DNA of 64,000 nt from the NCBI GenBank assembly GCA_003151275.1, contig PLXC01000159.1, positions 178,760-242,759 on the forward strand, given 5' to 3'. This document shows, piece after piece, positions 1 to 64,000 of the stretch. Under the pieces are notes generated by a model. That model saw only the letters and a list, made by a program, of their open reading frames with translations. It was not told the DNA's origin and did not search any database. The position numbers were made by a program, and so were the translations under genes. Within the stretch, counting starts at the first letter, position 1. Each line of letters opens with the position of its first letter. Source of the stretch: Candidatus Melainabacteria bacterium (GTDB lineage: Bacteria > Cyanobacteriota > Vampirovibrionia > Obscuribacterales > Obscuribacteraceae).

Positions 1-162
1 GTATTGGAGTGTGCCAAAATCGCCGACTTGCCGCTGCTAAGCTTGGCGCCCTGGTATTTGGACAAGACGAATGAAGGTGAGTTTCTAATACCATTTGTGG
101 ACATGAGCGAGGAGCATTTGAAAACCAGCATTAACTATTTTGCTGAATTGGTCAAAGGTTGA
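1..162 (+). CDS. C-terminal fragment of an unidentified protein (cut by window edge)
   Basis: An open frame enters from the left edge and ends at a TGA at 160-162, giving the last 53 residues of a protein that begins outside the window. The fragment is mixed helix/strand in character, with acidic and aromatic residues (WYLDKTNEGEF near the middle), and has no motif I recognise. It uses TGA as a true stop. The function cannot be called from this piece. Confidence 0.6.
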   Translation, partial: VLECAKIADLPLLSLAPWYLDKTNEGEFLIPFVDMSEEHLKTSINYFAELVKG

Positions 163-711
163 AATTATGTCCAGGTGCAGTTCTATGTCCGCAGTTCTAT
201 GTGCGAACTAATAGAGTTGCATTGCAACACATCCCGCCAATAACTAACGAACGCTGCAGCGCACTTGGTCGTTGTATGAACGGAATAAGTTGAAGCGACG
301 CAAAGAACGCCAGTTGTCCGCAACCGACGCGACAAATCCGGTCCACCACAAAGATCGTTTTTCAAGCTTGCGCAACCGAGAAATGCTGCCGCGGCGGTTT
401 GGTCGAATTGATGGTTGGTCAAGGATCGGATTGAGAAAAAGATAGGGACGCCTCGATCCACTCAGCGTCCCGCCAGTCGTCAAGCGCTTGTGCTCAGTAT
501 GCAAGACCCGTTCGCCAAAACCTTTCAGCATCCCTCGATCTAAACCGACATTCGATCTGTTAGTCGCGCGAGCTTGACCAACACCGAGCGCGACGCCAAC
601 TCGAGCAGATGTGATAACAGCCATTCATGCCACCCTTCTAATAAGATCGATATACACTGGATATCGATTATCACCGGCAGTAATACCATAGACAGTTTGC
701 AGTAATAACCG
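163..711. other. Intergenic stretch without a supported gene
   Basis: About 550 bases between the end of the first gene and the terminator-like hairpin at 712-752. Short minus-strand frames lie in two different phases and none has a ribosome site or a recognisable domain, so I do not call a gene. There is a perfect 8-base inverted repeat, ATCGATAT at 646-653 and ATATCGAT at 661-668, and a short direct repeat of GCAGTTCTATGT near 178-202. A decayed gene is possible but cannot be shown. Confidence 0.35.
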
Positions 712-752
712 ACAAACGTCAAATTATTCCGATAAGAATAACTGACGTTTGT
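712..752. terminator. Long inverted repeat, probable terminator of the TonB-like gene
   Basis: ACAAACGTCA at 712-721 pairs perfectly with TGACGTTTGT at 743-752, and inside it TTATTC (724-729) pairs with GAATAA (736-741) around a six-base loop. It lies 37 bases beyond the stop of the minus-strand gene ending at 789. No strong T-run follows on the minus strand, so efficiency as a Rho-independent terminator is uncertain. Confidence 0.5.
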
Positions 753-788
753 GCCTGTTTTGTGAATTGGATATCTGCCAAGATGGCG

Positions 789-2501
789 TCAGTAACTGGC
801 GTGCCCGCCGAAGATGCGATAGTCGAAAGTAAATTGAATATCGACTGTTTCATCAGCACCTTTCGGTAGTGGTGGGTATGGTGCCGCCGCCCGAATTGCG
901 CTTATTGCTGCTTGATCGTTCAGACTCAATCCAGATGACTTCGAAAGACGCACAGTGCCGAGTTCGCCAGATCGCGCAATTGTGAATTCGACAATTACCT
1001 GACGCGACATTGGATCCTTTGGTGGCGTCCAATTTCTTTTGATTCTACGCTGTAACTCTGCCATGTAGGGTCCAAAGTCAATATTTTTGCCAATGTCTTC
1101 AACCCCTTTTCCTTTTCCGGATTGGGTGTCGAGTCCTTTGGAATCAGTACGAGGAATAGCAGGCGTTCCAACCGGATGCACCATGAACGCACCACCTGGT
1201 GGCAACGTCGATGCAATCTTGGTCGGTGAATTTGGAGAGCCGGTTTGTGAGGAAGAAGTGCCACGAGGATGTGCCCCGTCAATAGGTGAGGGATTGCCAT
1301 TAGGGGCGGTGCCAGACGTTGCGCTTACCGGCGCCGGCGCTCCGCCTATATCACTTTTCGATGACGAACTTCGTCTTCCCTCAGCAGGCATTGGCGCCAA
1401 TGTCGAACCGCTGTTGTGAGTCAAGGCTTGAGGCGAAGGGCCTGTCGCCGTGCTCACAGGAGCTAAAGTCGGTAATGGACCAGGGGCGGATGTGGGAGGA
1501 GCTTTGCTTAAGGTTGGTGCAGGCGTGGTATTTGCTGTCACCCCAGGAGACGCAGACTTCGGTGCCGTGATCGGATTTGGATTTGGATTTGGATTTGGCG
1601 TCGAAGTTGCGTGCTTTACAGCGGTTGGCATAGGTCGCACCGTTGGAGGTGCAGGTTCCTCAGTTTTAGTTGGCGGCTCCTTAGCAGGTGTGCGATTCAC
1701 TGCAGTTGGTGGCTTCGGAGGTGTTTGTGTGCGATTCGATTGTGTTGCGGACTGACTACGACTCGCTGTACTGGTCGGCGGGGAAGGCTTTTGCACAGAG
1801 ACATCGCGATGACGCGCGGAGGAAGCTTCGTCCGAAAATTTCTTTGGTTTTACAGGCGCAACGTCCTTGATTGGCGTTTGGGTAAACTCGATTTCCATTA
1901 TTTGCTGCCGTTCTGGCTTGGGCACGAGGAAAAACAAAGCAAATATTGCACAAGAGATCATCGCTGCAAAATGAAAGAGATAAGAGCCGCTGGCGGCTTC
2001 CGACAAATGCAAAGCCGAATCAGCATAAATAGGTTTGAGTTTTTCGCCTCGCGCATAATCATAAGCATCTCGAATTGCGAATCCTACGAAAAGCAAAATC
2101 ATCGACAACAGCACCAGCGAAAATGGTGTGCCGAGATGAGCACTGGACAGCGCTTGCAATATTCCATCGTTGGGTCGAACATGGTTGCCCGTTAAGAGTT
2201 CACGAAGACCCTTGGCCATTGGTTCAGCAAAAAGAACAATCGCTAGTAAACCTGTGTTCACCACCGCCACATCAATGAACAGCAGCCCTTTGATGCTTTG
2301 GCCATTGTAAAGCTGACCGAGACCTGGAATGACAGACAAGAACGCAGCGGTAACAGGCTCTCTTCCATTGTTGTATACCAGGCGATTTGGCGCCTGTCGA
2401 AAGTCGCGTTTAGTCATTTGGTGAACCAATGAAGGAATAGATAGAATCAGGTTATCCTCAATCCGGGCGCGGCAGTACAGGCTTGGTCTGGTAAGGTGCA
2501 C
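789..2501 (-). CDS. TonB-family energy-transducer-like protein with multi-pass N-terminus
   Basis: Three regions are visible. Residues about 45-200 contain three or four hydrophobic segments and begin with PGLGQLYNGQ, typical of TM2/DUF5683-type membrane proteins. Residues about 210-470 are a Pro/Thr/Ser-rich spacer that includes four tandem Asn-Pro units, encoded by four GGATTT copies at 1573-1596. Residues about 480-570 are a TonB C-terminal domain (YMAELQRRIKRNW, then VIVEFTIARSGEL and a YPPLPKG stretch). By family knowledge such a domain touches the TonB box of outer-membrane receptors and passes on proton-motive energy; a TolA-like role is the alternative. Classical TonB has a single TM, so the polytopic N-terminus is unusual. 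The listed GTG start follows an AGGGA ribosome site by six bases. An ATG at 2417 has no such site but gives a more usual N-terminus. Confidence 0.8.
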   Translation of the reverse strand: MHLTRPSLYCRARIEDNLILSIPSLVHQMTKRDFRQAPNRLVYNNGREPVTAAFLSVIPGLGQLYNGQSIKGLLFIDVAVVNTGLLAIVLFAEPMAKGLRELLTGNHVRPNDGILQALSSAHLGTPFSLVLLSMILLFVGFAIRDAYDYARGEKLKPIYADSALHLSEAASGSYLFHFAAMISCAIFALFFLVPKPERQQIMEIEFTQTPIKDVAPVKPKKFSDEASSARHRDVSVQKPSPPTSTASRSQSATQSNRTQTPPKPPTAVNRTPAKEPPTKTEEPAPPTVRPMPTAVKHATSTPNPNPNPNPITAPKSASPGVTANTTPAPTLSKAPPTSAPGPLPTLAPVSTATGPSPQALTHNSGSTLAPMPAEGRRSSSSKSDIGGAPAPVSATSGTAPNGNPSPIDGAHPRGTSSSQTGSPNSPTKIASTLPPGGAFMVHPVGTPAIPRTDSKGLDTQSGKGKGVEDIGKNIDFGPYMAELQRRIKRNWTPPKDPMSRQVIVEFTIARSGELGTVRLSKSSGLSLNDQAAISAIRAAAPYPPLPKGADETVDIQFTFDYRIFGGHASY

Positions 2502-2773
2502 CGTGATTTCCCTGATCTTTAGTCAGTGTATTCATGGGCGAAATGGGTAGCCATTAGGTCTCTCCACTTCAAACGTCACCAAATATGGTGCAGCACTATT
2601 TCAGCAATTCCGATTATGCAGATTCAATTGAACGTTCGATTGAACACAGACAGAGCTTATCTGCCTCTCATCTTGTGGGCGATCGCTTGAGCGCTGGGGC
2701 GTTTCGTTGAATAATGGAGATAGCGCTATAGAGCTGCTAGGGCATAACCTCAATGTTGCCGATGGAGCAAGTC
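2502..2773. other. Divergent intergenic region
   Basis: This separates the minus-strand TonB-like gene from the plus-strand persulfide dioxygenase gene and must hold both promoters. I see no convincing -35/-10 pair or riboswitch. One GCGATCGC octamer is present near 2680. Confidence 0.4.
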
Positions 2774-3868
2774 ATGGATCTGATCTTCGAACAACTAAAT
2801 GCAGGCGGCTGTCAAACCTACCTGGTCGGTTCGACCAAAACTGGCGAAGCATGGTTGATTGATCCCGTGCTCTGTTCCGTTAATGATTACTTGAAAGTGC
2901 TGGAAACAAAAAAACTAAAGCTAACAAAGGTTATTGATACACATACTCACGCTGACCACCTTTCTGCTGGAGCCAAGCTGAAAGACTTAACGGAGTGCGC
3001 GTACGTCATGCATCAACTCGGTCAACCACGAGAGATCACCGACCGTATAAATGCCGAGACTGATTTGAAATTAAACGGCACGACGATAAAAGTCTTGCAT
3101 ACGCCTGGCCACACTCGTGACTCCCTCTGTTTGATATTTCCGGATCGCATTGTCACGGGTGACGCCTTGTTCTTGGATGACGGCGGAGCAGGTCGCGCCG
3201 ACCTCCCTGGCGGAAACCCAGGTGAACACTGGGAAAGTCTGCAACGCTTGATGGAATTGCCTGATCACCTAATGGTCTACCCAGGGCACGAATATCGCAG
3301 CCGCCGACCGTCTACCCTGGCTGAGCAGAAGGCCCGCAACCCATTCCTCAAACCACGTAACCAAAGCGAATATGTGAAATTCCTCGAGGAGCTCAAACTT
3401 GGTCCAGCCGAATGGATGAAAGAGGTGCTCAAGGCAAATTGCGCCTGCACTCGGGACGAGAATGCCGTGCAGATTCCGCAAGGCGTTTCGGCGTGCGAAG
3501 TTCAAGGCACTCTGAGTAGCACGCCTGGCTCCGGCGAAATTCCTTTTATCTCCTCCCATGAATTAAAAGAACTGTTCGACACCGACAGGCACCCGGTGCT
3601 GCTGGACGTACGTGAGCACAAGGAGTTGACGGGTGACCTGGGTCACCTCCCCGGCATCAAACACATTCCTGTTGGCAGTATCGGCGAGCGAGTCTCAGAA
3701 ATTGCCCATCATCAATCCGACGAAATTGTCGCTATCTGCAAAATGGGCGGCAGGGCAAGAACGGCAGCAAAAATCTTGGTGGACGCCGGTTTCAAGAATG
3801 TGAAAGTGCTGACTGGCGGAATGAATGAGTGGAACGAGCTTGGATTGCCAGTGAAGCGTCACCTGTGA
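2774..3868 (+). CDS. Persulfide dioxygenase-rhodanese fusion (MBL fold + rhodanese)
   Basis: The N-terminal metallo-beta-lactamase domain (about 1-245) has the metal motif THTHADH with ligands His57, His59, Asp61 and His62, followed by HTPGHT, GDALF and YPGHEY, the set found in ETHE1/glyoxalase-II-like enzymes. The C-terminal rhodanese domain (about 260-364) has active-site Cys322 in the loop CKMGGRA. Family knowledge: such fusions oxidise glutathione (or similar thiol) persulfide to sulfite, and the rhodanese half moves sulfane sulfur, so this is a sulfide-detoxification enzyme of the cytoplasm. I chose the ATG at 2774 because GGAG sits six bases upstream; in-frame ATGs at 2753 and 2762 are alternatives. 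It appears to be a single-gene unit, followed by the separate LysM promoter. Confidence 0.9.
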   Translation: MDLIFEQLNAGGCQTYLVGSTKTGEAWLIDPVLCSVNDYLKVLETKKLKLTKVIDTHTHADHLSAGAKLKDLTECAYVMHQLGQPREITDRINAETDLKLNGTTIKVLHTPGHTRDSLCLIFPDRIVTGDALFLDDGGAGRADLPGGNPGEHWESLQRLMELPDHLMVYPGHEYRSRRPSTLAEQKARNPFLKPRNQSEYVKFLEELKLGPAEWMKEVLKANCACTRDENAVQIPQGVSACEVQGTLSSTPGSGEIPFISSHELKELFDTDRHPVLLDVREHKELTGDLGHLPGIKHIPVGSIGERVSEIAHHQSDEIVAICKMGGRARTAAKILVDAGFKNVKVLTGGMNEWNELGLPVKRHL

Positions 3869-3888
3869 CCGTTACGGTTGGGTTTAAC

Positions 3889-3917
3889 TTGACATCAGGC
3901 GGCCCTTACATTAATAA
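3889..3917 (+). promoter_or_regulatory. Predicted sigma70-type promoter for the LysM gene
   Basis: A perfect TTGACA (3889-3894), a 17-base spacer and TAATAA (3912-3917) match the sigma70 consensus closely. It lies just upstream of the LysM protein gene and predicts a leader of about 30-40 bases. Confidence 0.6.
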
Positions 3918-3965
3918 TATGAAATCTCTTTGCTCTCTTACTAACTCGGCAGTGTGATCTCGAAT

Positions 3966-5777
3966 ATGCGACCATCGCCAAATGTTGGGGGCGACGCCCT
4001 CAAAACACCTGATATTCCTCGCCAAGTTGGCGACGTCGCTCAGCATGTTCAAACGCAGCTGACTTCTTCAATCGATGTGAAGGCCGCGCATCAATGGATT
4101 CAGCCCAGCGGCGGCGAGATGCACTTACCAAAATTCAGTTTCGGAACGGAAGGCGCCTCACTACAGGCTGTCATGCCTGGCGGTGAACAACACGCCATGG
4201 CTGCCGCCCACCAAGTTGGCAATCAGGCAATTTCTCCAATCATTCAAATGATCATGAAAATGCCAGGTCACATCGGACTAATCAGTTCATTCTTCGAAGC
4301 ATTGCAATCGTTCTTCGCGCCAATTCAAGACATGATCGGCGGCTTGGACGCATCCCTGTTCACTGCCAATGCCGAGGCCGCCGCAAGCGTGGCGTCCGGT
4401 TCGGGCGCCGAACATTTTGGATTAGATTTGTCATTGCTTCCTGAGGATGCCCCCGTCTTTAATATGGATGACGGCGGTGGATTTAGTGAAATGCTACCGA
4501 AAGATGCTTCGATTGCGATGGACAATACGGACTTGAATAGCTTCAATTCTTCAGAACCACTTTCCGACACTAGCAGCGCCCTCAACACATCCGGATACTC
4601 AGATGCCGGAGCGCAACACGAGCAAGTGCCAGCCGGGCTCGACCGAGCAACTCAAGGGGTTCAAGATGGCATCGTCACCCCTCAGTATCTTGCAATGGAC
4701 AACGGTCAAGCTATCTTCAGACCGACGATGGGCGGATTTAACGCCATTCCTAACTCGGCACAAATCCAGGTGCCACCAAATGTGCCACCAGTCCAACCAA
4801 CTATTCATCCGCTCACTCACCAAATCGCTCCGCACCATCCAGGTGTTAGTGCCAGAGATGTGGCTCCAGCACCAGAACATGCCGCTGCTGCACCTGATCA
4901 CAATGCTGCACCGGCAGCTGATCGCGGCACATTGCTCGGTCATCCTCACACTCGTATAGAACATACCGTCGATCAAGTTACTGCCGAGCAGCAAGCACCC
5001 GCTGATGCACAGCATGCGCCTACAGAACAGGTTTCCGAACAACCTCAAGGCGCTGAACACGCTACTGAACAGGCTACTTCTTATACTGTTAAGCCCGGCG
5101 ACAACCTTTGGGATATCGCTCAGCACCACTTAGGTGACGGACTGAAGTGGCAAGAAATTTACCAACTCAACCATGAAATTATCGGTGGCGATCCAACGAT
5201 GATCCACCCAGGCACTGAATTGCAACTGCCCGGCGGAAATGAAATCGCTTCTAATTACACAGTGCAACCAGGTGACAATCTCTGGGATATCTCCAAGTCA
5301 CATCTTGGCGGTGGACAGCATTGGGGCGACCTGTTCCATCAAAACTCCGATGTGATCGGCTCCAATCCAAGTCTTATTCATCCAGGACAACATCTATCGA
5401 TGGCTGGTGATCATGCCGGTCAACTGGCCAGCGCCGATCCATCTCACGCAGCTGCACAGCATGCCACTTCGCACGTAACGCACCACGCGGCGCAACAAGT
5501 GACACATGCTCCTTCTCACGCTCAACCTGCACATCACGTGGCGTCGGCACATCATGGTGCTGCTGACCACGCCAAAGTAGCCTCCGCCACACCGCACGCT
5601 GCGCATCCTGCAGCAGCAGCTCAGACTGAGCAAGTAGCCGCTGGTTCCCAACAAGTTCCAGAGCAATTAGCCGCTACGCCTAGCGGGCAAACGGCCGGCT
5701 TGCATGCATCAGCGCCAATGGGATCCCTCGAAACTTCCGCACATTCAGTACCGACTGCCCTGCCGGACAAACCATAG
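3966..5777 (+). CDS. Large protein with two LysM domains and His/Ala-rich tail
   Basis: Two LysM domains lie at about residues 373-425 and 430-482. Each begins [12 protein letters not shown] and ends with an IHPG element, the fold that binds N-acetylglucosamine in peptidoglycan. The first 370 residues are Pro/Gln/His/Ala rich with one hydrophobic stretch (about 75-110). The last 110 are a His/Ala-rich low-complexity tail. There is no clear signal peptide and no catalytic domain, so it is more likely a cell-wall-binding or spore/envelope scaffold than a hydrolase. The start is uncertain: GTG at 3954 is in frame upstream, ATG at 3966 is used here, and neither has a good ribosome site. The gene abuts the convergent next gene, with stops only two bases apart. 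Confidence 0.75.
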
Positions 5778-5779
5778 AG

Positions 5780-8700
5780 CTAGCTCTGATCAGCGTTGAT
5801 GCTCGCACACGAGCGTTCAGGCCCAGGTTCAGCATCAGGAACGGCGCCCCATTGCCGGATTCCATCGTCATACCATTTGGACGCAACCAGGTTGGCGACC
5901 TCGCCCGAGTCGCTTAGCGGCAAGCGACATACTGAAGCGAACTCGATGCAGTAGTTATTCACGATCTCTTTCACGAGCTGAGTTAAATTGGAAGATTGCA
6001 TCGACACATAAGGACGAAAACCGACCAGTTCCAGGTCGGTGTTGATAGCGATCAATTTCCTTGCAATGACCGTGCCGTGCGTATCTGTCGCATAGAGAAC
6101 ACGTTTGTTTAGATCGCAAGCGTCAGCCACTGCAGAAAATGCATTGAACGAATCGAGGCTAAGGCAAGTGCCAAAGTAATTACCCATTTGCATGATCAAG
6201 AGCGGGTCTTGCTCAAGGTGCAGGCGGATCGGACTGCCTGGAATTTTTTCATTTTCGATCACGTGTGGAGAGTCACCTAACCACGTGTCGACATCAATGC
6301 CGCGTTGTGACAAAGTTTTCAAAAAGCGTTCATTTAAAGGGTGCTTGCGCGCCCAATGCCTGTTACCGAACAGTATCTCCCGCAAGAGCTTCCTCAAAAG
6401 ACGCCTATTTGTTGTCAGAGTCACGGATAATGTCGCGGCCTCAAGGAGAAATTCGGCTGAATCTACCGCGTCGGCATCGATACCGCGTGCGGTGCCAAGC
6501 TCTTGTTTGATTTGTTGGTGAAGGATATGATTAGCAGCTTGCAAAGTCAGTTGAGCCGACACTATTTCGATATGGCGCTGGAGTTGCTCGCTAACACGCG
6601 CGTTCAGCTCATCGGGATTAGCCATACTATCTGCCAGTCTATCCATCCTAATAGAAATATTCTGAGGAGTCTCTTTGCCTTGCCAGTGAGAACGTAGGAA
6701 TTCCAACTCAGTAGCCATCTTGCGTGGCAGATCAATTGGATCTTGCACCACTGCCGGCAACCGGAGCAATCCTAATACTTTTGCGGCTCTGTAAAGAGAA
6801 ACTATTTCGTCCTTTCTGTCAGGAAGAAAGGCGACCAGGGAGAGCCATGGCTCTTCCTCTCCCGGCTCACCAAATCGCAATGCGTCAAGTATTCCATCGC
6901 GCGGGATAGTGAATCGCTCCAGGAGAATGAGTTGGCAGAAAAGACGCAAGCACAATTGGAGATGCTCTGAAATTGCTCTAGCGACTTGTAGCTTCAAGGT
7001 CGGATGCCTTTCTAATATGTCCAGACCTTCCTTGACCAACAACCTGGAAACTGGCTCTTTCACTTCGCACCAAAACTTTAATAGCCTTTGGAATAATTTG
7101 AAGTCCGCACCAGCAAGACGAAAAGGTACTTCAATCACATCTTCGACGCGGTGCACATTAATCCAGCGCTCAACTAGGTAGTCGATTGACCAGACGAGAA
7201 AACTCTTGTCCATTGTTGGCGTCCCGATGAATTGCGCAACTTGCCCCACTAAAGTCTCAGCGGCATAACTAAGATTGGAGTTGGTTTCGACAACTTTTCC
7301 AAGGGCTGGGGTCAGTAACACAGCCGCCTCTAACGTGGCAACACGCGACGATGCACCACCCGCAGGATCAGATTTGCCAATCAAACCACAAAGAATCGAA
7401 AAAACTTTTTCCCGCGAATCAGGCAAAGCGCCAATCGCTCTGACAAGGGGCAGAAGCGCTGCCCGAGCTCGTTCCACCGATCCCCAACCGTGAACCAGTG
7501 AAACAAGCTGTGCCCTGGTGCCACATTCTTGCAAATTTGAGTGACTGTTGAGAAAAAGTGCGACTTCGACCTCTTGCTTTTCAGGTACAAACACGCAGTG
7601 CGATATGCTGCTCAATAGACCGATGTTCAGCAAAGATTGAACCCAATCCGGATCCTGACTATGGTCTAAAAGATCGCCAAATGCAGCGAACCCATGCGAC
7701 CAATTATTTTCCAATCTCTGGATACTAGTCGAGTTGGAAGATCCGTACAGATGGCGCATCACGAGAGACTGCGGCGGCCAAAACCTCGGCTGATTTTCAT
7801 TCAACATTCGAATGTAGTGCCAACCAATCTCAGGCGACATGGTCAGACCTCGTTTCAGACTCCGAATCAGCATGGCGAGGAGCTCAATGCAACCCTCGTC
7901 CAGAGCCATTGTCTTACGAATGTATTGCGCCAGAAGATCGACGACTTCGGACTTTCTGGTGCTTAAGACGTACTGGCGAATTATCGATGCAAATTCTTTC
8001 AGAATAATCTCATGCATGGGAGCAGTTTTTCGCGGAAGATAGCCTTGTCTCCTGAACAAATTGGTTTGTTTCCGCCCTTGCTTTTCGGATGACCAGCCCT
8101 GGCTAGCTAGATCTTTCGATGACGGTATCAAATCTTCTAAATCTTCAATCGACCGGAGACGGTCAAAGATTCGCGCCACCTCTGCCGACTGAGTACCCGA
8201 AAGCAGCATATAGCGGGCGTCCTGGACTCCAATGAGAAACGGACCTGGTTCAACAAGATGCTTGCGGACCCTTTCTAAGAGCGCTTCACTGTTACTAGAA
8301 TTGATCAACCAAATCAACGTAGAAACATTTTCCATCATGCCAAACTTGTTTCCGGCTGCAAAGGCGCGCCGCATCCAAGCGTTGCTTCCAGCCGGCAGAC
8401 GCACATCAACCTGATAAGCATTCTTTACAGCACCAACCAGCACAGCAGCCAGAGCGCGTGCAGCGTCTGGAGCATTTTTGTCATGCAAAAGCTGCGACAA
8501 AACAGGAAGAGACTGTTCGCCCAATCTGAATAGAGACTCGGCAGGTGAGATTGATGGAAGGTTGACGCACAAAGCTTCAGCAACAATAAGCGCAGCCAAC
8601 TGTTCGACTTCGTCGACGGTGAGCTTCTTCTTGCCGCGTCTTGCACTCAACAATGTTATGTCGATCGTCACAACTCTTTTGGCCAGCTCAAGTTTCTGCT

Positions 8701-8965
8701 GTCGGCATCGCAGCCAGGCTGCAGCATCTCCAAAGAGTTTCTTTGATGCGGCGGGGAACTCAGCCATTTTGTACAAACGGCGCTGCGCCTTAGCCAAGTC
8801 CTTCTGATCCGGTGCTAAGGTAATGCCGTCTTGAATCCAAACAACGCGATCGGACAACCAATGCATCTCACCATCGAGCCAATCCGTCTGCTTCACCAGA
8901 ATCTGGAGCGCTAGCTTAGGATTGGAATAGTCTCCTTTCGCTTTTGGTTGTCGTGGATTTTTCAT
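5780..8965 (-). CDS. 1061-residue protein of unknown function
   Basis: A long intact frame with normal codon use. Most of it (residues about 100-860) is Leu/Ala-rich predicted helix without transmembrane segments, compatible with an alpha-solenoid (HEAT/ARM-like) scaffold, though I cannot align clear repeats. The C-terminal 170 residues look like a separate globular domain, with the sequence MGNYFGTCLSLDSFNAFSAV followed by a strand-rich part (YATDTHGTVIARKLIAINTD). That layout faintly recalls the PcfJ-like domain, but I do not claim homology. The cytoplasmic location is inferred from the lack of a signal peptide. It is convergent with the LysM gene and has no obvious operon partner. Confidence 0.65.
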   Translation of the reverse strand: MKNPRQPKAKGDYSNPKLALQILVKQTDWLDGEMHWLSDRVVWIQDGITLAPDQKDLAKAQRRLYKMAEFPAASKKLFGDAAAWLRCRQQKLELAKRVVTIDITLLSARRGKKKLTVDEVEQLAALIVAEALCVNLPSISPAESLFRLGEQSLPVLSQLLHDKNAPDAARALAAVLVGAVKNAYQVDVRLPAGSNAWMRRAFAAGNKFGMMENVSTLIWLINSSNSEALLERVRKHLVEPGPFLIGVQDARYMLLSGTQSAEVARIFDRLRSIEDLEDLIPSSKDLASQGWSSEKQGRKQTNLFRRQGYLPRKTAPMHEIILKEFASIIRQYVLSTRKSEVVDLLAQYIRKTMALDEGCIELLAMLIRSLKRGLTMSPEIGWHYIRMLNENQPRFWPPQSLVMRHLYGSSNSTSIQRLENNWSHGFAAFGDLLDHSQDPDWVQSLLNIGLLSSISHCVFVPEKQEVEVALFLNSHSNLQECGTRAQLVSLVHGWGSVERARAALLPLVRAIGALPDSREKVFSILCGLIGKSDPAGGASSRVATLEAAVLLTPALGKVVETNSNLSYAAETLVGQVAQFIGTPTMDKSFLVWSIDYLVERWINVHRVEDVIEVPFRLAGADFKLFQRLLKFWCEVKEPVSRLLVKEGLDILERHPTLKLQVARAISEHLQLCLRLFCQLILLERFTIPRDGILDALRFGEPGEEEPWLSLVAFLPDRKDEIVSLYRAAKVLGLLRLPAVVQDPIDLPRKMATELEFLRSHWQGKETPQNISIRMDRLADSMANPDELNARVSEQLQRHIEIVSAQLTLQAANHILHQQIKQELGTARGIDADAVDSAEFLLEAATLSVTLTTNRRLLRKLLREILFGNRHWARKHPLNERFLKTLSQRGIDVDTWLGDSPHVIENEKIPGSPIRLHLEQDPLLIMQMGNYFGTCLSLDSFNAFSAVADACDLNKRVLYATDTHGTVIARKLIAINTDLELVGFRPYVSMQSSNLTQLVKEIVNNYCIEFASVCRLPLSDSGEVANLVASKWYDDGIRQWGAVPDAEPGPERSCASINADQS

Positions 8966-9252
8966 TTCAGCACCAATAGCGCGAACCGATATCAGACATA
9001 CCTGAAACTGGTATTGTTGAGCGAATTGTGGAGGAGTGAGGCTTCCCTCTCACTGCCCACTGGAAGTGCGCCAAGCCAAATTCACTAGATCGGCTATTCT
9101 ATCGCGAGCAAATGAATCTTGCGCGGCCACGAATGCAGGATCTCAATGCCAACCTAATTTGTGCAGAATATCGAAGAGCGTTGAAAAATGCGCTGGAGCC
9201 CCAGCCGCTGCCGTCGGACTCGCCCGAGCAGTAGCCAGGCAGAGACGACCCG

Positions 9253-9951
9253 TTATGAGTAGGAAACAACCGGCTTGAGATGTGGAACAGCAGCAGCAAC
9301 TTCCGAGAGCTTCTCTTCGAGAACGTTTCTGATTAGGTGGAAGTCTTCATAAGCGACGCAAGCAATGTTGTTTTGCTTGCAGTGCGACAACAGCTTCGTC
9401 TTCGCGAATACGAGGTCTGCTTCTGCTGACCAACAAAAATCGCTGCGACCATCACCGATCACCACTTTCAAAGGACGACTTGATCCCATCTCGAGAATTC
9501 GGCATTTGCACAATCCAGAGCCGCAGCCCAACACTTGCGGTGCATGTGGAAAGGTGAGCTGAAGATTTTTGTTCTCATCTTCGACAAGGTGATTAGCCCA
9601 GACATTATCTACGTGAATGTTTTCACGTTTCAAAATGTGATGAATGACACGGTCGATGCCGTCACTGACGATCTTCAGTGAGACGCCATTCTTGCGGCAC
9701 CATGCTGCGAATTTTGGAAAGGTTGGATCGATCTTAACTCGATCGAGCACACCAACCACCCCATCCCATCCGCCGCGTATCAACGGAACTTGAAGAGCCA
9801 TGCACTCACGTGAGCCTATCTCACCCTTGATCCAGCGTTCTTCAATTGCTTGCCAGGCTGGATCAGCCAAAGCCTCGAGCAGCACATCGATAGTATCGCC
9901 CCTGGTGATGGTGCCATCAAAATCGCAATAAACATCTATTGAAGAACTCAT
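9253..9951 (-). CDS. HAD-IB phosphatase, MtnX / phosphoserine-phosphatase-like
   Basis: HAD motif I is at Asp10 and Asp12 (CDFDGTIT), motif II is VSDG, and motif IV is GDGRSDFCWSAEAD near residue 168. The length of 232 residues and the CGSGLCKC insert fit the MtnX-like subgroup, which dephosphorylates small phosphorylated metabolites. The true substrate cannot be read from the sequence. The start is only two bases after the aminotransferase stop, with an AAAGG ribosome site inside the end of that gene, so the two are translationally coupled. The pairing suggests the enzymes act in sequence, for example removing phosphate from an amino-acid precursor or product. That is inference. Confidence 0.85.
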   Translation of the reverse strand: MSSSIDVYCDFDGTITRGDTIDVLLEALADPAWQAIEERWIKGEIGSRECMALQVPLIRGGWDGVVGVLDRVKIDPTFPKFAAWCRKNGVSLKIVSDGIDRVIHHILKRENIHVDNVWANHLVEDENKNLQLTFPHAPQVLGCGSGLCKCRILEMGSSRPLKVVIGDGRSDFCWSAEADLVFAKTKLLSHCKQNNIACVAYEDFHLIRNVLEEKLSEVAAAVPHLKPVVSYS

Positions 9952-9953
9952 AT

Positions 9954-11411
9954 TTAGCCTTTCTTACACTCGGTAATAAGTAGGTCAAGCAAGTCGTGCG
10001 CCAAATCCATTTCGGGATAAGTGATCTCTAATGACGGCGCCAGCGTGACCACATTTTTGTAGTAACCGCCGATATCCAGTACCAGTCCCATTTTCTTTCC
10101 ATTGATCTTCAAGTTGCCTTCAAGTCCCCGTTGGAACATTTTGTCGGCAAGTTCGCGGTTCGGAGTGTAGCTGTCGCTTCCCTGGCACATTTCCATTCTG
10201 AGCGCTAAGCCCATGCCATCGACGTCTCCGATTTCAGGATGTTTGCTCTGCAAATCTTTAAGCAACTTAAGAAAGTAAGCACCCTTTTCATTCACAGTGA
10301 CTTCATAGTTGCCTTCTTCGAAGATCTTCATAACTTCGAGTCCGCAAGCCGTTCCCAAGCTGTTTGATGAGAAGGTCGAGTGGGTTGAACCAGGTCCGAA
10401 TTTATCAGGGCTGATGTACTCTTCCTTGGCCCAAATTCCTGACAATGGGTTCAGCCCATTGGTAAGCGCCTTTCCGAAAACCATTACATCTGGAGTGATA
10501 TTGAAGTTTTCAGCAGCCCACAACTTACCGGTGCGGAAAAAGCCCATTTGGATTTCGTCGTCAACGAGAAGAATTCCATGTTCGCGACAAATCTTGGCAA
10601 GCTTCTCAAAGTATCCCTTGGGGGGAATGACATAGCCGCCCGTGCCCTGAATGACTTCCACAAAGAAAGCGCCAAATTCAGACTTCTTGGTTTTAGGATT
10701 CCAAGTTCCTGTGTATTCATGTTCAAACTTACGCTCGAACTGTTCCACGCAATACATCCCACAATTCTCAATCTTCTTGCCATAAGGACATCTGAAGCAA
10801 TAAGGGAAGGGGATGAATTCAGCACGATCGCCAAACTCGCCGTAGCTTTCACGATATCTATATGAAGAGGTAATCGCGGATGCTGCTAAGGTTCGCCCGT
10901 GGTAACCGCCTTCAAAAGCGAACATGCGGCTCTTGCCGGTAGTTTTGCGCACCAACTTAAGAGCATCTTCAACTGCTTGAGCACCGCCTACGTTGAAATG
11001 AACTCGACCCTTAGCGCCAAAATTGCGCTGAATTCCTTTGACCAGGATTTCAGATAAGTAGACCTTCTCCTTATGGAGATACTGACAAGCTAGTTGCGGC
11101 AACTTATCGATTTGATTTTTCAGGGCATTGTTGACACGTTGATTTGCATAGCCGAGGTTTACGGCTGAATACCACATTTGCAAATCGAGGTAAGGGATAG
11201 CGGCGCCGTCATATAAATAACTGCCTTCGCAAGTTTCAAAGAACTGAGGTCTTTTCGCGTAGTGCACGGTATCGCCGTGGGAGCAAACTTCTGCTTCCAA
11301 TGCGAGCAGCTCATCTTCCTGCTTCCTGACAACCGCCTCATCCACTGGAGTGAGAGTTGCCGCTTTTGAGGAGGAGCTGTTGCTCGATTTACCCGCCAAA
11401 TCGCCCGTCAT
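9954..11411 (-). CDS. Class III PLP-dependent aminotransferase
   Basis: The fold-type I class III signature is clear. NVGGAQAVEDALK near residue 140 binds the cofactor phosphate, the aspartate motif reads VDDEIQMGFFRTG (residues 283-295), and Lys314 in FGKALTNGL is the Schiff-base lysine. Length (485) is somewhat long because of a Ser/Lys-rich N-terminal extension of about 25 residues. A cysteine cluster (CFRC, CGMYC; residues 205-221) is present and could bind metal or simply be structural. Related enzymes act on omega-amino groups such as acetylornithine, GABA and diaminobutyrate; I cannot assign the substrate. It is first gene of a two-gene operon with the HAD phosphatase. Confidence 0.9.
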   Translation of the reverse strand: MTGDLAGKSSNSSSSKAATLTPVDEAVVRKQEDELLALEAEVCSHGDTVHYAKRPQFFETCEGSYLYDGAAIPYLDLQMWYSAVNLGYANQRVNNALKNQIDKLPQLACQYLHKEKVYLSEILVKGIQRNFGAKGRVHFNVGGAQAVEDALKLVRKTTGKSRMFAFEGGYHGRTLAASAITSSYRYRESYGEFGDRAEFIPFPYCFRCPYGKKIENCGMYCVEQFERKFEHEYTGTWNPKTKKSEFGAFFVEVIQGTGGYVIPPKGYFEKLAKICREHGILLVDDEIQMGFFRTGKLWAAENFNITPDVMVFGKALTNGLNPLSGIWAKEEYISPDKFGPGSTHSTFSSNSLGTACGLEVMKIFEEGNYEVTVNEKGAYFLKLLKDLQSKHPEIGDVDGMGLALRMEMCQGSDSYTPNRELADKMFQRGLEGNLKINGKKMGLVLDIGGYYKNVVTLAPSLEITYPEMDLAHDLLDLLITECKKG

Positions 11412-11779
11412 GTCTAACTAAAACCCCGCACAATAACACTTTACTTGGGTGAGCATACGCCGGTACATTTACACCATCCTTACAGCGCCCATGATCCAAG
11501 AGTTAGATCGCCTTCATCATCAAATCACATCTTCGCCTAAAAGGCGCTAGGAGACTGAACCTTACGCGAAACTGACACGCGAAACGAGATCGAGAACTTG
11601 GTTTATGCAAGAAAAAAAATCGGACTCAGTTCAGCAAGCAAATCAAATGGTGTCACATCTGGTGCAATCGCAAATCAAGATTTTCGTTGCCAGACCAGCT
11701 TAAAGTGACTATCCATCACGCCAAGAGAGCAGCAGCACAACATTAGTACCACTGCTCTCCAAATCTTTTTTGAGAAAAG
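11412..11779. other. Intergenic region between two minus-strand genes
   Basis: It holds the promoter of the aminotransferase operon and the 3' end of the small secreted-peptide gene. A short palindrome CGCCT-AAA-AGGCG lies near 11534-11546. I see no ORF with a ribosome site and no structured RNA family. Confidence 0.35.
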
Positions 11780-11965
11780 CTATTTCGCTCTTTTGATAGA
11801 AGCCTTAGCATGCTTGTGCTTTAGTGGCGCTGCAACCTTAGTCGTAGTCTTGCTTGTAACGATCTTCGCGCCTTTAGCAGGAACCGCAGGTGATGACTTT
11901 GCAAAAGCTGGTGCTGAAATTGCGATTGCTCCAAGTACAATTAATGATACGAGTGTCTTATTCAT
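11780..11965 (-). CDS. Small secreted Lys/Ala-rich peptide
   Basis: 61 residues. A typical signal peptide (MNKTLVSLIVLGAIAISAP, cleaved after AFA near residue 22) leaves a mature peptide of about 39 residues. The mature part is rich in Lys, Thr, Ala and His and has no acidic residue. The ATG at 11965 is preceded by GGAG eight bases upstream, so I prefer it to the longer in-frame extension. It could be an envelope or nucleic-acid/polyanion-binding peptide; no family is recognised. It sits divergently from the response-regulator operon. Confidence 0.6.
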   Translation of the reverse strand: MNKTLVSLIVLGAIAISAPAFAKSSPAVPAKGAKIVTSKTTTKVAAPLKHKHAKASIKRAK

Positions 11966-12212
11966 GATTGGCTCTCCGTCAGTGTTTGGTATTCCCAGTA
12001 AATTTCCGAACTTGTCGGTGTGTAGTTTCATAGTAGTCTTTTCGCCGTGTAGCTTTCGTGAGCCGAAACTGCTTTTGTTGTAAAACCTGCGTAAACTGAA
12101 ACTTACAAAACCCAGGAATAAAACCGATTGTTGTCGAGCGCGACGGGCTTCATGAAAGCTACACACATTAAAGATAAACTTGGTAAGCGTTGACAGGCTG
12201 GAATAAGATCAC

Positions 12213-12887
12213 ATGACTAAAATCTTAGTAGTAGAAGATGAACACGATCTCTCAATCCCCATCAGGGACTGGCTGAGCCGCGAGCAGTATCTAGTTGAGC
12301 TAGTCGACAATGGACTAGAAGCTCTGGAGCGATTGAAGGTTTACAAGTTCGATGCCATCGTTCTGGACTTGATGATTCCAGGCGTGAACGGAATGGAGGT
12401 TTGCAAGCGGTTTCGAGAAGATGGTGGCGTTACTCCCATCCTTATGTTGACTGCAAAGAACAGCGTTGAAGACAAAGAATCGGGGCTTGATGCTGGCGCT
12501 GATGATTACCTGACAAAGCCATTCCACCTTAAAGAACTATCTGCACGTATACGCGCTTTATTGAGACGTCATACCCAAGCAACAAGCAGAGAACTTCGAG
12601 TCGGTCAGCTCGTTCTTGATGTTGTCGCACGAACCGTAACATTGAATGGCGAAGAGATTCATTTCGTGCCCCGCGAATTTAGCTTGCTCGAATTTTTTAT
12701 GCGCCATCCAAATCAGGTTTTTAGTGCTGAGGCAATTTTAGATAGAGTCTGGGCTTCCGACACGCTCGCTTCCTCTGACACGATCCGAACTTACATCAAA
12801 ATTCTCAGAAAAAAACTCGGCGGTGAGGGCAAAGAATCATTCATTCGCACTGTCCATGGTGTCGGTTATAAGATAGAGTCGCCATAA
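12213..12887 (+). CDS. OmpR/PhoB-family response regulator
   Basis: The receiver domain (1-120) has acidic pocket residues at 8-10, phospho-acceptor Asp52 (VLDLMIPG) and the conserved Lys in YLTKPF. A C-terminal winged-helix DNA-binding domain (about 130-224) follows. The stop overlaps the ATG of the downstream histidine kinase by one base, so the two form a coupled two-component system. It is strongly similar to the regulators at 33262 and 49166, especially in the stretch GLDxGADDYLTKPF, pointing to expansion of one paralogous family. Target genes are unknown. Confidence 0.92.
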   Translation: MTKILVVEDEHDLSIPIRDWLSREQYLVELVDNGLEALERLKVYKFDAIVLDLMIPGVNGMEVCKRFREDGGVTPILMLTAKNSVEDKESGLDAGADDYLTKPFHLKELSARIRALLRRHTQATSRELRVGQLVLDVVARTVTLNGEEIHFVPREFSLLEFFMRHPNQVFSAEAILDRVWASDTLASSDTIRTYIKILRKKLGGEGKESFIRTVHGVGYKIESP

Positions 12888-14116
12888 TGTTCCCCAGCCT
12901 GCGCTGGCGCCTCACCTTTTGGTTTGTAAGCCTCACCACCCTTGTTTACGCACTGTCGACCTTTTGCGCGATCGGCTTGTTTCACGCAGGCCTCTCGACG
13001 GTGATCAAAGAAGAAGTCGATGCCCTCGTGTCGGAGATTGTCCCGGCGATTGCGCTGGATGGTGGCACACCAACGTTGCATGAATGGGCAACGACATTTC
13101 GAAAACACCCATTCAAATCACTGCCGACAATCCAAATATTTGGTCCTGGCGGTAACGTTGTGGAAGAACATGGACCAGCGGGTATACCTGAGCTCTATAG
13201 AACAGAAGGCGAGGTTCATGTAAACCATCAAGCATTTTTCGTGCACTCTACACCTCTAATTTATGAGGGCAAGATTGTCGGATACTTGCAAGTCGAACTC
13301 TCTTTACGGCATCGAGATCAAACAACTGTCCAATTCGCCATGACAATGGCCTCCGTGGCACCATTTCTCCTGTTTGCTCTAGGTGTAGCCGGATATCTGT
13401 TTTCAAGCAAAGCTGCCCAACCACTGGAAGATAGCTTGCTTGTGCTGCGTCGCTTTATGACTGACGCCGGTCATGAACTGAGCACGCCGATCACGATCAT
13501 TCAAGCCAATGCCGAAGCAATGGAAGTTGACGTTCAAAGCAATGAGGCGGCAGAAAGCAGACTAGCTGTCATTTCTCGAGCGACGGAGCGCATGGGCAAA
13601 TTGGTGCAAGATCTCATGCTTTTGTCAAAAATGGAAAGCCCACAGCTAGAAACAAAAAGAGTGCCGCTGGATTTCGACAAACTGGTGCGCAATCTACTCG
13701 AAGAATTCGACGAACTTTTTAAGACCAAAGGCGTCGAGCTCAAGAGCGTCAACTTGCACAGCGCCCCGATTTATGGCGACCCTGAGTCACTAAAACGGCT
13801 CGTTACCAACCTTTTGCAAAACGCCCTTCGTTATACTGAAAGCGGCGGTTCGGTTGCAATCTCAATCGAAACGACACCTCGATTTGTAAAATTAAAGGTG
13901 GCTGACACGGGAATAGGCATTCCGCCGGAAAGCCTGCCACGAATCTTTGACCGCTTTTACCGAGTAGACAAATCTCGCTCCAGATCCGCTGGAGGAGTCG
14001 GGCTCGGTCTATCCATCGTGAAAGCAATAGTTGATGCCCACAAAGGCAAGATGGAAGTACATAGCAAAGTTGACTCAGGCACCGTCTTCACCATAGTTCT
14101 GCCGATCCGCGGGTAA
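12887..14116 (+). CDS. Sensor histidine kinase, cognate of the upstream regulator
   Basis: An N-terminal membrane segment (about 11-34), a periplasmic sensor region (about 35-150) and a second membrane segment (about 152-173) are followed almost directly by the dimerisation domain. The phospho-acceptor is His196 in FMTDAGHELSTPIT. The N-box (NLLQNALRY), DTGIGIPPE and GVGLGLSIVKAI G-boxes of the ATPase domain are all present, so it should be active. No clear HAMP domain is seen. Its start overlaps the regulator stop by one base. The ligand is not deducible. Confidence 0.9.
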   Translation: MFPSLRWRLTFWFVSLTTLVYALSTFCAIGLFHAGLSTVIKEEVDALVSEIVPAIALDGGTPTLHEWATTFRKHPFKSLPTIQIFGPGGNVVEEHGPAGIPELYRTEGEVHVNHQAFFVHSTPLIYEGKIVGYLQVELSLRHRDQTTVQFAMTMASVAPFLLFALGVAGYLFSSKAAQPLEDSLLVLRRFMTDAGHELSTPITIIQANAEAMEVDVQSNEAAESRLAVISRATERMGKLVQDLMLLSKMESPQLETKRVPLDFDKLVRNLLEEFDELFKTKGVELKSVNLHSAPIYGDPESLKRLVTNLLQNALRYTESGGSVAISIETTPRFVKLKVADTGIGIPPESLPRIFDRFYRVDKSRSRSAGGVGLGLSIVKAIVDAHKGKMEVHSKVDSGTVFTIVLPIRG

Positions 14117-14180
14117 CGTGACTGACCAGACAGAGAGCGCAGGCAGCCTTGCCGGCACCGATTTACAGTCGCCCTGGTGA

Positions 14181-17100
14181 CTATGGAGCCGGTGCTGGAG
14201 CAGGAGCTGGAGCTGGAGCGCTTTGGCGAGGACGTTTCGCCAATATCGCCTTCGCTTGAGCGTACATCAATTCAGCATCAGCATTGCGTCCCAACTTGCG
14301 CAGCAACTTCGCATAGTCTCGCAATGTGTCAGCTATATCAGAGTGGTCAGGACCCAATTTTTCCCGACGCAGTTTGAGCGACTTTTCTAAAAGCGGCTCG
14401 CATTCAGGGTATTTGCCTTGCTGGAAGAGAACGCTGGCCAAAGTATTCAGACAACCGGCCAACCTCAATGCGTCTACTGGTTCGGAAGCTTCAATTATAG
14501 AGGCGATACGTTTTACGTAAGGTTCCGCTTCTGCAAACTTCCCTTGCACACACAAGACCCCAGCCAAGTTGGTCAAATCGCCTCCCAGGGCTTCATGCTT
14601 GGACCCGAGTTGATTCTGCTTAAGAAGTAAAATTCGCTCGTACAAGCCTTGGGCTTGGGTATAATCGCCCTGCTCATAATAGCTTTCCGCAAGACGCGCA
14701 AGTCCGTCACCTAGTGCGCTCTTTAGATCATTTTTAGCACCGACAACGACACTCTTTTCGCCCTCACCTGCAGCAGCACCTTCTGCTTGCAAGACCTGCG
14801 CTTCTAGCTGAGCGATAATCACTGACTGCAGAACAGCAGGATTAGCCGCTGACTCCGCTTTGCCTGCTGGAGCTGCATCCTCTACGACGTTAGCTTTGGA
14901 TAGAGCTTCCGCCCAGAATGAGGGAGCGGCTGCGGCCTTGACCGGTGCAGGAGTGCTTACAGGCTGCGCTGCCGTGTTAGACGGACTACCCACTTCAGCT
15001 ACAGGCATCGCCGGAGCTACCACTGGAGGCACCGCAACTGGTGCGGCAGTTGCCGCTGACTGTGGCATGGGTGTCTCAGCGATCGGTTCAGCTGTGAGTG
15101 CTTTCACGACTGGCGTTTCGACTTGAGGCTCAGCCACTGCTGCTCGCGCTACTGACGTCTCAGCCACTGGTGGTTCAACCGCTGGCGCTACAGCTGGTGC
15201 TTCTACCCCTCGTGTCTCAGCGCTTGCTGAGCCCGCAACTTCTGTTTCTCCCACCTTTGTCTCAGCAACCGGCTCCTTATAGGCAGCGAGTGGGGCTGTG
15301 GCAGCTGATGTTTCCGCTTCAGCTGTTTCAATTGCTGCTTCAACAGCTGGTGGTATAGCGGATGGTGCCTCAACGGCTGGTGCTTTGTATATATCTTGTT
15401 GCTTTTCAGCTAGCGGTGCCTCAACTACAGGCGGTGTCACAATAGACTCGGACACTGGTCCGGAGAGAGGCGCTACAACGGCTGGAACAGCGGCTGTGGA
15501 GCCAGCTACAGACGACGAACCTGAGATAGACATTGGTGACTCCGTTGCTGACTTACCAACCGTTGATAATATCATGGACTGGAACGGAGATTGAGATGTC
15601 GAAGCGGCAATTGGTTCTGCAGAAGGAACAGTCATAATTGATTCTTCAGCTGGTGCTGTTTCCGCCACTGCAGCCAATACCGGTTGAGCCTCTGGCTCAT
15701 GATATGCAGGCTTAGCGCGTGAGAATAGAGAGTCTACATCCTCATGCTCTTCGTCTGACACAGAAGTAGTGGCAGGTTCAGATATGGTGTTGACTGGTTC
15801 CTTCTTTGGTTCAACTTTTTCAACAGAAGCACTTTCTGATTTTGCAAAAGAATAAGGCTCGATTGCATCTAAAGGATCTCGTTCTGGCTCTTCGGCCAAC
15901 GGAACCCCAGGAGCCTCCGACTCAACCGCGGCCGCAGTTGTGCCGGCTATTTCCTCCGCTTTCACGCTCTCAGCCAGTTCCTCGATTAATCTAAGCGCGA
16001 TAGACTCGACTTCGGTTCGAGGCGCAACCTTTTGAGTTTCAGGCGGGGTGGCCGCAATGCTTTCTTCAAGTTGGCTCAACAACTCTTGTGCACTAACGAG
16101 CTTAGGCCTTTCGGCCTCGACGACATGCAGCGCTTCGGCTGCTTTCTTTTCAGTGTCAGCATTAAACAGATCGTCAATCTCACCAATCTCTGACGGAAGT
16201 TCTTTGGCTTCTCTTTCCGTTCCGATTATGTCCTGCAACACAGAAGAGTAAGCTTCGTTGGAATCGTCTTCAGAAGATGAACTCACCTCCGGCAAAGCGT
16301 CCAGCACTTCCTTTGAGCCGCTGACCAACAGTGAATCGGGCACAGCCATCGAAAGCGGTTCGTTTTCGGTCTTGGCCTGCGCAGCCGCAGCTCCCTGTAG
16401 AAGTTGTTTCATCGAATCCGTTTCATCCAATTCGTCGACTTCTTTAGATTCAGCAGTTGTGGATGAAAGAGGAGAATCATAACGATCATCACTTCTCTCG
16501 TAGTCATCATCATTCTCGTCAGGAATATCAGTAAGCTTTTCGTGACTGTCAAACAGAGTCGAAGCAGCTTCAAACTCTTCCATGACAGCGCGCAAGTCGA
16601 ATTGCTTGTCTAGGTAATTCTTAGACTCACGAGCTGGTTTGACTTCCTGCGAAACCCGATCATCATCGGACACCGCAGGCGGTGCAATGGAGGCAACCAG
16701 ATCCAACTGATTCTCCGCAACTTCGACCTCATGCGTTTGGCTCTCCGCCACTTGATCAGTTGTCAGATTCGAGGATGCAACTTCCGCAGAAGCTATTTCG
16801 GACAAAGCAACTTCCGCAGCCGCCGCATCAGCTATTGCTTCGGCAGCAACGTCTTTTCCTGCGTCCAGGTCGCTGTCTGGCGGCAACAATTTATCAACTA
16901 CGGGAGTGGGTTCTGCAGTTACAGGTACAGGCGCCGGTTTAACAGGACCCTTGCCACCACCATTAGTACCTTTGTCCGAAGAGAAGAGACCGCGCAAATC
17001 GGACAGTGATACCAATTTATTTTCGTTTGCGGGAGGTTCTATTTTTGCAACAGGCTCAGGTATGGTCTCTACAGCTTTAGTCTCTTCACCACCCAGAACA

Positions 17101-19778
17101 CTGTCAAGCGCACTCAGCACTTCGTCCACAGGAGGAATTGACGCCGTCACGGCTTCTGGTTCAGCCTCGGACCGCGGTTCTGCTTCAGACCGCGAAACAT
17201 CGTTGGGCGACTGAACGCTTTCAGCTGACTTGGATTTCTCTTCTTGATCTACTAAAACTTTGAAAAATGCCGGCAAATTATCGTAAGACGCTGTGGAATC
17301 TGCAAGAGACTCTTCTGTCAGCTCTTCTTTGGACAGAGCACCGGACTCGATTGCAGATTCAGCCGTCGGTGCGACTGGAGACTCGACTGCTGACTCAACT
17401 GTCGCTTCTAGCCTGGACTCGGCTTCTTCTATTTCACTGCCAACTTCGCGATTAGCTGGTTCGTAGTCATCCTTAAGTAACATTGGACCGAGAGAGCCCT
17501 TACTTTCGAAATCACCATGATGGATGTTGGCCGCTTCATCCAATTCACGCTTACGTTCCAAATCCATCGCTGTTTCACTATTTAGTGAAAGCCTTTCGAG
17601 TGGCATCGGCTCAGATGTGCGTTCTTTGGATGCTGCAGCCTCTGCAAGCGACGCTTTCAAATCAATTTCGTCACTTATTTCGTCGAGCAAGTTGCCCAGC
17701 ATACTCGGTGCTTCTTCTAAAGCCGCTGGCTCTTCTATGGCACTAACAAACTCTGACTCTCTTCCCTCAGCTGGCTCTGCTTCGGACCTACCAAGCAATG
17801 TTTCTCTAACAGCCGACTCCTCTTCAGCCCTACTAAGCACTGTATCTCTACCAGCCGACTCCTCTTCAGCAGTCGCTAATTCTTCCTCGACGGCCGACGG
17901 CTCACGGTCTAGAACTTCGGATACAGTAGAACCGTTACCCCCAGCAGTCATAACCGCCAACTCTAGTGAGTCATCATCGGCTTTATTCAAGTCATCAAGC
18001 AACGAGTCGAGCAGGCTTGGCTGCTCATCGTGGTGCAACGCGGCCGTTATCTCTTCAGGCAGTTCAATTTGGATTGATTCATCTCGGTCCGGTTCTTCAA
18101 AGACAAATTCTTCCGCAACAAACTCCTCTGGTTCGAACTGTTCAGCAACGAATTCATCGACAGCGACGGAGTCTTCCGCCGAACTCTCATCCGACTGCTG
18201 AAGCATATCATCCAAAAGTGATGCCAACATTGGTGGTGGCTCTGGTGGTGCAGCTAATGGCGAAGAGGTTCCTTCAGTTTCAGCTATAGTCTCTTCTTCT
18301 ACACTACTTTCCGACGCAACCTCTGCTTCTTCGACTTCAACTGCTGGTTTAGCGGGCGTTGGCGCAGCGATAGCATCCAGCTCGGCCTTTGATGGCATGG
18401 CAAATGCGTTGGACTCTAGCTTCTGATCGGGTTCCACCGAGTCAATCTTAGTGCCAAACAAACTAAGCTTCACCTGAGAAATGTCTACGGAAGTGGCGCC
18501 GTGCACTTGCATAGGCAAAGTGGCGTTCCAACCGATGTGCGATAACGCCTCAGCGAAGCTGATCTTTTCTTCACGGTTTAGACAATAGTCGAGAGTGACA
18601 ATCGCATCATCTTGGGTGAGGAATCCATTCGACATCATCGTGTAACACTGCAAAACGCACTGCATGGTCAACTCATCGATATAACCAGTCATATGCAAAA
18701 CTTTTGCCAGCAGTTGTGCATTCTTGGCCGATTTTTCAATAGCGTTATCAATGTCATCCTGCGACACAACACGGGCAAGCATGAGCATCTTGTCGAATGA
18801 AACTATCAGCTTGGTTTCAGCTTCCGCGACTTGCTTATCGATATTTTCTAGAACTTGAGAAACGTCCTGACCCGTGCTCTTAATTTTTGCAAGCGCTTCG
18901 CCGGCGTCCTGCGGCATCAGCTTGTCTTCATCGACTCTCTTCTGCAGTTCAAGAGCGGCATTCAATAACTCTTCTGAAACATAGCCCTGTTCAACCAAGA
19001 CTTGTCCAATTTGCTGATTGTTCACCAAGCCCAGCTCAAGAGCATTCATCACATCAGTTTCGTTGAGCAGTCCGGCCATCACCATCAGTTCGCCTAGCCG
19101 AATCCCCTTTTTACGGGGTTGGAGGATATTCATCCTCATCGTTTCTTGTAATTGCGGCTCAGCTCCCTCGGTTCCCCCAGCGGCGCTGAGAGCCTCAAGG
19201 GCCTCATCTCTGGTCATCATGCCGTCGCGAATCCGCACCTGGATCTCGAGCGCCATTGTCAAAATCGGGTCACTCAAAGCACCATTCAAAACCAGGATTC
19301 GACCAAGCGGCAACCCAGTTGCTTGACTACGCTGCATCGATTTAGCAAGCTGTTCCTTCGTTACCAACCCTGATTCAGACAAAAGCTCGCCTAGTTTGTT
19401 CGATAAACCTTCGCTGCTACCAGCGTGTTGATCGCGCACCACTTCAGCAAAAGTCATACCGGTTTTGCAAGCAATTTTCAGACATCCAGCCGCCAAATTA
19501 TGGTCAATTGTGCGGTCTCTCAGCATGGACTGCGCATCAACAGCCGCTTGCAAATCCCTGGGACTGATGTAGCGGAAGTTAATCAACATTTGGCCAACGT
19601 GCACATTCTTGCTGCCAGCGAGCTTAACTGCTTCGTCGAGCTGCTGCTGCGAAACAAGTCCAGCTCTTACCAGCAGGTCTCCGAGAAGAAAATCGGTGGG
19701 ATAACGCGTAACGCTTTGCTTTGGTTTTGGTTTTAAGAAATCGAATGGCACGGCAGTTGGCTTTCCTTTCGGAGACAT
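14181..19778 (-). CDS. 1865-residue modular protein: four PilB/GspE-N-like modules, acidic linker, TPRs
   Basis: Residues about 30-395 hold four related modules of roughly 60 residues. Three begin LGDLLVRAGLV, LGELLSESGLV or LGELMVMAGLL, and each contains a second half-motif of the type GQMLINFRYIS; the fourth, after about residue 330, is diverged. This pattern resembles the N-terminal domain of PilB/GspE/MshE secretion ATPases (some members bind cyclic di-GMP), but no ATPase domain is present. Residues about 440-1650 form a very long Glu/Ala/Ser/Pro-rich, strongly acidic low-complexity region. Residues about 1690-1845 are kinesin-light-chain-type TPRs (LAESYYEQGDYTQAQGLYER and following units). 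The extreme C-terminus is an Ala-Pro repeat. It has no signal peptide or TM, so a cytoplasmic scaffold is likely. No Shine-Dalgarno precedes the ATG. Confidence 0.8.
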   Translation of the reverse strand: MSPKGKPTAVPFDFLKPKPKQSVTRYPTDFLLGDLLVRAGLVSQQQLDEAVKLAGSKNVHVGQMLINFRYISPRDLQAAVDAQSMLRDRTIDHNLAAGCLKIACKTGMTFAEVVRDQHAGSSEGLSNKLGELLSESGLVTKEQLAKSMQRSQATGLPLGRILVLNGALSDPILTMALEIQVRIRDGMMTRDEALEALSAAGGTEGAEPQLQETMRMNILQPRKKGIRLGELMVMAGLLNETDVMNALELGLVNNQQIGQVLVEQGYVSEELLNAALELQKRVDEDKLMPQDAGEALAKIKSTGQDVSQVLENIDKQVAEAETKLIVSFDKMLMLARVVSQDDIDNAIEKSAKNAQLLAKVLHMTGYIDELTMQCVLQCYTMMSNGFLTQDDAIVTLDYCLNREEKISFAEALSHIGWNATLPMQVHGATSVDISQVKLSLFGTKIDSVEPDQKLESNAFAMPSKAELDAIAAPTPAKPAVEVEEAEVASESSVEEETIAETEGTSSPLAAPPEPPPMLASLLDDMLQQSDESSAEDSVAVDEFVAEQFEPEEFVAEEFVFEEPDRDESIQIELPEEITAALHHDEQPSLLDSLLDDLNKADDDSLELAVMTAGGNGSTVSEVLDREPSAVEEELATAEEESAGRDTVLSRAEEESAVRETLLGRSEAEPAEGRESEFVSAIEEPAALEEAPSMLGNLLDEISDEIDLKASLAEAAASKERTSEPMPLERLSLNSETAMDLERKRELDEAANIHHGDFESKGSLGPMLLKDDYEPANREVGSEIEEAESRLEATVESAVESPVAPTAESAIESGALSKEELTEESLADSTASYDNLPAFFKVLVDQEEKSKSAESVQSPNDVSRSEAEPRSEAEPEAVTASIPPVDEVLSALDSVLGGEETKAVETIPEPVAKIEPPANENKLVSLSDLRGLFSSDKGTNGGGKGPVKPAPVPVTAEPTPVVDKLLPPDSDLDAGKDVAAEAIADAAAAEVALSEIASAEVASSNLTTDQVAESQTHEVEVAENQLDLVASIAPPAVSDDDRVSQEVKPARESKNYLDKQFDLRAVMEEFEAASTLFDSHEKLTDIPDENDDDYERSDDRYDSPLSSTTAESKEVDELDETDSMKQLLQGAAAAQAKTENEPLSMAVPDSLLVSGSKEVLDALPEVSSSSEDDSNEAYSSVLQDIIGTEREAKELPSEIGEIDDLFNADTEKKAAEALHVVEAERPKLVSAQELLSQLEESIAATPPETQKVAPRTEVESIALRLIEELAESVKAEEIAGTTAAAVESEAPGVPLAEEPERDPLDAIEPYSFAKSESASVEKVEPKKEPVNTISEPATTSVSDEEHEDVDSLFSRAKPAYHEPEAQPVLAAVAETAPAEESIMTVPSAEPIAASTSQSPFQSMILSTVGKSATESPMSISGSSSVAGSTAAVPAVVAPLSGPVSESIVTPPVVEAPLAEKQQDIYKAPAVEAPSAIPPAVEAAIETAEAETSAATAPLAAYKEPVAETKVGETEVAGSASAETRGVEAPAVAPAVEPPVAETSVARAAVAEPQVETPVVKALTAEPIAETPMPQSAATAAPVAVPPVVAPAMPVAEVGSPSNTAAQPVSTPAPVKAAAAPSFWAEALSKANVVEDAAPAGKAESAANPAVLQSVIIAQLEAQVLQAEGAAAGEGEKSVVVGAKNDLKSALGDGLARLAESYYEQGDYTQAQGLYERILLLKQNQLGSKHEALGGDLTNLAGVLCVQGKFAEAEPYVKRIASIIEASEPVDALRLAGCLNTLASVLFQQGKYPECEPLLEKSLKLRREKLGPDHSDIADTLRDYAKLLRKLGRNADAELMYAQAKAILAKRPRQSAPAPAPAPAPAP

Positions 19779-19802
19779 GAAATGAGATCAGGTGATAATT
19801 AT

Positions 19803-19848
19803 CTGCCCTGATGGCAGCAAAAATACTTTCTACGACAATGAGTCGTAG
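19803..19848 (-). promoter_or_regulatory. Two adjacent hairpins in the 5' leader of the 1865-residue gene
   Basis: CTGCC (19803-19807) pairs with GGCAG (19813-19817), and CTACGAC (19830-19836) pairs with GTCGTAG (19842-19848) around a five-base loop. Both lie within 70 bases upstream of the ATG, a gene that lacks a visible ribosome site. They may affect initiation; this is inference. Confidence 0.3.
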
Positions 19849-19995
19849 ATGGGGCAATCACACTCGTTTGAGCGAGACCATCACTTACATTATTATTACC
19901 CGGTAGCGCCCTCAATCACGCACAAACAAGGAAAACTTCGAGCTGGCGAAGAATCAGTTTTTTTGTTGATTAAATGCGTTAAAAGTCCGATTGGC

Positions 19996-20706
19996 TCAGC
20001 CTTTAAAGGGAGCAACGCGCGACTCTAGAGATGTCGAATGCGTCAGATAAATCGGTTTTCCATGCGCATCGAAAACTTTCACAGAACTATCCGTTCGCAA
20101 CTGACCATCAGCCAACTCAGTATAAGTGTTTAATTCCTCGTCCTGAAAAGAGGAAATAATTTTGTGAGTTTTCTTGTTCACGACCAGATGGGAGGCGGTA
20201 ACTTCCACGATTGCAACCTTGTCGCCCCTGCTTATCAAGTCATAGGTGGAGACGCGATGATAGTCCATCAATGTGCCGCGATCTATCTGCCCTGTTGCTT
20301 TTCGAGGATCGAAGATCTGCCAAACGCGCCCTTGTGCGTCCGTAAAGGTGCCAAATTTATCAGTAACTTTAGCAACTGTCGTAGCTCCGGTGTGCGCATG
20401 TAAATGCGTAACAAGATTGACGCGACTCGTCTCAGTCGATTGTGTTCGTTCCCAAACCCCGGCAAGCCAATTGGGCACAACGAACTTGCTCACCGGCGCT
20501 TTACTAGCCGGTCCAAACATGGCGGCGAGGTTGAATACCTTACCAGGCATCTGATTCACCGGCACAGGAGGCAGTTGCTCGCTGTGAACGACTCCCCCGG
20601 TAAGTCTGGTCTTGCTTGGTTTCGGATCGGAGGAACCCTCGGCGCATAAACCTGGCTGCACATGCAGCACCAAAATCAAACCAGTCAAAATAAGTGAAGA
20701 ACGCAT
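19996..20706 (-). CDS. Secreted protein of unknown function
   Basis: 236 residues from the ATG at 20706, which places a clean signal peptide (MRSSLILTGLILVLHV, cleavage near LCA) at the N-terminus; a longer in-frame start at 20751 would bury it. The mature protein is strand-rich and has several short segments ending in charged turns (VTDKFGTFTDAQGRVWQIFD; VVNKKTHKIISSF). It has no enzyme motif I recognise, and a periplasmic or secreted beta-structured role is likely. It has its own upstream region, divergent from the YD-like gene. Confidence 0.6.
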   Translation of the reverse strand: MRSSLILTGLILVLHVQPGLCAEGSSDPKPSKTRLTGGVVHSEQLPPVPVNQMPGKVFNLAAMFGPASKAPVSKFVVPNWLAGVWERTQSTETSRVNLVTHLHAHTGATTVAKVTDKFGTFTDAQGRVWQIFDPRKATGQIDRGTLMDYHRVSTYDLISRGDKVAIVEVTASHLVVNKKTHKIISSFQDEELNTYTELADGQLRTDSSVKVFDAHGKPIYLTHSTSLESRVAPFKG

Positions 20707-20956
20707 CAAAATCCCATAATGTATTTTGCTATTGTAGCCGCCGTCTGTCATTTTCGCGTTCTATAAAATCGAACAGATATGTGGCGCCGCATGTGGTGCT
20801 CTACTGGTCCAAATTAAAAGATCGTGGAATGCCAATAATTTGCGTGTCTTCGTCTTTTTGCAAGATCCGGAAGGACAGATTGTCGCCGCTGCTGCTAGTT
20901 CGCAATTGTATTAGATGCCATCGCTGCAATACGGGTGCTTGGGGCAATAGGCGCTG

Positions 20957-20985
20957 TTGACATCCACCAAATAATCATCTACTAT
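20957..20985 (+). promoter_or_regulatory. Predicted sigma70-type promoter for the YD-like protein gene
   Basis: A perfect TTGACA (20957-20962), a 17-base spacer and TACTAT (20980-20985). The implied transcript begins near 20992 and has a leader of about 100 bases. The leader contains the hairpin CTCAC-ATTC-GTGAG (21012-21025) and a clear AAGGAG nine bases before the ATG. Confidence 0.65.
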
Positions 20986-21092
20986 GCCTTTGCCTCACTA
21001 TAACCAAAGACCTCACATTCGTGAGTTGAGCACTTTAGTACTCAAAAAATCTTGTTCCTTCCTCCCGAGTTCAACTCAAGGAGTATCTCTGC

Positions 21093-22793
21093 ATGGCGCC
21101 GACACTGAATGATAAGACTGCTAACACAACTGCCGACCAAATAGAACAACATCTCAAGCACGGCGATGGTCTAGCCTCTGTTCGTGACGAAGTTGAAAAA
21201 GTGCGCAAGGAACAAGGTGGAAATTTCGACAAAAAAGAGTTCACGGCGTGGATGCAGAAAGTGGGTGACAAACTCCACGCTGATGGTATTTTGCCCAGAC
21301 TGGACATCGTCCTCGACCATGACAAAGTAGCCCTTACAGGCATTAGCGGCGATGGCAAATTTGACGGCAAAGGCGATTTAATTACTCAGTCAGGCAAAGA
21401 TGGCAGATTTGGATTTGGCTACGATAAAAAGGGTGATTTGACTTCCTTAACTGATTCAAAAGGTGCAGTCGATTATAAGTTTAAGGACGGTCAGTGGACC
21501 AACAGCAAAGATGGCACTAAAGCGGAAATAGCTGTAGATGCCGGGGGCAATGTCCATGTCATGCACGAAAATGGCACCGAAACAGATTTCCGCCGCACCG
21601 GTGAAGAAATTCAGCGCAATGCAGAGGGGCAAATCACATCGCAAAAGCGTGGAAATGGCAGCGAGCGCGACTACGTTTATGACTCGAAAGGACAAGTCCA
21701 AGACTATACTGAAAAGAATAAAGACGGTGCTGTAGTCACGCAAGCAACGCGCAACGCCGATGGTACATTCACTTCAAAAAGTGCCGGCCCAGACGGCATC
21801 TTAGGAAATGCTGATGATGTAACTAGCAAGATCAAAAACATCGAAATTGATGGGAAAGAAAATCTAAAAATTACAAACACTGATGGAACATCGGTTGAGC
21901 AACGCGGATTCGGTGCCAAACTGTTCCTGGATCAGAACGAACGGCTTACTGATCTTCAAACAACAAACGGCAAGCAATATCACTACGATTACAATGGTGA
22001 CAGTAAACAACCAGATGGGTTGACGATATCGACGAAGGGCGCCGACGGAATGTGGGGCACCGCAGCCAGTCCCGGCGACGATAAAGTAGAACAGACCTTC
22101 AAACTCGAAAACGGCATGATCACGGCTACAGGAGCAGACGGGAAAACAGAAACGTATAAGGGTTCAATTGGCATCGATGACCGTGGCAGAGCGATAGTCA
22201 CGGACGAAGCTACTAAGGTCGAAACAACCTATGGTTTGAGCGGCGCCATTAAAACCAAAACAAACGATCAGGTCACTCAGGTGACTAATCCAGATGGCAC
22301 TGAAAACAATTTCAAATACGACGGCAACAAACTTCAGCAAGCAACACTCTTTGCAGGAACTGATCATCAGCAGACCTATGAACTCCAAAACGGCAAGTGG
22401 ATGGTCAAAGATGCCAATGGTGATTTCAAACCAGCAGACGCGACGCCTTCCGTTGATGACAATGGCAACATAAGACTTACCAAAGCAAACGGCGACAAAC
22501 AATTCACTGAGTACACGCCAATGGGTGAGGTAGTCCAAGGATATAACGAGCCTAACCATGAAGCAGTACCAGTGCAGACGGTTTCAGTTCAAAGACCTAT
22601 GACAGGCGGCGCCCCCGTTTCTCCAACTGATACCACTGGTGCCACTAGTGGTGGAGTTGCTCCAACAACAGACGGAACCGCTCAACCGAGCGGCTCCCAT
22701 GACCCCACAGGCGATACCAATGCTCCAGTATGCGTCGAGAAAAAACCCATATGCATCACCAATGATCCAAGTCAAGGCTCAACAAAGCAGTAA
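21093..22793 (+). CDS. YD/RHS-like beta-repeat protein
   Basis: 566 residues. After a helical N-terminus (1-70), residues about 75-480 consist of repeated strand-turn units with Gly-Asp/Asn turns (DGKFDGKGDLIT, YDSKGQVQDY, YDYNGDSK and similar), as in YD/RHS-type repeats that form beta-sheet shells or propellers. The final 80 residues are Pro/Thr/Gly-rich and end in two Cys-containing turns. There is no signal peptide and no toxin or protease core, so it is not a complete RHS toxin. Similar repeats occur in the proteins at 52553 and 61641, suggesting a lineage-specific family. The AAGGAG site and the promoter at 20957 support the start. Confidence 0.7.
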   Translation: MAPTLNDKTANTTADQIEQHLKHGDGLASVRDEVEKVRKEQGGNFDKKEFTAWMQKVGDKLHADGILPRLDIVLDHDKVALTGISGDGKFDGKGDLITQSGKDGRFGFGYDKKGDLTSLTDSKGAVDYKFKDGQWTNSKDGTKAEIAVDAGGNVHVMHENGTETDFRRTGEEIQRNAEGQITSQKRGNGSERDYVYDSKGQVQDYTEKNKDGAVVTQATRNADGTFTSKSAGPDGILGNADDVTSKIKNIEIDGKENLKITNTDGTSVEQRGFGAKLFLDQNERLTDLQTTNGKQYHYDYNGDSKQPDGLTISTKGADGMWGTAASPGDDKVEQTFKLENGMITATGADGKTETYKGSIGIDDRGRAIVTDEATKVETTYGLSGAIKTKTNDQVTQVTNPDGTENNFKYDGNKLQQATLFAGTDHQQTYELQNGKWMVKDANGDFKPADATPSVDDNGNIRLTKANGDKQFTEYTPMGEVVQGYNEPNHEAVPVQTVSVQRPMTGGAPVSPTDTTGATSGGVAPTTDGTAQPSGSHDPTGDTNAPVCVEKKPICITNDPSQGSTKQ

Positions 22794-22826
22794 GCAGCGT
22801 TCAACTAATCCGAATTCCAATCAGCC

Positions 22827-22844
22827 GCGCTTGCGAATAAGCGC
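22827..22844 (+). terminator. Hairpin downstream of the YD-like gene
   Basis: GCGCTT (22827-22832) pairs with AAGCGC (22839-22844) around a six-base loop, 34 bases after the stop. No U-run follows, so termination is only possible. Confidence 0.35.
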
Positions 22845-23182
22845 AGTCGAATATTGGTGGCTTCGCGACATGTTATTGAAACGTGCTAGCTACAAGCTTT
22901 TGCCGAGAAAAAGTGGTTAGAATTTTGCGAAGTAGAGGGAGACATTTAGGCCTGGTCGGATTCGACTGGGCGTTCGCAGCAATTTGCTAAATTGTCGCTC
23001 CTGAGCATCGAGCCGAATTCCGATGATGCAGTCGGCGGCAATAGTGTGAAGGTCGTCTAGATTAATCCAGATGTATTACCAAGTTATTTCAGCACAGTTG
23101 ACAGCTCGGGGATTTTCACCATGGCGTTACGCCCGCAATTGCTGCAAACTGAACGAGTAATGTAGGTGCTCAGGGCCGTGAA
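22845..23182. other. Intergenic region upstream of the deaminase-fold gene
   Basis: It contains a TTGACA near 23098 but no matching -10 box at the right spacing. A 14-codon frame (ATG at 23121, ending TAG) has no ribosome site and I do not call it. No structured RNA was recognised. Confidence 0.3.
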
Positions 23183-24961
23183 GTGACAGAACAATTCGAG
23201 CAACAATCCAAACCGGCTGCAGCAAACTTCGCTGACCGACCTAATTGGCTGGAAAACGATGTTTTACATCCACTCTGGAATTCAGCTGTTGTTCGTTCAG
23301 CAAACGCTGTTCGCACCCTGGTGAACCCTGTAGCTGGATTGGCTGGAGAACACCTCAGCCCAATGTCAAATCAGCCGGTGGTCGCCGAACACGGACTCGA
23401 GGGGGGCTTACAGACCGTTAGTGCAGCTGCTGGAGGCTTGATACCCTATCTAGTGTCCGGTCGTGCCATGAACGGTCTACTGTCTAAAACCTCCGAAAAA
23501 TTGGCCTTGAGCGGAAATTTGGGTCAGCTCGCCAATAGTGAGCGCTTTGCCAACATTGCCGGCGCTGCCGCTTTCGACGGACTGCGCGATCCTAACTCTG
23601 GTGAAACGAGATTGGGCAACGCACTTTCCGGTGCCTCCACGTTCTATGTTTTCGGCGTCGGAAATCAAATGGCCGGCGAACTGTCTTCGAACTTTCATAA
23701 AGCCATCGCCAGAGTCGCTACCGGTTTTGCAGCCGGCGACACGGGCAATTTGGTCTCTAATCTAGTTTCACGGCATGAAGTTGGAAGTGGATACTTGGAT
23801 GCAGGAGTTTCAGGAGCGGTGTTAAACTCGCTCTTCCCACTGGCTCAAAGGGGCATTGGCACCGCCGTTGACACGGTCAGCATGAATGCAGGCAGACCGA
23901 TACCGGCTGCGCGCTTCGTAGAGAAAGCTGGACTAGCCGGGCAAGTTGATGGCATGGCCGAGGCGGTGAAAGCGGCCCCCTATGCCAAAGTACGGTTCGG
24001 GAGCACCGCTGCCGAGAATGGCAATGTAATTGAGGTGCCGTCCGACGTCACCCCGCAAATGCAAGCAGATATTTTGAGAACAAAGTTACACAACCTGGCG
24101 ATGACCCGAGGACCGGTACACCGGGGCGGTACATTTTCCAATGGTGATATCGAAGAGGCTAGACAAACAGGCAGAGTAGGCATAGAGCCATTCAATCAGA
24201 ACCAGTTATTTTCCAACGGCTATGACGTAAAGTTGGGAACCCGTTTTATGAAGCAACCAGCAGGTGAGGTCCTCGACTTTTCGAAGCAAACACCGAAAGA
24301 AATTCTGCGCGATTGGACCAAGCGTGGCTTAGAGCAAAAATATCCAAACGGAATAGTTCTGGCTCCCGGCGAAACGGCTTTGGGATTTACTCAAGAACGC
24401 ATAAGCTTGCCGCGCATGCCGAAGCGTAATGCTGATGGCAGCATGCAAGATTGGCAAGGACGCCCTCCGGTACTTGCCGATATCAATCAGAAGAGCACAT
24501 TGGCAAGGCTTGAAATACGCAATCATGCCGCCGCACCGGTGCTAAACAATGATGGAACAGACCATCGAGTTGTTTTTGAAATCAAAAACGATGGACCTTC
24601 GCCTGTGAAGTTAATGCCCGGAATGCCAATGGGCAGTTTAGTTTTTAGAGAACTTCACAGTCATCCGCTGCCTGAGATAAACAGCAACAAAGTGACAGGT
24701 CAAACCACTCTTACTGGCTTGCAGACGCCATCAGAATCTTATGGTGCACCTGAAAATTCGACCAGCGAAAATTCTTTGGCTCGTTTTAAGCAGGCACTAC
24801 TTCCCGTGGCTGATCTAAGCAATTTCAACAAAGTACAACGTGCGATCGTGGCGCGCCCAACACCGATCGTGCCACTGGATTACAGCAAACTATCACCAAT
24901 GGATCGCTTACGTTACGATCCAAACAGCCAAGATGCTTATCTCGAAGCCTTGCGCAGGTAA
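23183..24961 (+). CDS. Protein with C-terminal dCTP-deaminase/dUTPase-fold domain
   Basis: 592 residues. Residues about 40-260 are Ala/Gly-rich helices without strong TM character. Residues about 330-500 carry the order of motifs seen in dCTP deaminases/trimeric dUTPases. SNGYDVKLG resembles the family SYDVRLG, and VLAPGETALGFTQERISLP resembles the family substrate strand. STLARLEI (about 438) corresponds to the SSLARLGL nucleotide loop. VVFEIKNDGPSPVKLMPGMP (about 462-481) corresponds to the ITLELSN...PGM strand that holds the catalytic Glu. A large insert (about 370-435) separates the motifs. The domain could bind or deaminate nucleotides, or be a fold relative with a new job; key residues appear kept, but activity is unproven. 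The GTG start has no strong ribosome site. Confidence 0.65.
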   Translation: MTEQFEQQSKPAAANFADRPNWLENDVLHPLWNSAVVRSANAVRTLVNPVAGLAGEHLSPMSNQPVVAEHGLEGGLQTVSAAAGGLIPYLVSGRAMNGLLSKTSEKLALSGNLGQLANSERFANIAGAAAFDGLRDPNSGETRLGNALSGASTFYVFGVGNQMAGELSSNFHKAIARVATGFAAGDTGNLVSNLVSRHEVGSGYLDAGVSGAVLNSLFPLAQRGIGTAVDTVSMNAGRPIPAARFVEKAGLAGQVDGMAEAVKAAPYAKVRFGSTAAENGNVIEVPSDVTPQMQADILRTKLHNLAMTRGPVHRGGTFSNGDIEEARQTGRVGIEPFNQNQLFSNGYDVKLGTRFMKQPAGEVLDFSKQTPKEILRDWTKRGLEQKYPNGIVLAPGETALGFTQERISLPRMPKRNADGSMQDWQGRPPVLADINQKSTLARLEIRNHAAAPVLNNDGTDHRVVFEIKNDGPSPVKLMPGMPMGSLVFRELHSHPLPEINSNKVTGQTTLTGLQTPSESYGAPENSTSENSLARFKQALLPVADLSNFNKVQRAIVARPTPIVPLDYSKLSPMDRLRYDPNSQDAYLEALRR

Positions 24962-25196
24962 CCGTAATCGTAACCGCATTGATGGTTCTGTTGACTGACT
25001 TGCGTGGAATTGTTCACGGTAAATTGCAGGCTTTGCAATCTACCTTACAACAATAAAAGAATTTGCCGTGTTCAAGAATCTGATGCTACAGACCGAAACC
25101 ATGCGGAGTGCCAAATTTCCGCTGAACCTCTCCAGTTTGTCTAGAGTGAGTGTTGGGCACAAGACAAAAAGATGCCCATCTTGAAGTGTCACATAA

Positions 25197-25982
25197 ATGA
25201 ATTCGGCAAGGCGCAAATTCTACGAGCGGCTATCGTTTGTAACCGCTGTTTGCATATCGATTTTGACCACTTATTCGCTACTCCCATCCCGGTGCTCGGC
25301 TGATGATCATCTTCTTTTTGGCGACCGGAAGATGGTCGACGGTATTGAAAATCTTATCGATACTAACCAGAAATTGAATTCAAAGTGTGAAAAGGTTCGT
25401 AGTTCTAAAATCATTGAGAACTGGCGACGCGCCTACTTGCATGGCAATGACGAGCAAGCACGCGGACTTTTGAGAGAAATTCTGCATCAACTCGAAGGAG
25501 AAGACAACATTCAGCCGCTTCTGGAGAATTTGGCGCAGATAAATATGTACGACGAAGATAAGAACGTCTTACAAGAGCGTCTCGCGCCGACTCGTTTCTT
25601 TAGTGACATACTCGTCTCTACGCGGCAGATTCTGGGACCGAAAAATTTTCTCGTTGCAGAAGTTTGCACCTACGTGGCCAATAACGCATGTAACAAATAT
25701 GACTCAAGGAGAGTCGCTAATCTCCACCTGGAAGAGTTGAATATTAGGCGCATGTATCCCAAAAGGAAACCGATTGGCTGCTTGTGGGCATTCTACGAGG
25801 TAGCAATTGGCATGAGCTGCTCAGGACAAACAGAAAAAGCACGAGCGACGTTGGAACAAGGAGTTGCGTTTATGAAGAAAAACGGGCTGGAAAAGTCGCT
25901 GCCGGGCATAGCAATTACTAATAACCTGAAGGATGCCAAATCGGGTGTAAGAACGGATTATCCTTCCGGCAAACCGCGATGA
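25197..25982 (+). CDS. Exported helical-repeat (TPR-like) protein
   Basis: 261 residues with an N-terminal signal sequence (basic MNSARRKFYERL followed by a hydrophobic run to about residue 28; cleavage near CSA). The mature part is helical, with pairs of helices resembling TPR units (WRRAYLHGNDEQARGLLREI; GMSCSGQTEKARATLEQGV). No catalytic motif is seen. It probably acts in the periplasm as a protein-protein interaction module. It appears to be a single-gene unit followed by a short hairpin. Confidence 0.6.
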   Translation: MNSARRKFYERLSFVTAVCISILTTYSLLPSRCSADDHLLFGDRKMVDGIENLIDTNQKLNSKCEKVRSSKIIENWRRAYLHGNDEQARGLLREILHQLEGEDNIQPLLENLAQINMYDEDKNVLQERLAPTRFFSDILVSTRQILGPKNFLVAEVCTYVANNACNKYDSRRVANLHLEELNIRRMYPKRKPIGCLWAFYEVAIGMSCSGQTEKARATLEQGVAFMKKNGLEKSLPGIAITNNLKDAKSGVRTDYPSGKPR

Positions 25983-26017
25983 TTCGGGGCTAACCATTGG
26001 AATTCAGGAGGCTTCTC

Positions 26018-26037
26018 CCGGTCAATAAGTAGACCGG
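26018..26037 (+). terminator. Hairpin after the TPR-like gene
   Basis: CCGGTC (26018-26023) pairs with GACCGG (26032-26037), 36 bases past the stop. It is followed by TCTATTA, a weak U-tract. Confidence 0.35.
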
Positions 26038-26251
26038 TCTATTACTAAATGAAAAAGAAAAAAGCATGGTATCGAACTTGGTGCTACGGAAAGCACACAG
26101 CGCTTGATGGTACCGCCTGTGACACCATAATATTCTAACAAGTCGGAATCATCGAGCAAGAACAACATGCTGCGAAGCACATTGTTCTTGACCGACGTTT
26201 AGGAGCGCATACAACGCGCCACAAACACGTTCTCGCACTTACTTCAAATCG

Positions 26252-26905
26252 TCACGCACACAGTTCCATCAAGGAGCGAATGACTATAACTCCTTCAGGA
26301 AGCGCTGCGGGCACCTCACCAGTGCGAACGATCACAGCAGCGGGCATGCCTACACTATTTGCCCCAGCGATATCAGAGCTCAGGCTGTCTCCGATCATTA
26401 GGCAACGACCGGGTTCGACGTTGAATCGCGAACAGGCATCCAAAAATATTACGCGATCAGGCTTACGAGCACCAACCTCGAAAGAAAAGACTGTGTGCTC
26501 GAAATACGAAGCGAGTTTGTGCCGGTCGAAGATGGCATTGACCGGAAAGGGCCACAGGTTTGACACGATCCCCATCCTGCAACCCGCCCTTTTCAAAGTG
26601 GCTAGAGCGAGGTGCGTTTCTTCGTACATTTTCAGTTTCGACCGCTCATTCCTGACCAACTGACGAAACATCTCGTAAGTCTCTCTGGTCGGCACTACAC
26701 CGAACAAACGGCAAATGCGATCCACGAATCGCTTTGGACGAGAGACGTTTATGGTCAAGCATTCCTTCATAAACTCGGCGTTTATGCCTGGCTCGGACAA
26801 ATCAACGCCAAGCTCCCGCGCAAAGGTGGCAATCGGGTCTTCACTCAGCGAAGTGCCGAGCGTCTGCCAGAAATCGAAAAGGTAAACCTCAGGTTTGCCT
26901 TTCAT
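26252..26905 (-). CDS. HAD-superfamily hydrolase
   Basis: 217 residues. Motif I reads FDFWQTLG, the DxWxT variant common in HAD-IA enzymes, where the usual second Asp is Trp. Motif II is IVSN, the conserved Lys is in GARKPD, and motif IV is MIGDSLSSDIAGA. A helical cap lies between motifs I and II. Such proteins are phosphatases or dehalogenases of small molecules; the substrate is unknown and loss of the general acid/base Asp may alter the reaction. I chose the ATG at 26905 because AAGGA precedes it by six bases; an in-frame ATG at 26920 lacks a site. Confidence 0.85.
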   Translation of the reverse strand: MKGKPEVYLFDFWQTLGTSLSEDPIATFARELGVDLSEPGINAEFMKECLTINVSRPKRFVDRICRLFGVVPTRETYEMFRQLVRNERSKLKMYEETHLALATLKRAGCRMGIVSNLWPFPVNAIFDRHKLASYFEHTVFSFEVGARKPDRVIFLDACSRFNVEPGRCLMIGDSLSSDIAGANSVGMPAAVIVRTGEVPAALPEGVIVIRSLMELCA

Positions 26906-26931
26906 CTCTTTTCCTTTCATTCCTATGGCTA

Positions 26932-26958
26932 AGCGGCCGACTCGGTCAGTCGGCCGCT
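26932..26958 (-). terminator. Strong hairpin between two minus-strand genes
   Basis: AGCGGCCGACT (26932-26942) pairs perfectly with AGTCGGCCGCT (26948-26958) around a five-base loop. It sits 32 bases beyond the stop of the gene at 26990-27796. The stem is very GC-rich but no U-run follows. Confidence 0.5.
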
Positions 26959-26989
26959 CATGATGCCAATTTGAAATTCGGAACGCGCC

Positions 26990-27796
26990 CTATTGCTCCG
27001 CTCCGAGACGATTGTAGAACACCATGCCTTGCCGCTTGCACTCTGCTTGAGCAGCATCTCGGAGTGAGCACACGGCGTCGCTGATCACGATTGTCTGCTC
27101 TAAACAAACTTCGAGTTTGGCTCCTAGCCTTTGGCTCGGATTATCGCGCCATTTCGAAATTTTCGACCTGAGCCGAAACAACACTGCCTCCTGTTCGATA
27201 AGCTGTGCGAGGAGCCCATCGGTAAATTCCTCGGCGTTGAACTGTCGACGCAAAGGCGTGATCAAATCGAGCAGTGTGCCAATCTGTAGCAGCAGGCCAC
27301 TCAGGCACTTCTGTCTAATCAGGTACGGTTGACGTGGGATCTGAGGTGCGCAGTCTATCTCTTTGAATGTAGCAAGCAATCTCTGCGCTTCCGCCAGGTG
27401 CCGCGTCAGGGCATCTTCCGTTTTGACCTTTTCTTCACCACGAAACTGTCCATAAATCGCCCGGCGTGCCGTCTTAATGGCATCAATCGACCGTGCCAGC
27501 TGTTGCTCAGCAGTGTCTAACGCCCAGCCATCACCTCGAACAGCGGTGCTTACAACTTCACTCCACTTCTCGCCGTCCAAGTGCGTGTCATGGCGGGGCG
27601 CACAGTCTACGGACTTAATTAGTGCCGTGGTAACCCGGCAGTCGGTGTTCAGGCAACTGGCCTCAGTGACAACAGGCTTTAGACCTCTCCAAAGCCGGAG
27701 GTGCGGATTCTTATCCGGGTCGTTTTCAGACCGAACAACAGGATTCTTTGGACTCGCCGATGAAGGATGAGAATGAGTGCTCACTAAAGCGTTCAT
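26990..27796 (-). CDS. Hypothetical helical cytoplasmic protein
   Basis: 268 residues. The first 95 are polar and Cys/His-containing (CLNTDC, SVDCAPRH). The rest is almost entirely helical (ALDTAEQQLARSIDAIKTAR; LLQIGTLLDLITPLRRQF) with no TM. No family recognised. AGAGGA seven bases before the ATG supports the start. It lies between the deoxyribosyltransferase-like gene and the HAD gene on the same strand, but the hairpin at 26932 makes co-transcription with the HAD gene doubtful. Confidence 0.6.
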   Translation of the reverse strand: MNALVSTHSHPSSASPKNPVVRSENDPDKNPHLRLWRGLKPVVTEASCLNTDCRVTTALIKSVDCAPRHDTHLDGEKWSEVVSTAVRGDGWALDTAEQQLARSIDAIKTARRAIYGQFRGEEKVKTEDALTRHLAEAQRLLATFKEIDCAPQIPRQPYLIRQKCLSGLLLQIGTLLDLITPLRRQFNAEEFTDGLLAQLIEQEAVLFRLRSKISKWRDNPSQRLGAKLEVCLEQTIVISDAVCSLRDAAQAECKRQGMVFYNRLGAEQ

Positions 27797-27928
27797 TTGA
27801 GCGTCCTCTTACTGGAGTAAAGCGTTGTGTCGGCAGAAGACCGACCAAGCGCTGTGAGAGGTGCCATGCAAGCACCATTTAGACTTAGAGCACTTGCATG
27901 GCAGAAATTTAGCCGTGACTCATTAGCT

Positions 27929-28660
27929 TCAGCTAGCCGCAAGCAGTCCCTTCGCCATCTTTACGGCGAGCAACTGCTGCACTTCAGCTTTACTAAAGAG
28001 CTCGCTATAACCCGCGCCAGGGCATTCAATTGCCCAGTCGAACAGCGTTGCCAATTGCGCGGCATTGCTGACCAGAGGCTTGTCTTTGCGCACCTCATCA
28101 AGGCTTTCGATGATTTGCGCTGACATTTTGCGGTACATCTTCTCGATGGTGCGTGCCAAAGTGCCAGGAACTTTGCAGCCCTGATACTCGGACATACCGT
28201 TAAGTTTAAGCACTTTTGTTCGCGGCCAATGTGTTGCCATCAAGTTCCAGGGATCCTGGTCCTGATTGCCTTCACCAGCTGAGCGGAAGTCCGTCCGAAG
28301 AATAACGCAGGGCACATCGAGCATCTTCGCGTAGATGAATTCGACCACCGTTCCGGCGTCGAGATTCGCACCATCGAAGTTGAAGATTGCCATGTCGGAC
28401 ATCATGACGTGCTTAAGATCAAGATTGCGAATATCAACCGAGCGGTTCACGGGTGACTCCAGATCTTGCGGGAGGACGCATTGATAGCGCCCGCTGGAAA
28501 CCCGGTCGATGTATTCGGCAAGCAAGGCGTTGCCGATCAGATCTTTGTGAGTCCAGAGGTCACCAGCGAGGTAGACGGAGAATGATTTGCCACGCTGGTT
28601 TTGAATTTTGGTTTTGGTTGCTTTGGCGGCTTTGTTTTCAGTCTTGCTTCGCGTTTTCAT
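27929..28660 (-). CDS. Nucleoside 2-deoxyribosyltransferase-like protein
   Basis: Numbered from the ATG at 28660, residues 28-130 match the Nuc_deoxyrib_tr family. The pattern runs VYLAGDLW at the N-terminal strand, an Asp-rich helix (DIRNLDLKHVMMSDM), then NFDGANLDAGTVVEFIYA with Glu107 at the position of the catalytic nucleophile, and CVILRTDFR. Family members swap bases between 2'-deoxynucleosides or hydrolyse nucleotides. About 100 extra C-terminal residues are helical and atypical. A basic Lys/Thr-rich stretch (1-25) precedes the domain. An alternative start at 28723 lacks a ribosome site, whereas AAAGGTG precedes 28660. The deaminase-fold protein at 23183 is not adjacent, so a joint role is only a guess. 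Confidence 0.75.
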   Translation of the reverse strand: MKTRSKTENKAAKATKTKIQNQRGKSFSVYLAGDLWTHKDLIGNALLAEYIDRVSSGRYQCVLPQDLESPVNRSVDIRNLDLKHVMMSDMAIFNFDGANLDAGTVVEFIYAKMLDVPCVILRTDFRSAGEGNQDQDPWNLMATHWPRTKVLKLNGMSEYQGCKVPGTLARTIEKMYRKMSAQIIESLDEVRKDKPLVSNAAQLATLFDWAIECPGAGYSELFSKAEVQQLLAVKMAKGLLAAS

Positions 28661-29351
28661 TGGAACACCTTTTGCTTTCGCGCAGGCTTCCAGAAAACGC
28701 CAACCAAGGCTGAATGTTGCCATAAGCTACCAAGCTAGAAGAGTTGATTGGAGCTTTCATCGCAAATAGCCTTCGTTAGCGGCAGGATAACCTGTCGCTG
28801 TGGTTGCTATTTGCGCCAGATGTTGTCATCGAGCGGCCTCGCCGGTCGTGCAACTCTGACTCAACCCACCAATCGCGCGCCTGCCTTCTACAGATAGAAA
28901 CAACCGCACACCACGGGTGGTGCACAATAGTTTCGAGATGTCTGTAAGTCAGAAGGTCGAGGGGTGTTCCTTAAGAGAACTACACGCAATAAGTCGATAC
29001 CCACACCCTAGCAAAGGCGCCCCTAGCGACGCTCGTGCGTGCGCCAACTAGATGTTAAGCCCATCGCCTAACCGCCTCTTAAAACTTCTTGACAATCAGG
29101 CTAAGCAGCGATCCTGTTTGCGTTTCAAAATCGAGCGAAAGTGCGAATGTAAACAGTCAGCGATGCTTATCCGAGTCTCATCTTACCGATAGAAAAAGCT
29201 ACGCAATTTAAGCTGCGCCATCTCTCGTGAGTTTACCTAATATCGCTAGGTGGATATGCAACAAACCAAGATGCGATCAACGTTCTACAAAGCGATGGCA
29301 ATTTTGTTTCGTAATGGATTCGAGCATTGACACTACATGCCGATCGCATTG
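28661..29351. other. Long structured intergenic region, no protein gene
   Basis: Nearly 700 bases without a supportable ORF. It is rich in inverted repeats. CACCAC-GG-GTGGTG (28909-28922) is nested between GAAAC (28897-28901) and GTTTC (28932-28936), with further loose pairing of the CTTCTACAGAT and TCTGTAAGTCAGAAG flanks. GGCGC and GTGCGCC (about 29016-29045) can form a second domain. TTGACA occurs at 29091-29096 without a good -10. I cannot match it to tmRNA, 6S, SRP or RNase P, but a non-coding RNA is possible. Confidence 0.35.
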
Positions 29352-30071
29352 TTAGCGCGAAGCTGCTTCGGGGTGATTGCGGTTGCGGTTCTCTTGCATC
29401 AGTTGACGTTGCAACTGGACTGCCGACATGTAGCGTTGATTGGGATCTTCGATCGAAGCAATATTCCGATATTGCTGATACTTTTGCAGCGCGCCGTCGA
29501 GAAAGCCCAAGTATTTATCAGGGTCGTAGCATATTGAGGTGTGCCACTCACTGATGTGCCCTGAGCCTGAAGTTCCCAGAGATGTGTTCCCATCAGGCGC
29601 GATCACCACGCTTGTCGTAAAGCCATTCCTAGAGTTGTTTGGATGATTGTTTAACCAATTCTGCCAAGGCATAAGTGCCGGCGTATTTGAGGGCCAACCC
29701 TGATCGCTGATGTTATTGTCGACCGCGACAAAGTCTTTATTGATTTCATTGATTACTCGATCGTCCGAGAGCGAACTGCCCCGGGCCATGCGTCCGCCCA
29801 TTCAGCAATCGCCGGCGTTTTTCTCACCATGGAAACCAATCACCAGAAACACAAGGATCGGCTTATTCTCAGCTCTTGATCTTGCTTTCGCTTGCTCCAT
29901 ATCTTTGAGCCAGTGAATTTGCGTCCACTTACCTTGGTGCTCACATTGAGTGGCGACTTGACTGAACTGCTGATATGACTTCCAGTCCATACATTGTCCT
30001 GGCGCTACAGCCAAAGTCAGAAAGGTCAACAATGTGTTCAGAACGCTTTTACGCAGTCGGGCTGCTTGCAT
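29352..30071 (-). CDS. Candidate exported thioredoxin-like selenoprotein (Cys-Sec)
   Basis: One frame of 239 residues runs from the ATG at 30071 (ribosome site GAGGA, six bases away) to the TAA at 29352, interrupted only by a TGA at 29804-29802. Before it: a signal peptide (about 1-27) and the thioredoxin-like strand KPILVFLVIGF, ending GDC. After it: GGRMARGSSLSDDRVINEIN and a fold-completing region. Read through, the TGA gives Cys89-Sec90 at the redox position of a thioredoxin-like fold. Conservation of sense on both sides, without frameshift, argues for selenocysteine rather than decay. It shares DWKSY after the signal peptide with the second candidate at 43069. The expected role is thiol/disulfide or peroxide chemistry in the periplasm. 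Read conventionally it would be split into two short ORFs. Confidence 0.7.
29771..29797 (-). promoter_or_regulatory. Possible bacterial SECIS element of selenoprotein candidate 1
   Basis: Starting four bases after the TGA on the minus strand, GCGGAC (29797-29792) pairs with GTTCGC (29776-29771), including one G-U pair. An inner GCC-CGG-GGC forms the apical hairpin about 20 bases after the TGA. The distance and size suit a bacterial SECIS, which lies within the coding region immediately downstream of UGA. Confidence 0.45.
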
Positions 30072-30246
30072 AGACAATCCTCGGATAAACTCACCTTCGT
30101 CTCCACGCTAACGAGTCTACTGCAACAAAGTAAGAAGAGCATCCAACGATGGCCATATTTCGTCCGTGACTTTAGTCATGTTAGTTAGGGCGTTGGGTCC
30201 ATGAACTAGGCAGCAGTGCTCCCCTTGTTGTGGAAAACGCTCTGTA

Positions 30247-30693
30247 CTAGCTTTTCGCTTGCACATGGGGCGCCGTGTGTCTTGTGATCCATTCCAGAAC
30301 GCCCTTAAATATTATGTCGTCGAACTGTCCTTCCTCAAAAATCAGATGCTCAGCCCTTCCGATAAAAACCATGTTCTTGTCCTTGTTTGGAATCGCTTGA
30401 TAGATCGCAAGCGTGCCCATCGGCTTGACTAGATTGTCGCTGTAACCCTGGAAGATAATCACTGGCGTGTTGGTAATTTTCGCAGCAGCTTTAACGTTGT
30501 TACCCATAAAATTCTGGAAATTGAGCAGTTCGGACGGAGAAAGTTTCATCCGCATCTGTGAATCGCCTTCCCACATGTCGCGTAAATCGGCGTCCCTGCG
30601 ACGCAAATGTAGCCGCAGACGATGTGGTCGTGGTCGCTGGACTTCTGGGTGATTCCGAAGAGTCCAAATTCTTGGATAATCCATGTTCATCAC
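30247..30693 (-). pseudogene. C-terminal remnant of an alpha/beta hydrolase
   Basis: From about 30590 down to 30247 the frame clearly encodes the C-terminal part of a lysophospholipase/esterase-type alpha/beta hydrolase. The segment TPVIIFQGYSDNLVKP carries the acid Asp and GRAEHLIFEE carries the catalytic His, ending in an amphipathic helix. Upstream (30600-30693) the frame gives Arg-rich nonsense, and sensible-looking residues appear in another phase. The nucleophile-elbow Ser domain is missing. I therefore read it as a truncated and frameshifted relic. An intact short hypothetical protein is less likely. Confidence 0.55.
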
Positions 30694-30992
30694 CGTAAGG
30701 TGGACAAGTGTTTTGAATTGTCATGCCAGCGCCACAAGCAATTATCGATAGTGCCACTCATCCAGACCGAGGCCTTTCCTATTATCAGACGCATGATCAG
30801 TAGCACCAAATACGGTGCATAACACTGACTCGAACTCTAGGAGATCAATCGATGGAACTTTGATCCAATTGACATAAGCACGTTTTCTATAATTATCGAA
30901 ATTCGACAGCCAATGATCAAATTTTACGCAAGCCGGTGTAGGTGCCCCAATATGTTGCGGGCGCCTTCACTGTATTGTATTGTTCACTATAA

Positions 30993-33209
30993 ATGGCTCA
31001 ACCCTCAGCGAGTAAGCATTTGCGACTGCGACTAACTCTAGCTCAAAAAGGCATGATTGCTGTATCTACCATGCTTGCCTTTCAGCTTTTGTTTGTCGGA
31101 ACGCTTGCACAAATGCTGAATCACGCGGGAGAACAACTAGAACGCGAAGAAAAGGTTCGAGAGGTCATTTCACACCTAAATAATTTGACGCACCTTTTCA
31201 ATCAAACCACGATCGGGCTGACGCGCGTGATGCAACATGGTTGGCTTTCGGGAGAGACAGATGCTCAGTCCCAAGCCAATCCACAATTCCAAAAAGAGTA
31301 CTACGAGCAACCTGCGCAGGTTCGAACGGAAGTCATAGTTCTGAGAAACTTGGTTAAAGGCGATCCGGTCGCCACCGAAGCCATTGATGACATCGATACA
31401 TACTGCAGAACAGGGCTGATGATGATGGAAAAGACCCGCATGTCTGTTTTTGGTCAAAGCTCAGGCGAACAGTATAGTTGGTTGGCAAAATTGCACACGC
31501 TCGGCGAAAATACAGTCGCTCGAGAAGCTAGGCTTCTGAAATATTACACCGACTTAGAAGAGCAAATCGCAGAGCAGGAAGCCCGTTCACGAAAAACCGC
31601 CTCTACGCTAATTGTCATTCTAATCCTGTTCGATATTGCGATTGCCCTCCTGGCTGCCCTTCTGTTCACGCGTAACATCACCGGAAGGTTGAAAACTCTA
31701 AGCGACAACAGCATGCGACTGGCAGTAGGTCAAGAGCTATACCCTGTGCTAAAAGGCACGGACGAGATCGCTAAGCTGGATAAATCATTTCACGACATGG
31801 CAGAAGCGCTTGCCGAAGCGACGCAAAAAGAACGAGCGATTTTTGAAAATGCGACAGACCTGATTTGTTCGATCGGCAAAGATGGACGTTTTTCAGCCGT
31901 TAATCCAGCAGTCGAGACGATGCTCGGATATACATCCGAAGAATTGCTTGGACAACGGTTCATACAAGTTGTTGCCGATGAACTCCGTGCCGGTGTCAAA
32001 AACTATCTTGATCAAGTCGCAAGTACAGGCAATCTTGCGCCATTTGAAACACAGTTAACCCGCGTTGACGCAACGCCGATCTTTGCCATCTGGTCTGCTC
32101 AGTGGTCCAATAAAGACCAAATGTGGTTTTGCGTTATACACGATATTTCTGAACGAAAGCGCGAGGAGAACCTGATAAAAGCAAGTGAGGAGCGAATTCG
32201 TTCTGTGATCGAAAATCTTCCGGTGGGCGTTGTCACCACGGACTCTAATGGTCTTGTTGAGTCAATCAATCGAATGACGAGTGAAATGTTTACTGTTGCT
32301 GAAGAAGATGTTTTACGAAAGCCAGTCAGCGACTTGTTTGACGAAAAAGGTCAATCCGGAATGAAAGATCTTCAAGCCGGAAAAACATTCGAACAGACAG
32401 CCAGAAAGAGTAACGGTGAGACTTTCCCTGTCGAATTAACAACCGCTGAATATCAGGGATTCGAAGGGAATCGCCTCCTCATTCACATAAAAGATATTAC
32501 AGAGCGTCGAGAGATTGAGAAGCTAAAGCAAGAGTTCATCGCCATGATCAGCCACGATCTAAGAACGCCGCTTACATCGATTGGGGGCACTCTAACGTTG
32601 ATCCAAGAAGGCATCTATGGAGACATAAGCGAAGGCGGCGCAAAGCGGGTGATTGATGCACAACGAAACGTTGAACGACTGATCAATCTCGTCAGTGATC
32701 TTCTCGATATAGAAAAACTTGAGGCAGGTCAACTGACAATGGAGTTAGCGCCTTGCGAAGTTGCCGAGATTATTGATTCCTCCGTTTCATCAGTAAAGAG
32801 TTACGCAGAGCAAAAAGGAGTTGTTCTGCACGTGGAAACCACTGAGGCAACCATACCGGCAGACGGGGATCGCCTGGTCCAAGTGTTAGTCAACTTGATT
32901 TCCAACGCAGTAAAGTTCTCTCCTGTCGGAGGAAATGTATACGTTTCCTCCGCAAGTGACAATGGTGAAGTGTCTTTGTTCGTGAAAGATGAGGGTCGCG
33001 GCATTCCAAAGGAGTTTCACGAAAGCATTTTTGAACGCTTCCAGCAGGTTGCCGTCAGCGATGGCAAACGCTCTATGGGAAGCGGGCTGGGTCTAGCCAT
33101 TTGCAAAGCAATTGTCGAGAGCCACAACGGTCATATTGGAGTTGACAGTGATGGCGCCACTGGCAGCACCTTTTGGATTAGATTGCCCGCATCGCCCTCG
33201 CTCCAATAA
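30993..33209 (+). CDS. Hybrid-input sensor histidine kinase with HAMP and two PAS domains
   Basis: 738 residues. TM1 lies at about 21-42, a long helical periplasmic sensor follows (about 45-200, rich in heptads), then TM2 at about 204-226 and HAMP (227-275). PAS1 is at about 284-390, PAS2 at about 400-505, and the dimerisation domain carries His521 (MISHDLRTPLTSIGG). The ATPase domain has NLISNAVKFS, DEGRGIPKE and GSGLGLAICKAI. All catalytic boxes look intact. The cognate partner is almost surely the regulator 52 bases downstream. The kinase core is closely related to the orphan kinase at 56925. The ATG directly follows an AT-rich CACTATAA without a ribosome site, so leaderless initiation is possible. 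Confidence 0.92.
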   Translation: MAQPSASKHLRLRLTLAQKGMIAVSTMLAFQLLFVGTLAQMLNHAGEQLEREEKVREVISHLNNLTHLFNQTTIGLTRVMQHGWLSGETDAQSQANPQFQKEYYEQPAQVRTEVIVLRNLVKGDPVATEAIDDIDTYCRTGLMMMEKTRMSVFGQSSGEQYSWLAKLHTLGENTVAREARLLKYYTDLEEQIAEQEARSRKTASTLIVILILFDIAIALLAALLFTRNITGRLKTLSDNSMRLAVGQELYPVLKGTDEIAKLDKSFHDMAEALAEATQKERAIFENATDLICSIGKDGRFSAVNPAVETMLGYTSEELLGQRFIQVVADELRAGVKNYLDQVASTGNLAPFETQLTRVDATPIFAIWSAQWSNKDQMWFCVIHDISERKREENLIKASEERIRSVIENLPVGVVTTDSNGLVESINRMTSEMFTVAEEDVLRKPVSDLFDEKGQSGMKDLQAGKTFEQTARKSNGETFPVELTTAEYQGFEGNRLLIHIKDITERREIEKLKQEFIAMISHDLRTPLTSIGGTLTLIQEGIYGDISEGGAKRVIDAQRNVERLINLVSDLLDIEKLEAGQLTMELAPCEVAEIIDSSVSSVKSYAEQKGVVLHVETTEATIPADGDRLVQVLVNLISNAVKFSPVGGNVYVSSASDNGEVSLFVKDEGRGIPKEFHESIFERFQQVAVSDGKRSMGSGLGLAICKAIVESHNGHIGVDSDGATGSTFWIRLPASPSLQ

Positions 33210-33261
33210 AACCTGCGATATACTCGATGGTCTGAATTGAAACAGAGGGTTTGGGCGGCAA

Positions 33262-33939
33262 GTGGCCAAAATAATCATAGTTGATGACGATGTCGCGCTC
33301 TGTGGAGTTGTAGAGGATTGGCTCAATTCGCAGGGACACACCATTGAAAAGGTCTACACCGGGCGCGATGCCGAAGATTTCCTGACGACTTACAAGTATG
33401 ATTTGATCATCCTTGACTGGAGTTTGCCTGATTTAGCGGGCATAGATATCTGTCACAAATTGAGGAAAACAGGCGTGCAAACGCCTATATTAATGCTCAC
33501 CGGAAAGACAAACATCGATGACAAAGAAGCCGGCTTAGATGCGGGCGCCGATGACTATCTAACCAAACCATTCGATCTAAAAGAATTGTCGGCGCGCGTC
33601 AGGGCGATATTGCGCAGACCCGAACAAGTAACAGGCAATCTCATTGTTCGTGGTGCCTTGCGCCTCGATACTTCTTCGCGAAAAGCGATGGTCAACGAAC
33701 ACGAACTGAAACTCTATCCAAGGGACTTTGCCCTTCTGGAATTTTTTATGCGACATCCAAATCAGGTTTTTGCTTCGGAGACTCTCGTTAATCGCGTCTG
33801 GTCAGCAGAAACGGCAGTCGGAAGCGACACAGTGCGAACAGCTATTAAACGGCTTCGACAGCAGCTCGAGTCAGCCGGATTAAAAGATGCCATTAGCACC
33901 GTATACGGTGTCGGCTATCAACTGATCTGTTTAGATTGA
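33262..33939 (+). CDS. OmpR/PhoB-family response regulator
   Basis: 225 residues starting at GTG (MAKIIIVDDD). Acidic residues 8-10, phospho-acceptor Asp52 (ILDWSLPD), the conserved Lys in YLTKPF and a C-terminal winged helix (about 130-225) are all present. It lies between the PAS kinase and the SGNH hydrolase on the same strand with short gaps, so it is part of a three-gene unit. It differs from its paralogues mostly in the DNA-binding half, implying a different operator. Confidence 0.92.
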   Translation: MAKIIIVDDDVALCGVVEDWLNSQGHTIEKVYTGRDAEDFLTTYKYDLIILDWSLPDLAGIDICHKLRKTGVQTPILMLTGKTNIDDKEAGLDAGADDYLTKPFDLKELSARVRAILRRPEQVTGNLIVRGALRLDTSSRKAMVNEHELKLYPRDFALLEFFMRHPNQVFASETLVNRVWSAETAVGSDTVRTAIKRLRQQLESAGLKDAISTVYGVGYQLICLD

Positions 33940-33942
33940 CGG

Positions 33943-34698
33943 ATGCAGTCTGTGGCGATCAAGGCGTTCACATTTGGTCTGTGCACTGTTCTCAGCGTCA
34001 CTTTATTGCTCACCTTTGAAGCATGGCTGGCCTATCACCGTCCGATGATTACATCGCACGATCCACCACCCACGCCGATTCACATCAAAGGCAACGGTTC
34101 AAAACTGCTCTACGTCGTAATGGGCGACAGCACAGCTGCCGGAAGAGGAGCAGATGCGGATCGTTCCATCGCGATTGAAACTGCGCGTCACCTGGCAAAA
34201 TCGCATGATGTGACATTAGTAAATTTAGGCGCATCGGGTGCGCGCATCAATGATTTAATAACCAAACAACTGACCGAGACCACGGCGCTCAATCCAGACG
34301 TAGTACTCCTTTCTGCCGGAGCAAATGACGTAATACGCTTCACACCGGACGAGAAAATCAAGACGGATCTCAATTTCATTCTCTCTGCCCTGACCAAAAA
34401 CAATCCCAATATCGTCATTGTGGTGCCTGGCTCCGGAGATGTCGGCAGCTGTCCACGCTTTGAACAACCACTCCGATTCATCGGCGGATTGGAGACGAAC
34501 AGAGTCAATCGTGCCATTGAAACAACTACTAAAAGCTTTCCACAGGTAACTTGGATTCCATTGGCTGATCGAACAAGTCAGATCTTCAAACAGGAGCCTT
34601 CGTTGTTCTCAGAAGACAAGTTTCATCCAAACGATCGTGGCTACGCCATATGGGTAGAGGTCTTCAATGAAGGCTTGGATAAAGCACTGTCTCACTAA
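33943..34698 (+). CDS. Membrane-anchored SGNH/GDSL hydrolase
   Basis: 251 residues. An N-terminal hydrophobic segment (about 8-30) acts as anchor or uncleaved signal. SGNH blocks are in order: nucleophile Ser63 in MGDSTAAGRG, oxyanion Gly in NLGASGA, Asn128 in SAGANDV, and Asp225/His228 in EDKFHPND. Family members are esterases or lipases, often acting on acylated polysaccharide or lipid. It starts four bases after the regulator stop, so it is co-transcribed with the two-component system and may be its output or sensor partner. That link is inference. Confidence 0.88.
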   Translation: MQSVAIKAFTFGLCTVLSVTLLLTFEAWLAYHRPMITSHDPPPTPIHIKGNGSKLLYVVMGDSTAAGRGADADRSIAIETARHLAKSHDVTLVNLGASGARINDLITKQLTETTALNPDVVLLSAGANDVIRFTPDEKIKTDLNFILSALTKNNPNIVIVVPGSGDVGSCPRFEQPLRFIGGLETNRVNRAIETTTKSFPQVTWIPLADRTSQIFKQEPSLFSEDKFHPNDRGYAIWVEVFNEGLDKALSH

Positions 34699-34714
34699 AT
34701 GTAATCAGACTAAA

Positions 34715-34741
34715 CATCAACTCTTTCATCAAAGGTTGATG
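34715..34741. terminator. Hairpin between convergent genes
   Basis: CATCAAC (34715-34721) pairs with GTTGATG (34735-34741). After a one-base bulge, CTTT (34723-34726) pairs with AAAG (34731-34734) around the loop CATC. It lies 17 bases after the SGNH stop and 13 bases after the stop of the convergent small gene, so it may serve both. Confidence 0.5.
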
Positions 34742-34753
34742 AACTTCAGTGGA

Positions 34754-35011
34754 CTAGTAATTCAAACTAACAAGTTTGGAAGAGCCATCAGGATTTTTCA
34801 TAAGAACGCATTGGGTACGGCTGTCGAATTTAAATGTAGGACCATTTTTGACAGTCATAATAAAGCCGGCTTTATCGTCGAGTTGAGTCATCTTGACGCC
34901 GTCACCATAGTCGACATCCTGGCTGCGCTGTTCGGATGCTTGCACGGCGGGGGTTGTTGCTACTGTGAGTGTTAGCAAAACAAAGAGGATAGATTTAGTT
35001 GCGTTATTCAT
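34754..35011 (-). CDS. Small exported protein
   Basis: 85 residues: a signal peptide (MNNATKSILFVLLTLTVAT, cleavage near VQA at about residue 25) and a 60-residue mature domain. The mature domain is strand-rich, with polar ends and one Cys (RTQCVLMKNPDG). No family recognised. GGAG eight bases before the ATG supports the start. A small periplasmic beta-domain is likely. Confidence 0.6.
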   Translation of the reverse strand: MNNATKSILFVLLTLTVATTPAVQASEQRSQDVDYGDGVKMTQLDDKAGFIMTVKNGPTFKFDSRTQCVLMKNPDGSSKLVSLNY

Positions 35012-35205
35012 TTTTCAAGCTCCAAGAATCGAAGGGCGGAATTTTCAGTTCTTTGGCGTCGGATGTATAGATTAGTAAGTCAAGTCAGGTATTACGCCAG
35101 TAATATGGATGTTTGGTTGGCAATCTCCATAGCCAAAATATTAGATGCATGGGTGTGAAGTTTCCATGATGCTCACGTGACATTGAACAAAGACGCCAAG
35201 TACAA

Positions 35206-35778
35206 ATGAAAACCGTTCCCATTTCTACCTACAAACTATCACAGCTCTGGGCACGATTACGAAAGCCTACAATCACCATGTTTATTGTTTTCTACATCTA
35301 CTGCGGTGCACTTTTCCTCTCTCCGCCCACAGAATGGCGACAAACTCTTCTATCACCATTTTGGAATTTTATCGAATATGTGGGGCTGTGGCAGTACTAC
35401 ACGGTATTCGTTCCGCCTCGCATTTTCAATCTGTATCTTGAGGGCAACGTCAAACTAGAGAACGGCGAGCTCTTGGTCTGGAAGTATCCGCGCATGGAGC
35501 AACTCGGATTAATTGAGAAGATGCAGAAGGAGCGCTACCGCAAGCTATACAACGACATTGCCAACAACGCAAGCGATGGTGTCTTATGGCCAGATCTGGC
35601 GCGTTATATAGCCAGAAAAGTTTACGTTCAACATGGCAAACGACCGATCGAAGTGACTTTGGTGCGCTACTGGTCTGACATACCACCCGCGTCCGGAGAT
35701 CCGCTACCTCGCTTATCAAATAAATATGACTCGCTAGGCTTCTTTACCTATCCCATTAGAATTGAGGATTTGCAATGA
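35206..35778 (+). CDS. Membrane-anchored partner of the HTTM protein
   Basis: 190 residues with one clear N-terminal membrane segment (about 24-42) and a second weaker hydrophobic stretch (about 50-66) followed by an extracytoplasmic domain. The motif WQYYTVFVPPRIFNLYLEG recalls small proteins that accompany HTTM proteins. No catalytic residues are recognised. Its stop overlaps the ATG of the HTTM gene by four bases, so the two are translationally coupled and probably form one complex. Confidence 0.65.
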   Translation: MKTVPISTYKLSQLWARLRKPTITMFIVFYIYCGALFLSPPTEWRQTLLSPFWNFIEYVGLWQYYTVFVPPRIFNLYLEGNVKLENGELLVWKYPRMEQLGLIEKMQKERYRKLYNDIANNASDGVLWPDLARYIARKVYVQHGKRPIEVTLVRYWSDIPPASGDPLPRLSNKYDSLGFFTYPIRIEDLQ

Positions 35779-36719
35779 AGTTTGGTGCGATAGGACGTTG
35801 GTGGGATCAATGCTGGTTTGCGGAGAATTCTCCGAGTCCGGTTTGCCTCTATCGAGTCGTGTACGGATTGTTAGTGCTGGCGACTGGATTGCTTCTTGCT
35901 CCAGATTTATTCAACTGGTACGGACACAGCGCTGTGATTTCTCCGCAAACCGTTCATGATTGGGAAAATTCAGAAGCTCGCTTTAGTGTTTTCTTTCTTC
36001 TGCCTGAAACAAACACACTGGTTGTCACAATGTATCTTGTGCTAATGCTGTCTGCAGCTTGCTTAACAGTTGGAATATTTTCACGATTAAGCGCACTTCT
36101 TGTGTTCATTTGTTTGCTTTCCTTCCAACAAAGAATGGCTTGTATCTTTAACGCTGGTGACACTATTTTACGTCATCAGGCTTTTCTGCTAATTTTTTCG
36201 CAAGCGGGAGCGCTTTATTCGATTGACCGTATAAGGCGAAACAAATCAAATCCAGCAGTTAGCGATCCAGTTCTTTGCAGTCCCTGGGCGCAACGACTAA
36301 TTCAATTGCAGCTTACCGGAGTTTACTGTCAAACATTCTTTTCTAAGATGGCGTGCCCTCAGTGGCTCGATGGAACAGCATTGTATTACTGCAGCCGACT
36401 AACCGACTTTGGGCGACTGCCCGTGCCGTTTTTATTCGATCACCTCTGGACATGTCAGCTACTGAGTTGGCTGACGCTCGCCATCGAATTCTCACTATTT
36501 ACACTGATCTGGGTGAAGAAGTTTCGCTACCCTGTTCTCGCAATCGGCACCCTCTTTCACCTAGGCATCGATTGGACGATGAACATTCCTGTGTTCGAGT
36601 ACATCATGATTGGAAGTTACATAAATTTTCTCCAGCCAGATCACGTCAACCGATTTGTCAGCTCCTGCAAGATGTGGATGGGAGCAACTATTCGCAGATT
36701 CTCAAATCAGCAAAATTGA
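35775..36719 (+). CDS. HTTM-domain polytopic membrane protein
   Basis: 314 residues with about eight hydrophobic segments. The N-terminal PVCLYRVVYGLLVLATG and the ACIFNAGDTILRHQAFLLIF segment match the HTTM family (horizontally transferred transmembrane domain, related to vitamin K-dependent gamma-carboxylase). Bacterial members have no proven reaction, so I assign only the family. It is coupled to the upstream gene. The large soluble C-terminal domain of full carboxylases is absent. Confidence 0.8.
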   Translation: MKFGAIGRWWDQCWFAENSPSPVCLYRVVYGLLVLATGLLLAPDLFNWYGHSAVISPQTVHDWENSEARFSVFFLLPETNTLVVTMYLVLMLSAACLTVGIFSRLSALLVFICLLSFQQRMACIFNAGDTILRHQAFLLIFSQAGALYSIDRIRRNKSNPAVSDPVLCSPWAQRLIQLQLTGVYCQTFFSKMACPQWLDGTALYYCSRLTDFGRLPVPFLFDHLWTCQLLSWLTLAIEFSLFTLIWVKKFRYPVLAIGTLFHLGIDWTMNIPVFEYIMIGSYINFLQPDHVNRFVSSCKMWMGATIRRFSNQQN

Positions 36720-36750
36720 TCGTAAAGTTCAAGTCCAGTTGATCGACCGA

Positions 36751-37221
36751 TTACTGTTCGTACTCCGCCACATAACCAGTGTCGAAGCCCAACGTACTGG
36801 CATAGGCTTTTGCGCTTACCTGGCGACGGAATCTAATGTCAACTGCAGTTCCATTCGTCGTGTAAGTTGGTCTGACACCAGCGGGTCCGACGCGGAACGC
36901 CCTATATGTCGTTACAGGTGTCATGGTCTCATTAAAGTCTGATTGTGATCCCAGCAAAGGGATTGATCCTGCACCTGCTGGAGGCAGTCCATTGCCGGGA
37001 TTGCCGCCGGTGCCACTAGTGCCGCCTGTGGTGCCGGTGCCGGATGTCCCGGAAGTACCAGACGTGCCCGAAGTACCGGAAGTGCCAGATGTACCAGAAG
37101 TGCCGGAAGTACCTGATGTACCAGACGTCCCGGAATTACCGTTGCCATTACAACCACTGGCTTGAAGAGTCAAAGAACAGGCAATGGTGACCAGAATCAA
37201 TGGTAAACGCTCCACTTTCAT
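36751..37221 (-). CDS. Probable lipoprotein with (Gly-Thr-Ser)n repeat
   Basis: 156 residues. A signal sequence ends QASGC at Cys24, a plausible though non-ideal lipobox. Residues about 30-63 are some ten Gly-Thr-Ser units encoded by a 9-base tandem repeat (about 37048-37136), then Gly/Pro-rich sequence. The C-terminal 75 residues are strand-rich and globular (TYRAFRVGPAGVRPTY). The start overlaps the stop of the upstream Tad-like gene as ATGA, so they form an operon. A surface-exposed stalk plus head is a reasonable picture. The repeat is a likely site of length variation. Confidence 0.65.
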   Translation of the reverse strand: MKVERLPLILVTIACSLTLQASGCNGNGNSGTSGTSGTSGTSGTSGTSGTSGTSGTSGTSGTGTTGGTSGTGGNPGNGLPPAGAGSIPLLGSQSDFNETMTPVTTYRAFRVGPAGVRPTYTTNGTAVDIRFRRQVSAKAYASTLGFDTGYVAEYEQ

Positions 37222-38984
37222 TTAGAGGAACCCTCGTTGATTGCAGGTACGTTGCCATCGCCTTTCATGCTGACCATGGGCAGAAATTGAAACGCTTTCT
37301 TTTTCGATTGGAGAACATGACCAGCGTCCATGGCAACTTGTGTATTATCCATAGGTTCACCACCATGCTTCCCGCCAAGATTAGTTCCTGGTTGTCTCAC
37401 TTCATCTCGAATATAGACATCCCATTTATCCGTGAAGTCGAGCCTCCCTGGAACGTTACTTACACCTTTTAACACTGGTAGTACAGGTGGGGTGATCGAA
37501 AAGGTTCCAACCGCACTTCCCGTGAGGGCATTAAGCTCCTCGGCGTACATCTGGTTATTGCTCGATACTGAATAGGGATACGGTTTAAGCGGACCACTCT
37601 TGTATAAAACATTGCCTGACGGGTCAAACTTGAATATGTGAATAATGCCACCGGGAACAGGTCCCAATGGTGTTCCTGTGGTACCGCCAGCGGTGAGGAT
37701 TGGGGCGAAAATAACAGTAGCTGGATTTGGCGCATTCAGAGGGGCGTTTACGATCGCTTGCACTTGGTCGATCTGCGCCTTGCACCCACCTCGTCGAATC
37801 CAGTCATAGAATGCCCCTCTCCATACAACTGCGATAGGCGGACTGGAAGCACCATTGATAGGCCATGGCATGGAAGCCATTGTGGCGTTAGGGTAGTCCC
37901 AAGGAAAGTCGCCGTTAGCGGAGGTTAGAAGAGTAGACGGCTTGCCATTGTCATTGAGTTGACCGTTGCTTAAAATATCGGCAAACTTTTTAATTTCAGG
38001 AACGGGTCCATCTGGAAAGCTCAATGATAGGGAGCCTGGGGCTGGCAATGGATCATAGAGACTTGAAGGCACTCCGCAAGCGACCGCATGCACCTGATCC
38101 CCGCTCATCGTTGTCGCTATGAACTGATTGGCTTCGGCCTTTACGATTGTAGGTATGCAATAGGGGAGTGTGGTGTCGCCTCCGGCAACGAACAGAACCG
38201 GATCAGCTAGAGTAGAGCTTCTTCCTACCGAAGCAAAAACAAAGTCTTGACCCAAAAAAGGAATGTCGGTATCAGACCTGTAAAATCCAGCAGCCTGTTG
38301 ATTGGCCGGCACAACCGCTAGTGGCTCCGGCTGAGGCACCGGTGTGTTAGTGGGCCATCCACCAGTGATTGAGCCGAGCGTGAGTTTCATAGAATTTGGA
38401 ACATAGGACGAATTGCCGGTCATGCGAATGACATTCTGGTTGTACGCGTTGACTGCATCTATGTAGGGATAGATCGCCCGGCCGTCTTTATCAGTTCCCT
38501 TGCCGCTAGGAGTAATCGCAGCATTCAGGGCAGCTATCAGCGTCTTTGCTGCCTTTTGCGCATTTTTTGCGTCTAGTAAGGCAAATTGCTGCATTGTCTG
38601 GTCGTTTAAAGAATTTGCGATGATCAGGTCAAGCCTGGCTGTTCCAATGATTGTGTTGATGCTTCGCACCGGCATCGAAAGCTGATCCGGTGCCGTTGTG
38701 TTTTGACCGATTGGTGCTGCATCGGACAGCGAAACAAAGCCGAACTCGTCGGTATTAACTACGATACCGGCCAAGTCGGTCGCGGCAGCAAGTGCCGCAG
38801 ATTCGATCGCCTTCTTCTGCTCGGCATTGCTGCCTAACAGTCGCGTGTAGTTTAGTCCAAAGAATATAAGCGCTATGACTAGCGCCATGAAGGCAACAAT
38901 CAACGCAATCATGCTGCCTCGATTTTTGCGGTTGTTCGTAGTTAATCCGAGTGGCCACAGTTTGTTATGCGGAGGTTTGTCCAT
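37218..38984 (-). CDS. Tad/TadG-like pilus-associated membrane protein
   Basis: 588 residues. Residues 20-95 contain RNRGSMIALIVAFMALVIAL, a single membrane helix, then a helix with EQKKAIESAALAAATDLA, the arrangement of TadE/TadG pseudopilin-like and Flp-assembly proteins. The remainder is an extracytoplasmic Pro/Asn/Thr-rich region without a recognised enzyme domain. No other tad genes are in the window. It is co-translated with the GTS-repeat lipoprotein, suggesting a surface structure made of both. Confidence 0.6.
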   Translation of the reverse strand: MDKPPHNKLWPLGLTTNNRKNRGSMIALIVAFMALVIALIFFGLNYTRLLGSNAEQKKAIESAALAAATDLAGIVVNTDEFGFVSLSDAAPIGQNTTAPDQLSMPVRSINTIIGTARLDLIIANSLNDQTMQQFALLDAKNAQKAAKTLIAALNAAITPSGKGTDKDGRAIYPYIDAVNAYNQNVIRMTGNSSYVPNSMKLTLGSITGGWPTNTPVPQPEPLAVVPANQQAAGFYRSDTDIPFLGQDFVFASVGRSSTLADPVLFVAGGDTTLPYCIPTIVKAEANQFIATTMSGDQVHAVACGVPSSLYDPLPAPGSLSLSFPDGPVPEIKKFADILSNGQLNDNGKPSTLLTSANGDFPWDYPNATMASMPWPINGASSPPIAVVWRGAFYDWIRRGGCKAQIDQVQAIVNAPLNAPNPATVIFAPILTAGGTTGTPLGPVPGGIIHIFKFDPSGNVLYKSGPLKPYPYSVSSNNQMYAEELNALTGSAVGTFSITPPVLPVLKGVSNVPGRLDFTDKWDVYIRDEVRQPGTNLGGKHGGEPMDNTQVAMDAGHVLQSKKKAFQFLPMVSMKGDGNVPAINEGSSK

Positions 38985-39159
38985 GATTTGGCTCCACTTG
39001 ACCGCGAGAGTTTAAATGCACTCTCTCTCTACTAATATATTAGCCGCAACTTATCTGGTTCCATCATAGCCTAACTTCCGTATACGGTTGCCATCAAATC
39101 GGGCAAATTTTGCACCGGGTTTAAATAGACACTCAAATAAGCTGGTTTACAAGTATTGA

Positions 39160-39180
39160 AAATGGAAACCGTTTCTATTT
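39160..39180. promoter_or_regulatory. 21-base near-perfect palindrome ahead of the TonB-dependent receptor
   Basis: AAATGGAAAC (39160-39169), one central base, then GTTTCTATTT (39171-39180): nine of ten positions in each arm are complementary. It lies 69 bases before the receptor ATG. Length, AT-richness and symmetry are like operators of Fur-family metal repressors (Fur, Zur), which commonly control such receptors. The sequence is not a canonical Fur box. Confidence 0.5.
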
Positions 39181-39195
39181 ACACTGTGTTCAACC

Positions 39196-39224
39196 GAAAA
39201 AAAAACGCCTAATTTTAAAAGGCG
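39196..39224 (-). terminator. Minus-strand Rho-independent-like terminator upstream of the receptor gene
   Basis: CGCCT (39206-39210) pairs with AGGCG (39220-39224). On the minus strand the stem is followed directly by nine T residues. No minus-strand gene lies immediately upstream of it, so it would stop antisense transcription from within the receptor gene or act in the leader of the Tad-like gene at 38984. Confidence 0.45.
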
Positions 39225-39249
39225 CATAAACGAATTAATAGGTAGCCTC

Positions 39250-42096
39250 ATGTTATCGAAGTGGCGGCTGGCGCTTAGCTTGCAATTTTTTATCGCGTCC
39301 TCACTATCCGCGGGGACCTACGCGGCTGAGAATGTATCGCTCGGGACGGTAGCTTCATCCCAAAGCCTGGATTCGAAGATATCGGGCTCTAGCTCCTCCC
39401 AGAACATGGAATCGAAGGTATCGGACTCTACCTCCCCAGAATCCATAACACTCCCTGTCGATCGCACCCACCTGAGTCGCAAAGCTAGTAACACGCTAAA
39501 TTCATCGCGTGGCTCGTCCTTTATAAGCCAATCGATTCTTCCAGCATCGCCCCAAGAAGCTAAAACAGATCAAAAAGGGAAAGGTTCGATTGTTGGAAAA
39601 ATCACGGATGAGACTCTAAACCATCCAGTGACAGAAGCTCGTGTCGTGCTGTCAAAAGTCGGTGAAGAGCACAAAAGATACCAAACCGAGACAGGACCTG
39701 ACGGGACTTACAAATTTGAGCACATCGAGGATGGAGAATATTCGATCACTGTGTCGGCAAAGGATTTGCTTTCCGGTAACCAAAGCATCAAACTCGCCAA
39801 TGGAGAAGTTCGAAATTTAGATTTCAAACTTGAAGATATCGAGCCGGTGGATGTCCTACGAATCAGCGGCAAACAGACTCTGATTCATCCGGAAAAAATT
39901 GGCAGCACCACTAATCTCGATCACAAATTTGTCTATCAATACAAAACAGGAAATGATCTCCGCGACTTAATAACCAGCACTCCAGGTGTGATGAATGACA
40001 GCTATGGAAACATCATCACCCGTGGTGAGCACAACTCGATAAATTACATAGTAGATGACGTTGTAATCCCAGAAGCGGCAGGCGTCCTACAGCAGTCACA
40101 AGTAATCAATCCACGATCCATTCAGTCAATGAGTGTCGACATTGGTGGATATCAAGCCAGCGATGGTGGCGGACCGTTGGGTGCAGTCGCGCACATCAAG
40201 TCTTTGCCTATCAATAGCAAACCGAATTTCAATATTGGCCAGCAAATAGGTGGTCCGCTCGCAGGCAGCATTTTCTACAACTCAAGCGGCGCCTTTAGTC
40301 AACGACCGGATAGCATCTGGAACCGGCTTCGCTTCGAATCATCGGGCTCTTTTAGAGGGTCGTCTTACGGCATAGCTCCTCCGGTGAAGGACTATGTGCA
40401 GAACGGCCGGGCCGACATCAACTCCTTTACCAAATTGGAGTTTTTAGCGACACCGCGAGACACATTCAGGCTAACAACATCCATCAATGAAACATCTTTC
40501 CAGGTGCCTACATCTGGACGTTCTGCCACAGCCGGCGTTAAAGATCACCAACACGATGGACAGGATTACATCATTGCTAGTTACATCCACAAATTCGAAA
40601 AGTATCTTGACGAAGTCAATTTGCACCTGCTCAACGGTATTTACTATGACCGATTTCGCAGCACTAAGGCGTTCGATCCCGGGGTTCAATTCAACAATGG
40701 ACAACCGCAAGAATCAATTTCTGCAAACGCGAAACGAATCAATTATGTGTTTTCTGCACAGGGAAATGTTCTAAAAACCTACAATAAAACTCATCACTTC
40801 AAAGCTGGCTTCTACTCTGAAGTGCGCCCTGTTAGCACACTCTACAACGCAACTTACTACAACGCGGATTACCTGGGCAGCGTCCCTTCGGCGACGAACC
40901 CGAATCCTACTCCATACGGTGCCGTAATCAGTCCGTTTACAGGTCAGGCAGGCGGTCCAGGCTTCGACGGAAAAGTAGGAAGGTTTTCTGGATTTAGATA
41001 TTTGCAAAGCGCATTTTTCCAAGACAAATTTACGCCTCAAAATGGGTTTTGGCGCCGGTTGACTCTGGATGCGGGTTTGCGCTTTGACATGCAGAGAAGT
41101 ATTTACGGCAATACTATGACATTGGCGCAAACGATCTTGAACACTCCTGGATCGTCACCGTTCTCGCTCCAGCCGTACCAGAAGCAAACGACTACTGATG
41201 CTCAAGTTAGCGGAAGATACGGCGCCGCCTTTGTTCTGGATAAGAAAACTGTTTATCGGGCATCATTTTCTAATTTATTTATGCCGAATCCGGTGGATAT
41301 TTTTGTCACTCCGTACAACGTGGTGAGCGGACAAAATACACCTGGAATTTATGACGGAACACCCAAACCATTGCGCGCAACTCGTGGCTACTTAATTGAT
41401 AGCAGCATAGAGCGCCAGTTTGGTACCCGCTTTGCATGGCGCACAAATCTGTTTTATAAATACCTCACGAATTTCGGGGACTCTGGAGTTGTTGGCAATC
41501 TGCCTCTTTATAATCGCCTTACGAATAGCGCCCAGGATGCAAGCGGCGTCGAAACAAGATTAGACCTGAAGCCCAAGCGAGATGGTTATGGCTTTAACGG
41601 ATTTGTATCCAATACTATGCAAGTGGCATTCTTGCGCGGAACGAGGACGCCATCCGGTGGTTTCTATCAGACGCCTATTCCTCCTTTCATGAAATATCCA
41701 GATCACGACAGGCGAATGTCCACAGTTGCTGGGGTGGGATACAAGACACCGCAAAACATTTGGTGCCTTTTGACTACACAGGTGCTCAGTGGACTACAAG
41801 ATGAGCGCGATCCAGCTATTTATGGACCACATCTTAAACGCACTCCGTTTATAACCGATGTGGCTTTCAATGCTGGTTATCAAATGCCCCATAAGCTAGT
41901 TCAAGCTCATCGCTGGCTACCAACTTCATTTGATGTTCGTTGTAGTAATTTACTAAATCAGCGTCTGCCAATTAATTTGGGCAGCCCCTTCCAAGGAACT
42001 AGATTTAGCCTGCCGCTTCGAGTTTTGGCAAGTTGCCAGTGGCAGCTGGGGCCACAGGAGGCGAAGTTAAGTGGCGCCCCGAAGCCACAGTTGTAG
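39250..42096 (+). CDS. TonB-dependent outer-membrane receptor with carboxypeptidase-regulatory-like domain
   Basis: 948 residues. A signal peptide (about 1-25) and a Ser-rich spacer are followed by a carboxypeptidase-regulatory-like beta-sandwich at about 110-200 (GSIVGKITDETLNHPVTEAR). A plug domain follows at about 225-320 (DLRDLITSTPGV, IITRGEHNSINYIVDD, SVDIGGYQASDGGG) and then a long beta-barrel. No crisp TonB box is visible. The beta-sandwich plus plug is the Oar/SusC-like type, used for large substrates such as peptides or glycans; the ligand is not known. Energy could come from the TonB-like protein at 789. The palindrome at 39160 is a regulatory candidate. Confidence 0.88.
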   Translation: MLSKWRLALSLQFFIASSLSAGTYAAENVSLGTVASSQSLDSKISGSSSSQNMESKVSDSTSPESITLPVDRTHLSRKASNTLNSSRGSSFISQSILPASPQEAKTDQKGKGSIVGKITDETLNHPVTEARVVLSKVGEEHKRYQTETGPDGTYKFEHIEDGEYSITVSAKDLLSGNQSIKLANGEVRNLDFKLEDIEPVDVLRISGKQTLIHPEKIGSTTNLDHKFVYQYKTGNDLRDLITSTPGVMNDSYGNIITRGEHNSINYIVDDVVIPEAAGVLQQSQVINPRSIQSMSVDIGGYQASDGGGPLGAVAHIKSLPINSKPNFNIGQQIGGPLAGSIFYNSSGAFSQRPDSIWNRLRFESSGSFRGSSYGIAPPVKDYVQNGRADINSFTKLEFLATPRDTFRLTTSINETSFQVPTSGRSATAGVKDHQHDGQDYIIASYIHKFEKYLDEVNLHLLNGIYYDRFRSTKAFDPGVQFNNGQPQESISANAKRINYVFSAQGNVLKTYNKTHHFKAGFYSEVRPVSTLYNATYYNADYLGSVPSATNPNPTPYGAVISPFTGQAGGPGFDGKVGRFSGFRYLQSAFFQDKFTPQNGFWRRLTLDAGLRFDMQRSIYGNTMTLAQTILNTPGSSPFSLQPYQKQTTTDAQVSGRYGAAFVLDKKTVYRASFSNLFMPNPVDIFVTPYNVVSGQNTPGIYDGTPKPLRATRGYLIDSSIERQFGTRFAWRTNLFYKYLTNFGDSGVVGNLPLYNRLTNSAQDASGVETRLDLKPKRDGYGFNGFVSNTMQVAFLRGTRTPSGGFYQTPIPPFMKYPDHDRRMSTVAGVGYKTPQNIWCLLTTQVLSGLQDERDPAIYGPHLKRTPFITDVAFNAGYQMPHKLVQAHRWLPTSFDVRCSNLLNQRLPINLGSPFQGTRFSLPLRVLASCQWQLGPQEAKLSGAPKPQL

Positions 42097-42215
42097 ACTC
42101 CTCGAGCTGATGACTTGTAACTTATGCGCTATGTAGGTTTCCGAATTCATAAGGTCGCGCAACTTTCTGCGACTCGGTTTCGTCCAACTGCAAAACGATT
42201 TAGGGGGTACTCCCT

Positions 42216-42791
42216 TTGGACATTCATAATCTTGCATTGCAGTTTGCGTTCTTGTACGCACCATTTATCCACACGCCCATGGAACAGATAACGCCAACAC
42301 TGTATCGAGGCTTGGACCCGAAAGTCAAAGACATCCAAGTTCTGCACGACAAAGGATTTAAGACGATAATCTCCTTGCGAACAAATCCAGAAAAGAAAAA
42401 AGAAAGGCTCTGCGATCAACTCGGTATGAAGTGGATCCAGATCAAAACGGGCGTCTTTAAAGTTCCGACATTTGATCAAATGGATCAGTTTCGCAGCATC
42501 GTCAATAATCCTAAAAATCAGCCTGTTTACACGTCCTGCGAAGTAGACATGGACCGCACCGGCGTGTATATTGCAGCACATCGCATGGTCGATTTACATT
42601 GGACCGCGCAGCAAGTCGCCGACGAATTCAAGCAACACCATCAGAAGACATGGTGGCCACCCTTCAGAAAGTATCAAAGCGCAGTCGAAGCATACGCGGC
42701 TAGCAGCGCTACCGCTGCCTCCGCAACTCCAATTTCTGGCTCGTTCACATCCTCATCGACAACCGTCGTAAAAGGCAAGCGAACGCAGTAG
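42216..42791 (+). CDS. Dual-specificity phosphatase-like protein with atypical P-loop
   Basis: 191 residues from a TTG start (GGGGG eight bases upstream); an ATG at 42279 is the alternative. TPTLYRGLDP, FKTIISLR and the helix after the loop match the DSP/PTP family. The P-loop is Cys108-x5-Arg114-Thr (SCEVDMDRTG), whereas the family norm is HCxxGxxR with Gly-Lys before DRTG. Nucleophile and Arg are kept, so activity is possible, though the missing His and Gly may lower it. The C-terminus is Ala/Ser-rich. No signal peptide is evident. Confidence 0.75.
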   Translation: MDIHNLALQFAFLYAPFIHTPMEQITPTLYRGLDPKVKDIQVLHDKGFKTIISLRTNPEKKKERLCDQLGMKWIQIKTGVFKVPTFDQMDQFRSIVNNPKNQPVYTSCEVDMDRTGVYIAAHRMVDLHWTAQQVADEFKQHHQKTWWPPFRKYQSAVEAYAASSATAASATPISGSFTSSSTTVVKGKRTQ

Positions 42792-43068
42792 AAAAGACAC
42801 CCAACTGGTATCCTTATTCCCTATGATATTGCGGTAGATCGCTTGATCCTCTACCCACATCGTTTGTCAAAACTCCGGGCAGAGACCACCGTATAGTGTA
42901 GATGATGGGCAGATTATTAGGCACGGCTGCTGATTCCACTATAAGTCCGACCAAAGTAGTATCATTTGCTCAAAAAATGAAAACCTTGCTACTGACCAAG
43001 ATATGGTTCGATTGTTGAATAAGCTAAGTTTTGTCCGATTTCTCTGCTTTGTGTGAGGTGTTGTCTCT

Positions 43069-44715
43069 ATGCGAAAAGATCTATGCGTTTTTGCTCTCCT
43101 ACTCTCATTCATTGCGAGCAACAATCAGCCTGCCCGAGCCGACGTGGACTGGAAGAGCTATAAAGAAGGGGTCTATCAGGCAAAATACACAAAGCGGCCG
43201 ATTTTTGTGATGCTTACAGAAGATCATTGAGGGTTTTGCGCCAAACTGGAGCGTGAAACTCTGGTCGATCCGCAAGTACAGCAATATCTGAAAGAGTTCA
43301 TACCGATACAAGTCAATTACGATCGTGGTGACGAAGAGAAGCAGATATATAAAAAATTAAACGGTGCCGGCTTTCCGACCTTAGTATTTCTGGACGCAAA
43401 CGCAAATGTTGTTCATCAGTTTGCTGGTTACAGAACGCCTGATGCCTTTGTACAACAATGCAAAGTAGCAATGAACGCGGTTAGGACAGGAAAATTGTTA
43501 GAGCAAAAGCCAATTGTTTCGACGCTCGGTTCCCCACCGACAATGGCCACGCAATCGGTTCGGACTTACCAAAATCGTCCTGGTGCGATGCAACGGTCCG
43601 CAATTTCGCCCAATACAGGTAATCCCAATCCTAACCTTCAATTGATCGGCTCTTTTGCAAACCGTAGTGCCGCTCCCGTCATAAACACAGGAAGAGGATC
43701 CGTTTTGCTCGCAATTAAATCTGAATTTAACATGGTTCAGCAAAGACAGGAAGGATTCGATCTATTCATAATCCAGAATGGGCGCTGTTTTCCATACTAT
43801 TCACGTCCGGCGCGCGACATCAAATCTGCAACTAGCGATAACTACGGCAATATTTATTTTGCGGCTGGCAATGAAATATTTCGTCTCGCAAGCGGAAGGG
43901 AATCAAAGATCTACACATCGGCATCACAGAGGATCGACTGCCTAAAATCGAACTCCCGGGGTGAGCTCTTCTTCAGCTCTGGTGCAGTCGGGTCTGTCGG
44001 CGTTGGTGTGATCTACAAGCTGGCAGGTAGTGAGCCGAAGGCGGTGGTGAGGATAGAGCCTTCAACGGTAGATGGATTTTGGTGCGGACAGTTTGCTATC
44101 GATCCTCAAGACAACATTTGGTTGAGCAGTGGAATTGAAATGAACGGGAACATATACAAACTCATAAATGGCAAACCTGTGAAGATTTACAATGATCCAT
44201 TTGGATGCCCGGTGGGCTTCGATTTTGAGCGCAATGGAAACTTGATTTTTGCGAACGATGACGAAAAACTGTACAGACTGTCTTGGACCCAAAAAGGTAT
44301 TTTGGCGCAGAATTTGTTCACATTTACCAATTCGCCCCCCAATCCGCAGATTCTTCCTCGCTTCTGGGACGTCTCGGTTTACAAGGCAGTCGGCAATTCA
44401 TCTAAGGCAGTGGTGAACGAACATGCCGTAGTAGTGAATGAACATGTCAAAGCGCAGCTCCTTCCAGCTCATCCGACTGGCACCGTATGTGATGGCATAC
44501 TGAAATCCGAGCGTGAACACGTGCTGTTACGCATAGAGCAGTTCGGGAAGATGGGAGTTGGTATAAGTCCATTCACGGCATTATTTAATACAATGGAAAC
44601 TCTAGTACCTCGCGGTGATGAAAAACTGATTCAAGAACAATTGAAACGTCTATCGGACAGCTTAGACGAGCAAGACAAAGCAACCAAAGAATGGCAATCT
44701 CGTTCAGTAAATTAG
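43069..44715 (+). CDS. Candidate exported selenoprotein: thioredoxin-like domain (Sec-Gly-Phe-Cys) plus propeller-like domain
   Basis: One frame of 548 residues runs from the ATG at 43069 (GAGG ten bases upstream) to the TAG at 44715, broken only by TGA at 43228-43230, codon 54. Residues 1-24 are a signal peptide and 25-145 a thioredoxin-like domain: DWKSYKEGVYQAKY, the strand RPIFVMLTEDH, then TGA, then GFCAKLERETLVDPQVQQYL. The later strand ends in the cis-Pro motif GFPTLVFLD. The TGA falls exactly at the first Cys of a CGFC-type active site, giving Sec54-x-x-Cys57. Residues about 190-460 are strand-turn repeats with DNYGNIYFA, DPQDNIWLSSG and FERNGNLIFAND, an NHL/propeller-like domain. Expected role: periplasmic thiol-disulfide or peroxide reduction. 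A conventional call would begin at 43471 and lose the catalytic domain. Confidence 0.8.
43231..43261 (+). promoter_or_regulatory. Putative bacterial SECIS stem-loop of selenoprotein candidate 2
   Basis: Immediately after the TGA, GGGTTTTGCGC (43231-43241) pairs with GCGTGAAACTC (43251-43261) over 11 positions, three of them G-U, around a nine-base loop (43242-43250). Position directly 3' of the UGA, in-frame, and stem size agree with bacterial SECIS elements read by SelB. Confidence 0.6.
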
Positions 44716-44740
44716 AATGTCGGGATGATTCGTGGCTTGT

Positions 44741-46222
44741 TTACGTCTGTTTTCTGGGCCTATAATCTTCCGGTTTCATTTCGAAAGTCCATGCAACAGC
44801 TTCGCGCGCAGTCGTGATTGTAGGTGGAACGCGTAAGAAATAGGACTTGATCGAACCATCCGGCTCCGGAGTGCTGTTGAGCACTTTCACCATTACGATT
44901 GGTTCATCGTTAAACAAAGTTTTCTTGTACAGAATTCCGCACTCATCTTCGTGTATTTTTTCTGCACCAGAATCAACAATAAATCGGGACATACCATAGC
45001 GATCAATCTTGACCCTTCTAACTTCTGCGTTAAGTTCCTTCAAAATGCTATCGACATTGATCGCCGACGGATTATCGATGACCTCGCGGGGAACGGTCGT
45101 CCCATGCCAGACATGGAGCTGGTAGCCATCCGAAAAGCGCAAAGCGGGTCCAGACTCAGAGTGAAGTCGTCCATTTTCATCAGTCTTGAACACGAGAGGA
45201 GCTTGTGACACCAGCACGACTTTGTCCAAGAACATGCAATTCGTCACCCCTCTGGCGACATCAAGATAACAGCGCAGTAATCTCTTGTTTGTCGGGCCAA
45301 CCGGCAACCACGGCAACTCTTCGCAAAGGTATTCGTAGAAGGGCAACCAATCCACAACCGACGGCACGAATGTCAATGATGCAGTACCAGTTATGGTGGC
45401 AATTAAGAAGTGGAAAAGTTTTCGATCCTCCGGCGCATAGGCTTTGTCAAATTCTGCTTGGGCATTGCCGCGCACCGCCTCAAATCCGAACTTAACTAAG
45501 TTCTGCATTGAGAACAATTGTGAAAAATCAGGATGAAATGGAAACGATGTCATCGTCATCAAATTGGCGCGCAATTGCGTCGTCGGATTCTCTTGAAGCC
45601 GACTGCGGAGTTGAGTTTCGTATTGTTGTTTTAGTTGAGCATACTTGGCATTATCAGCCAATCTAATCCCGCATACGCCATGCAATTCTTTTGTCAACTT
45701 GATTTGACTTTGAAATATCTTCTGGTTAGAAACAACCATTGATGAAGGCATTGCCGATAAATCAGGCTCGGCCGACCGTTCCTTTTTGCTAAAAAACGGA
45801 ACATCATCAAACCAATTTGCTTGTGCTTTTGCCAGTTTTGGTCGCAGAAATTTCTGACGTACCGCGTCATCTACTTGTATATCAATTTGTCGCCATAGTT
45901 TTTCCCAAAGATCATCGATCTCTTTTTGCGTATGATTAGACCCAGGATTGACATCCAACTTACGACTGTCGGTGCGCGTGAAACCGGTCTGCAAAGCGGC
46001 GCACATCGCCACCAGCTGCCACGGGCTTTGACACCACAGGATAGCTGGTTCCTCTGAATTAGGAGGTGCAACGGCCGCATACAAAGCCTTAATTGCGCGT
46101 TCGGCAATATCTTTGTCAGCCGGTGTAGTGGAGTGAACTACGGAAAGCCACTGATTATTGCGATCCGTCAGTCCAGCGCTTACGCTATCAGCGATTACGG
46201 GAGTATCACTAATCGACGACAC
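44741..46222 (-). CDS. DUF6745-type protein
   Basis: 493 residues from a GTG start. The C-terminal part shows the family pattern: YQLHVWHGTTVPREVIDNPS, LNAEVRRVKIDRYGMSRF, EDECGILYKK, VMVKVLNSTPEPDGSIKSY, FLRVPP, AREAVAWTF and the terminal YRPRKQT. The N-terminal 250 residues are helical and contain PSVVDWLPFYEY. No biochemical function is known to me for this family; it often occurs with a small partner like the next gene, which overlaps its start by 14 bases. The pair is probably a conserved functional unit. Confidence 0.8.
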   Translation of the reverse strand: MSSISDTPVIADSVSAGLTDRNNQWLSVVHSTTPADKDIAERAIKALYAAVAPPNSEEPAILWCQSPWQLVAMCAALQTGFTRTDSRKLDVNPGSNHTQKEIDDLWEKLWRQIDIQVDDAVRQKFLRPKLAKAQANWFDDVPFFSKKERSAEPDLSAMPSSMVVSNQKIFQSQIKLTKELHGVCGIRLADNAKYAQLKQQYETQLRSRLQENPTTQLRANLMTMTSFPFHPDFSQLFSMQNLVKFGFEAVRGNAQAEFDKAYAPEDRKLFHFLIATITGTASLTFVPSVVDWLPFYEYLCEELPWLPVGPTNKRLLRCYLDVARGVTNCMFLDKVVLVSQAPLVFKTDENGRLHSESGPALRFSDGYQLHVWHGTTVPREVIDNPSAINVDSILKELNAEVRRVKIDRYGMSRFIVDSGAEKIHEDECGILYKKTLFNDEPIVMVKVLNSTPEPDGSIKSYFLRVPPTITTAREAVAWTFEMKPEDYRPRKQT

Positions 46223-46523
46223 GTCTAATACGTTCCGGTGTGTATTCGCGTTGAATCACTACTTTGTACAAGCCAGGCTTCAGCGCAATGGTGCTGTGTT
46301 CCTCGTGAACAAGCTCGCCTGGTTCACGCAGTTCGACCAACTTATCTTCTTTCCATGCATACATGGAAAGCCCGTTAATTTTCGTCATCAGCCTATGTGA
46401 GTGGCCAGTCACCTCACCATACGCCAAGACGACACTCTCGGCTGTACTTTCCTTCTGCGCCCCATGTGGCAACGCATCTACTCTGATTAGACAAACATCG
46501 CCCTGCCGATAATGTTCATTCAT
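46209..46523 (-). CDS. Small DUF6745-associated protein
   Basis: 104 residues: RQGDVCLIRVDALP, then VVLAYGEVTGHSHRL, then LVHEEHSTIALKPGLYKVVIQREYTPE. This is the compact strand-rich partner usually seen upstream of DUF6745 genes. Conserved His in TGHSHR and HEEH could bind a metal. It is first gene of the two-gene unit and overlaps the DUF6745 start by 14 bases. Function unknown. Confidence 0.8.
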   Translation of the reverse strand: MNEHYRQGDVCLIRVDALPHGAQKESTAESVVLAYGEVTGHSHRLMTKINGLSMYAWKEDKLVELREPGELVHEEHSTIALKPGLYKVVIQREYTPERIRRVVD

Positions 46524-46934
46524 GTTTCACGTTCCTGAAGTGCAGTAATTTTTTTAGCTTCCTAATCCGATTATAGTCCCCAACCCAGCATAAAAGTAAT
46601 GCACTCTGCCTGAAGAACTAGCTGCTTGCTTGCGCCGCTCAGAAAAAACAAAGATGACTGCTAAATATAACTGTAATATTTGCCCCTTTAAGCAGGTTAG
46701 AAGAACCAGTGGTTCTGCATCCATTGAGTCCCAAATACTCTGACTCGATTAATTCACATGGTTACTCGATTGCTGGATATCGAGCGGATGGAAGCGGGGT
46801 TACTTGAACTTGAATGGAGTAAAATTTCAGTTGACAAAATTGTGCAAAAATCAACAGAATCAGTGCGCTCTCTTTTGCCAAGGGACAGCTTCCAATTCGG
46901 AAGTACGTCATAACAGTATTAAATATCCATATAA
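46524..46934. other. Intergenic region upstream of the YchJ-like gene
   Basis: Divergent promoter region. It holds a perfect palindrome AGAACCA-G-TGGTTCT (46702-46716) and CTTCC-AATTC-GGAAG (about 46890-46905). TTGACA near 46830 has no matching -10. No ORF with a ribosome site was found. Confidence 0.35.
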
Positions 46935-47339
46935 ATGAACAAATTTGACCGCTGCACTTGCTGCAGCAAACTGCTTTATCACAAATGTTGCCAGGCCTAC
47001 CATCAGGGAGTGCTTGCACCAGACGCCCTCGCGCTCATGAGGTCACGATACTCAGCTTACGAACTCAATCTTCCAGAGTACATAATGGACACAACGCACC
47101 CCGAGCATCCAGAGTACACAGTGGATCGAACGCGCTGGAAGGGCGATCTAGAGACCTTTTCGAAACACACCAGTTTCGACCGACTTAAAATCTTAGAGTT
47201 CACTGATGGGGAAGAAACTGCAACTGTTTCATTCACCGCATATTTAAGACAAGCTGACAAGGACGCCAGTTTCACAGAGAAAAGTACCTTTGCCAAAGTG
47301 GATGGAAAATGGTTTTACAAATCCGGCGAAGTAACTTGA
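46935..47339 (+). CDS. YchJ/SEC-C-type protein
   Basis: 134 residues. The N-terminus has a zinc-type Cys cluster (CTCCSKLLYHKCC, residues 7-19), followed by LMRSRYSAYELNLPEYIMDT, the hallmark of the YchJ (UPF0225) family. The usual CPCGSGK is altered to CTCCSKL here. The C-terminus is a small NTF2-like fold (FTAYLRQADKDASFTEKSTF). The role is unknown; SEC-C motifs bind zinc. It is convergent with the TPR lipoprotein. Confidence 0.82.
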   Translation: MNKFDRCTCCSKLLYHKCCQAYHQGVLAPDALALMRSRYSAYELNLPEYIMDTTHPEHPEYTVDRTRWKGDLETFSKHTSFDRLKILEFTDGEETATVSFTAYLRQADKDASFTEKSTFAKVDGKWFYKSGEVT

Positions 47340-47366
47340 TCATGGAGCGCCTGGATAGTGCGCGAT

Positions 47367-49151
47367 TCATCTTAACTTCGTAAAAAACGATTCCAGGCTA
47401 CCCGGCTGCACTCTCAGAACGATTCTACTTAGATTGGGAGTGGTGCCTTTCTGAGCTGCGTCTACGGCCGCAAGTGCAATCTGGCGCGACTGCTGTTCGC
47501 GTAGGCTGGCTGGTTCTGCAATTGCGATCAGGGGGCGAATGTAGCTTGCCGTAGCGGTCACAGCCTCTCGTTGCGAATGTCTTTGCAAATCGGACAACAA
47601 ATACGCCAACGATTTCGCAACAAACAAACTTCCCATAGTCCGTTTAAATGACTTTACTATTTGCATGCCTGTGGCTTCAGTGTCATGGCTTTGAAGGGAC
47701 TGTCCTTGGCAGTTTTGTAGGGCGGCGATGCGAAAAGTAAGTTCGGCATCGTTGTATCCAGAACTGCGACGGTAGAATTTATTGCGCTCGATCAAGTGTC
47801 GATAGATCTGCTCAGCCTTACCAAATTGTCCCTGGCAAAACAACAAATCCCCGACAGCTTGCGTTCCGTAAGCATCAACGCGCTCTTTTCCGTCCGCGTC
47901 TTTGCAAATCAGAAATGCGCGTTCGGCGAAATCAGCAGCCTTGGCATTTTGATTTTGATGATCGCAAACTATAGCCATCAGCAAAAGCGGTTGGGAAGTT
48001 CGTTCATCCTGCGCACCGTACAGCTCAATTCTGGAGTTCAACCACTGATTCAAAATTGGCTCTGCAACGCTCATCGGCTCGAAGGCCGCTGCTCCAGCCC
48101 AACTTTCAAGGAGGGCATCCGTGCCATGGTTCGGCTTCGAATCCATAGCAATCCAATTGGTTACAGCAGACTTGTAACTGCTTTGTGCATCGGCTAACTT
48201 TCCTTCAAACGAATATACATCACCTAAACCTGCATAAGTTATGGCAAGCAAGAAGCTACTCTTCATGCGCTTTGCGATTTCAAGGGCGTCTAAATAATGC
48301 TTCTCGGCGGAGGAAAGATATCCCGATTTAAGGCAATCAAATCCTAGTTTACATTGAGCTCTGCATCTGCCCGCTGCAAGCACATCACGCGCTTCCTGTG
48401 GCTGCCCAGCCTTGTCTAACGCTGCTGCATAGTGGCGGTTGATATCATTCATCACTGAGGGAGCGAATGCTGTGGCTAATCGCGGCGATGATACCAGCGC
48501 ATAAATTCTTTTCGCTTCATCCGTCTTGTTCTGGTCCACTGCAGTGTAGAGTGCCGATGCTAGAGTGCCCGCATAGTCGTCTCTCGAAAGCTGATCGATC
48601 TTAGGATGTTTATCGTCCGCTTCTAATTGTTGATAGATTGCGATCGACTCATTCAATTCTTGTTCGGCCAAGCTGAATTGATGATTCTCTTCATGCAATG
48701 CGCCGAGACGACTGAGATTGTAGGCGAGATGTTCGCGTTCAGTGGTCGAATTCGCATTCGAAGCGTCCTTTAGCAAAGCATCGCGAAGGATGCCTATGGC
48801 ACGCTGATAGGAGGATTCGGCAGTCTGTTTATCGCCCAGCTTCGCGGAAGAATTTCCCAGCCGCGCCAGGGTATCGGTTAGCCTCAATGAATTTGGCGCC
48901 AATTTTTCTGCATATCCCAAAGAATCGAAATAGTTGACACGTGCTTGATCGTACTTCTTAGCGAGATCGAAAGTTTCAGCGGCAAGGTAAGCTCTTTCCC
49001 ATTGCCTGAGGTTGTAAGAATCATCCCAGAAAGTCTGACTGGTGCAGCCTGAGACGGATGAAGCGACCAAGGCAACCCAAAATGCTCGCGCCAGTATGAT
49101 TGGAGAGTTCAGTCCTTTGGTATGATTTGTGTGCTTATTACTCTTCCGCAC
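47367..49151 (-). CDS. TPR-repeat lipoprotein
   Basis: 594 residues from a GTG start. A basic N-terminus and a hydrophobic run end in the lipobox VSGC (Cys36), so it should be lipid-anchored. The mature part holds many TPR units, including AKLGDKQTAESSYQRAIGIL, AEQELNESIAIYQ, SSAEKHYLDALEIAKRM and LADAQSSYKSAVTNW. Such proteins scaffold envelope complexes. The start lies only 14 bases from the divergent regulator start, so the two promoters must overlap each other's coding sequence or the true start is further in; I see no better one. Confidence 0.78.
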   Translation of the reverse strand: MRKSNKHTNHTKGLNSPIILARAFWVALVASSVSGCTSQTFWDDSYNLRQWERAYLAAETFDLAKKYDQARVNYFDSLGYAEKLAPNSLRLTDTLARLGNSSAKLGDKQTAESSYQRAIGILRDALLKDASNANSTTEREHLAYNLSRLGALHEENHQFSLAEQELNESIAIYQQLEADDKHPKIDQLSRDDYAGTLASALYTAVDQNKTDEAKRIYALVSSPRLATAFAPSVMNDINRHYAAALDKAGQPQEARDVLAAGRCRAQCKLGFDCLKSGYLSSAEKHYLDALEIAKRMKSSFLLAITYAGLGDVYSFEGKLADAQSSYKSAVTNWIAMDSKPNHGTDALLESWAGAAAFEPMSVAEPILNQWLNSRIELYGAQDERTSQPLLLMAIVCDHQNQNAKAADFAERAFLICKDADGKERVDAYGTQAVGDLLFCQGQFGKAEQIYRHLIERNKFYRRSSGYNDAELTFRIAALQNCQGQSLQSHDTEATGMQIVKSFKRTMGSLFVAKSLAYLLSDLQRHSQREAVTATASYIRPLIAIAEPASLREQQSRQIALAAVDAAQKGTTPNLSRIVLRVQPGSLESFFTKLR

Positions 49152-49165
49152 TATTTTTCAAGGTC

Positions 49166-49840
49166 ATGGCAAAGATACTAATTGTAGAGGATGATCTAGA
49201 CATCTGCACACAAGTAGTGGGCTGGCTGTCATTCGAAAAACACACTGTCGAAGCGGTTCATGATGGCAAGGAAGGCAGTGACAGGCTCAAGTTTTACCAA
49301 TATGAAGTGATCATATTGGATGTAAACCTGCCGCACATTTCTGGCTTCGAATTGTGCAAACGATATCGAGAGGCTGGCGGAAACACGCCAATTCTGATGC
49401 TGACCGGAAAGACTGAAATTGCCGATAAAGAGGAAGGTTTGGATTCAGGTGCTGATGATTACCTGACCAAGCCGTTTCACATGAAGGAATTATCCGCACG
49501 AATCCGTGCTTTGCTTCGTCGCTCAACCAAAGCAGTCGGGAACGTGCTTGAACTCGGTGGCTACTCGCTCGACACCGCCAAGAAACTATTCTCAGTTAAC
49601 GGCGAGGTTGTCACACTTGCACCAAAAGAATTTGCACTGATGGAATTTTTCATGCGCCATCCAGACGAAGTGTTCAGTCAAGAAACGCTCCTAGACCGAG
49701 TTTGGAGCAGCGAATCCGACGCCTCAGTTTATTCCGTTTACACCGCTGTAAAAACATTACGCAAGAAGCTAACGACCGACGGCAAAAAATCCATCCTCAG
49801 CACCGTTCACGGAATGGGATACAGACTCGAATCCAAGTAG
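49166..49840 (+). CDS. OmpR/PhoB-family response regulator
   Basis: 224 residues counted from the ATG at 49166, which gives the canonical MAKILIVEDD start; an upstream frame to 49100 runs into the divergent gene and is not used. Phospho-acceptor Asp52 (ILDVNLPH), YLTKPFH and a C-terminal winged helix are intact. No kinase is adjacent. The orphan kinase at 56925 is a candidate partner by lineage but lies 7 kb away. Confidence 0.9.
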   Translation: MAKILIVEDDLDICTQVVGWLSFEKHTVEAVHDGKEGSDRLKFYQYEVIILDVNLPHISGFELCKRYREAGGNTPILMLTGKTEIADKEEGLDSGADDYLTKPFHMKELSARIRALLRRSTKAVGNVLELGGYSLDTAKKLFSVNGEVVTLAPKEFALMEFFMRHPDEVFSQETLLDRVWSSESDASVYSVYTAVKTLRKKLTTDGKKSILSTVHGMGYRLESK

Positions 49841-49898
49841 AGCGTGATCGCCTGCTCTTGGCTGGGGCGACACAACACAATATTTAAGAACGTCAGTC

Positions 49899-50177
49899 TC
49901 AAGCAACTTTGCGGGCCATCTCTCTTTTGATGGTCCAATGCAGTGCCAAAGCAGGAGTCAATAGAATGAAGATGATATAGAACTTGACCGCAGAAAAAAA
50001 GTAAACCATCAGTGGGCCTAGAATTTCACGGTTTGTGTGAAACCACTGCGCTATGAGTCCAGCCCATGTGTCCCACAGCGCAAAAGTGGCAAGCGCCATC
50101 AACAAATTAAAAACAAAACTAACAGCCACAGTTCTTAAAAATATATTTCGAAGTAGTCGGAGCGAATCCAATGTCAT
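49899..50177 (-). CDS. Small two-TM membrane protein
   Basis: 92 residues with two hydrophobic helices (about 15-38 and 54-80) and a basic C-terminus. A clear GGAGG precedes the ATG by eight bases. No family recognised. It lies between the third regulator and the paralogous polytopic membrane genes. Confidence 0.65.
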   Translation of the reverse strand: MTLDSLRLLRNIFLRTVAVSFVFNLLMALATFALWDTWAGLIAQWFHTNREILGPLMVYFFSAVKFYIIFILLTPALALHWTIKREMARKVA

Positions 50178-50301
50178 GCCGTGTCCCTCCTATTGAAGAG
50201 CCGCAAATGCGATTCCTCCTACTGGGGATTTTACATCTAACAATGCAACTGTGCTTTCGCTTGACCCTGCCTTAACGGATAAATCGATTCTTGCTCGACC
50301 G

Positions 50302-50453
50302 TCCTCAAAACTTCTTCAAAACTGACCATTATATTGACCACATGAATCGGTAAAGCGTATCGCGAATCGACTCCAGCCCGAACCAACAAAACACTTACTA
50401 AGCGTCTAACTCCACGCCCTTCCGAGGGTTAGACGCCTGTTGAGGAGAATACC
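50302..50453 (+). promoter_or_regulatory. Structured 5' leader, copy 1
   Basis: It begins with TCCTCAAAACTTCTTCAAAA, continues to TATATTGA (50302-50337), and is repeated almost exactly at 52388-52423. Further on, GCGTCTAAC (50402-50410) pairs perfectly with GTTAGACGC (50428-50436). The alternative GCGT/ACGC pairing is mutually exclusive with it. The element ends at the GAGGAG ribosome site of the gene at 50454. It resembles a cis-acting regulatory RNA and matches no class I know. Confidence 0.5.
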
Positions 50454-50660
50454 GTGAACAACCCTGAATCAATTCGAGAATTCTTCAGAAAGATGGCCGA
50501 CGGTACCGTTGTTAAGTCCAATAGCGATCGGCTCGCGGTGTTGCACAACTCTCAAACATTTCTGCCGCGCCAGTCCACCGCGAACAATGATTACGTCGAA
50601 GCAAACTTCGCCCAAGGAAGAGACTTTGGCATAGGACTGCCACCATTAGCGAACCGCTAG
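50454..50660 (+). CDS. Small hydrophilic protein leading the first polytopic-membrane operon
   Basis: 68 residues from GTG, with GAGGAG six bases upstream, one of the best ribosome sites in the window. The sequence is polar, without TM or signal (MNNPESIREFFRKMADGTVV at the N-terminus). The final FGIGLPPLANR and stop are duplicated just downstream. It is probably co-transcribed with the membrane protein at 50813. Function unknown. Confidence 0.6.
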   Translation: MNNPESIREFFRKMADGTVVKSNSDRLAVLHNSQTFLPRQSTANNDYVEANFAQGRDFGIGLPPLANR

Positions 50661-50775
50661 CTTGGTTTCGATGCTGGCAGGGATGCCGGCGCTCCCAGGG
50701 TTTTGGCGTTGGACTGCCGCCATTAGCAAACCGCTAGTTTGGTTTCGTGCCGGCAGGGATGCCGGCGCTCCCAGG
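50624..50775. repeat. Tandem duplication with REP-like palindromic tail
   Basis: Two copies with a period of about 77 bases (50624-50699 and 50702-50775). Each encodes FGxGLPPLANR-stop, followed by a GC-rich element containing GGCAGGGATGCCGGCGCTCC. In the second copy the six-base palindrome GCCGGC occurs twice around AGGGAT. Only the first copy lies within the small gene. The arrangement looks like a recent local duplication. Confidence 0.7.
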
Positions 50776-50812
50776 CGATGCAAGGGAACTCAGTCCAAAC
50801 ACAGGTGTAAGG

Positions 50813-52348
50813 ATGCAATACGGAAGGAACGCAAAAAAACTAGCGATGATGCTTTTTTTCATTGGATTGGCATGTGTTAGCCCAAGCTGGGCAGAAGAAA
50901 AGGAGGCCAAGACTCCGTCGTTTTTTGGAGAAAAGGAAATCTTTTATCAGTTCGCTCCTCACACCCGCAAAGAGGATCTTTATCCGCGCCATCCAGTCGA
51001 GGACGGAACAGACAAATGTGTTACGTACGTTGCCCCCATCCAATCAGGCACAACGCTTTCAGGGTCCGCCCCAACCGTTACGACGCCTCTTCCTGAGACG
51101 CAAGCGTTGCAAACGCCAGCTGAACAGATCGTTGCGCATCCGTTTATTCAAAGAGAAATTTCTATATATCCCAATCCGCTCTTGAACAACTGGGGCCCGC
51201 CCATACACGGAATTCCATTCCTTCATGTGCTTCCCCATGATCCGCCACCGAACGGAATGAATCCCGAATCATTCAAAGACCGCCCTTACATGACTGGTGC
51301 CACTTTTGCCAGCGATATGGTGCAACATTGTCTCCGGCTAGCGGCTGCGCAAAGAACAGCAGAAAAGATTCTCGATCCGAACTTGCAATCAGCTGAAGCA
51401 GCCTTCCAAGGCTCCACCCAGCAGGCAGCGGATGCATGTTCAGGAGATGCAACCGGTGCTTTTAAGGCCAATATGTGCACCGCATCCAGTGCCTTGATCA
51501 ACGTCGCAAACGAAAATGCAGCGACGCCGGCGAAAGGCACTGATACCAATCGCACGGTACCGCAGGCGATTTGGATTGTTCAGCAAATGTACAAAGCATT
51601 CTTTCTGCCCCTGGGTTTGCTTTTACTGTTGGTGGGCGCAGTGCTCACCCAAACAACGAATTACATCAAAGCCTCGTTTATCAATTCATCAGCTTCCCGT
51701 CCATTCGAGGGCATTCTTCGCGCTCTGATAGCGGTTTTCCTAATTGCTGCGATCCAACTGATGGTGAGCTATTCCATCGACTTTGGCAATGCGATGACTG
51801 AGGCCGTTAAGCAAGCAATTGACCTGAGTTCCATTCAACAGTGGTCGCAAGAAATAACTGACCCGACAAAAAATATGACTGCATCGCAGATTGCAGCGCG
51901 AAACAGAAGTGAGTCTACAGCTGCTGCTACGACGCGAATGGTTTTTGGAACCGCTCAAGCGATATTGAACACAGCGCTCATGGTGCTAACGGTATACCAA
52001 TTAATTATGGTCTGTTATCTCTACCTATTTGGTCCTATAGCAGCTGCGATGTATGCCTGGCCGGAAGGCGTAGGCAGCCTTTTCCGTCCTGTATTTTCCA
52101 ACTGGCTGAATGGACTCTCTGATTTGGTGCTTTGGAGATTTTGGTGGTGCGTAATTCTTCTGTGCATGGCGACTCGGATTCAGTGGCTGAAAGACATGGG
52201 CAGCTACAATCCGAGCAGCGCATGGGAACCGCTTGTATACATCGCGTTCATGGTCATGCTGACTTACGTTCCTTTCGCAGCCCTGGATTTCAAACCGGGC
52301 GATATGGTCGATTCACTGATGGAAAAAGCATCCGCCAGCAAAGGTTGA
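50813..52348 (+). CDS. Exported polytopic membrane protein, VirB6/TrbL-like (family uncertain)
   Basis: 511 residues. I use the ATG at 50813 (AGGTG five bases upstream) because a signal peptide follows (MMLFFIGLACVSPSWA); a GTG at 50747 lies inside the repeat. A 230-residue Pro-rich soluble part is followed by at least six hydrophobic helices. One group is around residue 270 (LLLLVGAVLTQ), another at 300-330 (EGILRALIAVFLIAA), with more at 385-510 (LYLFGPIAAAMYAWP, LVLWRFWWCVILL). The layout resembles VirB6/TrbL conjugation channel proteins, but no other type IV secretion gene is near. It is a clear paralogue of the next gene. Confidence 0.65.
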   Translation: MQYGRNAKKLAMMLFFIGLACVSPSWAEEKEAKTPSFFGEKEIFYQFAPHTRKEDLYPRHPVEDGTDKCVTYVAPIQSGTTLSGSAPTVTTPLPETQALQTPAEQIVAHPFIQREISIYPNPLLNNWGPPIHGIPFLHVLPHDPPPNGMNPESFKDRPYMTGATFASDMVQHCLRLAAAQRTAEKILDPNLQSAEAAFQGSTQQAADACSGDATGAFKANMCTASSALINVANENAATPAKGTDTNRTVPQAIWIVQQMYKAFFLPLGLLLLLVGAVLTQTTNYIKASFINSSASRPFEGILRALIAVFLIAAIQLMVSYSIDFGNAMTEAVKQAIDLSSIQQWSQEITDPTKNMTASQIAARNRSESTAAATTRMVFGTAQAILNTALMVLTVYQLIMVCYLYLFGPIAAAMYAWPEGVGSLFRPVFSNWLNGLSDLVLWRFWWCVILLCMATRIQWLKDMGSYNPSSAWEPLVYIAFMVMLTYVPFAALDFKPGDMVDSLMEKASASKG

Positions 52349-52387
52349 TCATGAGCGAGCTGAATTAAACCAGTTCTGCTCGTTCGA

Positions 52388-52537
52388 TCCTCAAAACTTC
52401 TTCAAAACTGGCCATTATATTGATCCTGTAAATCGATTAGCGACTGCGAATCGAACAACAGCCCTAACAAAGAAATCACCCTCTGGGCGTTCTAACCATA
52501 CGCCCGTCCGAGAGTTAGGTGCACTAAACAGTGAAAT
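52388..52537 (+). promoter_or_regulatory. Structured 5' leader, copy 2
   Basis: It starts with the same 36-base block as copy 1, with a single mismatch. Two exclusive hairpins are possible: GGGCGT (52485-52490) with ACGCCC (52500-52505), or GCGTTCTAAC (52487-52496) with GTTAGGTGC (52514-52522, one bulge). The second equals the long stem of copy 1 with compensating or wobble changes. The element ends near the GGGAG ribosome site of the next gene. Confidence 0.5.
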
Positions 52538-52552
52538 ATGGGAGCAATGTTG

Positions 52553-55500
52553 ATGTCACTTTCCCGAAGAACTTTCGCCTCATCTCTCTGCCTAGCAGTG
52601 CTGACTTTGGTGCTTTGTCAGTTAGCCGTCTTTGCAGAACCAGATAACAAAGATACAGGCCGGACCTCAATAGATCTGATGGCAGATCAGTATCTGAGAG
52701 AACATCCCGAAGTGAAATGGCTGAGGGATTGTGATAAGCGAGATGACAAAAACAATCCAATCCCCGGTCATGTTGATCCAGCGCTGGTGAAAGGAGCTGG
52801 TCCTTACGGCACGTTGTATCCACCAACTGCGGCTTCGGCGATGGGTTTTGATACCGAAAGCAAGCTGTATGAGGGCATGTACTACGCTGGTCTGAACCAA
52901 CTTGGCGGTTTCAACGGACAAGTCAATTCCGATCTGAAAAGCTATACGCAAGAATTACAAGCCGGCGACTTCATGGCGCGGACCCTGCAATATCCGCCGA
53001 ATGTAGCAAACCAAGCTAAAGCGCAAGCGATTGGTCAGTCGCAAGCCTTGTCGAACGCCATGGGTGATATCGCCAAGTCTCAGTCAGCAAGCGCAATTTC
53101 ATATTGCTCTAGTTTTCTACAAAACTTCACGACAGATGAAGGAAACAGATGGAATAAAATCCGCAACGGCCTGTTCATGCCAATTGCTATTCTTCTCCTG
53201 TTGCCAGGCGCAGTTATGACGCAAGTAAAAGCTATGGCAGTGTCTGGGAATCCTGTGCTTTCAGATTCGCAATCGGGTGAATCCAATCCGTTAGAAGGCA
53301 TCCTGCGTTCAGTGGTGGCAATATTCCTCATTCCTGCGACTTATCTGGTGGTCAATTACGGCATCGACTTTTCAAATTGCATCATCGACTCAATTGCCGG
53401 GACTTACAAAAATGTCATGGGTACCAATATGTATCAGGATGCGCTCAGCAACGAGGTGCGCGCATTTCCTGTCAGAACGCCGCGAGAAAATCAAAATGCG
53501 GGAACTCCGCGAGTTTGGCCTACGACAACTATTAACAGCGTAGAAGATTTCGAAAAGAACTACCTAATCAACAAAGTAGAAGACCCTAGCGAAAAGAAAT
53601 ACGAAGTTCCAAAAAACAAAACTGACGAAGCAATGCCATCTGGTGCAGTTGCCGCCCGTCAGCTTTCGTTCGGCGCCAATGCAGCATTAACAGCAGCTTG
53701 GAACGTTCTTTGCGCATTCCAAATGGCATATCTCTCCTATCTGTTTTTTGTTGGTCCCATTGCCGCAGCATTATGGGTGTGGCCAATGAAGCATTTTAGA
53801 AACGCGCTGCCAAATTGGATCGAAGGAGTGGTGACACTCTGCTTCTGGAGTCTTTTTTGGAACACTGCGATCTTGCTGATGGCTTGCTTTAATGGCGTCA
53901 ATGAAAGCAGCACAATGATCACCAGTGCTCTCAATTTTCTAGCCACTTCATCCGTTAAATTCGCATTCGACTTCGCCGGTCTGGTCAGAGCAGCTGGCCA
54001 AGAAGCTGCTAAGAAAGCAACGGAAAGAGCGGGTGCTGCGGGCAAATCAGGCGGCTCCGGTAATGATGGCAAAGGTGCACAAAAGCAGGAGAAGAAGGAC
54101 ACTGCCTTAACTAATGCAGTCGCATCAGAAAGTGCAACAAACGCCGTTACGACCAAAGACTCTGGTACTGTCGTGACAAACAACGACTCTACAAGCCTGG
54201 TGTCAAACACCAAGGCTTCGGATTTGAATAACGCAACGTCAAGTTTCCTAATCGACGGAATCACACCGCCACCACTGGCGATATCGTCGCAAAATGGCGC
54301 GAATTGGATTCAATCGCAGAGCGTGCAGCTAGGCAACTACACGGTCAGCCGAGGGGTCGACGACCAAGGCAAGCCTCATGATTTGTTGAAAACTTCAAAC
54401 GGACAAGTCATTGCTGAATTGCCTCCAGACTCAGGGAACGGTCATTCATTCACAGCTGATGGCGTCAAGCTCACTTGCAGGAATGACGCAAACGGCTCAT
54501 CCTACAGCTTGACCGAGGCTTCTGGCGCACTATACACAGCTCAACTCCCTTCGCTTGAGGGACGCACGGCCAGCGCCATCGTCGGAGGTTCCCTGAGCCC
54601 CGACGGAGATCTATCCAAAGATTCCATCGCCCTTCGATCTACCGAAGGCACGATGCTCCTCGAAAATGGCGGCAACACGGTACTAATGCCTTGCTCCAAC
54701 GGCAACGGTTACGATGCATATCGACTCGAGGCAGGCGTTTCCGAAGGTAATTTCGCACTCATGGATGGGCGTCGACTCTCCCTATCTCAAAATCCTGACG
54801 GCAGTCGACAAGTCTCTATAGGTTCAGAAAATGGGGACTCAGAGTCATTCAACATCAAATCAAATGGAGCTGGTGGCTTTGATATCTCACATGAGCTTGA
54901 TGGAATGACAGCCAGCTCAAGCAATGTATCAACCGACGGCAACACTACTGTCTACTCAAATTATGACGCCAACGGCAAACTGACTGATGTAGACAGAATC
55001 ACAGGCAGTAACATCGCCAGCACTCTTTACGATCCAGCAACCGAAAAAGTATTGGGCTTTGTGAATAGCAGCTACGAAGATAACGGAAATTCACAGACAA
55101 GCTACTACCAGCCGGACGGCACACTCACAGCCAGCACCAGCCATGTATTCAAGGCGGATGGCGGATTCATAGACACAGTCACAGATGGCAGTGGAGACAC
55201 GGTAAGCATTCAGGAAAAAACTCCAACCCAAGGCGGTGGATACGCACTTCAATCATCGAGCTTTTATGACGGACAGGTAATAAGCGCGAACATTTCAAAT
55301 TACGATTCAAATTCAAATCTGATCGCAACATCAGCAGTGGAGCCAACTACAGTTGCAACCTTTGAGCGAAATTCAAATCTAGTCGTCGACGCCGCAAGTA
55401 TCGCTCAAGGCATTCCGCAGAGTAATCAGAACGGCACCGTGTACGAAGTCGCTCAAGGCGTCACCCAGACTAATCAAAACGGTACTGTATACGAAGCGGC

Positions 55501-56581
55501 TCAAGTCAACCGTGAGTCGCAGCCAGTCAGTGCGGTCACCGTTGTGCCAAATCTGGTGTCCTCGGTAACCATGGATAGTGGGTCCGTCTCAAGTTCGATG
55601 GCGCCGGCACTTATCCACGATGGGTTCGTCTCCAGTTGGGTGGCACCGGTGAGTATCGAAAGGGCATCAGTGTCAAATTCGCTATCACCAGTGACGATGC
55701 AAGCGCAAGAATACGCAGCCACTGCGCAGGCACATCAAGTGCAGCAGACAACTCAAGCGTTCGAACAAATGATTAGAACGGCGCAGAACTGCTCGGTCGA
55801 ATCTCAAGTAATTGCCGATCAGAGCTACCATTCGGTATCACCAACAGTGCACACATATCAATCAGCTGACATACCGCAACCAATTCAGCAAATACAATCC
55901 AGCCGGCACAGTAGCCAAACGCAAAAGGCCTATGAGGACCAAGCGCATGTAGGGCAAGCGCGACAGATGCAAATCGCAACTACGCTGCATGCTCAGAACA
56001 CGGTAGTGCCTAGAAGCAGCCGGACAGTGGATAGAAATACTTCCGCGCCTATTGCCAGCGCATTCAAAGCCCCGATGTTCAGTGCTCAGCCAAAAGACAA
56101 GGGACTGGCGGACGTGCCAATGTTTGTGCCGTCGGACCGCGAGCCACAATATCTCAGCAAAACAGGAGTAGACGAAGAAGACTGCCAGTCCCTCAATCAA
56201 CAGTCCGACGTCCAGCCAGAATCACTTCAACAACAATTGACGGACGCGGGCAACAACGTCCAAAGAGCAAGAACGATAGCAGATATATTACATTGCGCAT
56301 CCAGCACGAATGACAGATCCGAAGCTTTAGCCAACACCCATGTCAATTACACGCTTCTGTGTTCCATGCTGCAGAAAGGACTGACGTATCAAGCTCAACA
56401 ACTCGTCAATGTTGTCGAACGTGACATCCAAACGCTCGCCAAACAAGGTGAGGCCGCCCCTCTAATCAATTCATATATCGAGCTGCTGACGCGACATGGC
56501 ATGTACGACCAAGCCAACAGCTTTCAGACGCATCTCAACTCTGGAAATTTAGTCTACTCTGGCTACTCGAATCCCTGGTAG
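52553..56581 (+). CDS. Paralogous polytopic membrane protein with YD-like region and Gln-rich tail
   Basis: 1342 residues from the ATG at 52553 (GGGAG eight bases upstream). A signal sequence (about 1-28) and a soluble region precede hydrophobic helices matching the previous protein. Paired segments include MPIAILLLLPGAVMTQ, GILRSVVAIFLIPATYL and YLFFVGPIAAALWVWP. After the membrane part (to about 490) come a charged Lys/Ala linker, YD-like strand-turn repeats (about 560-930), two 16-17-residue tandem units of the type NQNGTVYEVAQ, a Gln/Ser-rich stretch and a C-terminal helical domain of about 110 residues. The C-terminal addition suggests an exported or scaffold function beyond a channel. 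Confidence 0.65.
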   Translation: MSLSRRTFASSLCLAVLTLVLCQLAVFAEPDNKDTGRTSIDLMADQYLREHPEVKWLRDCDKRDDKNNPIPGHVDPALVKGAGPYGTLYPPTAASAMGFDTESKLYEGMYYAGLNQLGGFNGQVNSDLKSYTQELQAGDFMARTLQYPPNVANQAKAQAIGQSQALSNAMGDIAKSQSASAISYCSSFLQNFTTDEGNRWNKIRNGLFMPIAILLLLPGAVMTQVKAMAVSGNPVLSDSQSGESNPLEGILRSVVAIFLIPATYLVVNYGIDFSNCIIDSIAGTYKNVMGTNMYQDALSNEVRAFPVRTPRENQNAGTPRVWPTTTINSVEDFEKNYLINKVEDPSEKKYEVPKNKTDEAMPSGAVAARQLSFGANAALTAAWNVLCAFQMAYLSYLFFVGPIAAALWVWPMKHFRNALPNWIEGVVTLCFWSLFWNTAILLMACFNGVNESSTMITSALNFLATSSVKFAFDFAGLVRAAGQEAAKKATERAGAAGKSGGSGNDGKGAQKQEKKDTALTNAVASESATNAVTTKDSGTVVTNNDSTSLVSNTKASDLNNATSSFLIDGITPPPLAISSQNGANWIQSQSVQLGNYTVSRGVDDQGKPHDLLKTSNGQVIAELPPDSGNGHSFTADGVKLTCRNDANGSSYSLTEASGALYTAQLPSLEGRTASAIVGGSLSPDGDLSKDSIALRSTEGTMLLENGGNTVLMPCSNGNGYDAYRLEAGVSEGNFALMDGRRLSLSQNPDGSRQVSIGSENGDSESFNIKSNGAGGFDISHELDGMTASSSNVSTDGNTTVYSNYDANGKLTDVDRITGSNIASTLYDPATEKVLGFVNSSYEDNGNSQTSYYQPDGTLTASTSHVFKADGGFIDTVTDGSGDTVSIQEKTPTQGGGYALQSSSFYDGQVISANISNYDSNSNLIATSAVEPTTVATFERNSNLVVDAASIAQGIPQSNQNGTVYEVAQGVTQTNQNGTVYEAAQVNRESQPVSAVTVVPNLVSSVTMDSGSVSSSMAPALIHDGFVSSWVAPVSIERASVSNSLSPVTMQAQEYAATAQAHQVQQTTQAFEQMIRTAQNCSVESQVIADQSYHSVSPTVHTYQSADIPQPIQQIQSSRHSSQTQKAYEDQAHVGQARQMQIATTLHAQNTVVPRSSRTVDRNTSAPIASAFKAPMFSAQPKDKGLADVPMFVPSDREPQYLSKTGVDEEDCQSLNQQSDVQPESLQQQLTDAGNNVQRARTIADILHCASSTNDRSEALANTHVNYTLLCSMLQKGLTYQAQQLVNVVERDIQTLAKQGEAAPLINSYIELLTRHGMYDQANSFQTHLNSGNLVYSGYSNPW

Positions 56582-56924
56582 CTTGGAAAGAATCCACTGC
56601 CACTTGCAGAATCGCTGCCACTTCGCAGAAACATCGCTGGCGCTCAATAAATGAACCTACATTAAAAGCCGGACTACCTGCCCAAAACATGGTTTCCACA
56701 TTCACGTAAAGCTATATTACATCAGCGTTTCCAGGCTTTAATGATTCCGTAAATACCCGACCAGAAAGACTTTTCAGCATCGCTTAAACCTGCATTTTTT
56801 GCTTAACATATTAAACGGTAAAAAAAGATGGGACATACCCCGTACCCCATAAACAGTTTTCGAAAAGGCCGGGGGAAATTTTTGCCGATATCGGTAGAAA
56901 CTCACGAACTACCAGGTGCGCCAT
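56582..56924. other. Intergenic region between convergent genes
   Basis: About 340 bases, with stops on both sides. It includes A-rich tracts and CCCCGTACCCCAT near 56840 but no perfect hairpin followed by a T-run and no ORF with a ribosome site. Confidence 0.3.
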
Positions 56925-58370
56925 CTAACTCGGGATCCGGAACCAAAACGTGCTGCCTTTATCTTCCTCGGAAGTGACACCAATAGTGCCACCGTGGGCT
57001 TCAACAAATGCCTTGCAAATCGCCAAGCCAAGACCAGTGCCGCGGGCGTTTTGCGCGTCTTCCTTGCGGACCTGCTCGTAACGCTCAAAAATGCTCTTCA
57101 AAAAACGCTTCGGAATCCCTCGTCCCTGGTCCGTAACTTTGAACTCCACGCCACCATCATAATTCTCCACACTCACCGTGATTGTGGATGAAGCGGGCGA
57201 AAACTTGATGGCGTTGGAAATCAGATTGATCAGAACTTGTATCAGTCGATCTCCATCCGCCGAAATTACCAACTCCGTCGGAACAAATTCTACTTTGAGT
57301 TTCTTTTGCTCAGCGAGCAGAGACACCACGTCTTCGACACGCTCAAACAATTCTTCCACTACAACTTGCGCCTTTTGAATTTGTAGATTGCCGCCTTCCA
57401 TCTTCTCAAAATCAAGTAGATCGTTGATCAACCGAATCAATCGGTCAACGTTTCCTTCGGCGATTGAAAGTGTCTTAACGGCACCATCTGAAAGGTCACA
57501 AAAGACTCGATTGGAAAGCAAAGTCAGGGATCCCTGCACAGAGGTTAAAGGCGCGCGCAAGTCGTGACTAACGATGGACAACAGCTCTTGTTTTCGCTGA
57601 GATGCCTCAGTCAATGACTCGGACATCTGGTGAAACACTTTATCTACCGTTGCGATTTCGTCCTTACCGTCTAGTGGTGGCAACAATTCTTTGTTGGCGC
57701 CAAGTCGGACTGTGTTGTTTACGAGTACGTCGAACCGACGAGTGGTGCTCACATTGAAGAAAATCGCTGAGCCAACGGCTATAAATATACTAAACAGAAC
57801 GCCACCAATTAAGCATTGGGAGATGAGAAAGCGAGCGCGCTCCTCCGTCTCCGAATCGCCAGGACCCAGCTCTTGCTGCTCCTTGACGAGATCCCTAAGT
57901 ATGCGGATGAAGTCAGTTGCACTTGATGTCAATTCGGCTCGACTGGTGAACATTTCCTCTCTGAACGTGTAGCCGGATAGAGAGCGCGCCCTGTGAAGTG
58001 CGGCCACAGCTCGATCTGAAGCAGCTTCTAACTTGTTGATGGATTCAGAAGGCTTCTTACTTTCTCGAAGAAGAACTTTCAGAGTGCGTATCTGTTCCGG
58101 AATTGCGTCGGTCAATCTATTGAAGGTATCAAACGATTCGCTATGGTTTGTGGACTTATAGATGGCGAAATTCGAGCCGGCGGTGACAAAGTTTGTGATC
58201 AAACTATTGCACTCGTTTGATATGTCTTTATAGTGCCTCTCTCTCCAGACGGCATCTTCTGCCTTTTTCTGCAGAATTGCCAGCGTTGATACGAACACGA
58301 GCATAAAGACGATCGGAATCGTAACCAAGATAAGCACTTTCTGGGAAAGCTTGAGATCAAGCCGCATCAT
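56925..58370 (-). CDS. Orphan sensor histidine kinase
   Basis: 481 residues. TM1 lies at about 12-34, a helical periplasmic sensor follows (35-185), then TM2 at about 186-208, HAMP, and the dimerisation helix with His269 (LLSIVSHDLRAPLTSVQGSL). N-box NLISNAIKFSP, DQGRGIPKR and GTGLGLAICKAF are complete. The sequence is strikingly close to the kinase at 30993, minus its two PAS domains, so they are paralogues. No regulator is adjacent. Confidence 0.9.
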   Translation of the reverse strand: MMRLDLKLSQKVLILVTIPIVFMLVFVSTLAILQKKAEDAVWRERHYKDISNECNSLITNFVTAGSNFAIYKSTNHSESFDTFNRLTDAIPEQIRTLKVLLRESKKPSESINKLEAASDRAVAALHRARSLSGYTFREEMFTSRAELTSSATDFIRILRDLVKEQQELGPGDSETEERARFLISQCLIGGVLFSIFIAVGSAIFFNVSTTRRFDVLVNNTVRLGANKELLPPLDGKDEIATVDKVFHQMSESLTEASQRKQELLSIVSHDLRAPLTSVQGSLTLLSNRVFCDLSDGAVKTLSIAEGNVDRLIRLINDLLDFEKMEGGNLQIQKAQVVVEELFERVEDVVSLLAEQKKLKVEFVPTELVISADGDRLIQVLINLISNAIKFSPASSTITVSVENYDGGVEFKVTDQGRGIPKRFLKSIFERYEQVRKEDAQNARGTGLGLAICKAFVEAHGGTIGVTSEEDKGSTFWFRIPS

Positions 58371-58584
58371 GCCATCCTATTGAATCAGCCTAAACCGAGG
58401 GCGCGGGCGTCATCCGAGCTCAACTCACACCACAGAGCCAAATCTTAGCAGGTTAGTGGTCGCTCAAAATTCCATCAAAATTGTCCTCCGTATCTCTTGG
58501 TACCTATGCTTCTTCCTTTAAAATTTCTGAGCTAGTCCATTGTGGCTATATAAATCAGAACGCACCGATTTCTTGCAGAACAAA

Positions 58585-58620
58585 ATCAAGTCGTCGTTGT
58601 ATTTGCAACGACGACTTGAT
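58585..58620 (-). terminator. Perfect 15-bp hairpin, terminator of the Cys-rich gene
   Basis: ATCAAGTCGTCGTTG (58585-58599) and its exact complement (58606-58620) enclose a six-base loop. On the minus strand the stem runs into TTTTGTTC, a fair U-tract. It is 44 bases past the stop at 58665. Confidence 0.75.
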
Positions 58621-58664
58621 CTGTAATCCCCTAAGTGGACTAAAAGTTTTTGAGAATTTCTAAA

Positions 58665-59660
58665 TCATCTAAATATACGGCGTGACTTAGGACGGCAACT
58701 TCCGCAACTACCGCAGCTTCCATTAGCGCAACTAGGACGCTCAGGGATAAAATACGAACTACGGGAATTCTGCTCATAGGTATCTTTAACCATCGGCTTT
58801 GCCTGGCAATTAGCGCAACTACCATCACTGCAGCTGTTGTGTACAGGCGCGAGATGAGTGTTTTTAAGCTGCTCGATCACTGGAACATCTATGGCTGGCT
58901 TCGCGCGACAACTGGAGCAACTGCCATTGGTGCAGCCTTGGTGCTCAGGAAACGAATTGCTCCTAGAACGATCATTGGTTTCGCGATTCTTGGAATCGAT
59001 CCACACCATCTTGCCGTCAATTAGGTTGTACTGCCGTTCTCCGTTCGGTCCAACGAGCTGGCCGTTACCAGATTGATCAAATACATAGTGCGATCCATCT
59101 CCTGGTGCCTTCAGGTTTGTTGAACGAACTCTCATTTCAACGCCATCTATGATTTCAACATCTCGCATGGGATCAGGAGCTAGAAGTTTTGCAAGCTTCT
59201 CTGTTTGTACCGCTAGTCTGGCTTCCAGATCTTTGATCTTTGCTTCGTCGTCATAGCCCGGAGTAGTCCGATCCATCTTTGGCACAACAATCCGCTCGCT
59301 AGCTTCACGCCCAATCGTGTCTATCCCACTGAACTCGTGTTCATAGTCCGTCTCGCACTTTAGGGACTCTGTTAAAGAGCCACCGCTAAAGCCTTTGCCG
59401 CGCAGAGCTGAATTGCCGCCTGTGTATTTTTTATCGTCACCCGTTGATTCTATAAGCGACAAAGAGAAAAGCAATCCTTTATCTTCCAGTGCTCTCGTGT
59501 GTTCCTTCGCGCGGTCAGATCTAAGCGATTCATCACAGGAGTCCTTATTAGAGCAGTCATTGAACTGGATCAAATCCGGAAAAATCGGATGCGCTTTAGC
59601 ATAATCTGCTATCGCATTGACTCCGTTGTCATCATTCCTTACTGGTTTGTAATTACTCAT
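58665..59660 (-). CDS. Protein with three CxxGSCxxC motifs
   Basis: 331 residues from the ATG at 59660 (GGGAG eight bases upstream); an in-frame ATG at 59690 has none. The N-terminal 240 residues are polar and mixed, with a FDQSGNGQLVGPNGERQYNL stretch. The C-terminal 90 residues hold three evenly spaced units: CTNGSCSSC, CSDGSCANC and CANGSCGSCGSC. Each unit has Pro/Lys-rich flanks. Three Cys per unit plus extra ones suit metal or Fe-S binding or disulfide cross-linking. There is no signal peptide or TM. No family recognised. Confidence 0.65.
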   Translation of the reverse strand: MSNYKPVRNDDNGVNAIADYAKAHPIFPDLIQFNDCSNKDSCDESLRSDRAKEHTRALEDKGLLFSLSLIESTGDDKKYTGGNSALRGKGFSGGSLTESLKCETDYEHEFSGIDTIGREASERIVVPKMDRTTPGYDDEAKIKDLEARLAVQTEKLAKLLAPDPMRDVEIIDGVEMRVRSTNLKAPGDGSHYVFDQSGNGQLVGPNGERQYNLIDGKMVWIDSKNRETNDRSRSNSFPEHQGCTNGSCSSCRAKPAIDVPVIEQLKNTHLAPVHNSCSDGSCANCQAKPMVKDTYEQNSRSSYFIPERPSCANGSCGSCGSCRPKSRRIFR

Positions 59661-59730
59661 CCCTAAATCTCCCTGTGATCGCTCCAGCATTCAAAACTGC
59701 GTCGAAAACATAGATGCTGCTACAATCCCA

Positions 59731-61185
59731 CTACCAATCGCCAGTTCGAGCCGTATTGAGTTTGTTCCAGCGAAAGCTCGGTGGATAACTTAAGTTGTCT
59801 CTATCGATCTGCTGATATCCGGGGAATTGAAGCGGTCTCGTTCGCGCATAGGTTTCACCGTTGTATACGGTCGTGCCATATTTCGCGCTAAGCTCGTCAT
59901 ATTTCGCTGGGTCTGCGTCGTGTGTAACCGCGGGACGTTGTGCATACACGGCTCCCTTATCCCCGTTTTGTGGGCGAGTAGTAAACACCCATCCATTGTC
60001 GTATTTGTGTTCTATGCTATCTACTTGGCCTTTTGAGTCAAATTTTTCAAGTGCGCTTGTCTTGTAATTGGGACCTAACGTGTCACCTAACCAAGATGGA
60101 TTATTGAACTCATATTCTTTTGATACCAGGTCTCCTTTCGCATTGTGCGTAGGCTTCATGCTTTTGACATTGGGTCCGATCTCGATTTTCTGCTCTAGTT
60201 CTTGCGCTAACTTGGCGTCTACCGCTGCCTTCGCTAACTTCGCTTCTGCAGCCTTCGCTTCTGCTAACTTCGCTTCTGCAACCTTCGCTTCCGCGTTTTT
60301 CCTCGCATCATCTTCAGCGACTAATTTCCTCGCCTCTGCCAGCTTCTTCGCAGGATCGTTTAACTCTGCTTCCTTTTTCTTCGCTTCTGCTTCACGCTTC
60401 GTTGCTTCTTCGACTAGTTTCTTCGCCTCCTCCAGCTTCTTAGCAGGATCGTCCTTCTTCTCTTCTGCTTCCTTCTTCTTCGCTTCTGCTTCCCGCTTCG
60501 CTGCTTCTTCGACTAATTTTTTCGCTTCATCCAGCTTCTTAGCAGGATCGTCCTTCCTCTCTTCTGCTTCCTTCTTCTTCGGTTCTGTTTCTTTGGCACC
60601 ATCTGTGTTGGGCTTAGTTTTTCCGCTCCTAAAGTCAGCCAATTCTCGCTCGAGTTCAGCATTCTTTTTTTGCATAGCTTCCATCATTGAAAGCATTCTA
60701 TTCATTTTAGCTTCCATGGCTTCTGACGGTACATCATTCGATTTTGGTGCAGCCGACACATCTGCTGGCGACTCTGGCCGCTGATGTTTAGCAGGGTTGA
60801 TTGTGTCGAATGCATTACCCTCATCAAGTTTTTCAACGATCGCTTTTTCAATCAATCCATTAGTTTCATAACCAATCCGGAAGTCATTACCAGCATGCAT
60901 ACTCGTGATATCGAATGTCCCTGAAGGTTTTTCGCAATAGTTGAGATGGCGGTCTTTGTAGCTCTTGGCTAAATCGAATTCGACCACCGGCAGAAAGCCA
61001 TCTTTTTGCAGTTGCGCAGTCACTGATGCTGCATTTTGGCGTTGGATCCCGGGATTGGTACTACTATGCTCAATATCCCAATTCTCGCTCGAGAAAGCTT
61101 TTGTGCTGTCACCTTTCAAGGCAGCCTGCTCTAGCTTTGCCGCTTCCGCGTGGACTTGCGTTTGATTCCATACTTCATTCGCCAT
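59731..61185 (-). CDS. Coiled-coil protein with 33-residue charged repeats
   Basis: 484 residues with GGAG eight bases before the ATG. The centre (about 145-340) is a long Lys/Glu/Ala coiled coil built from about three 33-residue units (99-base period) beginning KKKEAEEKKDDPAKKLEEAK. N-terminal (about 1-120) and C-terminal (about 340-484) parts are globular and polar; the latter has HNAKGDLVSKEYEF, a YD-like turn. No signal peptide. It is probably an elongated scaffold or spacer. It lies directly upstream of the Cys-rich gene on the same strand (70-base gap), likely one operon. Confidence 0.7.
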   Translation of the reverse strand: MANEVWNQTQVHAEAAKLEQAALKGDSTKAFSSENWDIEHSSTNPGIQRQNAASVTAQLQKDGFLPVVEFDLAKSYKDRHLNYCEKPSGTFDITSMHAGNDFRIGYETNGLIEKAIVEKLDEGNAFDTINPAKHQRPESPADVSAAPKSNDVPSEAMEAKMNRMLSMMEAMQKKNAELERELADFRSGKTKPNTDGAKETEPKKKEAEERKDDPAKKLDEAKKLVEEAAKREAEAKKKEAEEKKDDPAKKLEEAKKLVEEATKREAEAKKKEAELNDPAKKLAEARKLVAEDDARKNAEAKVAEAKLAEAKAAEAKLAKAAVDAKLAQELEQKIEIGPNVKSMKPTHNAKGDLVSKEYEFNNPSWLGDTLGPNYKTSALEKFDSKGQVDSIEHKYDNGWVFTTRPQNGDKGAVYAQRPAVTHDADPAKYDELSAKYGTTVYNGETYARTRPLQFPGYQQIDRDNLSYPPSFRWNKLNTARTGDW

Positions 61186-61640
61186 TGCTGCATCTCCTAT
61201 ATTCGTCGCTTAAAAACCTTGGTTCCCTTTCGGGTTTAAGTGAGTTTCAACCGGTCCACTTAGGCTGTCCGATGCGAGAACAATATTCTCCAAATTTGAG
61301 GAAACTTTGAGGATGTCCGAACATCCTGTAGTGAGCCAACGTTTGCACGAGGTGGCGCGAGCATTGTGCTGCTACTTGCGGCAAGCTCTCGTGTCGTCTA
61401 ACACAACAACACAATGAGGAAAAATTTGCCCACATTGGCACCATATACGGTATCAAAACAACGACGATAATTTGCAGCTAAAGGTTGCCATAGCATAAAG
61501 GGTATCTCTGACTGCGCCACATCCAGAGACCAAGGCAACCTATCCCATTTAATGTGACGACCCTAGTTTGCCCCAATCATCAGTTTAGATAGTCTCACAG
61601 ACCGGCAGTCCTTTGACCCCTCAACATCCAGGTACTCGTT
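61186..61640. other. Divergent intergenic region
   Basis: It separates the coiled-coil gene from the CHAP-like gene and must hold both promoters. A palindrome GGATGT-CCGA-ACATCC lies at about 61313-61328. A minus-strand frame at 61247-61456 has no ribosome site or motif and is not called. Confidence 0.35.
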
Positions 61641-62948
61641 ATGGCACAACAGGAACGTCTATTTCCGAATGCACTTGAATTACCGTCCGAACGGTATGGC
61701 GAGAGCAAGCACCTCTCAAACGCATTGCAGCAGTTAAAGATAGGAACGGCTCGTCAACCCGAACAGGTTGGCCTAACAGCGGACACTGCCAGTAAGCACC
61801 TGCCGTCTATGCATTTGCATTCATCTGCAGCTCGTCGAGATCTTGTCATGCATGGCAAGAACGGTCGTGAAACTTCCGTAACAGCGATCGACCCCTGCCC
61901 GGGTGAGAGTCTAAGCGAATTGCTGAAAAGATTACACCCAGACCTTTCCGCAAATCAGCTTAGTCGAGAAATCCGTCACACCTTGCAGTACAACAAACAG
62001 TTTGGACACGATTTGGGCGACGGCACTCCCCTTGATCCTAATAAAGCTGTTTTTTTGACAAGCATCAAACACCTTGATGCGGCAGGTCGAACTACCATGA
62101 TCGAGTCCCCGAATGGCAGAACAACAGAATTTGCCTACGACGATAAGGGCCTTACCGGTTACAGAATCACCCTGCCCAACGGCACTATCGAGGAAAACGC
62201 CTGCAGAAATGGCAATGGCAGCTGGTCGCTGATCTCAGCCAACGGATGCCATAAAACGATTGCTTCGGCATCTGTTGACAGTACCGGCGCGATCCTAGCC
62301 GTCGACAATTCCGGTAACAGATTGACGCACCTAACCCGCGGTGACGATATTTCCACTAGTTTTCAGGATGGCAAAGCGCAAACATCAATTACTACGCGAA
62401 ATGGGCAGATGCTCAGCCGCAGCAACTATGAATACACAAATGACAAAGTCAGCGAATATGCCTACTATGGCGATTCGCCAAACAAACCCGTTTTGCTGAA
62501 CGAGCACCCTCTTGGCGATGCTTCCGATAACAACGCTATCGATATGCCTCGCTCTGAACGCGCCAACAGGATCGTCTCGGCTGCACTTGAAACTGCCGGG
62601 AAACTCAATACTTTCACCAACTGTGGCACTGGAGTAGCCAAAGCGATGCTAGATGCCGGGGTTGGCGATTTCAACGGAGCAACAGCGGTAGAAATTGGAG
62701 CAGATATGCAACGCAGTGGTAAGTTCGAGAGAATTCCTGTTGCGGAAGTACAACCAGGAGACGTGATCGTTCGCAATTGGTCCCAGTCGGTAATCGCGCA
62801 TTCGAACGGGCACAATTGGGGTGACATCGTCATTGTCTGCGGCAAAGATTCACAAGGGCAATTACTGGGGGCTAATGATCACAAGGACATCATCCCTCAA
62901 GATGGCGGTAGGTACACAGACAGCTACGCTCTTAGGGTCATTGCCTAG
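61641..62948 (+). CDS. LysM-like/YD/CHAP-like protein, candidate peptidoglycan amidase
   Basis: 435 residues. A degenerate LysM-like segment at about 90-135 (PGESLSELLKRLHPDLSANQ) is followed by strand-turn YD-like repeats (about 150-290: NGRTTEFAYDDKGLTGYRIT). The C-terminal 120 residues resemble a CHAP/NlpC-P60 amidase, with nucleophile candidate Cys328 in FTNCGTGVAKAM. The middle reads EVQPGDVIVRNW, catalytic His candidates are His387 and His391 (AHSNGHNWGDIVIV), and a polar GANDHKD follows near 410. The order Cys, PGDV, His, Asn/Asp matches that superfamily. No signal peptide is visible, so export would need another route. Confidence 0.65.
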   Translation: MAQQERLFPNALELPSERYGESKHLSNALQQLKIGTARQPEQVGLTADTASKHLPSMHLHSSAARRDLVMHGKNGRETSVTAIDPCPGESLSELLKRLHPDLSANQLSREIRHTLQYNKQFGHDLGDGTPLDPNKAVFLTSIKHLDAAGRTTMIESPNGRTTEFAYDDKGLTGYRITLPNGTIEENACRNGNGSWSLISANGCHKTIASASVDSTGAILAVDNSGNRLTHLTRGDDISTSFQDGKAQTSITTRNGQMLSRSNYEYTNDKVSEYAYYGDSPNKPVLLNEHPLGDASDNNAIDMPRSERANRIVSAALETAGKLNTFTNCGTGVAKAMLDAGVGDFNGATAVEIGADMQRSGKFERIPVAEVQPGDVIVRNWSQSVIAHSNGHNWGDIVIVCGKDSQGQLLGANDHKDIIPQDGGRYTDSYALRVIA

Positions 62949-63088
62949 CATCAGACAAATCTTTCATTCCTGCCTGCCAGCCAACCTTGATTCAAACTGC
63001 GGAATTTTGCCGAAGCTATTTCGGAAACATCTGCTTTTTTGAGTTAAGAAGGACATGGCTTAGGGAAAATCAAAAGATACGGAGAGAT

Positions 63089-64000
63089 TTGCTGAAATTG
63101 AACGTTCAATTCGCGGGCACACTTCAATATCAATTGCAGCTGTCTGAGGTCCTTAGCACGGTCCTGCAAGGCAGTCATGAGGATCTCAGCGCCCTTCTAC
63201 TGACAGATGTCGAGAATGGGCGCTACGGCACTATTTTTATCTCGCAATGTCGCTATGTTTGCGGAGCTGATCTAAAGGACGCTGCTGGTACTCAAATTGC
63301 CACGGGGTATGAAGCTTTAAAGATTATCTGCGGACTTGTTTCTGCCAACTTCAAGTACGTTACGGCGCCTGCCGAATACTTTGAGAACGCTGATCTATCG
63401 CTGAATATCGAGATGACGAAAATACTCACTTGCTTACCAAGACTACCTAATGATTGGTCCGAGCTGCAAAGCGCAGATTCCCTTTTAGATAGGGTGTTTA
63501 GCGCGGAAGACAATGCCTCAAAACCTTCCATAGTCAGGCGCGAGAAGCCAGCTGAAACACCGGCGAAGAAGAGTGACTGGCACTCAGTTCCGGTGCCGCG
63601 TAGTACACCAGACAACCCTGAAGAAGATGCTGAAGCGAAATACGCCACTCTGGAAGAGCGAGCTTTAGCTGAACTCGGTCCACCAGGGTCTAAAATTAAG
63701 AAGAAAAAAACGTCATTCATAATGAAGGTGATTAGGCGGATAGGATTCTTTTTTTATAGCGCATACAGCGCCCCAGCTCACCTTCTCAAACAGCTCGCCC
63801 TACCAGTGATCTTGCCGCTTTTGGCGATCGCCTTGCTTTATCAACTAAGCATATTTTTAGCGCCCAAATTCCGCGCACTCAGGTTGCCTCCGACGCCATC
63901 AATACGACACTCTATTCCTGAGCGTGCGGTGCGAAGTGCACCCGTCTATCGAGCGCCGCAACCTCGCAAGGCATTGCCAATTCAATTGCCGCACCCTGCG
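63089..64000 (+). CDS. DUF4388-like membrane protein (N-terminal part, runs off the window)
   Basis: 304 residues visible. No ATG lies in the frame; the TTG at 63089 with GGAG just upstream is the best start. Residues about 5-95 fit the DUF4388/PATAN pattern (LLTDVENGRYGTIFISQCRY, GADLKDAAGTQIATGYEALK, ANFKYV), a domain common in bacterial signalling and gliding-motility proteins. A charged linker (about 130-205) precedes a hydrophobic segment (VILPLLAIALLYQLSIFLAP, about 245-265). The C-terminus is outside the window. Confidence 0.65.
   Translation, partial: MLKLNVQFAGTLQYQLQLSEVLSTVLQGSHEDLSALLLTDVENGRYGTIFISQCRYVCGADLKDAAGTQIATGYEALKIICGLVSANFKYVTAPAEYFENADLSLNIEMTKILTCLPRLPNDWSELQSADSLLDRVFSAEDNASKPSIVRREKPAETPAKKSDWHSVPVPRSTPDNPEEDAEAKYATLEERALAELGPPGSKIKKKKTSFIMKVIRRIGFFFYSAYSAPAHLLKQLALPVILPLLAIALLYQLSIFLAPKFRALRLPPTPSIRHSIPERAVRSAPVYRAPQPRKALPIQLPHPA

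What the first reader, a model, noticed from the sequence alone, without database searches (positions are those of the whole stretch)
43069..44715. Exported thioredoxin-like selenoprotein with Sec-x-x-Cys site and a propeller-like domain
The sequence shows a single frame broken only by TGA at codon 54, precisely where thioredoxin-like proteins have the first Cys of CxxC. The residues after it are GFC then a typical Trx helix, and cis-Pro (GFPT) is present. An 11-position stem-loop starts right after the TGA. Other genes in the window use TGA as stop, so the code is standard. From knowledge of bacterial selenoproteins, UxxC thioredoxin-like proteins exist, but fusion to an NHL-like domain in this lineage is not one I know.
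Basis: partly seen in the sequence, partly recalled or inferred. Interest (0 to 1): 0.95.

Follow-up and report, generated by a model that had tools for sequence, protein, structure and literature searches.

The report
Selenocysteine thioredoxin fused to a propeller
A gene from an Obscuribacterales bacterium (a relative of cyanobacteria) has an in-frame TGA exactly where most related thioredoxin-like proteins have their first catalytic cysteine; the TGA is predicted to be read as selenocysteine, which would give an exported redox enzyme fused to a predicted beta-propeller, in a lineage hardly known for using selenocysteine.

Summary
In detail: frame 43069-44715 is open except for TGA 43228-43230 (codon 54), and a thioredoxin domain spans it. 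The window belongs to Obscuribacterales; its nearest held relative (78-89% DNA identity over 17 kb) has SelA, SelB, SelD and tRNA-Sec(UCA). In the order I found five more thioredoxin-like genes with one TGA at exactly this Cys position, in genomes that all have SelA and tRNA-Sec; the tree needs four Cys/Sec changes, three forced. A hairpin of bacterial-SECIS geometry follows the TGA in 6 of 6 TGA genes, each stronger than in all 46 Cys/Ser homologues. The propeller rests on a moderate-confidence model. No other protein with the whole architecture was found. Best reading: a genuine exported UxxC selenoprotein, a new variant of a known kind. Not shown: selenium in the protein, or Sec genes in the window's own genome (none held).

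The parts
43069..44715 (+). Whole reading frame, 548 residues with Sec at codon 54 (predicted selenoprotein)
43055..43060 (+). GAGGTG, possible Shine-Dalgarno, 8 nt before the ATG
   Evidence: sequence
43069..43140 (+). Signal-peptide-like N-terminus, residues 1-24 (judged by eye, no predictor run)
   Evidence: translation
43147..43455 (+). Thioredoxin-like domain, residues 27-129
   Evidence: Pfam; nearest solved structures are DsbD C-terminal domains
43228..43230 (+). TGA, predicted Sec54, position of the first Cys of CxxC
43237..43239 (+). TGC, Cys57, second residue of the UxxC pair
   Evidence: invariant in alignment A3
43375..43377 (+). Pro103 of GFPT, cis-Pro position of thioredoxin folds
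   Evidence: invariant in alignment A3
43245..43265 (+). Candidate SECIS hairpin: 7 bp stem, 7-nt loop CGTGAAA, loop starts 21 nt after the TGA
43230..43262 (+).
43702..44322 (+). Predicted beta-propeller, residues 212-418
   Evidence: fold model, Foldseek, relatives
44482..44697 (+). Helical module (residues 472-543) found in many other proteins of the family
43471..44715 (+). The 414-aa ORF that a standard gene caller takes (P0002), which leaves out the Trx domain

Best explanation
The gene carries one in-frame TGA at the first catalytic cysteine position of a thioredoxin-like domain, and this TGA is likely read as selenocysteine, which would make the product an exported Sec-x-x-Cys thiol-disulfide oxidoreductase joined to a predicted beta-propeller. 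Inferred mechanism: SelB with Sec-tRNA(UCA) binds a SECIS hairpin whose loop starts 21 nt downstream, once the ribosome has melted the competing hairpin next to the UGA; the signal peptide is removed on export; Sec54 attacks a substrate disulfide and Cys57 resolves it, as in the C-terminal domain of DsbD; the propeller would bind or position the substrate or partner outside the cytoplasm. Shown: the frame, the position of the TGA, the domain, recurrence of TGA at this site in homologues, and Sec machinery in close relatives. Inferred: Sec insertion, export, redox activity and the propeller's role.
For: Trx domain across the TGA and coding score on both sides. TGA at the first Cys of CxxC, where 45 of 52 aligned rows have Cys. 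Five further genes with one TGA at that exact site, in genomes that all have SelA (5 of 5) and tRNA-Sec (ARAGORN). G001, the nearest relative, has SelA, SelB, SelD, tRNA-Sec. SECIS-geometry hairpin in 6 of 6 TGA genes at -4.5 to -5.8 kcal/mol against a best of -4.1 in 46 Cys/Ser homologues. In three orthologous TGA genes dN is below dS after the TGA in all three pairs.
Against: The window's own genome is not held, so its Sec genes are untested. No orthologue of the whole protein was found, so selection on this very gene cannot be measured, and its Trx domain sits on a long branch. For the window alone, 70 of 1000 synonymous shuffles give as good a hairpin, and the hairpin alone (-5.2 to -5.9) does not reach the published -7.5 limit. 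A stronger competing hairpin exists. No formate dehydrogenase or SelD hit with a TGA supports Sec use independently.
Confidence: 0.88

Rival explanations
1. A pseudogene: a nonsense mutation turned the first active-site Cys codon into TGA, and only the part after it, or nothing, is made.
For: TGC or TGT to TGA is a one-base change; no orthologue shows constraint on this gene; its Trx branch is long; some gene callers give the 414-aa remainder.
Against: No other stop or frameshift in 548 codons; coding score kept on both sides; the same site carries TGA, not TAA or TAG, in five other genes of genomes with SelA and tRNA-Sec; SECIS-geometry hairpin.
Confidence: 0.06
2. A sequencing or assembly error changed TGC or TGT to TGA.
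For: Raw reads could not be seen.
Against: The 414-aa remainder is listed on 4 contigs and no full-length version was found (whether the contigs come from independent reads is unknown); the same state recurs in five other genes.
Confidence: 0.03
3. TGA is read as an ordinary amino acid such as Trp (recoded genetic code or suppressor).
For: The frame is open with any residue at the TGA.
Against: 6 of 18 long ORFs in the window end in TGA; the position is the redox Cys; Sec machinery is present in relatives.
Confidence: 0.02
4. Two separate genes: a 53-residue exported peptide and a propeller protein that starts at 43471.
For: ATG 43471 opens a 414-aa ORF.
Against: The Trx domain needs both sides of the TGA; 80 coding-like codons between the TGA and 43471 hold no ATG, GTG or TTG.
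Confidence: 0.01

Closest known systems
Thiol:disulfide interchange protein selenoproteins (PF13098, UxxC), listed as predicted with high confidence in PMC13188914 (table passages seen)
   Same: Pfam family PF13098 and UxxC motif
   Different: No propeller is mentioned (word 'propeller' absent from that text); the sequences were not compared here
Trx7/PDZ domain-containing (seleno)protein, NF041199
   Same: A Thioredoxin_7-type domain with another domain in one (seleno)protein
   Different: 15.9 bits against a cut-off of 300; PDZ instead of a propeller
Rhodanese/DsbD fusion-like selenoprotein TsoB, NF045694
   Same: Best-scoring NCBIfam model; its C-terminal DsbD-like part matches residues 13-131
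   Different: 42.3 bits against a cut-off of 805; no rhodanese part here
C-terminal domain of DsbD (PDB 1uc7, 2fwe)
   Same: Nearest solved structures by sequence (7e-8, residues 42-113); exported thiol-disulfide exchange
   Different: Cys instead of Sec, and part of a membrane protein
Virginiamycin B lyase / NHL beta-propellers
   Same: Best Foldseek match of the model (2z2n, E 1.5e-7)
   Different: 15% identity; no catalytic residues compared; no Pfam propeller family over cut-off
The one Sec-containing protein of a Candidatus Melainabacteria proteome (PWT95605.1) reported in PMC9529120 (passages seen)
   Same: Earlier report of a Sec protein in the wider group
   Different: Its function is not given in the passage and its sequence was not compared here

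Membership tests
Bacterial selenoproteins | In-frame TGA with coding sequence of one domain on both sides | tested here: met
Bacterial selenoproteins | Homologues with Cys at the TGA position | tested here: met
   45 of 52 aligned rows Cys, 6 TGA, 1 Ser
Bacterial selenoproteins | SECIS geometry: loop 3-9 nt, stem 4-16 bp, G in first two loop bases, 16-37 nt from UGA | tested here: met
   loop 7 nt, stem 7 bp, G second, 21 nt
Bacterial selenoproteins | SECIS energy at or below -7.5 kcal/mol | tested here: inconclusive
   Hairpin alone -5.2 to -5.9 does not reach it; the section read does not say which stretch is folded
Bacterial selenoproteins | SelA, SelB, SelD and tRNA-Sec in the same genome | not testable with these tools
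   No genome held; all four present in the nearest relative G001
Bacterial selenoproteins | Selenium in the protein | not testable with these tools
   Needs experiment
Thioredoxin-like superfamily (PF13098/PF13899) | Score over the curated Pfam cut-off | tested here: met
   54.4 and 51.8 bits against 27
Named Trx-like (seleno)protein models of NCBIfam (TsoB, trx7_PDZ_seleno, VPGUxxT type 2) | Score over the curated cut-off | tested here: not met
   42.3/805, 15.9/300, 19.5/275 bits; works like them, not filed as one
DsbD / DsbH reductases | Score over the curated cut-off | tested here: not met
   36.4/330 and 40.4/190 bits
Beta-propellers (NHL / virginiamycin B lyase type) | Propeller fold of the C-terminal part | tested here: met
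   Predicted model, mean pLDDT 66, pTM 0.58; Foldseek E 1.5e-7 to 2z2n, target TM-scores up to 0.56 in the top 50; prediction only
Beta-propellers (NHL / virginiamycin B lyase type) | Sequence match over a Pfam propeller cut-off | tested here: not met
   Reg_prop 12.5 bits against 20.4

The most novel reading that the evidence does not exclude
Obscuribacterales are a selenocysteine-using branch beside the cyanobacteria in which Sec entered exported thioredoxin-like proteins again and again (four changes on the tree, three of them forced), and this gene is the first selenoprotein built as a UxxC thioredoxin carried by a beta-propeller: a Sec redox enzyme that works outside the cytoplasm on a partner chosen by the propeller.
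Probability: 0.6. Interest if true: 0.72.

Novelty: new variant of a known kind. Interest (0 to 1): 0.62.

Why it matters
Two papers state that Sec use was not detected in Cyanobacteria (PMC1794560, PMC9312934; passages seen). The neighbouring Obscuribacterales hold the machinery in most family genomes searched (SelA 35, SelB 37, tRNA-Sec 39 of 50), and no listed formate dehydrogenase hit there has a TGA, although PMC1794560 ties the Sec trait to Sec formate dehydrogenase. The group offers a case in which repeated change between Cys and Sec in one protein family can be followed, a new domain pairing, and a gene class that standard annotation cuts short (here to 414 aa without the active site).

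Tried and rejected
The DNA-pattern search for the whole protein found no relative in genome contigs. Rows with stops: G046 (L115) proved to be an ordinary gene end with a Cys active site; in G010 (L117) the site is Cys and the stops come after the domain; in G044 the TGA is the Sec site and the TAA the gene end. Those in G047, G045, G002 and G013 were not read one by one; the first three show no stop in the domain search, and G013's place is not in that list. Formate dehydrogenase as independent sign of Sec use: no TGA in any listed hit, one TAA, none over the cut-off. SelD hits over the cut-off have no stop inside. The first tree wrongly carried a Ser paralogue in the TGA group; it was repeated with right labels and without six long-branch Cys rows. 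SelB was not searched in G051-G053. No signal-peptide predictor was run.

Paper searches for prior art: selenoprotein+Melainabacteria (3 papers, irrelevant by title), UxxC+thioredoxin-like+metagenom (2 reviews, both used), Obscuribacter+selenocysteine, Vampirovibrion+selenocysteine, Cyanobacteriota+selenoprotein+SelB, selenoprotein+thioredoxin+beta-propeller (4 papers, irrelevant by title), Cyanobacteria+selenocysteine utilization (19 papers, 10 listed), non-photosynthetic cyanobacteria+selenocysteine, Melainabacteria+selenocysteine (5 papers; PMC9529120 relevant, passages seen). PMC5029168 (passages) mentions only orphan SelD in Prochlorococcus; PMC12013277 holds none of the terms looked for. 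The library lacks most subscription papers.

Full report
OBSERVATION. The frame 43069-44715 (+) is open for 548 codons apart from TGA 43228-43230 at codon 54. With the TGA read as Cys, Pfam Thioredoxin_2 and Thioredoxin_7 match across it (residues 27-129 together). Codon-usage scores favour this frame on both sides: 0.086 for residues 1-53, 0.120 for 55-134, 0.088 for 135-548, against an in-frame mean of 0.146 (5-95%: 0.018 to 0.269) and an out-of-frame mean of -0.064 for 53-codon pieces of the window. Of eight in-frame stops in the window with at least 40 codons open before and 120 after, only this one is followed by a long start-less coding-like stretch (80 codons). TGA is also an ordinary stop here: 18 long ORFs end in TAG 7, TGA 6, TAA 5.

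LINEAGE. No whole genome is held for the window. The window's aminotransferase has its nearest relatives in Candidatus Obscuribacterales and Melainabacteria records. Locus L001 (Melainabacteria palsa_1080, genome G001) is 98% identical in that protein and 78-89% identical in DNA over about 17 kb in the same gene order, 85% or more in three of five blocks. NCBI taxonomy places Obscuribacterales in Candidatus Melainabacteria, within the Cyanobacteriota/Melainabacteria group.

SEC MACHINERY. G001 has SelA (533 bits, cut-off 268), SelB (305 bits, cut-off 242), SelD (365 bits, cut-off 125) and tRNA-Sec with anticodon TCA. Over the cut-offs in the 50 held genomes of its family: SelA 35, SelB 37, tRNA-Sec 39; in the 53 of its order: SelD 45. 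The tRNA-Sec model passes its cut-off in 5 of 14 control genomes too, so ARAGORN was used as a second test on nine distinct loci: all nine give tRNA-SeC with TCA. The misses may be losses or incomplete assemblies; completeness was not told.

RECURRENCE. I searched the order (53 genomes) and the class (382 genomes) with the thioredoxin domain. Both lists were cut by the tool; the rows listed hold five genes with an in-frame stop, and each has exactly one TGA: G044 (L116, WUGPC), G027 (L164, WUGWC), and G051, G052, G053 (L200-L202, TULQC). In all five the TGA lies at the position of codon 54. All five genomes have SelA over cut-off and tRNA-Sec. Over 52 distinct aligned rows from loci I held, the codon is TGC or TGT in 45, TGA in 6 (the window included), TCC in 1, and TAA or TAG in none (88 hits reduced by removing duplicates, short flanks and rows with no residue there, and one spurious minus-strand window row dropped; the set is enriched for TGA because I fetched those loci on purpose). 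The three orthologues L200-L202 keep the TGA while dN stays below dS after it (0.057/0.374, 0.041/0.097, 0.046/0.374). On a tree of 47 domains the TGA label needs four changes, three forced by well-supported branches (six long-branch Cys rows left out; gains and losses are counted alike). Since most rows have Cys, the likely direction is Cys to Sec.

SECIS. Published rules (PMC13188914, section 5 read whole): loop 3-9 nt, stem 4-16 bp, G in the first two loop bases, 16-37 nt from the UGA, energy at or below -7.5; the same section says that some genes fail the model. With the geometric rules and unbroken stems the six TGA genes score -5.8, -5.5, -5.2 (window), -4.5, -4.5 and -4.5 kcal/mol; the best of 46 Cys or Ser homologues is -4.1, their mean -0.8, and 30 have none (Mann-Whitney p 6e-6; three of the six TGA genes are close relatives). 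Distances from the TGA to the loop are 21 nt (window), 22 in four genes and 16 in one. Against synonymous reshuffling, which holds the protein fixed, 70 of 1000 shuffles are as good for the window, 59 for L116, 67 for L164, 23 for L200, 6 for L201, 5 for L202: the window alone is not significant, the set is suggestive, and the Cys comparison is the stronger test. None of the hairpins alone reaches -7.5. The hairpin at 43245-43265 would then be free to form; this order of events is inference.

ARCHITECTURE AND FUNCTION. Residues 1-24 look like a signal peptide (by eye). The closest solved structures of the Trx domain are DsbD C-terminal domains (E 7e-8), so an exported disulfide reductase or isomerase is the best guess. 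Residues 180-548 were modelled with 19 relatives (mean pLDDT 66, pTM 0.58; 76-91 in the blocks for residues 250-419). Foldseek gives 478 PDB matches at E 0.001 or less, led by virginiamycin B lyase, with NHL domains among the top 50. By sequence, the propeller's relatives are mostly caspase-domain proteins from metagenomes; none listed carries a Trx domain together with it. Residues 472-543 form a helical module seen in many other proteins of the family, for instance in the middle of a 563-aa protein in L112, so the fusion looks at home in this lineage. The whole protein has no other member among the hits or in the 50 family genomes, G001 included.

NOVELTY. UxxC in PF13098 proteins is a listed selenoprotein kind, and a Trx7/PDZ (seleno)protein is curated in NCBIfam, so the kind is known. 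New here, as far as my searches go, are the propeller fusion and the repeated use of Sec in Trx-like proteins of Obscuribacterales. One Sec protein in a Candidatus Melainabacteria proteome was reported in 2022 (PMC9529120, passages), so Sec in the wider group is not new.

Noticed in passing
L116:1321-1752; L164:1379-1828; L200:1521-1949; L201:1487-1918; L202:1515-1940 (minus): Five further thioredoxin-like genes with one TGA at the first active-site Cys, in five Obscuribacterales genomes (G044, G027, G051-G053).
   Followed up: yes
L164:1830-2324: Directly after the UxxC gene of G027 lies a paralogue whose active-site position reads Ser (TCC) and has lost the CxxC pair.
   Followed up: partly
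50 family genomes: Most of the family keeps SelA, SelB and tRNA-Sec, yet UxxC thioredoxins appear in only two of these 50 genomes and no listed formate dehydrogenase hit has a TGA; the main selenoproteins of the lineage are still to be found.
   Followed up: no
window 44482-44697; L112:1510-1704 (minus): A helical module of about 70 residues without a Pfam match recurs in many proteins of the family, at the end or in the middle.
   Followed up: partly
window 39250-42096: A 948-aa protein with a carboxypeptidase-regulatory domain and a TonB-plug match just below its cut-off lies upstream on the same strand.
   Followed up: no
P0003-P0009, P0134, P0136-P0139, P0141, P0142: The same propeller type is fused to a caspase domain (often with a CHAT match) in metagenome proteins.
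   Followed up: no
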